A DNA stretch of 33,030 nt from Bacillota bacterium. GTDB lineage: Bacteria; Bacillota; Dethiobacteria; DTU022. The number at the start of each line of letters is the position of its first letter. Within the stretch, counting starts at the first letter, position 1. The DNA is taken from the NCBI GenBank assembly GCA_012800855.1, contig JAAZIN010000163.1, forward strand, positions 1 to 33,030, written 5' to 3'. Position numbers and translations under genes: made by a program. Below, piece after piece: positions 1-33,030 of the stretch. The notes under the pieces were generated by a model. It saw nothing but the letters and a program-made list of their open reading frames with translations, did not search any database and was not told where the DNA came from.

Positions 1-1
1 G

Positions 2-619
2 GCCCTCTTCATGTCCATGCTCTTCCTGGGCGCGGTCCTGGAGAGGGAGCTTATCCTGCCCGCACTTATCATTATCATGATGAGCCTTGGCATTCTCCAG
101 CTCATTTACTTTGGGAAGGCGAGCCTCCATGAATTGGCCCTGATCCTCTGGGGGATAATCTATCTTGGCGGTTTTGGCGGCTACATGATCCTGCTGCGCC
201 AGCTGCCGCAAGGTCTTACTTATACGCTCGTTCTTCTTGTGGGCGTTTGGGCCAACGATACTTTTGCCTACTTCGTGGGAATAAAATGGGGTAGAAAGCG
301 CCTTGCGCCGGAGATCAGCCCCAAGAAATCCGTGGAAGGAGCCTGCGCTGCCATCGCCGGCACCGTGTTGCTGGCCACTCTTGTCGCCTACATCTATCCC
401 AGCTGGATGGGGCTGACGCCGGGGAAGGCGGCGTTGCTGGGCGTGGGCATTTCAGTTTTTGCCCAGCTGGGAGACTTGCTGGAGTCGGCCTTAAAGCGCC
501 AGTTCGAGGTGAAAGATACAGGGCAGTTGATTCCCGGTCATGGCGGGGTCCTGGATCGCTTTGACAGCCTTCTCTTTACCGCCCCCATGGTCTATTACTT
601 TTTCATACTCCTGGGCTAG
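2..619 (+). CDS. cdsA: Phosphatidate cytidylyltransferase, 5'-truncated by window edge
   Basis: This integral membrane enzyme makes CDP-diacylglycerol from phosphatidate and CTP, the branch point of phospholipid synthesis. The reading frame is open from base 2, with an internal ATG at 11, and only about 206 codons are present against roughly 260-280 in the family, so the N-terminal membrane segments lie outside the window. Several hydrophobic segments are visible. The C-terminal CdsA signature is intact: SALKRQFEVKDTG followed by PGHGGVLDRFD, with the conserved K-D and D-R-x-D residues. It is followed 30 bases later by dxr, the usual Firmicutes order (uppS-cdsA-dxr-rseP). The identity is secure; only the true start is unknown. 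Confidence 0.95.
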   Translation, partial: ALFMSMLFLGAVLERELILPALIIIMMSLGILQLIYFGKASLHELALILWGIIYLGGFGGYMILLRQLPQGLTYTLVLLVGVWANDTFAYFVGIKWGRKRLAPEISPKKSVEGACAAIAGTVLLATLVAYIYPSWMGLTPGKAALLGVGISVFAQLGDLLESALKRQFEVKDTGQLIPGHGGVLDRFDSLLFTAPMVYYFFILLG

Positions 620-649
620 GCGGGCCCGCAGGTGGGAGGGGAGATAAGG

Positions 650-1816
650 GTGCCGAAGAGGATTGCCCTGCTGGGATCGACTGGCTCCATTGGGCGCCAG
701 ACCCTGGAGGTGGTGGAAAATCTCGGCGGCGGCTGCCGCGTAGTGGCCCTGGCGGCAGGAAGCAACTACCGCCTGCTGGAGCAGCAGGTGCGCCGCTTCA
801 AACCCGAACTGGCCGTGCTGGGGGATCCCGGGAAGGCTGCCCTGCTGAAATCGGCCCTGCGCGATCTTGACTGCCGGGTGGAGGCCGGCCCGGAGGGGCT
901 CGTCGCCGCAGCGCGGTGGCCTTCGGCAGACCTAGTGGTGAACGCTCTAGTGGGCTTTGCCGGCTTCATCCCCACCCTGGAAGCGCTGGAAGCGGGGAAG
1001 ACGGTGGCCCTGGCCAACAAGGAGAGCCTCGTGGTCGGGGGTGAGCTCCTGGCCCGGAAAGGGCTTCTCCAGCCGGAGCGCATCCTCCCCCTGGACAGCG
1101 AGCACTCCGCCATCCGCCAGGCACTGGGTGGCTCTCCCCTTTCCCAGGTGAGACGCATCTGGCTCACCGCCTCGGGAGGCCCTTTCCGGGACTGGGAGGA
1201 GGAGAGGCTGGCCCGGGCCACCCCGGCCGAGGCGCTGGCCCATCCCAACTGGAAGATGGGGCCGAAGATCACCATTGATTCGGCTACCTTGATGAACAAG
1301 GGCCTGGAGGTAATGGAGGCGCACTGGCTTTTTGGCGTGGCGCCGGAGCGCATTGAGGTGGTTATCCATCCCCAGAGCATAGTCCACTCGGCGGTTGAGT
1401 TCATTGACGGCTCGGTCATTGCCCAGCTGGGGCCGGCGGATATGCGCCTGCCCATCCAGTACGCCCTCAGCTACCCGGAGCGGCAGCCGAACCCCTGGCC
1501 GCGCCTTGATTTGCGGGGGAAGGAGCTTACCTTCATGGAGCCCGATGTGAAGCGCTTTCCCTGCCTCGAGCTGGCCTACCGGGCCCTGCAGGCGGGAGGC
1601 ACCATGCCCACCTGTCTCAATGCTGCCAACGAAGTGGCGGTGGAATATTTTTTAAAGGGTGCGCTAAAATTTATCCATATCCCCAGGCTTATCGAAGAGG
1701 TTATGTCCGCGCACCAGGTGATCTCAAAGCCGGAACGTGATACACTGGAGGAGGCGGACCGGTGGGCGCGCCGCTGCGCCCTGGCGCTGCTCCGCAAGAT
1801 TGACGGCAGGAGTTGA
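650..1816 (+). CDS. dxr: 1-deoxy-D-xylulose 5-phosphate reductoisomerase
   Basis: This cytoplasmic enzyme carries out the first committed step of the MEP isoprenoid pathway, the NADPH-dependent conversion of DXP to 2-C-methyl-D-erythritol 4-phosphate. The NADPH-binding loop GSTGSIG lies at residues 9-15. The metal/substrate site LDSEHSAI, the TASGGPF loop and the long motif around KMGPKITIDSATLMNKGLE are all present. I chose GTG at 650 because GGAGGGGA (635-642) sits 7 bases upstream and the protein then begins MPKRIALLGSTG, like its relatives. An upstream GTG at 632 is possible but adds six unconserved residues. The length of 388 residues is normal. It sits between cdsA and rseP, and ispG of the same pathway is two genes downstream. 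Confidence 0.97.
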   Translation: MPKRIALLGSTGSIGRQTLEVVENLGGGCRVVALAAGSNYRLLEQQVRRFKPELAVLGDPGKAALLKSALRDLDCRVEAGPEGLVAAARWPSADLVVNALVGFAGFIPTLEALEAGKTVALANKESLVVGGELLARKGLLQPERILPLDSEHSAIRQALGGSPLSQVRRIWLTASGGPFRDWEEERLARATPAEALAHPNWKMGPKITIDSATLMNKGLEVMEAHWLFGVAPERIEVVIHPQSIVHSAVEFIDGSVIAQLGPADMRLPIQYALSYPERQPNPWPRLDLRGKELTFMEPDVKRFPCLELAYRALQAGGTMPTCLNAANEVAVEYFLKGALKFIHIPRLIEEVMSAHQVISKPERDTLEEADRWARRCALALLRKIDGRS

Positions 1817-1822
1817 TATGGG

Positions 1823-2842
1823 GTGCAAACGCTTATCGCTTCCATTTTAATATTTAGCATCATGGTTTTCGTGCACGAATTCGGCCATTTCATTGCCGCC
1901 CGGCTAAACGGGGTCCGGGTCCTGGAGCTGGCCATCGGCATAGGGCCCAAGCTTGTCAGCCGCCGCAAGGGCGACATCATTTATTCCCTGCGGCTCCTGC
2001 CCCTGGGAGGATTCTGCCGCATGCTCGGCGAAAGCCCCGATGAGATCAACGAGCCGGGCAACTTAATGGAAAAATCGCCGCTGCGAAGAGCGAGCATCAT
2101 GGCCGCGGGGTCTTGCATGAACCTGCTGCTGGCCCTGGTGATTTTCTTTGTCATCTTCTACTTCCTGGTGGGGGTGCAGCAGCTTGAGAGCACCGTCATC
2201 GGGAGCGTCCTTCCCGGGACTCCTGCGGAAAAGGCGGGCCTGCAAGACGGCGATGAGATTGCCCTGATCAACGGCGAAGCGGTGAACAAATGGGAGGAAG
2301 TGGTCAGGGCCATCGAGAAGCATCCCGGTGAGGAGATCTCGCTGCTGGTGCGGCGCAACGGTCTGATTAAGGAGTTCACCCTTGTCGCCGAGGCCTCTCC
2401 GGAAAGCGGCAAGGGGAAGATTGGCATCGCCCCGCTGGTGCTGAAGTATCAATTCCTGAAGTCGCTGGGAAGCAGCTTCAAGTATTTCGGCATGATCATC
2501 GGTTCTTTTAAGGATGTTTTGACTGGAAAGGCGCCACTGGACGTCATCGGCCCGGTGGGTATGGTCATCACCATCGGCACGGTAGCCCGCACCGGCATAG
2601 TGAACCTGCTCTGGCTGACGGCCCTGATCAACATCAGCCTGGGGCTGGTTAACCTGCTGCCCTTCCCGGCGCTGGACGGGGGCAGGCTCCTGTTTGTCCT
2701 TATCGAGATACTGCGCGGCCGCCCCATTGACCCGGAGAAGGAAGGCATGGTTCATTTCATCGGCTTTGCCCTGCTGCTGCTGCTCATATTGCTAGTAACA
2801 TACAACGACCTGCTGCGCTGGGATATCTTGCCCGGCCGCTAG
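1823..2842 (+). CDS. rseP: Site-2 type intramembrane zinc metalloprotease (RseP/RasP family)
   Basis: This is an M50-family protease that cleaves transmembrane segments of anti-sigma factors and of remnant signal peptides. The zinc-binding HEFGH motif is in the first membrane helix (about residues 18-22). One PDZ domain follows at about residues 120-195, containing the GTPAEKAGLQDGDEI core. The second metal-ligand motif NLLPFPALDGGRL lies in a later membrane helix, and a hydrophobic C-terminal helix follows. The 339-residue length fits single-PDZ Firmicutes members. The start is GTG at 1823; the ATG at 1818 is in another frame. It begins six bases after the dxr stop, so it is probably co-transcribed. 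The actual substrate (for example an RsiW-like anti-sigma factor) is not shown here. Confidence 0.95.
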   Translation: MQTLIASILIFSIMVFVHEFGHFIAARLNGVRVLELAIGIGPKLVSRRKGDIIYSLRLLPLGGFCRMLGESPDEINEPGNLMEKSPLRRASIMAAGSCMNLLLALVIFFVIFYFLVGVQQLESTVIGSVLPGTPAEKAGLQDGDEIALINGEAVNKWEEVVRAIEKHPGEEISLLVRRNGLIKEFTLVAEASPESGKGKIGIAPLVLKYQFLKSLGSSFKYFGMIIGSFKDVLTGKAPLDVIGPVGMVITIGTVARTGIVNLLWLTALINISLGLVNLLPFPALDGGRLLFVLIEILRGRPIDPEKEGMVHFIGFALLLLLILLVTYNDLLRWDILPGR

Positions 2843-2856
2843 GGAGGAGCCCGCCC

Positions 2857-3963
2857 ATGGAGCCTGCTGCCCGCCGCCGCACCCTTGCCGTCAAGGTTGG
2901 GCCCCTGACTATCGGTGGCGGGGCGCCGGTGGTCATTCAATCGATGACCAACACCAGGAGCAGCGACATAGACGCTACCCTGGAGCAGATCCGCCTTCTA
3001 GCCGCGGCGGGCTGCGAGCTGGTGCGAGTGGCTGTTCCCGACGAGACCGCCGCCGCCGCACTGGCTGAGCTGGTGAAGAAAAGCCCCCTCCCCCTGGTGG
3101 CGGATATCCATTTTGATATCCGCCTGGCCTACCGTGCCCTTGAAGCGGGCGTGCCCAAGGTGAGGATTAACCCGGGCAACATTGGGGGGAGGGAGAAGCT
3201 GCGCGAGCTCTGCCGGCGGGCGGAGGACTGCGGCGCCGCCCTGCGGATTGGGGTTAACGCCGGTTCCCTGGATCGGCGCCTGCTGAAGAAGCACGGCGGC
3301 ATCACCGCAGCCGCCCTTGTGGAATCGGCGCTGGAATACCTCGACGAGGTCGAGGCTACCGGCTTCAGGGCCATCGTGGTATCGCTGAAGGCCTCCGATG
3401 TGCCGACCACCATTGAAGCGTACCGCCTCATGTCCCGGAAGGCCCGCTATCCCCTGCACCTTGGCGTCACCGCCGCCGGCCCCCTGGACATAGGGACGAT
3501 CAAGGGAGCCGTGGGGATCGGGACCCTGCTGGCGGAGGGGATCGGCGACACCATCCGCGTCTCCTTGACCGCCCCTCCCGTGGAGGAAGTGCGCGTGGCC
3601 CGGCAAATCCTGGAAGTATTGCACCTGCGCCCGCAAGGCGGGCCGGAGCTCATCTCTTGTCCTACTTGCGGCCGCTGCACGGTGGACCTGGTGCCCTTGG
3701 TGGAAGAGGTATCGCGGCTGCTTCGCGGCTGCCCCCACCCGGTAAAGGTGGCGGTAATGGGATGTGCCGTCAACGGGCCTGGAGAAGCGCGGGAGGCGGA
3801 TATCGGCATCACTGCCGGCCGCAGGCGCGGCCTCATCTTCCGCCGGGGGAAGGTAGTGCGCACGGTACCGCAGGAGAGGCTGCTGGAGGCGCTGCAGGAG
3901 GAGCTGGACGCTCTTGATCTCTCCGGCGAGTTCGGCAATGCCGGGGGCGGGGAGGACAAATGA
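2857..3963 (+). CDS. ispG: (E)-4-hydroxy-3-methylbut-2-enyl-diphosphate synthase
   Basis: IspG is the [4Fe-4S] enzyme that reductively converts MEcPP to HMBPP, the penultimate step of the MEP pathway. The N-terminal TIM-barrel half shows the family's IQSMTNT and PLVADIHFD motifs. The cluster ligands are visible near the C-terminus: Cys268 and Cys271 in CPTCGRC, Cys303 in MGCAVNGPGEA, and Glu310, which matches the three-Cys-plus-Glu ligation known for bacterial IspG. The length of 368 residues is typical. GGGAGGAG lies just upstream of the ATG. With dxr it puts two enzymes of the same pathway in one run around rseP. Confidence 0.97.
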   Translation: MEPAARRRTLAVKVGPLTIGGGAPVVIQSMTNTRSSDIDATLEQIRLLAAAGCELVRVAVPDETAAAALAELVKKSPLPLVADIHFDIRLAYRALEAGVPKVRINPGNIGGREKLRELCRRAEDCGAALRIGVNAGSLDRRLLKKHGGITAAALVESALEYLDEVEATGFRAIVVSLKASDVPTTIEAYRLMSRKARYPLHLGVTAAGPLDIGTIKGAVGIGTLLAEGIGDTIRVSLTAPPVEEVRVARQILEVLHLRPQGGPELISCPTCGRCTVDLVPLVEEVSRLLRGCPHPVKVAVMGCAVNGPGEAREADIGITAGRRRGLIFRRGKVVRTVPQERLLEALQEELDALDLSGEFGNAGGGEDK

Positions 3964-3976
3964 GGGAGGTAAAGAG

Positions 3977-4624
3977 GTGCGCATAGCGGCAATCATTCCC
4001 GCTTATAACGAGGAGAAGACCATCGGGGGCGTTCTCTCCGTCTTGGCAAAGTGCAAGGAGATCGATGAGATTATCGTTGTCAGCGACGGCTCCACCGACG
4101 GTACGGCGAGAGTGGCCCGGAAATTCAAGGGCGTGAAAGTGGTGGAGCTGGCCGAGAACCGGGGCAAGGGCGGGGCCATGAGGGCAGGCCTGGAGCACAC
4201 CCAGGCCGAGATCATCCTTTTTCTCGATGCCGATCTCATCGGGCTGCGAGAAGATCATATTACCACCCTGCTCAAACCGGTCGTGAATGAAGAGGCCCAG
4301 ATGAGCCTGGGAGTCTTTAAGAAGGGACGGGTGGCCACCGATCTGGCGCTTCTCATGGCTCCCCATCTCTCCGGCCAGCGTGCTCTGCGGCGGGAGATAC
4401 TCATGCGCATCTCCGACCTCGACATGGCCCGCTTCGGCGTGGAGGTGGCCCTGCACCGCTACGTGGAGGAGAACGGCATACCCGTGACCATCGTTCCCCT
4501 GACCGATCTTTCCCACCTGATGAAGGAGGAGAAATTCGGCTTTTGGAAAGGGCTGGCCGCCAGGGGCAAAATGTACTGGGAGATAATCAAATATGCCGCC
4601 AAGGCCGATCTGCATACAAAATAA
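3977..4624 (+). CDS. Family 2 (GT-A) glycosyltransferase, substrate unknown
   Basis: The protein starts almost directly with a nucleotide-sugar-binding fold: IPAYNEEKTIG at the N-terminus, VVSDGSTDGT, a conserved NRGKGGAMRAGL loop, and the acidic metal-binding motif FLDADL. A later SGQRALRRE motif resembles glycosyltransferases of the dolichol-phosphate sugar and glucosyl-3-phosphoglycerate synthase types. No membrane helix is evident. GTG at 3977 is preferred because GGGAGGT (3964-3970) lies 6 bases upstream; an upstream in-frame ATG at 3914 would overlap ispG by 50 bases. Donor and acceptor cannot be told from sequence. It occupies the position between ispG and rimP where many Firmicutes carry proS and polC. 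Confidence 0.85.
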   Translation: MRIAAIIPAYNEEKTIGGVLSVLAKCKEIDEIIVVSDGSTDGTARVARKFKGVKVVELAENRGKGGAMRAGLEHTQAEIILFLDADLIGLREDHITTLLKPVVNEEAQMSLGVFKKGRVATDLALLMAPHLSGQRALRREILMRISDLDMARFGVEVALHRYVEENGIPVTIVPLTDLSHLMKEEKFGFWKGLAARGKMYWEIIKYAAKADLHTK

Positions 4625-4645
4625 AAAGAAATCGCTTCCTTTTCC

Positions 4646-4674
4646 TTGCATTTCCGCTCCAGTTGTGATATTCT
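4646..4674 (+). promoter_or_regulatory. Probable sigma-A promoter of the rimP-nusA-infB operon
   Basis: A -35 box TTGCAT (4646-4651) is separated by 17 bases from a -10 box TATTCT (4669-4674). The -10 carries the extended TG motif one base upstream (TGATATTCT). It lies in a 136-base gap that is much more AT-rich than the surrounding genes, directly after the glycosyltransferase stop. Transcription would start near 4681, leaving about an 80-base leader before rimP. Confidence 0.65.
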
Positions 4675-4700
4675 TGTAAGGTAGACGCGAGTTCACTGGC

Positions 4701-4730
4701 AAAGGGTGGGATTTCCCACTCTTTCCTGTT
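4701..4730 (+). terminator. Terminator-like hairpin in the rimP leader (possible attenuator)
   Basis: AAAGGGTGGGA (4701-4711) pairs with TCCCACTCTTT (4714-4724), giving an 11-bp stem with one G-T pair; the two-base loop would open to four. The 3' arm ends in TTT and continues CCTGTT, an interrupted and therefore weak U-tract. It lies between the operon promoter and the rimP ribosome-binding site (AAAGGAG, 4747-4753), so it could work as an attenuator rather than as the terminator of the upstream gene. Confidence 0.6.
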
Positions 4731-4760
4731 AATTGCAGCTCTTTTGAAAGGAGTGGACCC

Positions 4761-5231
4761 ATGTCCAGGGAAGAGAGGGAGGAATTGAAAGCGAAGCTGA
4801 CCCGGCTGGTCCAGCCGCTCATTGAAGAGCGCGGCATGGAGCTGGTGCAGCTGGAGTACACCGCCGGCCGGAAAGGGCATCTTTGCATCTATATTGACAA
4901 GCCCGGAGGGGTCACCATCGCCGACTGCGAAGCGGTGAGCCGCGAAATTTCGGGATTGCTGGATGCCTACGATCCCATTCCCCAGAGCTACATTCTCGAA
5001 GTCTCCTCGCCGGGCGTGGAGCGCCCCCTCAACCGCGAAAGCGACTTCCAGCGCTTCCGGGGGGAGATGGTGAAAGTCTACACCCGCGAGCCCGTTAACG
5101 GAAAGAGCTATTTTGGCGCCCGGCTGCTCGGAGCCGGGGAGGGCTTCGTGGAGCTGCTCCCTGAAAAGGGGGAAAAGGTGCGGATAGCGCTGGAGAATAT
5201 AAAAAAGGCCCACCTCTGGTACCGCCCATGA
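4761..5231 (+). CDS. rimP: Ribosome maturation factor RimP
   Basis: RimP binds the 30S subunit during assembly. The family signature SSPGVERPL is present at about residues 88-96, preceded by the DCEAVSREI segment of the N-terminal domain. A C-terminal SH3-like domain ends with ALENIKKAHL. The 156-residue length is normal. The ATG has a good site, AAAGGAG, seven bases upstream. It is first in the classical rimP-nusA-rnpM-infB-rbfA operon. Its stop codon overlaps an ATG at 5228 that opens a tiny frame running into the nusA ribosome-binding site (described separately). Confidence 0.95.
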   Translation: MSREEREELKAKLTRLVQPLIEERGMELVQLEYTAGRKGHLCIYIDKPGGVTIADCEAVSREISGLLDAYDPIPQSYILEVSSPGVERPLNRESDFQRFRGEMVKVYTREPVNGKSYFGARLLGAGEGFVELLPEKGEKVRIALENIKKAHLWYRP

Positions 5232-5263
5232 AGATGAGCGGAGGCGGGCAGAAAGGAGGTTAG
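5228..5263 (+). other. 11-codon mini-ORF linking rimP to nusA
   Basis: ATG at 5228 overlaps the rimP TGA stop (ATGA) and opens a frame encoding MKMSGGGQKGG, stopping at TAG 5261-5263. The frame runs through the nusA ribosome-binding site (AAAGGAGGT, 5252-5260) and ends six bases before the proposed nusA start. It has no convincing site of its own, so any translation would come from ribosomes finishing rimP. Whether it is translated is unknown; a coupling role is inference. Confidence 0.35.
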
Positions 5264-5272
5264 TTTCCCATT
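5252..5272 (+). promoter_or_regulatory. nusA ribosome-binding site followed by an ATT start codon
   Basis: The near-perfect anti-Shine-Dalgarno match AAAGGAGGT (5252-5260) is followed nine bases later by ATT at 5270. In this frame TAG at 5261 blocks any earlier start, and no ATG, GTG or TTG occurs until TTG at 5303. The peptide between 5270 and 5303 reads ISVNTKELIAA, matching the usual NusA N-terminus, so the ATT decides the start. Confidence 0.7.
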
Positions 5273-6514
5273 TCGGTTAATACCAAGGAGCTTATAGCCG
5301 CCTTGAAGGCCATCGAAAAGGAGAAGGGGATCAACCTGGAGATTCTCTTCGAAGCACTGGAAGCGGCCCTGCTTTCGGCGTACAAGCGGGATTTCCAGAC
5401 CTCCGGCAATGTGCGGGTCAGCATCGACCGGGAGACGGGAGAAATAAAGGTCTTTTCCCAGCTCAGGGTGGTGGATGAAGTGAAGCAGCCGCACCTGGAG
5501 GTGGAGCTTTATGAGGCCCGGGTTTACGATCCCCGCTGCCAGGTGGGGGACATGGTGGAGATAGAGGTTACCCCCAAGGAATTCGGGCGCATTGCTGCCC
5601 AAACCGCCAAGCAGGTGATTATCCAGCGCATCAGGGAGGCGGAGCGGGCGCAGATCTACAGCGATTTCCTGGATCGCGTTGGGGATATCAGCAACGGAAC
5701 GGTGCGCCGCTTTGAACAGCGCAATGTCATTGTCGACCTGGGCCGGGTGGAGGGGATCCTTCCAACGGAGGAGCAGATCCCCTTTGAGCGCTACCGGTTG
5801 AACGACAGGGTGAAGGCTGTTATCATGGAAGTGCGCAAGAGCAGCAAGGGGCCCCAGGTAATCCTCTCGCGCAGCCATGTCATGTTTTTAAAGAGGCTCT
5901 TCGAGCTGGAGGTCCCGGAAATATATGATGGCATCGTGGAGATAAAAGCCGTAGCTCGCGAGCCCGGCTCCCGGGCCAAGCTGGCGGTGTATTCACGCAA
6001 CAAGGACGTTGATCCCGTGGGCTCCTGTGTGGGCCCGCGGGGCAGCCGGGTCCAGGCTATCAGCAACGAACTGCGCGGCGAAAAGATTGACATCATCAGG
6101 TGGAGCGAGGATCCCGAAGAATACCTGAGCAACGCCTTGAGCCCGGCCAAGGTGGTCTCGGTGGAGATAAACGACAACGAGGCCCTGGTCATCGTTCCCG
6201 ACAACCAGCTTTCGCTGGCCATCGGCAAAGAGGGGCAGAACGCGCGTCTGGCGGCAAAGATAACGGGCTTCAAGATCGACATCCGCAGCGAGTCGCAAAT
6301 CGCCCAGGAGCGCCTCTCTTCGCTGGGCCTTGGCAGCCTGGTTGATCAGGACAGCGCCCCGCCTGCCGGGGAGGAGGGCGGAGAGGCGGCAGGGACTGCC
6401 GGAGAGGAGCCCTTGACCGGCGACGCCGCCGCTGGCGCGGAAAGCCCGCCTGGAGAGGCGGCGGAAGAAAGCGGCCCGGAGAAGGCGGGCGCGGAAGAAA
6501 CGGAAGAGATGTAA
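5270..6514 (+). CDS. nusA: Transcription termination/antitermination factor NusA (ATT start)
   Basis: NusA binds RNA polymerase and modulates pausing, termination and antitermination. The N-terminal polymerase-binding domain (ELIAALKAIEKEKGI and YKRDF), an S1 domain beginning near NGTVRRFEQRNVIVDLG, and two KH domains (GSCVGPRGSRVQAI; LAIGKEGQNARLAAKITG) occur in order. With the ATT start the protein is 414 residues. The last 55 or so residues form a low-complexity Glu/Ala/Gly/Pro tail, longer than in Bacillus. The only conventional in-frame start, TTG 5303, would delete about 11 residues of the conserved first helix and has a poorly spaced site (AAGGAG 5285-5290, 12 bases away). A sequencing error changing ATG to ATT cannot be excluded. 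Confidence 0.92.
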   Translation: MSVNTKELIAALKAIEKEKGINLEILFEALEAALLSAYKRDFQTSGNVRVSIDRETGEIKVFSQLRVVDEVKQPHLEVELYEARVYDPRCQVGDMVEIEVTPKEFGRIAAQTAKQVIIQRIREAERAQIYSDFLDRVGDISNGTVRRFEQRNVIVDLGRVEGILPTEEQIPFERYRLNDRVKAVIMEVRKSSKGPQVILSRSHVMFLKRLFELEVPEIYDGIVEIKAVAREPGSRAKLAVYSRNKDVDPVGSCVGPRGSRVQAISNELRGEKIDIIRWSEDPEEYLSNALSPAKVVSVEINDNEALVIVPDNQLSLAIGKEGQNARLAAKITGFKIDIRSESQIAQERLSSLGLGSLVDQDSAPPAGEEGGEAAGTAGEEPLTGDAAAGAESPPGEAAEESGPEKAGAEETEEM

Positions 6515-6549
6515 GCGCCTAGTTCGATTAAAGGAGGCGGAACAGGAGC

Positions 6550-6834
6550 ATGGGCAAACAGCGTAAAATTCCTATGCGCATCTGCGTGGGCTGCCGTGAG
6601 AAGAAGCCGAAGCGGGAGCTGCTGCGCCTGGTTCGCACTCCGGAGAACGAGGTCAAGTTGGACTTGAGCGGCAAAATGTCCGGCCGCGGCGCTTATATCT
6701 GCAGGCAGGCTGAATGCCTAAAAAAAGCCCTGAAGGGAAAAAGGCTGGAAAAAAACCTGGAACATCCTCTTTCTGAAGAGCTCATCGCCGAGCTTGCCGC
6801 GCTGCTGGAATCCGGCGATGGGCCGGCATCATAA
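6550..6834 (+). CDS. rnpM: RNase P modulator RnpM (YlxR, DUF448)
   Basis: This small basic RNA-binding protein is known from the nusA-infB operon of Firmicutes, where YlxR has been described as a modulator of RNase P. The family features are clear: PMRICVGCREKKPKRELLRLVR, then the GRGAYIC motif followed by C-LKKALKGKRLEK. The 94-residue length is typical. The ATG has GGAGGCGG upstream. The next gene is infB after only 39 bases, so the L7Ae-like ylxQ gene that often lies between them is absent. Confidence 0.93.
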   Translation: MGKQRKIPMRICVGCREKKPKRELLRLVRTPENEVKLDLSGKMSGRGAYICRQAECLKKALKGKRLEKNLEHPLSEELIAELAALLESGDGPAS

Positions 6835-6873
6835 GGTCGCAATCAGGGAGGGTTTCTAATGGAGGTGTGTTAA

Positions 6874-8928
6874 ATGGCCAAAGTAAGGGTTTACGAGCTG
6901 GCCAAGGAGCTGGGCACCACCAGCAAAAAGCTCATCGAGATAATGGAAGGGATGGACATCGAGGTTAAGAACCACATGAGCACGCTGGAGGACGAGGAGG
7001 CCCAGCGTGTCATTGCCATCCTCACCGGAAAAGCCGACAGCAAAGAGGGGGAAAAGGCAAAGGCGAAGGCCGCGGCGCCCCCGGCGAAGCCCCGGGCGAA
7101 AGAAAAGCCCTCCGCCAGGGCGAAGGAGAAGGGGGCGGCGGGAGCCCCGGCCGAGGGAAAGAAGGCGCCGGCAAAGAAGAAGCGGCGCCTGGTAAGAATT
7201 GAAGGGCGCACCACCGTGGGAGAACTGGCCGCCCTGTTCAACGTGACCCCGGCGGAGCTCATCACCAGGCTTCTCGATCTGGGCATTGTCGCCGGCATCA
7301 ACCAGGCCTTAAACCCCGAGGCCATCGAACTTGCCGCCGAGGCCTTCGATTTTGACGTTAAATTTGTTGCCGATCCCGTGGAAGAGGAGCTTCTGGCCGC
7401 AGACAAGGAAAAAGGAAAGGCGGAGAAGCTCGTTCCCCGCAATCCCGTAGTCACGGTGCTGGGCCACGTGGATCACGGCAAAACTTCGCTTTTAGACGCC
7501 ATCCGGAACACCAACGTCACCGCCGGCGAGGCGGGGGGCATTACCCAGCACATCGGCGCCTACGAGGTGGAAGTGGAGGGCAAGAAGATTGTCTTCCTCG
7601 ATACGCCCGGGCATGAAGCCTTTACCGCCATGCGCGCCCGGGGGGCCCAGGTTACCGACATCGCCGTCCTGGTGGTGGCCGCCGATGAAGGCGTTAAGCC
7701 GCAGACCATTGAGGCCATCAACCACGCCCGTGCCGCCGGGGTGCCCATTATCGTGGCCGTCAACAAGATCGACAAGCCGGGCGCCAACCCGGACAAGGTC
7801 AGGCAGCAGCTCTCCGAGCAGGGTCTTGTCCCCGAGGAGTGGGGCGGCGAAACCATCTTTGTCAACGTCAGCGCCCTGCAGAAGAAGGGCCTTGACGAGC
7901 TGCTGGAGATGATCCTGCTGGTGGCCGAGGTGAGCGAGCTCAAAGCGAACCCCCACTGCGCCGCCCGGGGGACGGTCATTGAGGCCCATCTCGACCGGGG
8001 GCGGGGCCCTGTGGCCACGGTCCTGGTCCAGGAGGGGACCCTGCGCGTGGGCGAGCCGGTGATCTGCGGCACCGCCACGGGCCGGGTCAGGGCCATGCTG
8101 AATTACAAGGGAGAACGGATCAAGGAGGCCGGGCCGGCCACCCCGGTGGAGCTGCTGGGGCTTAACGAGGTGCCCATGGCCGGCGACAGCTTCCAGGTCG
8201 TGGCCGACGACCGCCTGGCCCGGCAGGTGGCCATGAGGCGCTCCCAGAAAATGAAGGAGGCGGCCCAGAAAAGACAGCGCATCTCCCTGGACGATCTCTT
8301 CAAGCAGATCCAGGAGGGAGAGGTGAAGGAGCTCAACCTCATCATCAAGGGCGACGTCCAGGGCTCCGTGGAGGCGCTGCAGGAGGCGGTCATGAAGCTT
8401 AAACTGGAGGAGGTCAAGATCAAGGTGCTCCACTCCGGCACGGGGGCCATCAGCGAGTCGGACGTCATGCTTGCTTCCGCCTCCAATGCCATCATCATTG
8501 GCTTCAATGTCCGCCCGGACGCCAATGCCCGCCGCCTGGCCGAGCGGGAGCAGGTGGACGTGCGCCTTTACCGCGTCATCTACGAGGCCCTCGACGACAT
8601 CGCCGCCGCGGCGCGCGGCCTGCTCAAGCCTGTCTACCGGGAGCAGATCTTGGGCCAGGCTGAAATCCGGCAGGTGTTCAAGGCCTCGAAGCTGGGCAAT
8701 ATCGCGGGCTGCCATGTCATCGAAGGAAAGATTACACGCAACGCCCTGGTGCGTCTCATTCGCGACGGCGTGGTGATCCACGAAGGGAAAGTGGCCTCGC
8801 TCAAGCGCTTCAAAGACGATGTGCGCGAGGTTCCCAGCGGCTATGATTGCGGCATCCTCCTGGAAGGCTACAATGACATTGCCGAAGGGGATGTCATCGA
8901 AGCTTACATCATGCAGCGGGTGAGCTGA
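6874..8928 (+). CDS. infB: Translation initiation factor IF-2
   Basis: This GTPase brings initiator tRNA to the 30S subunit and promotes subunit joining. An N-terminal IF2N domain (about residues 1-52) is followed by a Lys/Ala/Pro-rich linker and a second IF2N-type domain (about residues 110-165). The G domain shows GHVDHGKT (G1), [10 protein letters not shown] (switch I), DTPGHEAF (G3) and NKIDKPGA (G4). Domain II and the C-terminal fMet-tRNA-binding region follow. The 684 residues are within the normal, linker-dependent range. GGAGGT at 6861-6866 is seven bases before the ATG. It lies in the canonical operon between rnpM and rbfA. Confidence 0.97.
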
Positions 8929-8960
8929 CCGGCGCCAGTAGGCTCGGGGAGGGAGATGCC

Positions 8961-9320
8961 ATGTCTTTGAGAAGGGCCCAGCGGGTCGCCGAGGAGATGA
9001 AAAAGGAAATTAGCCGGATGATCGCCCGGGAGATCAAGGACCCCGGGATTGCCCCCATGACCAGCGTCACCGCGGTGGAGCTTTCGCGGGACCTGCGCCA
9101 CGCCACGGTATACGTGAGCGTTTTCGGCACTCCCGCCGAAAGGGAGAAAACCATGCAGGCGCTGGCGCGGGCCACGGGTTTTGTGCGCAGCGAAATTGGC
9201 CGGCGCATCCGCCTGCGCCATACCCCGGAGATCCATTTTTCCGAGGATCACTCCCTGGAATACGGGGCCCATATTGACAAGGTCTTGAAATCACTGCAGA
9301 AGGAAAACGCTGAAAAATGA
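8961..9320 (+). CDS. rbfA: 30S ribosome-binding factor RbfA
   Basis: This KH-like factor acts in late 30S maturation and cold adaptation. The 119-residue sequence carries the family pattern RRAQRVAEEMKKEISRMI near the start, then IKDPGI, SVTAVELSRDLRHATVYVSV, and RIRLRHTPEIHF with a C-terminal HIDKVLKSL. GGGGAGGGAG precedes the ATG. Its TGA overlaps the nrnA ATG by four bases (ATGA), so translation of the two is probably coupled. Confidence 0.95.
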   Translation: MSLRRAQRVAEEMKKEISRMIAREIKDPGIAPMTSVTAVELSRDLRHATVYVSVFGTPAEREKTMQALARATGFVRSEIGRRIRLRHTPEIHFSEDHSLEYGAHIDKVLKSLQKENAEK

Positions 9321-10306
9321 CGGATCAGGAAAAAGTAATCGCCCTCTTTCGGGAGTTGGGTTCCTTCAACCTTGTCTCCCACATGCAGCCTGACGGCGAC
9401 AGCATCGGCTCCCTGCTGGCCCTGGGCGAGGCGCTGGCCATGCTGGGCAAGGGGGTGCGCCTCTTTACGCCTGCACCCGTTCCCCGGAAGTATGCCTTCC
9501 TGCCGGGCAGCGAGAATATTTCCGCGGGAAGCGACGGCTGGGAGGAGGAGGCAGCGGCGGTGGTCGTGGACTGCAGCGACCTGGAGCGGACGGGCCATTT
9601 TAAGGAGCAGATCCGCCGCGCCGCTGTGGTGATCAACATTGACCACCACGTGACCAACCGCCGCTTCGGCACGGCCAACCTGGTGGATCCGGAAGCGGCG
9701 GCGACGGGGGAGATTGTCTTCCGCCTCCTGGAGTCGCTGCAGCTGAAGCCCACTGCCTCCATCGCCGAGTGCCTCTACGTGGCCATCTCCACCGATACCG
9801 GCTCCTTCAAGTTTGAAAATACCACCGCTGCTGCGCACCGCGCCGCCGCCGCGCTGCTGGAGTCCCAGCCCCTTAATCCGGGGATTATTTCCCAGCGGCT
9901 CTTCGACGAGCATCCTCTTTCCTACCTGCTGCTGCTGAAAAAGGTGCTGGGCACGTTGGAACTCTATGGCGGCAAGAGGGTCGCGGTCATAACGGCCAGC
10001 CGGGACATGCTGGAGCAGTGCGGCGCCCAGCCGGATGAGCTTGACGGGATCATCAACTACGCCCGCAACATAGAAGGCGTGGAAATAGGAATCATGTTCT
10101 ATATTGACGGGAGCGGCGAGATTAAGATCGGCTTCCGCTCAAAAAATATTGACGTGAGTGCCCTGGCGGGCCGGATGGGCGGGGGCGGGCACCCCCGGGC
10201 GGCCGGCTGCCGCCTGAAGGGCGCTTACGGCCCCGTCAAGGAGCGCGTCATCGGCGCAGCGCTGCTGGAGTTGGAGGGAGCCCCCTCCGCCGGGCGGGTA
10301 CAATAA
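9317..10306 (+). CDS. nrnA: DHH/DHHA1 phosphoesterase, NrnA-type oligoribonuclease/pAp phosphatase
   Basis: Proteins of this family degrade very short RNA oligomers and dephosphorylate 3'-phosphoadenosine 5'-phosphate. The DHH domain shows SHMQPDGDSIGS (first metal motif), VVDCSD and the NIDHHVTN motif. The DHHA1 domain ends with GGGGHPRAAG. The 329 residues fit the family. The gene starts inside the rbfA stop codon and is followed by truB, a common Firmicutes arrangement. The choice of NrnA over other DHH subfamilies rests on length and operon position. Confidence 0.92.
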   Translation: MTDQEKVIALFRELGSFNLVSHMQPDGDSIGSLLALGEALAMLGKGVRLFTPAPVPRKYAFLPGSENISAGSDGWEEEAAAVVVDCSDLERTGHFKEQIRRAAVVINIDHHVTNRRFGTANLVDPEAAATGEIVFRLLESLQLKPTASIAECLYVAISTDTGSFKFENTTAAAHRAAAALLESQPLNPGIISQRLFDEHPLSYLLLLKKVLGTLELYGGKRVAVITASRDMLEQCGAQPDELDGIINYARNIEGVEIGIMFYIDGSGEIKIGFRSKNIDVSALAGRMGGGGHPRAAGCRLKGAYGPVKERVIGAALLELEGAPSAGRVQ

Positions 10307-10333
10307 AACATACATAACCCCAAGAGCATTCCG

Positions 10334-11260
10334 ATGGATGGAATCATCAATTTAAACAAGCCTGCAGGGTTGAGCTCACACGGGGCCGTCGCCGCGGTGC
10401 GCCGGCTGTTCCCGGGCGTGCGGGCCGGCCATGGTGGGACGCTGGATCCCGCCGCCACGGGGGTGCTGCCCATCGGCCTGGGCCGGGCCACGCGGGTGCT
10501 GGAATACCTGGTGGAGCAGCGCAAGGGCTACCGCGCCGCAATAGAACTGGGCGTGATCACCTCGACGGGCGATGCCGAGGGCGAGGTGCTCTGCCGGCAG
10601 CCCGTGCCCCCCTTTGAACGGGAGAAGATTGAGGCGGTGCTGCAGGCGCTCGTGGGCCTGCAGCAGCAGAGAACCCCGCCCTATTCCGCGGCCAAGCATC
10701 GCGGCAGGCCGCTTTACGAATATGCCCGCCGCGGCGAGAGCGTTCCCGTAAAGATGCGTACCGTGGAGATCTACCGCCTCGAGCTGCTGGCCTACTCCTA
10801 CGACAGGGTGCCGCAGCTTCTCTGCGAGATGGAATGCTCCCGGGGAACCTATGTCCGGGAGCTGGCCCAGGAGATTGGGCGCCGCCTGGGCTGCGGCGCA
10901 CATCTTCACCGCCTGGAGCGGTTCTTCGTGGGGCCGTTCCATATCGACTCCGCCGCCTCCCTCGATGAACTGGAGGAGGCCGCCGCCGCTGGCCGCCTTG
11001 GCGAGATGGTGCTGCCCATGGACCGGGCCCTGCTGCATTTTGACGCCCTCACCATTCCAGGCTCCGCAGTGGAGGACTTGCGCATGGGACGGTCCGTTCC
11101 CTGGAGCCGTCTGGAAGAGGCTGGGCTGCAGTCGCCGCCGCATCGCACACCGCTTTTGCGCATTTACGATCCCGGGGGGAATTTTAAAGCCCTGGCCCGC
11201 CTTTGCGGCGTCAAAAGAAAGTTGGCCTTGAAAACGGTAAAATTCTTGGCCCCGTCATAA
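10334..11260 (+). CDS. truB: tRNA pseudouridine-55 synthase
   Basis: TruB isomerises U55 in the T-loop of tRNAs. The start MDGIINLNKPAGLSSH and the catalytic motif GGTLDPAATGVLPIGLGRATR, with the nucleophilic Asp, are present, along with YRAAIELGVITSTGDAEGE and the RGTYVRELAQEIG motif. The C-terminus is a short TruB-C type region; the total of 308 residues is normal. The site before the ATG is weak (AAGAG), so translation may depend on coupling with nrnA, 27 bases upstream. Confidence 0.96.
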   Translation: MDGIINLNKPAGLSSHGAVAAVRRLFPGVRAGHGGTLDPAATGVLPIGLGRATRVLEYLVEQRKGYRAAIELGVITSTGDAEGEVLCRQPVPPFEREKIEAVLQALVGLQQQRTPPYSAAKHRGRPLYEYARRGESVPVKMRTVEIYRLELLAYSYDRVPQLLCEMECSRGTYVRELAQEIGRRLGCGAHLHRLERFFVGPFHIDSAASLDELEEAAAAGRLGEMVLPMDRALLHFDALTIPGSAVEDLRMGRSVPWSRLEEAGLQSPPHRTPLLRIYDPGGNFKALARLCGVKRKLALKTVKFLAPS

Positions 11261-11276
11261 GGAGAAAAGAAGCCCC

Positions 11277-12263
11277 ATGGAGATCATCTACAACCCGGAG
11301 AGATGCTACCTTAAACAAAAGCTTTACCTGGCCCTGGGCAATTTTGACGGCGTCCACATGGGGCACCAGGCTGTTATCCGCCGCGCCGTGGAGCGGGCCC
11401 GCTCCTCCGGAGGCGCCGCCGGGGTGCTGCTCTTGGAGCCCCATCCCTTTACCCTTTTGAACCCGGGGAAGCCCTTCTGCCTGCTTACTGGAATGGAGGA
11501 GCGGCAGGAACTGATGGCGCAGTTGGGGCTGGACTACCTCTTCGTGGTCCCCTTTACCGCCCAGACTGCGGCCATGTCCCCGGAAGAATTCGTCCAAGAT
11601 GTCCTTTTAGCAAGGTTCAACATAAGCGGGGTCTCCATCGGCGATGATTACACCTTCGGCCGGGCCGCCGCGGGAGGGGAGCAGCTCATGCGGCAGTGGG
11701 GGGAGCGCCTCGGCTTCTCCGTGGACGTTATCCCCATGAAAAAAGCAGACGGGATGGTCATCAGCAGCTCGGCCATCAAGAAGCTGCTCGCCGAGGGGGC
11801 GGTGGAGCAGGCCAACCTCCTGCTGAACTACTTTTTCCACCGCAGGGGAGAGGTGGAGCCGGGCTGCGGGCGGGGGAAGAAGCTGCTCTTCCCCACCGCC
11901 AACATCGCCGCCTCGCCCAAGCTCGCCTGGCCTGGCAGCGGGGTCTACCTGACGGCGGTAGGAGGGCTGGAGCGGCGGCTATATTTTGGAGTGACCAGCG
12001 TGGGGCCCAAGCCCACCTTCAAGGACGGGTCCACCACCGTGGAGACGCACATTTTCGACTTTGACGGCCGCATCTATGGCCGGAAGCTCACCCTCTACTT
12101 CTTGAGGCGGCTGCGCGAAATTCAAAATTTTGCCTCCCCGGCGCAGCTGCGGGAACAGATCGCGGAGGATATCAGGCGGGGGCGGGAGCTGGCCGGCTCC
12201 TGCTTCGCCCATATCGAGGCCTTCGTGGAGCCGGTGCGCTTCTTCCGTCCCCCGGCAAATTGA
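11277..12263 (+). CDS. ribF: Bifunctional riboflavin kinase/FAD synthetase
   Basis: The enzyme phosphorylates riboflavin to FMN and adenylates FMN to FAD. The N-terminal adenylyltransferase domain has LALGNFDGVHMGHQ, GDDYTFGRAAAGG and the ISSSAIKKLL motif. The C-terminal kinase domain has RGKKLLFPTANI, TSVGPKPTF, and FDGRIYGRKLTLYFLRRLREIQNF. The 328-residue length is standard. AAGGAG lies 11 bases before the ATG. It follows truB by 16 bases and ends the rimP operon; the next gene, rpsO, has its own promoter. Confidence 0.96.
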   Translation: MEIIYNPERCYLKQKLYLALGNFDGVHMGHQAVIRRAVERARSSGGAAGVLLLEPHPFTLLNPGKPFCLLTGMEERQELMAQLGLDYLFVVPFTAQTAAMSPEEFVQDVLLARFNISGVSIGDDYTFGRAAAGGEQLMRQWGERLGFSVDVIPMKKADGMVISSSAIKKLLAEGAVEQANLLLNYFFHRRGEVEPGCGRGKKLLFPTANIAASPKLAWPGSGVYLTAVGGLERRLYFGVTSVGPKPTFKDGSTTVETHIFDFDGRIYGRKLTLYFLRRLREIQNFASPAQLREQIAEDIRRGRELAGSCFAHIEAFVEPVRFFRPPAN

Positions 12264-12264
12264 A

Positions 12265-12293
12265 TTTACTTTTGACTTTAACTGTGTTAGAAT
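12265..12293 (+). promoter_or_regulatory. Probable sigma-A promoter of rpsO-pnp
   Basis: TTTACT (12265-12270) is separated by 17 bases from TAGAAT (12288-12293), which carries the extended TG motif (TGTTAGAAT). The stretch is AT-rich and begins directly after the ribF stop. A second -35-like TTGACT at 12272-12277 has the wrong spacing for this -10. The predicted start near 12300 gives an 85-base structured leader. Confidence 0.65.
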
Positions 12294-12304
12294 TTTTTCA
12301 TGTG

Positions 12305-12378
12305 AACCGCAGGCTAGGTTAAAGGTTCTCCCGGCCTTTTACTTGGCCGGCGGCGGTAATAATTAACCGCAGGGAGGT
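12305..12378 (+). promoter_or_regulatory. Structured rpsO leader, candidate S15 autoregulatory element
   Basis: CCGGCC (12331-12336) and GGCCGG (12345-12350) form a perfect stem around an eight-base loop. AACCGCAGG occurs twice (12305-12313 and 12365-12373), and GCGGT at 12353-12357 can pair with ACCGC of either copy. Pairing with the second copy places a helix directly against the ribosome-binding site GGAGGT (12373-12378). S15 is known to repress its own mRNA in several bacteria, so the arrangement fits an autoregulatory leader, though I cannot match it to a described class. Confidence 0.45.
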
Positions 12379-12385
12379 AAAAAAC

Positions 12386-12652
12386 ATGCTTAAACAGGAT
12401 AGGAAGCAGGAGATTATCAAGAATTACCAGCTCCATGAGAGCGATACCGGCTCGCCGGAGGTGCAGATTGCACTGCTCACCGAGAGAATCAACCAGCTCA
12501 CGGAGCACCTTAAGGAGCACAAGAAGGATTTCAGCTCGCAGCGTGGGCTGCTGAAGATGGTGGGTAAGCGGCGCGGTTTGCTCAATTACCTGCGCAAGAA
12601 ATCTCCGCAGCGCTACCAGGAAGTGCTCAGCCGTCTCGGCCTGCGGAAGTAA
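12386..12652 (+). CDS. rpsO: 30S ribosomal protein S15
   Basis: The 88-residue protein binds 16S rRNA and nucleates assembly of the central domain. The whole length matches the family: [29 protein letters not shown], then [25 protein letters not shown], where the H and D and the basic helix contact rRNA. The ATG has GGAGGT seven bases upstream. It is followed by pnp after 39 bases, the near-universal rpsO-pnp pairing. Confidence 0.98.
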
Positions 12653-12691
12653 GCACACTGCTTCAAGGCATGGAAGGAGGTTTAACAGGGC

Positions 12692-14842
12692 TTGGAAACA
12701 TTTTCCCTTGAACTGGAAGGCAGAACCCTGAAGCTTGAAACAGGGCGCCTGGCCAAGCAGGCGGGCGGTGCCGTTTTGATCAGCTACGGCGACACAGTCC
12801 TTCTGGTTACGGCAACCATGTCCGACGAACCCCGCGAAGGGGTTGATTTTTTTCCGCTGACCGTGGATTACGAGGAGAGACTTTACGCCGTGGGGCGTAT
12901 TCCGGGAGGCTTCATTAAGCGGGAAGGCCGGCCCACGGAGAAGGCCATCCTCAGCGCCCGGCTCACCGACCGCCCCCTGAGGCCGCTTTTCCCGGAAGAG
13001 CTGCGCAACTCCGTCCACATCGTTTCCACCGTTCTCTCCGTGGACCAGAACTGTCCCCCGGAGATACTTTCCATCATTGGCGCTTCGGCGGCGCTATCCA
13101 TATCCCACATTCCCTTTGCCGGGCCCGTGGGGGCGGTGATAATGGGCCTGGTAGACGAGAAGCCGGTGGTCAACCCCAACCTGGAGCAGTCCATGCAGAG
13201 CAAGCTCCACCTGGTCGTTGCCGGCACCAAGGATGCCATCATCATGGTGGAGGCCGGGGCCCGCGAGGTCAGCCGCGAGGACCTGCTGGCCTGCATTGAA
13301 GCCGCCCGGGAACCCATCAGGCAGATCATCGAGCTGCAGGAGGAGATGATCGCCAGGGTGGGCCGGCCCAAGATAGAGGTGCCCATGTTCGAGCCGCTGC
13401 CGGAGCTTGCCGCCGAGCTGGAGCCCTTTTTGCTCCAGCGCATCGACCAGGCCCTGCGCACTGCCGACAAGCAGGAGCGCGAAGAGAAGCTGGCGGCGGT
13501 AAAAGAGGAGGCCATGGTTCAATTCCTGGAGAAGTATCCGGAGCAGGAGCGCGACATCAAGTATGTCTACGAAAAAGTGCTGAAGAGCTCCCTGCGCCGG
13601 ATGATCCTGGAGGAATCCTTGCGCCCCGACGGGCGCAGGCCTGATGAGATCCGCCCCATCAGCTGCGAGGTCTCCGTCTTGCCGCGCACGCACGGCTCGG
13701 CCCTCTTCACGCGGGGGCAGACCCAGGTGCTCAACGTCTGCACCCTGGGCGCGCCGCGCGACGTCCAGATTCTCGACGGCCTCGGCATCGAGGAGTTCAA
13801 GCGCTTCATGCACCATTACAACTTCCCGCCGTACAGCGTGGGCGAAGCCGGCTTCATGCGCGGCCCCGGGCGGCGCGAAATCGGACACGGCGCCCTGGCG
13901 GAGAGAGCCCTGGAATGCGTCATTCCCAGCGAGGAGGAGTTCCCCTACACCATCCGCCTCGTCTCGGAGGTCCTGGAGTCCAACGGCTCCACCTCCATGG
14001 CCAGCGTCTGCGCCGGCTCCATGTCGCTCATGGATGCCGGGATCCCCGTGTCCAAGGCCGTGGCCGGCATCGCCATGGGCCTGATCAAGGAGGAGGACAA
14101 GGTGGTCATCCTCTCCGACATCCAGGGCATCGAGGATTTCCTCGGCGACATGGACTTCAAGGTGGCCGGCACGGCGGAGGGGATCACCGCCCTGCAGATG
14201 GACATCAAAACCAGGGGCATATCGCTGGAAATTATATCCAAGGCCCTGGAGCAGGCCATCAGCGGCTACAGGTATATCCTGGGGATCATGAACGAGGTCA
14301 TCGATCGGCCGCGGCCCGAGCTGTCGCCCTATGCCCCGCGCATGATTACCATGCATATCGACGTGGATAAGATCCGCGATGTCATCGGCCCGGGCGGGCG
14401 CGTGATCAACAAGATCACTGCCGAGACGGGGACGGAGATAAACATCGAGTCTGATGGTAGGGTTTATATCCTCTCCGTGGATCTGGCCGCTGCCCAGAAG
14501 GCCCAGAAGATGATTGAAGCCCTTGTTGCCGACGTGGAGCCAGGACAGGTCTACACGGGCCGGGTGACGCGGGTGGAAAAATACGGCGCCTTCGTGGAGG
14601 TGCTACCAGGCAAGGAGGGGCTGCTCCACATCTCGCGCATGGATCACCGCCGCGTGGCCCGCACCGAGGACGTGGTCAACCTGGGCGATGAGATCGAGGT
14701 TAAAGTGATGGACATAGATGAAAAGGGAAGAATCAATCTGACCCGCAAGGATCTGCTGCCCAAGCCGCCTGAACCGGCGCCGCGCAGCAGGCCCAAGGGG
14801 AGGCGAAACCGCTCCCCGCAGCGTTCCAAACAAAAACCCTAG
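12692..14842 (+). CDS. pnp: Polyribonucleotide nucleotidyltransferase (PNPase)
   Basis: This phosphorolytic 3'-5' exoribonuclease works in mRNA decay. Two RNase PH domains flank an alpha-helical linker: the first begins [21 protein letters not shown] and the second is marked by [35 protein letters not shown]. Active-site DMDFKVAGT and the [20 protein letters not shown] motif are present. KH (about [15 protein letters not shown]) and S1 ([27 protein letters not shown]) domains follow, then a short basic tail. The 716 residues are typical. The start is TTG at 12692, ten bases after AAGGAGGT (12674-12681). Confidence 0.97.
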
Positions 14843-14858
14843 CCAATAGGGTTTTTTT
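14832..14858 (+). terminator. Intrinsic terminator of rpsO-pnp
   Basis: AACCCTA (14835-14841) pairs with TAGGGTT (14847-14853) around a five-base loop, followed by an uninterrupted T-run to 14858. The 5' arm contains the first two bases of the pnp TAG stop codon, so coding sequence and terminator overlap. Confidence 0.85.
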
Positions 14859-14939
14859 AATGCCCGCATAAGCCTCCAGGCGGGGGCATAAAAATTTAAG
14901 GGATCAATTCACCGATAACACGCGGATGGGGTCGCAGAG

Positions 14940-15647
14940 ATGTTTCCCTCCTGGCGCCGGGCTGAAATAGTGGGGCTCTGCTTGATGGCCATCCTGGGCG
15001 TGCTGCTGCTGGCCAGCGCCCTGCGGCAGGCCTCGCCGGCCCCGCCCGCGGCGGTCTACTTTGCCCCGGGCAGCCCGGCACGGGTAGCCCTCACCTTTGA
15101 GACCTTCTGGAGCAGCGAGGGCCTGGATGAACTCCTGGCCATACTGCGAAAGGAAGGTGTGCGGGCTACCTTCTTTCTCACCGGGGCCTGGCTGAAAAGG
15201 TATCCCCGAGCGGCCAGGGCCATTCTGGAGCAGGGGCACGAAATTGGCAACCATACCATGAACCATGCCAACCTGCTCTACCTCTCCGAAGAAGAGATGA
15301 GGCGGGAGATAGACGGCTTCATCGAAGCGGCGCAGGAGATCCTGGAATACCGCCCCGTGCTGTTCCGGCCGCCGCAGGGGCTTTACAATGGCCTTGTCCT
15401 CGAGCATGCCTGGCGCAGGCGCTGCCGGACAGTGCTCTGGTCGGTGGAATCATACGACTACATCAGCCGGGATGCGGCCGAAGTGGTGGAGCGCATTGCC
15501 GGCAGGCTTCACGGCGGGGCGATCATTCTCTTCCGCTCCGGCTCCCCCCTGGCGCGCCAGGCGCTGCCCCAGGTCCTGGAGCTGCTGCGCCGGCGGGGAT
15601 ATAGCGCGGTAACCGTCTCGGAGCTGCTGGAAGAAGCCGGCCTTTAA
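14940..15647 (+). CDS. Membrane-anchored NodB-fold (polysaccharide deacetylase-like) protein with altered active site
   Basis: An N-terminal hydrophobic segment (about residues 10-28) probably anchors the protein outside the membrane. The rest is a NodB homology domain (about residues 47-235). Seen: the zinc-binding pair H105 and H109 in NHTMNH and the RPPQG motif (143-147) are kept. However, the motif usually written TFDDGP reads LTFETF (51-56), losing the Asp pair, the DxWDW region is SVESYDY, and the final L-H motif is ILFRSG. Active deacetylases of this family need the first Asp and last His, so it may be inactive or act differently. It lies between the pnp terminator and ylxY. The ATG has only a weak site. 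Confidence 0.8.
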   Translation: MFPSWRRAEIVGLCLMAILGVLLLASALRQASPAPPAAVYFAPGSPARVALTFETFWSSEGLDELLAILRKEGVRATFFLTGAWLKRYPRAARAILEQGHEIGNHTMNHANLLYLSEEEMRREIDGFIEAAQEILEYRPVLFRPPQGLYNGLVLEHAWRRRCRTVLWSVESYDYISRDAAEVVERIAGRLHGGAIILFRSGSPLARQALPQVLELLRRRGYSAVTVSELLEEAGL

Positions 15648-15678
15648 GCCGGTGAAAGAGGGGAAGGGAAGTGAGTGC

Positions 15679-16677
15679 ATGGCGGGAAGGGCAGGTCGAG
15701 GGTGGTGGAGATGGGGCGCCGCCGTCCTCCTCATTGCCGCGGCGGTGGCGCTGTTCTATTTTAAATACGACGAGCCGCTGCGGCGCCTGTTCAAGGGTGT
15801 AAAGGCGGGGGTGACGCTGCAGGGGGAGCCGTTGGAGCGCCTCTTCCGCCACGAGGTGGAGGCCATCATCGCCCGCATGGCCAAGCAGCAGGGGCGGGAG
15901 CCGGTCAATGCTATGATCGACCCCATTTACGAGCGGATCATCCCCGAGCTTAACGGCCTGGAAATAGACTGCGAGGCCACCCTGGAGCTGGTCATGAAGG
16001 CGCCGGCGGGGGCAAAGCTGATGCCGGTCTACCGAGAGCTGCTGCCCCAGGTGCGCTGGGAGCAGTACCCGGCGCTGCCGGCGGCGCAGGGCAACCCGCG
16101 CAAGCCCTGTGTTTCGCTGATGATCAACGTGGCCTGGGGCGAAGAGGAGCTTCCCGAGATGCTCCGGGTGCTGCAGGAAGAAGGGGCGCGCGCCACCTTC
16201 TTCCTCACGGGGCGCTGGGCCGAGAAAAACGAGGCCCTGGTCCGGCAGATCGCCGCCGCCGGGCATGAGCTGGGGAACCATGGCTACTCCGACGACGAGG
16301 TTTTTCCCGAACTCGATGCCCAGGGCATGGCCCGATCGCTGCGCCGGACAAACGAGATTATCTTCGCCACCACGGGTTCCTACCCGTGCTACTTTACCCC
16401 CCATAAGGGAGAATACGACAAGCTCACCCTGGAGGTGGTCTCCCGCCAGGGGATGCGCACCCTGCTCTGGAGCCTCGATACCGTGGACTGGAAGAAGCCC
16501 GGGGTAGAGGAGATGCGCGAAAAGATCAAGCATAACCTGGCCCCGGGGCAGATTATCCTCATGCATCCCACGGCCGACACCGTGCAGCTGCTGCGCGAAA
16601 TCCTGCCCTGGATCAGGGAGCAGGGGCTTGCCGTGGTCAGCGCCGCAGAGCTGCTCGATCCCAGTTGGCCGCGATGA
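15679..16677 (+). CDS. ylxY: YlxY-type sporulation protein, degenerate NodB domain with an N-terminal accessory domain
   Basis: YlxY-like proteins follow pnp in many spore-formers and are restricted to endospore formers; their role is not established. After an N-terminal membrane helix (about residues 13-28) comes an 85-residue domain (41-125), then a NodB fold (142-332). The hallmark PCVSLMINVAWGEEELPEML replaces the catalytic TFDDG motif. The second zinc His is missing (NHGYSDD, 200-206), RPP is FTPHKG, while DTVDW (267-271) and ILMHP (293-297) remain. A non-catalytic or altered role is likely. The ATG at 15679 is chosen just before the membrane helix; GTG at 15652 is an alternative. The 41-125 domain recurs in the next gene. 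The stop overlaps that gene's ATG. Confidence 0.85.
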   Translation: MAGRAGRGWWRWGAAVLLIAAAVALFYFKYDEPLRRLFKGVKAGVTLQGEPLERLFRHEVEAIIARMAKQQGREPVNAMIDPIYERIIPELNGLEIDCEATLELVMKAPAGAKLMPVYRELLPQVRWEQYPALPAAQGNPRKPCVSLMINVAWGEEELPEMLRVLQEEGARATFFLTGRWAEKNEALVRQIAAAGHELGNHGYSDDEVFPELDAQGMARSLRRTNEIIFATTGSYPCYFTPHKGEYDKLTLEVVSRQGMRTLLWSLDTVDWKKPGVEEMREKIKHNLAPGQIILMHPTADTVQLLREILPWIREQGLAVVSAAELLDPSWPR

Positions 16678-17519
16678 GAGAGGGGAGGAGCCTGTTGCGG
16701 CAGGGGCGAAGGTATGGGGCAGTGCTTTTGCTCTGCAGCCTGGGCCTCTTCTGCCTGGGGGTGGCGGGCTGCCTGCTTTTTGCCCCCCTTGGCGGCCGCG
16801 TCCGCCGCGGCGTAGAGCTGGAGGGCATTCCCGTGGAAGGGCTCACGCGCCGCGAAGTGGCCGCCCTCGTGGAGGAGCTGGCGGCGGCCATAGATGAGCC
16901 GCCGCGAAATGCCTTTATCGACCCCCGCAGCGGCGAGGTGGTAGCTGAAGTCATCGGCCGGCAGGTGGACCGCCCAGCCACGGTGGAGAAAGTCATGAAC
17001 GCCCCTGCCGGCAGCAAGGTGCTGGCGGTGGTGATTGCCCTTGATCCCGAAATTACGGCGGCTCACTTTGCGGCCATCGACCGCGAAATCGGCGCTTTTC
17101 GCACCTGGATCGGGGGAGGCGGCGGGAGGGCCGTCAATATCATGCTGGCCACCGCTTCCTTGAACAACTACCTGCTCCTGCCGGGAGAGATCTTCTCCTT
17201 CAACGCGGCCAACGGCCCGCGCACGGCGGAGCGGGGCTACCGGCCGGCCCCGGTGATCGTGGGCCACACGGTGGTTCCCGGCCTGGGCGGGGGTGTCTGC
17301 CAGGTTTCGACCACCCTCTACAACGCCGTGCTGCGGGCTGGGCTGGAGGTGGTGGAGCGCTACCCTCACAGCCAGCCGGTAGGCTACGTCCCCCCAGGGA
17401 TGGACGCCACCGTGGCCGACACCCTGGATTTTAAATTTCGCAACAGCAGCGATCGCCTCATCATGATCCGCAGTTCCAACTGGGGCGGCAGCATCGATAT
17501 CCGCATCTGGCAGGACTGA
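16674..17519 (+). CDS. VanW-domain protein with N-terminal peptidoglycan-binding-like domain
   Basis: VanW-family proteins are exported or membrane-anchored envelope proteins of unknown biochemical function, first seen in vancomycin-resistance clusters. An N-terminal hydrophobic segment (about residues 15-37) is followed by a domain at 43-127 nearly collinear with residues 41-125 of the upstream YlxY. The VanW domain (about 155-270) is complete: LLPGEIFSFN, GPRTAERGY, GGGVCQVSTTLYNAVLRAGLE, RYPHSQPVGYVPPGMDATV, and DFKFRNSSD. ATG at 16674 overlaps the YlxY stop (ATGA); TTG at 16695 has a better-spaced site (GGGAGGAG) and is an alternative. Here it is a sporulation-region gene, with no van ligase nearby. 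Confidence 0.9.
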   Translation: MREGRSLLRQGRRYGAVLLLCSLGLFCLGVAGCLLFAPLGGRVRRGVELEGIPVEGLTRREVAALVEELAAAIDEPPRNAFIDPRSGEVVAEVIGRQVDRPATVEKVMNAPAGSKVLAVVIALDPEITAAHFAAIDREIGAFRTWIGGGGGRAVNIMLATASLNNYLLLPGEIFSFNAANGPRTAERGYRPAPVIVGHTVVPGLGGGVCQVSTTLYNAVLRAGLEVVERYPHSQPVGYVPPGMDATVADTLDFKFRNSSDRLIMIRSSNWGGSIDIRIWQD

Positions 17520-17534
17520 ACTGCTCCGCCGCCG

Positions 17535-17578
17535 TATAATAGAGATAAACAGGCCGGGATAGGGTCCCACCAATCCCG
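17535..17578 (+). promoter_or_regulatory. Possible -10 box and hairpin upstream of dut
   Basis: A perfect TATAAT (17535-17540) lies in the gap after the VanW gene, but no -35 box stands at the right distance. Downstream, CGGGAT (17555-17560) and ATCCCG (17573-17578) form a six-bp stem around GGGTCCC, with no T-run. It may be a weak promoter with a leader hairpin; the support is slight. Confidence 0.3.
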
Positions 17579-17609
17579 ACCCGCAGCTTGCACAAGGGTG
17601 GTTGAGCAG

Positions 17610-18071
17610 ATGAAAGTGGAGACGGTGCGCCTGCCGGTGGAAATACTCCCCCATGCCGCGGGGCTGCCCCTGCCCGCCTACATGACCGCCGGGGCGGCGG
17701 GGATGGATCTGCATGCGGCGGTAGCGGAAGAGGTGGTCCTGGAGCCCGGATCGGTGCGGCTCATCCCCACGGGGCTAAAGGTGGCCGTTCCGGAGGGCTA
17801 CGAGCTGCAAATCCGGCCGCGCAGCGGGCTGGCGGCCCGCCATGGAATCGGCCTGCTCAACTCCCCGGGAACGGTGGATTCCGACTACCGGGGCGAGATC
17901 AAGGTCATCCTCATCAACCTGGGCGCGGCGCCCTTTACCGTGCGCCGGGGCGACCGCATCGCCCAGATGGTTCTCTGCCCCATTCCCCGCATTGAGCTTG
18001 TCCCCGTGCCGTCCCTGCCGGAGACGGAGCGGGGGGAAGGGGGTTTCGGCCACACCGGCATTGACCAGTAA
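17610..18071 (+). CDS. dut: Deoxyuridine 5'-triphosphate nucleotidohydrolase
   Basis: dUTPase hydrolyses dUTP to dUMP and keeps uracil out of DNA. All five motifs of the trimeric family are visible in order: [41 protein letters not shown] and the C-terminal [11 protein letters not shown]-loop-like arm. The ATG at 17610 gives 153 residues and an N-terminus close to relatives; an upstream GTG at 17598 is less likely. A dUTPase next to sporulation genes is not part of the Bacillus order; in this position Bacillus has the peptidase gene mlpA. Confidence 0.95.
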
Positions 18072-18083
18072 GGGGAGATGGCC

Positions 18084-18323
18084 ATGCGCTTAAGCGAACT
18101 TGCCCGCAAAGAGCTGGTGGACCTGGAGGAAGGCAATTTCTGGGGTCCTGCTGGCCGTGCCGACCTGCTCATCGACCCGGGCAGCGGCGAGATCAAGGCG
18201 CTGCTGCTGCCGGGAAGGAGCGGCCTTCTCGGCTTCGGCTACCGCGACGAGATCACCATTCCCTGGACCAACGTGGTGAAAGTAGGCGGGGATGTCATCA
18301 TCATCTCCATCAAAAAAAGCTGA
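18084..18323 (+). CDS. ymxH: YlmC/YmxH family sporulation protein (PRC-barrel-like)
   Basis: The family is small, restricted to spore-formers, and built around a PRC-barrel-like fold; its function is unknown. The start MRLSELARKELVDLEEGNFWG and the core LLIDPGSGEIKALLLPG, followed by IPWTNVVKVGGDVIII, are diagnostic. ATG 18084 is preferred over ATG 18078 because AGGGGAG ends at 18077, leaving six bases. Its position just before dpaA (with one intervening gene) matches ymxH of Bacillus. Confidence 0.85.
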   Translation: MRLSELARKELVDLEEGNFWGPAGRADLLIDPGSGEIKALLLPGRSGLLGFGYRDEITIPWTNVVKVGGDVIIISIKKS

Positions 18324-18339
18324 CCCCTGCTCCCGCCAA

Positions 18340-18368
18340 GCATAAAAAGGCCCGCTCCGGACATACTA
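18340..18368 (+). promoter_or_regulatory. Sigma-G-like (forespore) promoter upstream of the YflT-like gene
   Basis: GCATA (18340-18344) matches the sigma-F/sigma-G -35 pattern GHATR. CATACTA (18362-18368) matches the sigma-G -10 pattern CATWHTA, with a 17-base spacer. The predicted start near 18375 gives a leader of about 30 bases before the gene at 18406. No sigma-A-like promoter is evident in the same gap. The patterns are those established for Bacillus subtilis; use here is inference. Confidence 0.5.
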
Positions 18369-18405
18369 GCCCTGTGAGTGTCACCGCACTTAAGGAGGCT
18401 GGAAA

Positions 18406-18885
18406 ATGAGCAAAGTCGTAGTGGGAGTATTTCATGACCGGAACCGGGCCGAAGAAGCGCTCGAAAGCCTAAAGGAGCAGGGCTTTGACCGGGACATCTC
18501 TCTCATTGCCAAGGACGAGCAGCAGGAAGGCGGCCGTGGCGGCATGGGAGGGCAGGATTTGAGTGAAGGCACCTTTACCGGCGGGGCGCTGGGTGGAATC
18601 GCCGGCCTGCTTGCCGGCGTGGGTGCCCTGCTCATTCCCGGCGTAGGCCCCATCATCGCCGCGGGTCCCTTGGCCGCCACCCTCACCGGGGTGGTTACGG
18701 GCGGGATTGCCGGCGGCCTCATTGACTACGGCATCCCTGAAGATAGGGGCGAGTACTACGAGGAGCAGGTCCGCCAGGGCGGCATCCTTGTGAGCATGAA
18801 GGCCAGCGACGAGAAGGTCGAAGAGGCCGCCTCCATCCTGAGGCAGTACGGCGCCTCCGATGTGGAGCTGCACCAGGTAAGCTAG
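18406..18885 (+). CDS. YflT-like general-stress/low-complexity glycine-rich protein
   Basis: The N-terminus, SKVVVGVFHDRNRAEEALESLKEQGF, and the C-terminus, QVRQGGILVSMKASDEKVEEAASILRQYGA, look like the ferredoxin-like halves of YflT/general-stress proteins. Between them (about residues 58-112) is a Gly/Ala-rich hydrophobic stretch, GALGGIAGLLAGVGALLIPG and on, that could insert in or lie on a membrane. The biochemical role is unknown. AAGGAGG stands seven bases before the ATG. The gene stands alone, between a possible sigma-G promoter and a strong terminator, immediately before the dipicolinate operon, so it may be a spore component. That last point is inference. Confidence 0.75.
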   Translation: MSKVVVGVFHDRNRAEEALESLKEQGFDRDISLIAKDEQQEGGRGGMGGQDLSEGTFTGGALGGIAGLLAGVGALLIPGVGPIIAAGPLAATLTGVVTGGIAGGLIDYGIPEDRGEYYEEQVRQGGILVSMKASDEKVEEAASILRQYGASDVELHQVS

Positions 18886-18914
18886 AGCTTTCCATAAAAA
18901 TTTAGTTGAGCTGC

Positions 18915-18942
18915 AAACCCGGGCCAGGCCCGGGTTTTTTTT
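18915..18942 (+). terminator. Strong intrinsic terminator after the YflT-like gene
   Basis: AAACCCGGG (18915-18923) pairs with CCCGGGTTT (18929-18937) around a five-base loop, and the T-run continues to 18942. It isolates the single gene at 18406 from the dipicolinate operon. Confidence 0.92.
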
Positions 18943-18970
18943 AACCAATTTGGCCTGCGGACATATAATG
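18943..18970 (+). promoter_or_regulatory. Candidate sigma-K (or sigma-A) promoter of dpaA-dpaB
   Basis: AACC (18943-18946) and CATATAATG (18962-18970) resemble the mother-cell sigma-K pattern mACm-N15/16-CATAnnnTA, with one mismatch at the last base. The same bases can be read as a sigma-A promoter, TTAACC (18941-18946), 17 bases, TATAAT (18964-18969). The dipicolinate synthase operon is sigma-K-dependent in Bacillus subtilis, which favours the first reading. Either reading predicts a start near 18976 and so supports the TTG at 18996. Confidence 0.5.
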
Positions 18971-18995
18971 AAATGGACGATTGGGGGCGGGACGC

Positions 18996-19880
18996 TTGCC
19001 GGAAGAAAGGGAAAAAATCATAATTTGCGGCGGGGATAGAAGGGAGATGGAACTGTACCGCCGCTGGAAGGAAGAGGGGCTCGATGTCAAGCTGGCCGGC
19101 TTTGAGCAGGCCTCCTACATAGACCGCGACGCCATGGCCCGCGAGGAAGACTTTGCCCGTGCCGCCGTGCTCATAGCACCTCTCACCGGGGTGAAGGCCG
19201 ACGGCACCGTCAAGGCCATCTTCTCCGCGGGAAGCTTCTCCTTCCTCTCCTGCCTGGCCAAGGCGGGCCCCGATGTGATCCTGCTGGCGGGTTCCGTTGC
19301 CTCGCCGCTTAAAGAAGAGCTGGCCGCCGGGTATAGGCTGGTGCTCACCGCCGCCGATGAGGAGCTGGCCCTGCTCAACGCCATCCCCACCGCCGAAGGC
19401 GCCATCCAGAAAGCCATGGAGCTCTCGCCCATAACCCTGCACGGCAGCGTGGCTCTGGTTATCGGCCTGGGACGCTGCGGCACGGTCCTCGCCCGGGCGC
19501 TGCAGGGCCTGGGCGCCCATGTGAGGGTCCTGGTGCGGCGGTGCGAGAGCGCGGCGCTGGCCTTTGCCGCAGGGTATACCCCTTACGACATGGCCTCCGC
19601 GGCGGAAGCCCTCTCCGGGGCGGACTTCATCTTCAATACCGCACCGGCGCTTGTGCTTGACGCCGCGCGACTGCAGCTGGTCAAAAAAGATGCCCTCATC
19701 CTGGACCTGGCCTCGGAGCCGGGGGGGACGGATTTTGCCGCCGCCAAGGCCCTGGGCCTTACCGCCATGCTGCTTCCCGGCCTGCCCGGGCAGGCGGCTC
19801 CGCGAACGGCCGGGGCCATCCTGGCTCGCGTTTACCGCCGCCTCATCGCCCAGGCAAAACAGGCACGAAGATCTCAGTGA
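18996..19880 (+). CDS. dpaA: Dipicolinate synthase subunit A
   Basis: With DpaB this mother-cell enzyme makes dipicolinic acid (pyridine-2,6-dicarboxylate), the calcium chelator of the spore core, from the dapA product. The N-terminus KIIICGGDRREMELYRRW and the NAIPTAEGAIQKAME motif are typical. A Rossmann fold follows with VIGLGRCGTVLARALQGLGAHV, and the C-terminal LDLASEPGGTDFAAAKALG plus LPGLPGQAAPRTAG is characteristic of the family. No ATG is available; TTG 18996 lies a plausible distance after the predicted transcription start, and TTG 18981 is an alternative. The dpaB start follows directly. Confidence 0.95.
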   Translation: MPEEREKIIICGGDRREMELYRRWKEEGLDVKLAGFEQASYIDRDAMAREEDFARAAVLIAPLTGVKADGTVKAIFSAGSFSFLSCLAKAGPDVILLAGSVASPLKEELAAGYRLVLTAADEELALLNAIPTAEGAIQKAMELSPITLHGSVALVIGLGRCGTVLARALQGLGAHVRVLVRRCESAALAFAAGYTPYDMASAAEALSGADFIFNTAPALVLDAARLQLVKKDALILDLASEPGGTDFAAAKALGLTAMLLPGLPGQAAPRTAGAILARVYRRLIAQAKQARRSQ

Positions 19881-19894
19881 AAGGAAGAGCAGGC

Positions 19895-20485
19895 ATGTCC
19901 ACGTTGAAGGATAAGCGCATCGGGGTGGCGCTCACCGGATCGCACTGCACCATCGAGGCCATAATGCCACAGCTGGAGAAGTTGGCCCAGGCGGGAGCGC
20001 AGCTTTTTCCCATCCTCTCCCCGGCGGTTCAGACGACCGACACCCGCTTTGGGACCGCCGCCGAAGTGCGCCGTAAAATTGAGCAGGTTACCGGCCGGGA
20101 GCCCTGGACGAGCATTGTGGAGGTGGAGCCCATTGGGCCGCAGAAGCTGCTCGATCTCCTTCTCATCGCTCCCTGCAGCGGCAACACCATGGCCAAACTG
20201 GCCAACGGCATCGTCGATACGGCGGTGCTTATGGCGGCGAAGGCTCAGCTGCGCAACGGGAGGCCCCTTCTGCTTTCCATCTCCACCAACGACGGCCTGG
20301 GCCTGAATGCGCCCAACCTGGCCCGGCTGCTGAACACGAAGCATATTTTCATGGTTCCCTTCGGCCAGGATAACCCGGCCGAGAAGCCCAATTCCCTGGT
20401 GGCCAAGGCGGATCTCGTCCTGCCGGCGGCGGAGGCGGCTCTTGAGGGCCGGCAGCTGCAGCCCATTCTGGTAAGCCTCGCCTAG
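19895..20485 (+). CDS. dpaB: Dipicolinate synthase subunit B
   Basis: This flavoprotein-fold subunit is the partner of DpaA. The sequence [22 protein letters not shown] opens an HFCD-like flavoprotein domain, and [22 protein letters not shown] and [22 protein letters not shown] are diagnostic of SpoVFB. ATG 19895 is chosen because AAAGGAAG lies eight bases upstream; a GTG at 19877 that overlaps the dpaA stop is an alternative. About 196 residues, normal. In Bacillus the operon continues asd-dapG-dapA; here only dapA follows. Confidence 0.95.
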
Positions 20486-20512
20486 TCTTCCAGATCTGTG
20501 GCAAACGGGGAG

Positions 20513-20540
20513 TTTACATTAAGCCCGGTTATGCTATACT
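20513..20540 (+). promoter_or_regulatory. Strong sigma-A type promoter just before dapA
   Basis: TTTACA (20513-20518), a 16-base spacer, and TATACT (20535-20540) with the extended TG motif (TGCTATACT) form a good vegetative promoter. The predicted start at about 20545-20549 falls inside the Shine-Dalgarno sequence GGAGGTG (20544-20550), so the transcript would have only about 8-12 leader bases. Confidence 0.65.
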
Positions 20541-20556
20541 TATGGAGGTGTCCTTT

Positions 20557-21447
20557 TTGTCTTTGACACTGGGAACGGTAATTACGGCCATGGTCACCCC
20601 CTTCGACGACAGGGGGGCGGTGAATTATAAAGCCGCCGCCAGGCTGGCCCGCTACCTCATAGAGCACGGCTCCACGGGGCTAGTGGTTTCGGGAACCACG
20701 GGGGAGTCGCCGACCCTGACGGTGGAGGAGAAGCTGGCTCTTTTCCGCACCGTTGTGGAGGCGGTGGAAGGCCGGGCGGCGGTAATCGCCGGCACGGGCG
20801 GCAACTGCACCGCTTCTTCCATCAAGCTGACGGAAGAGGCGGCCCATACCGGGGTGGATGCCCTTCTGCTGGTGACCCCCTACTACAACAAGCCCACCCA
20901 GGAGGGGCTCTACCGGCATTTTCGCGCTGTTGCCGAAGCCACCGACCTGCCGGTCATGCTTTACAACGTGCCCGGCCGGACGGGCGTGAACATGAACGCG
21001 GAGACGGTGCTCCGGCTGGCGGAAATTAAAAATATCGTGGCCTTGAAGGAGGCTAGCGGCAACCTGGAGCAGGCGGCGGAGATCTGCGCCAAGGCGCCGC
21101 CGGGCTTCAGCGTCTATTCGGGCGACGATGCCCTGACCCTGCCCATGCTCAGCGTGGGCGCAGTGGGCGTCGTCAGCGTGGCCTCGCACCTGGTAGGGCC
21201 GCAGATTGCGGCCATGATTGGACACTTCAAGCAGGGGCGGGTGGAAGAGGCGACGCGGCTGCACCTGGCCCTGCTGCCCCTCTTCCGCGGCCTCTTCATG
21301 GCGGCCAATCCCATCCCGGTAAAAGCGGCCCTGAACCTCATCGGCTTGGAGGCCGGCAAGCCGCGCCTGCCGCTGCTGCCCCTGGGGGGGGCGGCGTTGG
21401 AGACTTTAAAGGAACTGCTGCAAGTCCGCGAAATGGCGGTTGTCTAA
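20557..21447 (+). CDS. dapA: 4-hydroxy-tetrahydrodipicolinate synthase
   Basis: DapA condenses pyruvate with aspartate semialdehyde, giving the precursor of both lysine/diaminopimelate and dipicolinic acid. The TIM barrel shows GTTGESPTL, the active-site Tyr motif [26 protein letters not shown], and the Schiff-base Lys in [11 protein letters not shown] 20557 is chosen because GGAGGTG (20544-20550) sits six bases upstream, and the ATG at 20542 lies at or before the predicted transcription start. That gives 296 residues. Its own vegetative promoter fits a need for cell-wall precursors during growth, while read-through from dpaAB could serve sporulation. Confidence 0.96.
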
Positions 21448-21477
21448 AAGATAAATAAAGAAGGGGTAAATGGAAAT

Positions 21478-23163
21478 TTGAAAGACCTGCACAGCACTCT
21501 GCGGGTGATTCCTCTGGGCGGCGTCGGGGAGATCGGGAAAAACATGTTTCTCTTCGAATACGGAGATGATTCCGTTCTTCTTGACGCCGGCCTCAAATTT
21601 CCCGAGGAGGAGATGCACGGCATCGATATTGTGCTGCCGGACATCAGCTACCTCCTGGAAAAGAGGGACCACCTGCGGGCCATAATCCTGACGCACGGGC
21701 ACGAGGATCATATCGGCGCCATTCCCTACATTATTTCCGATTTGCAGGTGCCGGTATACGGAACCCGCCTTACGCTTGGGCTGCTGAAGGCCAAGCTCGA
21801 AGAATTCAACCACCTTCCCCCGGTGGAGTTGCACGAGATCAAGGCGGGGCAGGAGCTCCTTCTCACGGAGAATTTCCGGCTCGAGTTCTTCCGGACCAAC
21901 CACAGCATCCCCGATTCAGTGGGCGTGGTTTTAAACACTCCAGCGGGCATCGCCGTCTACACCAGCGACTTTAAGTTCGATCACACCCCCGTGGACGGCC
22001 AGGTGACAGACTTCTACAAGCTCGCCGAGCTGGGGCGGCGCAACGTTCTCGTGGCCCTGGTGGACTGTACCAATGCCGATCGCCCCGGCTACACCGAGTC
22101 GGAGCGGGAAGTGGGGGCGACCATTGACGAGATCTTCCGCCTCTGCCAGGGGCGGATCATCTTTGCCACTTTCGCCTCCAACATCCATCGCATCCAGCAG
22201 GTCATCGACGCGGCCCAGCGCTACGGCCGCAAGATCTGCATTACCGGACGCAGCCTGGAGAACTCGGTGCGCATTGCCTTCGAGCTCGGCTATCTCCACT
22301 TCCCGGAAGAGATCATGGTGGAGCTGGACCGGATCAACCGCATCCCGCTGGATAAACTGGTCATCCTGACCACGGGCAGCCAGGGGGAGCCCATGTCCGC
22401 CCTGACCCGCATCTCCACCTCCGAGCACCGGCAGATTGAGATCATCCCCGGCGACACGGTGGTCATCGCGGCCAACCCCATTCCCGGCAACGAAAAGCTG
22501 GTTGCCCGCACGGTAGACAATCTCTTCCGCCGGGGGGCGGCGGTCATCCACCGCTCCGTCTCCGGGGTGCACGTCTCGGGGCACGGCAGCGAAGAAGAGA
22601 TCAAGCTCATGCTCAACCTGCTCCAGCCGCGCTACCTCATCCCCGTTCACGGCGAATACAGCCACATGGTCCGCTGCTGCGAGATTGCCCTGAAGCTGGG
22701 GCTTCCCAGGGAGAATATCTTTCTCCTCGATCCCGGGGCCATCGTGGAATTTAGGGGGGGGAGGGGCGCCGTGGCCGGCGAAGTGGCTGCCGGCAAGGTC
22801 ATGGTTGACGGCTTCGGCGTGGGCGACGTGGGCAGCGTGGTCCTGCGCGATCGCCGCATCCTCGCCGAGGAGGGCATCGTCATCGTTGTGGCGGCCTTGG
22901 ACCCGCAAAGCGGCAAGCTCCTTGCCGGCCCGGAGATAATCACGCGCGGCTTTGTCTACGTGCGCGAGTCCGAAGAGTTGCTGGAGGAGGCCAGGGAGGC
23001 GGTAGCCCGCCGCCTGGAGGCGCTGAGCCCGCAGCAACTGCTCGACTGGAACATCGTCAAGTCCAGGGTGCGTGATGAAGCCTCCTCCTTTTTGTTCGAG
23101 AAGACCGGCCGCCGCCCCATGATCCTTCCGGTAGTCATCGAGGTAAACATTCAGGAAAACTAG
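21478..23163 (+). CDS. rnj: Ribonuclease J (metallo-beta-lactamase/beta-CASP family)
   Basis: RNase J is a 5'-3' exo- and endoribonuclease of mRNA decay and rRNA processing. LRVIPLGGVGEIGKNM opens the beta-lactamase domain; the metal motif LTHGHEDHIGAIPY is complete, and downstream metal His and beta-CASP motifs (TSDFKFDHTPVDG; ITGRSLENS; TTGSQGEPMSAL; SVSGVHVSGHGS; LIPVHGEYSHM) are all visible. The 561 residues match the family. TTG 21478 is the only sensible start. Its position after dapA corresponds to rnjB of Bacillus, but it is probably catalytically complete; I do not distinguish J1 from J2. Confidence 0.95.
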   Translation: MKDLHSTLRVIPLGGVGEIGKNMFLFEYGDDSVLLDAGLKFPEEEMHGIDIVLPDISYLLEKRDHLRAIILTHGHEDHIGAIPYIISDLQVPVYGTRLTLGLLKAKLEEFNHLPPVELHEIKAGQELLLTENFRLEFFRTNHSIPDSVGVVLNTPAGIAVYTSDFKFDHTPVDGQVTDFYKLAELGRRNVLVALVDCTNADRPGYTESEREVGATIDEIFRLCQGRIIFATFASNIHRIQQVIDAAQRYGRKICITGRSLENSVRIAFELGYLHFPEEIMVELDRINRIPLDKLVILTTGSQGEPMSALTRISTSEHRQIEIIPGDTVVIAANPIPGNEKLVARTVDNLFRRGAAVIHRSVSGVHVSGHGSEEEIKLMLNLLQPRYLIPVHGEYSHMVRCCEIALKLGLPRENIFLLDPGAIVEFRGGRGAVAGEVAAGKVMVDGFGVGDVGSVVLRDRRILAEEGIVIVVAALDPQSGKLLAGPEIITRGFVYVRESEELLEEAREAVARRLEALSPQQLLDWNIVKSRVRDEASSFLFEKTGRRPMILPVVIEVNIQEN

Positions 23164-23173
23164 AGGCAGGATG

Positions 23174-23259
23174 CTGGAAGCAAGAGGAAGCTGTGCCTCA
23201 TTCTCCGCCTTCCGGCCTCTGGCTTCCGGGCTCTTGCTGCCGGCCTCCTGCTTCCAGAG
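23174..23259. repeat. Degenerate 15-bp tandem repeat with an inverted copy at the rnj/DUF1667 junction
   Basis: Three and a half copies of a roughly 15-base unit follow one another: GCCTTCCGGCCTCTG (23207-23221), GCTTCCGGGCTCTTG (23222-23236), CTGCCGGCCTCCTG (23237-23250) and CTTCCAGAG (23251-23259). CTGGAAGCAAGAGG (23174-23187) is an inverted copy of CCTCCTGCTTCCAG (23244-23257) with one mismatch. The repeats lie at the convergent ends of rnj and the minus-strand DUF1667 gene and encode that protein's C-terminal tail. Confidence 0.7.
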
Positions 23260-23608
23260 AGCGGGTGGCGACGAGGTCGGCGCCGCTGCCGGCGAAATCT
23301 TTCACGATGAGCTCCCCGCAGCGCAGGGGAGCCTTAACGGTTATTTCGTCCAGGAGGCGCGCCGCCTCGAGGATGAGCGCCTTGGGAATGGGCGACGTTG
23401 TTTTTACCGGCAGCCGGGGCACCCGCCCGCCGTCAACCCTCACCGTGCCGGTTAGAACACGGCGGGGATCCAGGGTCTCCTGCAGGGCATACTTCTCGCC
23501 GCGGCTGCATTCATGGCCGCTGGCGGTATAAGCGCCGTCTTTTTCCTCCACTTCAATGGTACAGCTCAGCGGGCAGACGATGCAGGTAATCTGCTGCTTT
23601 TTCCTCAT
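23198..23608 (-). CDS. DUF1667 protein of the glycerol-3-phosphate dehydrogenase operon
   Basis: DUF1667 proteins accompany GlpA-type dehydrogenases in anaerobic Firmicutes and archaea; their role, possibly as an iron-sulfur or electron-transfer partner, is unproven. A Cys cluster opens the protein, TCIVCPLSC, with a fourth Cys in GHECSRGEKYA. Later LTGTVRVDGGRVPRLPVKTTSPIPKALI and PLRCGELIVKDFAGSGADLVATR are characteristic. The last roughly 20 residues (Gly/Glu/Arg/Gln-rich) are encoded by the tandem repeat and look appended. Its ATG overlaps the stop of the upstream flavoprotein by four bases. Confidence 0.88.
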   Translation of the reverse strand: MRKKQQITCIVCPLSCTIEVEEKDGAYTASGHECSRGEKYALQETLDPRRVLTGTVRVDGGRVPRLPVKTTSPIPKALILEAARLLDEITVKAPLRCGELIVKDFAGSGADLVATRSLEAGGRQQEPGSQRPEGGE

Positions 23609-24882
23609 TTCTGCTTCACCTCTTCAGCGGCAACACGGCAGGTAAGGGCATCGCCGCCGCCCAGGCCGGCAAAAAGGGAGGCCTCCAGCTCGAGGTGGAT
23701 CATTTCGGGCGGGCGGACGATGCGCATCTTTTTGCGGTACAACACCTTCTCCCCGTGTCGTAATTCCACCGCGGCGCCGCGCATCTCCGTGGCGGTGCGC
23801 AGGTAGAGGTTGATGCGCTCTCCTGCAGCCAGCGGCAGACTTAGCTGCTGGGGCACCATGGCGGAAACATTTTCGCCCCGCTGCAGGAGGAGGCGGCCTC
23901 CCACGCGCCGGTAGCCCGCCGCATACAAGGCGGCGGAGCGGCCGGCGATGGCGGCGGCGCGGCTGACGTGATCCACGAGGTCGTAAACCTGCACCACGTT
24001 CCCCCCGGCAAAGATGCCGGGCACGCTCGTGGCCATGTCCTGGTCCACGCGTGGGCCCCGTGTAGCCTCGTCGATGATCACCCCGGCGGCGCGGGAAAGC
24101 TCGTTCTCCGGGATGAGGCCTACCGAGAGGATGAGGGTGTCGCAGGGAATGAAGCGCTCCCGTTCCAGGAGGGGCTGCCCCTGCTCATCCACCGGCGCCA
24201 CCGAAACCCCGGTGAGCCTCTTCTTGCCGTGAATGAAGGTGACGGTATGGGAGAGGTGCAGGGGGATGTTGAAATCGTGGAGGCACTGCACCACGTTGCG
24301 GGTCAGCCCGCCGGGGCGGGGGAGGATTTCGAAAACGCCGCAGACCTGGGCTCCCTCGAGGATGAGGCGGCGGGCCATGATCAGCCCGATGTCCCCGGAG
24401 CCGAGTATGACCGCCTTTTCGCCGGGCATGAGCCCCTCTATATTTATGAGCCGCTGCGCCGCGCCGGCGGTATAGATCCCCGCCGGGCGGTATCCCGGGA
24501 TCACCGCCTGGAAGCGGCTGCGCTCGCGGCAGCCCATGGCCAGGACCACCGCCCCGGGCTTCAAGCTGAAGGCTCCGCTGCGGTTAACCGCCTTCAGGCT
24601 GCCGTCGGAATGCAGGTTCAAGACCATGGTTCCGGTTAGCAACCGGATGCGGGAGCGGCGCTTTATCTCTTCCATGAACCGGTGCGCATATTCCGGCCCG
24701 GTGAGGCTTTCGCCGAAGATAAGGTTGCCAAAGCCGTCGTGCACGCACTGGTTGAGGATGCCTCCGGCTTCGTCATCACGCTCGATGAGAAGGACATCGT
24801 CAGCCCCGGCATCGGCGGCCGCCAGGGCCGCGGCCATGCCGGCGGGGCCGGCGCCGATTACAGCGACCTGGATGGGGCTCAT
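23605..24882 (-). CDS. FAD/NAD(P)-binding oxidoreductase, second subunit of glycerol-3-phosphate oxidation operon
   Basis: This is a two-dinucleotide-domain flavoprotein of the pyridine nucleotide-disulfide type: VAVIGAGPAGMAAALAAADAG at the N-terminus for FAD and VILGSGDIGLIMARRL in the middle for a second nucleotide. A third conserved segment, SVPGIFAGGNVVQVYDLVDHVSRAA, closes the FAD site. No redox-active Cys pair of the disulfide-reductase type is seen. Proteins of this type (related to HcnB and opine-oxidase subunits) pair with GlpA-like dehydrogenases. The ATGA overlaps at both ends show a tight three-gene operon. Its exact electron acceptor is unknown. Confidence 0.85.
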   Translation of the reverse strand: MSPIQVAVIGAGPAGMAAALAAADAGADDVLLIERDDEAGGILNQCVHDGFGNLIFGESLTGPEYAHRFMEEIKRRSRIRLLTGTMVLNLHSDGSLKAVNRSGAFSLKPGAVVLAMGCRERSRFQAVIPGYRPAGIYTAGAAQRLINIEGLMPGEKAVILGSGDIGLIMARRLILEGAQVCGVFEILPRPGGLTRNVVQCLHDFNIPLHLSHTVTFIHGKKRLTGVSVAPVDEQGQPLLERERFIPCDTLILSVGLIPENELSRAAGVIIDEATRGPRVDQDMATSVPGIFAGGNVVQVYDLVDHVSRAAAIAGRSAALYAAGYRRVGGRLLLQRGENVSAMVPQQLSLPLAAGERINLYLRTATEMRGAAVELRHGEKVLYRKKMRIVRPPEMIHLELEASLFAGLGGGDALTCRVAAEEVKQK

Positions 24883-26612
24883 GAGAGGAAAGCCTCCTTT
24901 CGGTGAGGGGATTCCTTGGTGCGGCGGCTGAACAGCTCCGAGCCGGGCCCGCTCTTGGTAAGCTTCTCCAGGGGGAGGCCCAGCTCGCGGGCGATGATGG
25001 GGGCCACCCGCGGCAGGCAGAAGCTTCCCTGGCAGCGGCCCATCCCGGCGCGGGTGCGCCGCTTCACTGCGTCCAGGGTGAGGGCGGGCAGGGGCCGGTG
25101 CAGGGCGTCGACGATCTCCCTTTCGGTGACGTGCTCGCAGCGGCAGACCACGTGGCCGTAACGGGGATCCTCCCGGATCAGCCGGTTTTGCTCCTGCAGG
25201 GAGAGACTGCTGAAGGGGGGATTCTCCCGGCGGCGGGGATTGAACTCCGCCTTTTCTTCCAGGGCCAGACCTTCCCCGGCCAGGATCTGCAGCACCAATT
25301 CGGCGATGGCCGGCGCCGCCGCCAGGCCCGGGGACTGGATCCCGGCCACGTGGATAAGCCCCTTGAGGTGCCTGGAGGGGGCGATATGAAAGTCCTCCGT
25401 GTAGGTGGCGGCCCTGACGCCGGCGAAGTAGGTAATGATGGCGCTGCGGGCATCGAAGCCGGGCATGAGTGGGCCGAACTTGGCGATGATCCGCTCCAGC
25501 CCCTCACGCGTAACGGAGGTGTCCTCGGGATCGCTCACCTCAAAGGCGCTGGGGCCCCATTCGGGGTTGCCGTCCACGGTGATCATGGTGCCGCCTCCCT
25601 TGGTGTGGGGATCGCGGATCATCTCCAGGATGCCGGTGGCCATCACGGCATGGCCGGCGGCCGATTCCCGGTCAAAGATGATCAACTCGCCCTTGCGGGG
25701 GTGGATGGTGAACTCGGGCGGCCCGGCCATCTCCGCGATCCGCCCGGCGTAAACACCGGCGGCGTTGATGCAGTAGCGGGTCAGGAAGCTGCCCCGGTTG
25801 GTGACGACCTTGTAGATGGAGCCATTTTGCTGCTCCAGGGCGGTTACTTCCGTGTTGAGGTAGAAGCGGGCCCCGTTGGCAATGGCATTTTCAGCGTAGG
25901 CGATGGTCAGCTTGTAGGGGCAGGTCATGGCTGTAGTGGGGGCCAGGACGGCTCCCTTTATGGCAGTGTTAAGCGCCGGCTCCAGGGAGGCCAGCTTTTC
26001 CGGTCCTATTAGCTCCACGGGGATGCCGCTCATCTCCCCCCTGGCCTTGAGCAGCTCCAGGAGGAAGAGCTCCTCCTCGTTAAAGACGACCACGGCGAGG
26101 TTGCAGCGATGAAAGGGAACATCCAGTTCGCGGCAGACCCCCTCGAAGAGCTCGTTGCCCCGCACATTCAGTGTACTCCTTAGGCTGCCCGGTTCCTGGA
26201 CCAGGCCTGAATGAACCATGCCGTTGTTGGCTTTGCTGGCGCCGCAGGCCACGTCGGATTCTTTTTCCAGGACCACGATGTCCAGCTTGAAGCGGGACAG
26301 CTCCCTGGCAATGGCCGCCCCCACGACCCCGGCGCCGATTATGACCACGTCGGCCTTGCCGATGACGGTGGGGTCTCCCGGGGGAGCTTCATAAGGCGGC
26401 GGCCCTCCCTCGGCGGCGGCAATTTCGTTGACCACCCCGCGCACGTCCCTGAGGCCGCCGGCGAGATGCCCGGCCAATACGACCTGCTCCCAGCGATCCA
26501 CGGTGCCGGAGAGGCGGATTTGGCCTTGCTCCTCAAAGATTTCAAGCTCATATTTATCCAGTCCATTCTCGGCAAAGAGCTCGCGCAGAAGCGTGACCAG
26601 ATCCTTGGACAT
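24879..26612 (-). CDS. glpA: GlpA-like FAD-dependent glycerol-3-phosphate dehydrogenase with BON-like N-terminus and [2Fe-2S] BFD domain
   Basis: Oxidises sn-glycerol 3-phosphate to dihydroxyacetone phosphate, by family. Residues 1-68 look like a BON domain (YELEIFEEQGQIRLSGTVDRW, then LAGGLRDVRGVVNEI), unusual in front of this enzyme. The FAD motif VVIIGAGVVGAAIAREL is at about 89-105, and LEKESDVACGASKANNGMVHSG is typical of DAO-fold dehydrogenases. The C-terminal BFD-like domain has cluster Cys 490, 492, 527 and 532 (CRC and GRCQGSFC). ATG 26612 is chosen with GGGTGG upstream; GTG 26630 is an alternative. A related 2-hydroxyacid oxidase activity is possible, but the operon partners favour glycerol phosphate. 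Confidence 0.85.
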   Translation of the reverse strand: MSKDLVTLLRELFAENGLDKYELEIFEEQGQIRLSGTVDRWEQVVLAGHLAGGLRDVRGVVNEIAAAEGGPPPYEAPPGDPTVIGKADVVIIGAGVVGAAIARELSRFKLDIVVLEKESDVACGASKANNGMVHSGLVQEPGSLRSTLNVRGNELFEGVCRELDVPFHRCNLAVVVFNEEELFLLELLKARGEMSGIPVELIGPEKLASLEPALNTAIKGAVLAPTTAMTCPYKLTIAYAENAIANGARFYLNTEVTALEQQNGSIYKVVTNRGSFLTRYCINAAGVYAGRIAEMAGPPEFTIHPRKGELIIFDRESAAGHAVMATGILEMIRDPHTKGGGTMITVDGNPEWGPSAFEVSDPEDTSVTREGLERIIAKFGPLMPGFDARSAIITYFAGVRAATYTEDFHIAPSRHLKGLIHVAGIQSPGLAAAPAIAELVLQILAGEGLALEEKAEFNPRRRENPPFSSLSLQEQNRLIREDPRYGHVVCRCEHVTEREIVDALHRPLPALTLDAVKRRTRAGMGRCQGSFCLPRVAPIIARELGLPLEKLTKSGPGSELFSRRTKESPHRKEAFLS

Positions 26613-26671
26613 GTCTTTTAAACCACCCACATAAATTGATGATGATGTGCATATTACATTCTCGATTTCAC

Positions 26672-26711
26672 GCGAATTCTCCTTTTAAAGAGAAAAATCG
26701 TGCCAATTCGC
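26672..26711. promoter_or_regulatory. Inverted repeats between the divergent glpA and fbp genes
   Basis: GCGAATT (26672-26678) and AATTCGC (26705-26711) are inverted repeats 33 bases apart centre to centre. Between them TTCTC (26677-26681) and GAGAA (26690-26694) form a second, nested symmetry around CTTTTAAA. The 258-base AT-rich gap must hold the promoters of both divergent transcripts. This could be an operator, though no known regulator motif is recognised. Confidence 0.35.
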
Positions 26712-26761
26712 CATAATTCCGGTCGAAAAATTTAATGTGCTATATTTATTAACATAAGATC

Positions 26762-26799
26762 TTCTAATAGGCTAGCAGATATAATATAATAAACTAGCA
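26762..26799 (+). promoter_or_regulatory. Possible fbp promoter bracketed by CTAGCA direct repeats
   Basis: Two overlapping TATAAT boxes occupy 26780-26790; the best -35 for the second is the poor TTCTAA (26762-26767). CTAGCA occurs at 26772-26777 and 26794-26799, exactly 22 bases apart, about two helical turns, one copy on each side of the -10 boxes. A regulator bound there would cover the promoter. The poor -35 box would fit an activator-dependent promoter. Confidence 0.4.
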
Positions 26800-26833
26800 T
26801 AATCAGGAGAAAGAGGTTGCGACTGGACTGAAT

Positions 26834-26862
26834 CTCCTGAAAACATCAACATCAGGGGGAGG
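26834..26862 (+). promoter_or_regulatory. Leader hairpin overlapping the fbp ribosome-binding site
   Basis: CTCCTGA (26834-26840) can pair with TCAGGGG (26852-26858), seven bp with one T-G pair and an 11-base loop. The 3' arm runs into the Shine-Dalgarno run GGGGGAGG (26855-26862), which is eight bases from the fbp ATG. It would partly hide the site. Confidence 0.4.
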
Positions 26863-26870
26863 CATTTTTT

Positions 26871-27965
26871 ATGAAAATCACGCTAAGTGTCATTAAGGCC
26901 GACATTGGCAGCATTGGAGGACACCTCAGGCCGAGCAGAACCCTGCTGGAAGCGGTCAGGGAGCACGTGGAGCGCGAAAAGGGCAGCCTGGTTATCGACT
27001 ACCGCGTCAGCAGCACCGGCGATGACATCGCCATCCTGCTCTCCCACCGCCAGGGCACCGGCAGCAGCGACATACATAAGCTGGCCTGGGATGCTTTTAT
27101 GGCCGGCACGGCCAGGGCCAGGGAAGAAGGGCTCTACGGCGCCGGGCAGGATTTGCTCAAGGAGTCCTTTTCGGGCAATATTAAGGGGCTGGGGCCGGCC
27201 GTGGCGGAGATGGAATTTGAGGAGCGGGAGAACGAGCCCTTTATCTGCTTCTGCGCGGATAAGACCAACCCGGGCGCCTTCAACCTGCCACTTTACCTAG
27301 GCTTTGCCGATCCCATGCACTGTTCCGGCCTGATCCTCTCGCCCAAGATGAGCAAGGGCTTTATCTTTGTGATTATGGATGTGGCCAATACGGAAAAGGA
27401 CCGCTATATCGAGCTCAACGCCCCCGAAGAGCTCTACGATATCGCCGCCCTGCTCCGTGACAACGAGCGTTTTGTCATATCCAAGATCTACTCACGGGAA
27501 AATGGCGAGCAGGCGGTGGCCGCCAGCACCACGCGCCTGCACAACATCGCCGGCAAATACACGGGCAAGGACGATCCCGTGATGCTGGTGCGGGTGCAGG
27601 GTTCCTTCCCCGCCGCCGGCGAGGTGCTCTCTCCCTACAGCATCGGCCACTACGTGGCCGGGTTTATGCGCGGCAGCCACAACGGACCCCTGATGCCGGT
27701 TAAGGCAGGTTCCGGCACCTCTTTCTTCGACGGGCCGCCCATCGTCACCGCGGTGGCCTACTGCGTCCACAACGGCAGGTTATCCGAGGGCGTGGACTGT
27801 TTCGACCATCCCTACTGGGACTATGTGCGGCGGAAGGTGGCGCGCAAGGCCACGGAGCTGCGCCAGCAGGGCTTCTCGGGCGCGGCCATGCTGCCCTATA
27901 CCGAGCTGGAATACGGCGGCATCGTGGAAAAAATGCGGCGGCTGGAAAGCAGGTTCAGAGACTAG
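26871..27965 (+). CDS. fbp: Fructose-1,6-bisphosphate aldolase/phosphatase (archaeal-type bifunctional)
   Basis: One enzyme both condenses dihydroxyacetone phosphate with glyceraldehyde 3-phosphate and removes the 1-phosphate, giving fructose 6-phosphate irreversibly. It is the gluconeogenic enzyme of most archaea and of some anaerobic thermophilic bacteria. The whole length is collinear with that family: ITLSVIKADIGSIGGH, GDDIAILLSH, KLAWDAFM, GLYGAGQDLLKESFSGNIKGLGP, ADKTNPGAFNLPLY, then NIAGKYTGKDDPVM with the Schiff-base Lys region, FMRGSHNGPLMPV, FDGPP, and the C-terminal ELEYGG. The 364 residues are normal. It is divergent from the glp operon and followed by a strong terminator, so it is monocistronic. 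Confidence 0.96.
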   Translation: MKITLSVIKADIGSIGGHLRPSRTLLEAVREHVEREKGSLVIDYRVSSTGDDIAILLSHRQGTGSSDIHKLAWDAFMAGTARAREEGLYGAGQDLLKESFSGNIKGLGPAVAEMEFEERENEPFICFCADKTNPGAFNLPLYLGFADPMHCSGLILSPKMSKGFIFVIMDVANTEKDRYIELNAPEELYDIAALLRDNERFVISKIYSRENGEQAVAASTTRLHNIAGKYTGKDDPVMLVRVQGSFPAAGEVLSPYSIGHYVAGFMRGSHNGPLMPVKAGSGTSFFDGPPIVTAVAYCVHNGRLSEGVDCFDHPYWDYVRRKVARKATELRQQGFSGAAMLPYTELEYGGIVEKMRRLESRFRD

Positions 27966-27985
27966 CGCAGGCTGCTTAAGTCGCC

Positions 27986-28013
27986 AAACCGCCCTGCGGG
28001 GCGGTTTTTTTTT
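27986..28013 (+). terminator. Strong intrinsic terminator of fbp
   Basis: AAACCGCCC (27986-27994) pairs with GGGCGGTTT (27999-28007) around TGCG, and the T-run continues to 28013. An outer GTCGC/GCGAC pair (27980-27984 and 28014-28018) would extend the structure. Confidence 0.93.
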
Positions 28014-28106
28014 GCGACAAATTTTGGCCGCGCGGACGTCGAATGTAAACGAAATTTAATTTTTCTTGGAGCAGGGTATGGGCGCAAAAAAGCCAATTAA
28101 CATAAA

Positions 28107-28147
28107 GGAGTGCTCCGGCGACTGCCTTCGGCCTTCGAGGCACGCTC
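28107..28147 (+). promoter_or_regulatory. Hairpin-rich leader of the DUF4015 lipoprotein gene
   Basis: In the 222-base gap after fbp, GAGTGC (28108-28113) faces GCACGCTC, and inside it TGCCT (28123-28127) pairs with AGGCA (28138-28142). Together they make a branched hairpin about 40 bases before the ribosome-binding site. No known riboswitch consensus was found. No clear sigma-A promoter was found either. Confidence 0.3.
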
Positions 28148-28187
28148 CGTCCAGCCAGAAAATGTATCTGCAGGGTCAAGGGAGGTA

Positions 28188-29939
28188 ATGTCACTGAAAG
28201 TGCTGTCCAAACTCCATCGTCCATTCTTAATTCTACTCTTGCTTGCTTTCATCATCGCCGCCCTGCCGGGATGCCTCTGGGTCGGCTCGGAGGGCGAGCC
28301 GCCGGACAATCCCGGGGAGCCCGGGGAGGAGGAGCCCGACCCCGATGAGGAGGCCAGGAAGTGGGAGGAGTGGCGCCAGCGCAACGAGGAGCTCAAGGAG
28401 AAGCTGGGCCCCTACTACGTGCCGCTGCCGCCGCCGGATCATCCCGAAAACCCGCGGGTCAAGGTGCGGGCCATCTATTTAACCGGCCATTCCATAGGCT
28501 ACAAGGACAGGTATGAGCGCATGCTCAAGCTCATCGATGAAACCGAGCTCAACGCCGTGGTCATAGATATCAAGGATGACAAGGGCAAGATGTCCTACCA
28601 CAGCGAGATCGAAATGGTCAACCAGCTTGACGCCTACTACCATCCCGTTCCCATCGCCGATATCAAGGCCACTTTAAAAGAGCTCAAGGAGCGGGGCATC
28701 TACACCATCGCCCGGATTGTGGTGTTCAGGGACAGCGAGACTCTCCCGGAAAAGAAGCCGGAGTGGTGCATCCCCCTGAAAGGCGGCGGCCTCTACCGGG
28801 ACCGGGGCTTTGCCTACGGCAATCCCTTTAACGAAGAGCTGTGGGATTACAACATCGCCATTGCCAAGGAGGCCGCCCTTCTCGGCTTCAACGAAATCCA
28901 GTTCGACTATATCCGTTTTCCCGACAAGGCCGCCTACGTGGAACAGGTCGCCTATTTCCCCGGCCGCAACGGGCGGACCAAGGCGGAGGCCATCCGCGGC
29001 TTCATGGAGAAAGCCCGCGCCGAACTGGCCCCGTACAATGTTTACGTGGCCTATGACGTTTTCGGGGTCATTGCCAGCTCTTGGGGCGATGCCGACGACA
29101 TCGGCCAGTGCTGGGAAGATTTTGCCGCCGACAGCGACTATATCTGCCCCATGATCTACCCGAGCCACTACTACCCGGTACGGCAGGGAGGCACGGTTAT
29201 CCCCTACTGGTTTGGCCTGCGCTTCCCCGACACCAACCCCGCCGTCACCGTTACCGGGGCCCTGAGCGACGCGCTCAAGCGAAATGCGCCGATAGACAAC
29301 CCGGCTATCATCCGCCCCTGGCTGCAGGCTTTTACCGCCAAGTGGCTGGGCGCCTCCTACGGCAGCGGCAGCTACATCACCTACGGTCCCAAGCAGATCC
29401 GGGAGCAGATCGATGCCGCCATGGCCCTGGGCATCGACGAGTATATGCTCTGGGATGCAAACAACGAAAACTATCCCCGGGAGGCCTTCTTCACAGAAGA
29501 GGAAGCCAATGCTCGCTACGAGCGCGCCCGCCAGTCGCGGGAGGAGAAAGGGCTTGACTGCCTGGGCCGCACGCCGCGCCAGGCGGTGGAGGCATACCTC
29601 GAGGCGATGCGCAGCAAGAAGTGGCGCGAAGCCTACGCCCTCCAGTCGGGCAAGTTTAAACCGGACGGTAATGCCTACCGCGACTGGCTCAACAGCGCCC
29701 CCGGCAAGGTGGCGGAGTGGCAGATTGCTGCCGTGAACGAGGGCGAAGGAAGGGTGGAGATCAATCTCTCTCTCACGCTGGCCCTGGGCGGCGAGGAGAT
29801 CAGCCTGCCCGGCGAAAAGTGGAGCGTGCTCCAGGAAAACGGCATCTGGCGGGTTAAGCCTTCGGCAAGGTTCCTGGAGATCATCTCCGGCGTGAAAGGG
29901 CCGTCGCCGAATCAGGAGCGTGAACAGGTGGAAGGATAA
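28188..29939 (+). CDS. Lipoprotein with DUF4015 (putative glycosidase) domain
   Basis: A signal peptide with a hydrophobic core (LILLLLAFIIAALPG) ends in a lipobox Cys (LPGC), so the protein is probably anchored to the outer face of the membrane. A charged Pro/Glu linker follows (about residues 35-75). The DUF4015 TIM-barrel-like domain (about 85-430) begins VRAIYLTGHSIG and contains LNAVVIDIKDD, RIVVFRD, NEIQFDYIRFP, YDVFGVIASSWGDADDIGQ and ICPMIYPSHY, with several conserved acids. The C-terminal 110 residues resemble a small NTF2/lumazine-binding-like domain. Substrate unknown. ATG 28188 lies only one base after GGAGGT; CTG 28194 would be ideally spaced. Confidence 0.82.
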   Translation: MSLKVLSKLHRPFLILLLLAFIIAALPGCLWVGSEGEPPDNPGEPGEEEPDPDEEARKWEEWRQRNEELKEKLGPYYVPLPPPDHPENPRVKVRAIYLTGHSIGYKDRYERMLKLIDETELNAVVIDIKDDKGKMSYHSEIEMVNQLDAYYHPVPIADIKATLKELKERGIYTIARIVVFRDSETLPEKKPEWCIPLKGGGLYRDRGFAYGNPFNEELWDYNIAIAKEAALLGFNEIQFDYIRFPDKAAYVEQVAYFPGRNGRTKAEAIRGFMEKARAELAPYNVYVAYDVFGVIASSWGDADDIGQCWEDFAADSDYICPMIYPSHYYPVRQGGTVIPYWFGLRFPDTNPAVTVTGALSDALKRNAPIDNPAIIRPWLQAFTAKWLGASYGSGSYITYGPKQIREQIDAAMALGIDEYMLWDANNENYPREAFFTEEEANARYERARQSREEKGLDCLGRTPRQAVEAYLEAMRSKKWREAYALQSGKFKPDGNAYRDWLNSAPGKVAEWQIAAVNEGEGRVEINLSLTLALGGEEISLPGEKWSVLQENGIWRVKPSARFLEIISGVKGPSPNQEREQVEG

Positions 29940-29968
29940 CCGCCTGCAACTGCCAGGCAGGACAGAGA

Positions 29969-30000
29969 GGGCGGGCCGCAGATAGGGCCCGTCCTTTGTT
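29969..30000 (+). terminator. Intrinsic terminator of the DUF4015 gene
   Basis: GGGCGGGCC (29969-29977) pairs with GGCCCGTCC (29986-29994), nine bp with one G-T pair around an eight-base loop, followed by TTTGTT. Confidence 0.75.
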
Positions 30001-30014
30001 ACATGGATAAAAGC

Positions 30015-30043
30015 GGGACAACGGGAACGTACCTTCTTGTCCC
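30015..30043. promoter_or_regulatory. Inverted repeat GGGACAA/TTGTCCC upstream of tepA
   Basis: GGGACAA (30015-30021) and TTGTCCC (30037-30043) are perfect inverted repeats around 15 bases in the 168-base gap before tepA. There is no following T-run, so it is not a terminator. It may be an operator; the tepA promoter itself is not clear. Confidence 0.35.
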
Positions 30044-30107
30044 ACCTTGGTATAAGCGGCGGCGCCCTGCTGTAAACTAAAATGCTGATGACCGGGGAGG
30101 CGATGAC

Positions 30108-30854
30108 TTGATTCTCTTCAACCGCCGCGGGCGCCGGCCGCCGCGCCATACAAGGCGGCCGGAGGCGGCGCCGCTCCCGCCGCAGGCGCCCGTCCTGGAA
30201 AATATACAGCAGCTGGGCCAGGTGCAGGCCCCCCAGATGGCAAGCAACATTTACGCCCTGCCCATTATCGGCCAGATCGAGGGGCACCTGACCCTGCCGC
30301 CTCAGAACAAGACCACCAAGTACGAGCATGTCATTCCCCAGCTGGTGGCGGTGGAGCAGAATCCCAAAATAGAAGGGCTGCTGGTGATCCTCAATACCGT
30401 GGGGGGCGACGTGGAGGCGGGGCTGGCCATCGCCGAGATGATCCACACCCTCTCCAAGCCCACCGTGACCCTTGTCCTCGGCGGGGGGCACAGCATCGGG
30501 GTCACCCTGGCGGTGGCCGGCGACTACTCCTTCATCTCGGAGACGGCAACGATGACCATACATCCCATCCGCCTGGCCGGCCTGCTCGTGGGCGTGCCGC
30601 AGACCTACGAGTACCTCGATAAAATGCAGGACCGGGTGATCCAGTTCATTACCAGGCATTCCCATATCAGCGAGGCCAAGTTCCGGGAATTGATGTTCTG
30701 CACCGGGCAGCTGGCCCGCGACATCGGCACCGTCCTGGTGGGAAAGGATGCCGTTGAAGTGGGGCTCATCGATGAAGTAGGCGGGCTGGGACGGGCCATT
30801 GCCGTGTTAAACGAGCTCATCGAAAAGCGGCGCCGGGGGGAGAAAAGCCCGTGA
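30108..30854 (+). CDS. tepA: ClpP-fold protein TepA
   Basis: TepA is a ClpP/SppA-fold protein, described in Bacillus as helping preprotein translocation. The N-terminal 40 residues are Arg/Pro-rich. The ClpP-like fold then shows [17 protein letters not shown], a Ser-containing [18 protein letters not shown] turn corresponding to the nucleophile region, and [11 protein letters not shown] with the His. TTG 30108 is seven bases after GGGGAGG. The 248 residues match relatives. It is followed by ylzJ, as in Bacillus (rnjB-tepA-ylzJ-spoIIIE), but is separated from rnj here by about 6.9 kb. Whether it has protease activity is not shown. Confidence 0.92.
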
Positions 30855-31090
30855 TCCACTACGCCGCCCTGCCGCTGGAACTTGTCTTCGAAGGATGCGA
30901 GAGCTATGCCCCCCGCTACCTGCGACTTCCCTTTGCCCGCGGCTGGATTGTCGTAGAAGAGCTTTCTCCGGGAGCCTTCCGCATTGCCCAGCTCATGAGC
31001 AGCGATCTCCAGGACTACCTCGATCCCCGCTTCCAGCCGGGGCGGGTCATCAATCTCGTGGATGAGGCATTCAGGGCCGAAGTCCAGTGA
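30851..31090 (+). CDS. ylzJ: YlzJ-like protein
   Basis: A small protein of unknown function found after tepA in spore-forming Firmicutes. The start [15 protein letters not shown] is the family hallmark, followed by RGWIVVEEL and [17 protein letters not shown]. It has 79 residues and no membrane segment. It starts with GTG overlapping the tepA stop (GTGA), indicating coupled translation. Confidence 0.88.
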
Positions 31091-31187
31091 GCGGCAGCTC
31101 TCCGGGCGCAGCCCGGCCAGGCATAATTCGGCGTAGCCGGCGTAAAGATGAGAGAACGGGCAACGCGCGGCGAGGGAGGAAGGGCTG

Positions 31188-32129
31188 TTGCTGTGGGTGG
31201 GCCTGTTTAAGGCCACTGTCTTCCTGGTCATATTTATGCTGGGGCTGCGCCTGATGAGCGGCGCCATCGCGCGCAGTGCCGGCCCGGGCTTATCCAGGCT
31301 GCTAGAAAGGCTGGCCGGCAGCCCCTGGCGAGGCTTTGGCACCGGCTTCCTGGTTACGGCGCTTTTGCAGAGCAGCAGCATGACCACGGTCATGGTCGTC
31401 GGCCTGGTCAATGCCGGGGTGATGACCTTTGCGCAGGGCTGCAGCGTCATTATCGGGGCCAACGTGGGCACCACCATTACGGGGCAGCTGCTCTCCTTCA
31501 ACCTGCACTGGCTGGGCTGGGCGCTGCTCATCCTGGGCCTTCTCTGCCGGCTCCTTCCCCACCGGCGGCTGCGCCGGGCCGCGGCGGCCTTGGGCGGCTG
31601 CGCCCTGCTGTTTATCGGCATGGGCGGTATGACCGCCGCCCTCGCCTCGCTAAAAGAGCTTGCCCTTTTGAGATCCATGGTGCAGGCGGCGGGGGATTTG
31701 CCCTGGAAAGGGCTTCTGGCCGGGGTCATTGGAGCGGCGGTGCTGCAAAGCAGCAGCGCGGTAATCGCTTTTGCCCTCGGCCTGGCCCATGAGGGGCTGA
31801 TCACCCTACCCGCCGCCCTGGCCCTGGCCATAGGCGCCGACCTGGGCACATGCTCCACCGCCCTCATCGCCGCCGCCGGGATGGAGAAAACGGCCCGCCG
31901 GGCGGCATGGTTTCATTTCTTCTTCAACCTCACCAGCATGGCGCTGGCATTGATCTTCTACCCGCAGCTTCTTGCCATCGCGGCGAAGAGCGCGGCGGCG
32001 CTGCCGCGCCAGCTGGCCAACGCCCATTTTTTCTACAATCTCCTCGGGGCCGCTGTGCTGCTTCCCCTGGTGGAACCTCTCTCCGCCCTGGTGAAGGGTT
32101 GGACCTTCCCGGGGTCTGTACCGCGCTAG
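31188..32129 (+). CDS. Na+/phosphate-cotransporter family protein lacking the PhoU-like domain
   Basis: This membrane protein has about eight hydrophobic segments. The two inverted repeat halves of the Na/Pi cotransporter family are visible: LLQSSSMTTVMVVGLVNAG with IIGANVGTTITG in the first, and VLQSSSAVIAFALGLAHEG with AIGADLGTCSTA in the second. The QSSS motifs are the substrate/ion signature. It ends at 313 residues, whereas NptA-type proteins usually add a long cytoplasmic PhoU-like domain. TTG 31188 is eight bases after GGGAGG. Its substrate may be phosphate or another anion. Confidence 0.88.
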   Translation: MLWVGLFKATVFLVIFMLGLRLMSGAIARSAGPGLSRLLERLAGSPWRGFGTGFLVTALLQSSSMTTVMVVGLVNAGVMTFAQGCSVIIGANVGTTITGQLLSFNLHWLGWALLILGLLCRLLPHRRLRRAAAALGGCALLFIGMGGMTAALASLKELALLRSMVQAAGDLPWKGLLAGVIGAAVLQSSSAVIAFALGLAHEGLITLPAALALAIGADLGTCSTALIAAAGMEKTARRAAWFHFFFNLTSMALALIFYPQLLAIAAKSAAALPRQLANAHFFYNLLGAAVLLPLVEPLSALVKGWTFPGSVPR

Positions 32130-32223
32130 CCGGAGCGGTGTTTTTGGCCGCCTGCAGGAAAAAGGACGGCAATACAGAAAAGAACCATGGCGGGGTATTT
32201 TAAAAAGGGCGGAGGAGAAAAGG

Positions 32224-33009
32224 ATGAGCTTGCTTAAGGCTGTTTTGCTGGGCATTGTGCAGGGGCTGACGGAGTTTTTGCCCATCAGCAGCTCGGGACA
32301 CCTGGTCATCTTCCAGCGCCTTTTCGGCCTGGAAGCTGCCGGCGTAACCCTGGAGGTGCTGCTCCATTTTGGAACCCTGCTGGCCGTCTTCTGGGTTTTC
32401 TGGCGCGACTTTCTTGCCTTGCTGAAATTCCCCAAGGACGCCCTGCAGAGGCGCTTCCTGCTGCTGCTGATCCTGGGCTGCATCCCTACGGCTCTAATCG
32501 GCTACTTCTTGGGCCCCTTTATTGAATCCATATTCCACTCGCTGCTGCTTACGGGTGCGGCGCTTATCGTCACCGGGATTCTTCTCAAGCTGCTTACGCT
32601 GCTCCCGGAGGGGCAAAAGAATGTGGCCGCCATGCAGCCCGCCGATGCCCTCTGGATCGGCCTCATCCAGGGCATAGCCGTAATCCCGGGCCTCTCCCGC
32701 TCCGGCTCCACCATTACCGCCGCCCTCTGGCGGGGGCTCGATCGCCCCACTGCGGTGCGCTACTCCTTCATGCTCGCTGCCCCGGTGATTCTTGGCGCCA
32801 CCCTGCTGGAGATTAAGGACATGGCCGCGGCGGGGATAGAGAAAGGGTTCCTTCTACCCTATGCCGCCGGCACCATCACGGCATGCCTCTGCGGCGCCCT
32901 GGCCATCCGGCTTTTCATTCGCCTGTTGCAGCAGCAGAAGTTTCATTACTTTGCCTACTACTGCTGGCTCGTGGGAGCTGCGGCCATTGCCGCCCATTAT
33001 TTTTTCTAG
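32224..33009 (+). CDS. uppP: Undecaprenyl-diphosphatase
   Basis: UppP (BacA) dephosphorylates undecaprenyl diphosphate to recycle the lipid carrier of peptidoglycan synthesis. The multipass membrane protein has both family motifs: GIVQGLTEFLPISSSGHL at the N-terminus and GLSRSGSTITAALWRGLDR in the middle, with the catalytic Glu, Ser and Arg residues. The length of 261 residues is normal. The ATG follows GGAGGAG by about seven bases. It stands 94 bases after the Na/Pi-type gene; a promoter is not evident in that gap. It complements the isoprenoid genes at the other end of the window. Confidence 0.96.
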   Translation: MSLLKAVLLGIVQGLTEFLPISSSGHLVIFQRLFGLEAAGVTLEVLLHFGTLLAVFWVFWRDFLALLKFPKDALQRRFLLLLILGCIPTALIGYFLGPFIESIFHSLLLTGAALIVTGILLKLLTLLPEGQKNVAAMQPADALWIGLIQGIAVIPGLSRSGSTITAALWRGLDRPTAVRYSFMLAAPVILGATLLEIKDMAAAGIEKGFLLPYAAGTITACLCGALAIRLFIRLLQQQKFHYFAYYCWLVGAAAIAAHYFF

Positions 33010-33030
33010 GCCCGGTGCTGGATACAGGCC

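Follow-up and report, generated by a model that had tools for sequence, protein, structure and literature searches.

Two adjacent genes in a 33,030-nucleotide stretch of a Bacillota genome (GCA_012800855.1, contig JAAZIN010000163.1; lineage Bacillota, Dethiobacteria, DTU022), hereafter called the window, encode an orthologue of SwsB/YlxY and a short VanW protein whose N-terminal regions are homologous. We propose, with a probability of roughly 55%, that the two proteins are a cortex-maturation pair, a cyclase and an LD-transpeptidase, each displayed on a module resembling PG_binding_4. What is new here is a short, SwsB-linked and sporulation-bound VanW subfamily, together with a family identity for the N-terminal domain of SwsB.

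The features considered are collected in Table 1. The gene order is rpsO – pnp – NodB – swsB – vanW – dut – ymxH – dpaA – dpaB – dapA, a locus common to SwsB genes across Bacillota, and the four-base overlap of swsB and vanW reported in the initial annotation is indeed present, as a shared ATGA at 16674–16677.

A terminator-like hairpin stands between pnp and the NodB–SwsB–VanW cluster, and a sigma-E-like candidate site lies 45 bases upstream of the first gene of the cluster. The pattern GHATA-N16-CATA is matched only at this site in the whole 33 kb (0.15 matches expected by chance; p = 0.025 against shuffled intergenic sequence). Similar sites were found at p < 0.05 in 10 of 45 equivalent pnp-to-cluster gaps, the Bacillus-like locus among these 45 (L157) having none. 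As consensus matches, such sites lend weak support to a possible control of the cluster by sporulation.

Table 1. Features of the pnp–vanW region (positions in the window).
Feature	Position	Strand	Basis or remark
Terminator-like hairpin with T-run, 3' of pnp	14832..14859	+	aaaaaccctA gccaa Tagggttttttt; direct sequence reading
Sigma-E-like promoter candidate	14866..14894	+	GCATAAG - 14 bases - CATAAAAA; consensus match only
NodB (CE4) protein P0003, PdaB-like	14940..15647	+	Sequence and profile comparison
SwsB/YlxY orthologue P0001, 332 aa, with a single membrane segment at the N-terminus	15679..16677	+	TIGR02873
Hydrophobic membrane segment / signal anchor of SwsB, residues about 12–28	15712..15762	+	Sequence
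Shared N-terminal domain of SwsB, residues about 36–128, compact, PG_binding_4-like	15784..16062	+	
NodB-fold domain of SwsB	16090..16659	+	
Short VanW protein P0002, 281 aa	16674..17519	+	Membrane segment; VAGC up to Cys33 as possible lipobox
Shared N-terminal domain of VanW, residues about 38–130	16785..17063	+	PG_binding_4 over curated cut-off
VanW catalytic domain	17127..17510	+	PF04294, 163 bits

The shared N-terminal domain

The initial annotation had aligned residues 41–125 of YlxY (15799–16053) with residues 43–127 of the VanW protein (16800–17054), without a gap and with 35 identities in 85 positions. These coordinates are exact and our recount agrees, adding 52 positives and a BLOSUM62 score of +161; 20,000 shuffles of one partner gave 6.9 ± 2.5 identities on average, with a maximum of 19 and a best score of +19. 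By BLASTP, the two proteins share 45 identities in 130 positions (E = 6e-14), and the common block is wider than had been noted (approximate limits in Table 1).

When a profile of 68 SwsB N-domains (A1) was compared by hhalign with a profile of 40 VanW N-domains (A2), we obtained a probability of 99.9% and a score of 174.6 over 99 aligned columns. The highest score among forty column-shuffled controls was 18.1, and no unrelated domain (VanW catalytic, NodB) exceeded 16.2. The relation extends far beyond the window pair, given that a set of SwsB taken only from outside the order and from loci with no observed adjacent VanW still yielded 99.9% and a score of 167. Chance similarity is ruled out by the shuffles and the profile controls, and we regard the homology of the two regions as secure. 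The earlier picture of one exported domain attached to two different catalytic domains is thus upheld, both by hhalign and by the matching models described below.

PG_binding_4 (PF12229) is matched by the two profiles as well, over its C-terminal half, with 97% hhalign probability (scores 62 for SwsB-N and 61 for VanW-N). In single-sequence Pfam searches, PF12229 was matched by 58 of the 68 SwsB domains and 29 of the 40 VanW domains, and almost no other family was matched. The VanW copy of the window passes the gathering score of 22.1 (24.0 bits when the full protein is searched and 26.3 with the domain alone), over half the length of the family only; the SwsB copy, at 15.6 bits, falls short of it, and the SwsB copies of five genomes (G025, G056, G009, G020 and G001) pass. 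The first half of PG_binding_4 is missing here, and a short GVxLxGxxxxG strand segment takes its place. Judged from these comparisons, the N-domain is a compact module related to PG_binding_4 through the C-terminal half of that family. A single shared exported module, as first proposed, therefore stands, except that it is not new in kind and belongs with the PG_binding_4 domains of VanW and YkuD LD-transpeptidases.

In a search of 150 genomes with the VanW-N profile, the matches above 40 bits were, wherever checked, SwsB or short VanW, and ordinary PG_binding_4 proteins reached about 36 bits or less, implying that SwsB-N and VanW-N resemble one another more than either resembles ordinary PG_binding_4. 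Long frames of 447, 918 and 450 aa, in three genomes, were considered as a third architecture and proved to be SwsB within high-GC open frames; a further match, in G082, has 336 aa, the length of SwsB.

AlphaFold2 models of the two domains (mean pLDDT 93.4 for SwsB-N and 89.3 for VanW-N) agree in the succession of their helices and strands and in their best PDB match, rather than showing different folds. For both models, Foldseek placed the three BA3943 entries on top (probability 1.00 and 0.92–0.98), with moderate TM-scores of 0.40–0.51 and an rmsd near 4.8 Å. Against PDB sequences, the VanW-N profile gave three significant matches, all to the BA3943 N-domain (E about 5e-4), and the SwsB-N profile retrieved the same entries at E = 5e-14, a match that also identifies the extra N-terminal domain of SwsB in the window protein. 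A single-sequence search with VanW found no solved relative. Ldtfm (1zat, 2hkl, 6fj1), whose pedestal domain might have been expected to be a relative, was reached by the PG_binding_4 profile at E of about 0.5 only and was absent among the listed fold matches, and we claim no relation. Peptidoglycan binding by PG_binding_4 is itself described as putative in Pfam, and we would give even odds that the shared domain binds glycan.

The SwsB orthologue and the upstream NodB protein

Against TIGR02873, the window SwsB scores 223.6 bits (2.7e-66) and misses the curated cut-off of 391.5. Only 2 of 200 genomes of the phylum reach that value, suggesting that the cut-off is tuned to Bacillus. The catalytic Asp is replaced by Asn150 (16126–16128, motif LMINVAWG), as is typical of SwsB. 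The metal ligand His201 (16279–16281) is present, the second metal His has become Asp205 (16291–16293) and the Arg has become Thr240 (16396–16398), with the general-acid His296 (16564–16566) intact; Asn150, Thr240 and His296 together conform to the cyclase pattern.

We sampled 114 SwsB proteins from Bacillota, which were called by Asn in place of the catalytic Asp and hence have this Asn by definition. All 114 retain the general-acid His and none has the Arg of PdaA. The N-domain is missing from 46 of them, and the second metal-ligand His is intact in all these 46; among the 68 proteins with the N-domain this ligand is Asp in 39 (the window protein included) and Ala in one. A lost metal ligand next to an intact general acid fits a metal-independent cyclisation.

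In 2025, SwsB of B. subtilis was reported to be a muramic-δ-lactam cyclase, with a residue pattern that goes with cyclase activity, no deacetylase activity and no requirement for a transition metal; without its N-domain, the activity was weakened and not abolished (PMC12444981). The NodB domain of the window protein had been called degenerate in the initial annotation. The substitutions are real, but inactivity does not follow from them, as the same changes define the cyclase SwsB. By analogy with its characterised relatives, the window protein is very probably a muramic-δ-lactam cyclase. For SwsB in general the N-domain is dispensable, as many SwsB proteins of Clostridia do without it.

The protein encoded upstream (P0003) looks catalytically altered as well, judging from its residues. 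Its catalytic Asp is replaced by Glu54 and its general-acid His by Arg199, with the metal ligands H105 and H109 intact, so that it departs from the PdaB/PdaA deacetylases at both catalytic positions; against the PdaB profile it scores 158 bits (cut-off 237). In related genera the metal ligands of this protein decay too, and in other Bacillota the same gene has all catalytic residues intact. CwlD-like and PdaA-like genes are found elsewhere in the window genome, both below the curated cut-offs.

In two other genomes the upstream deacetylase is fused to SwsB, a single frame running from an apparently active deacetylase through the N-domain to the cyclase (L158:3483–5240, minus strand, 586 codons; L176:3366–5285, plus strand, 640 codons). 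These fusions tie deacetylation to cyclisation, two consecutive steps.

The short VanW protein and sporulation

The window VanW has the expected catalytic residues, Cys209 (17298–17300, GGGVCQV) and His232 (17367–17369, RYPHS). Across the short-VanW set the Cys is invariant (40/40), and the His is found in all 39 sequences that reach its position. A hydrophobic segment and the half-length PF12229 match (26.3 bits) provide a membrane anchor and a PG4-type domain. Lipobox-like motifs, LTGC or VSGC, occur in several VanW relatives and VAGC in the window protein, which would be anchored by its membrane segment, possibly with lipid attachment.

A 2024 study of C. difficile identified VanW domains as LD-transpeptidases built around a Cys-His-small triad and accompanied by PG4 domains, some VanW proteins being devoid of this activity (PMC12729407). 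Going by these relatives, the window VanW is probably an LD-transpeptidase. It was also considered as a glycopeptide-resistance protein and rejected, as it scores 57 bits where NF033128 requires 365; no resistance genes lie close to it, and with the VanW of VanB/VanG clusters it has only the VanW domain in common.

A second, longer VanW with a full-length PG_binding_4 is encoded on another contig of the same genome (G000:C150:706–1545). Within the order, this longer kind is not tied to sporulation.

Among 71 genomes of the order, SwsB and the short VanW are present in an identical set of 32, and their genes are adjacent in 30. SpoIVA is found in 28 genomes, all of them inside these 32, and the other 39 are without SpoIVA, SwsB and short VanW (Fisher p = 8e-16 for the co-occurrence, ignoring relatedness). 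The losses are spread over several separate genera and families, and the four genomes with the pair and without SpoIVA are incomplete assemblies (66–93%). The longer VanW persists in several genomes devoid of all three (G239, G244, G254, G263 and G264), meaning that the link to sporulation is specific to the short form. This co-occurrence, and the position of the locus between pnp and dut-ymxH-dpaA-dpaB, agree with the sporulation link that the initial annotation had put forward.

Outside the order, 80 loci were sampled in other families, and 9 of them have a short VanW close to SwsB (no more than 1.9 kb away in L110); the arrangement recurs in 3 more loci separate from this sample, and in 8 named contigs, Thermosyntropha and Syntrophomonadaceae included, where VanW precedes SwsB. 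Most SwsB loci of other families have no adjoining VanW, and the short VanW is unlinked in 5 of the 21 cases of the profile-match survey and in genus g170. The order pnp – vanW – swsB was seen in L108, L150, L217–L220 and L301–L303; here SwsB has no N-domain, and the domain is on VanW only.

Proposed role, alternatives and known relatives

According to our proposal, the two genes would encode a membrane-tethered, sporulation-specific pair that finishes the peptidoglycan of the spore cortex. Each protein would consist of an N-terminal membrane anchor (possibly a lipid in VanW), one compact PG_binding_4-type domain and then the enzyme. SwsB would turn deacetylated muramic acid into muramic-δ-lactam and VanW would process those stem peptides that remain, its most likely activity being that of an LD-transpeptidase forming 3-3 cross-links. 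The space between the forespore membranes would be the site of action, where the shared domain would keep both enzymes on one nascent glycan.

A common cortex site for the two proteins, or peptidoglycan binding by the domain, is plausible, and it is slightly more likely than not that the cortex is what VanW acts on. In C. difficile the cortex has 3-3 cross-links only, and these persist without its three YkuD enzymes (PMC11986978), which makes a VanW enzyme a natural candidate there. VanW is a recently recognised second class of LD-transpeptidases, and its short subfamily, given its linkage, shared domain and co-occurrence with SpoIVA, is a candidate for the 3-3 cross-linking enzyme of the cortex in clostridia. 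These observations point to the short VanW as a hitherto overlooked partner that cross-links the spore cortex during its assembly. Lactam formation by SwsB is itself recent knowledge, and the paper describing it mentions the extra N-terminal domain, leaving it without a family and not identifying it as PG_binding_4-like (PMC12444981). In the literature searched, of incomplete coverage, we found no paper that links VanW to SwsB or to any defined sporulation locus.

A more specific version of the proposal is tentative. It would have VanW be a dedicated cortex LD-transpeptidase or LD-carboxypeptidase, and the N-domains a specialised cortex-glycan module, apart from ordinary PG_binding_4, coupling lactam formation and stem-peptide processing.

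The N-domain might instead be a protein–protein docking module, its SwsB and VanW copies pairing mutually or with a common cortex-assembly scaffold, in which case glycan binding would be irrelevant. The same domain on neighbouring proteins could heterodimerise, and the restriction of its SwsB-type form to SwsB and short VanW, wherever checked in the 150 genomes, would fit a dedicated pair, as would the adjacency of these genes in many lineages. However, at several loci (L127, L150, L159, L162, L217–L220) a domain-bearing VanW adjoins a SwsB that has no such domain, and in many lineages SwsB carries the domain where there is no short VanW, so that each copy can do without its counterpart. PG_binding_4, the related domain, moreover sits on single LD-transpeptidases, and we consider docking unlikely.

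Slightly less probable still is a vegetative or general cell-wall role for VanW, whose gene would then share no more than a conserved operon with swsB, and the domain would be a plain anchor or spacer that has no specific ligand. VanW proteins do work in vegetative growth of C. difficile (PMC12729407), the window genome has its second, longer VanW elsewhere, and rpsO, pnp, dut and dapA are housekeeping neighbours. Such a role is hard to reconcile with the presence of the short VanW in all SpoIVA-positive genomes of the order and in none without SwsB, when the longer VanW persists in several SpoIVA-less genomes. A terminator after pnp and the sigma-E-like candidate site ahead of the cluster also speak against it, and VanW-N scores 175 with SwsB-N, which makes it a far nearer relative than ordinary PG_binding_4, with a score of 61.

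As to the age of the shared domain, a phylogeny of 108 N-domains, a check suggested in the initial annotation, split them by gene (SwsB versus VanW) and not by genome, with 4 changes of gene label against 32 for shuffled labels. The window SwsB copy clusters with SwsB of related genera and the VanW copy with VanW (starred branches). A recent local duplication or gene conversion inside the operon, which the adjacency of the genes and the 35–41% identity of the domain could have indicated, is ruled out by this tree, in which the two window copies are not sisters, and by the profile match with SwsB from VanW-less loci. The exchange of the domain between SwsB and VanW, in one direction or the other, is an old one by this tree, which is unrooted and built on a short domain.

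The cortex-maturation pair that we favour can be compared with known systems on both sides. The window SwsB has the domain order of SwsB/YlxY of B. subtilis and BA3943 of B. anthracis (PDB 6HM9, 6HPA, 7BKF; TIGR02873; IPR014228), namely membrane segment, N-domain and NodB fold, and the BA3943 N-domain is the best PDB match in both sequence and fold. These Bacillus proteins likewise have Asn for Asp, a lost Arg, the general-acid His and a gene following rpsO-pnp. Unlike them, the window protein has Asp as its second metal ligand and Thr at the Arg position, scores below the TIGR02873 cut-off, and has a vanW gene next downstream.

On the VanW side, LdtCd4 and LdtCd5 of Clostridioides difficile, redundantly essential in growth, are also attached to the membrane and have a PG4-type domain ahead of a VanW domain in which the catalytic Cys and His are present (PMC12729407). 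The window VanW differs from both in its length of 281 aa, in having a compact SwsB-type N-domain and not a full PG_binding_4, and in its linkage to swsB and sporulation.
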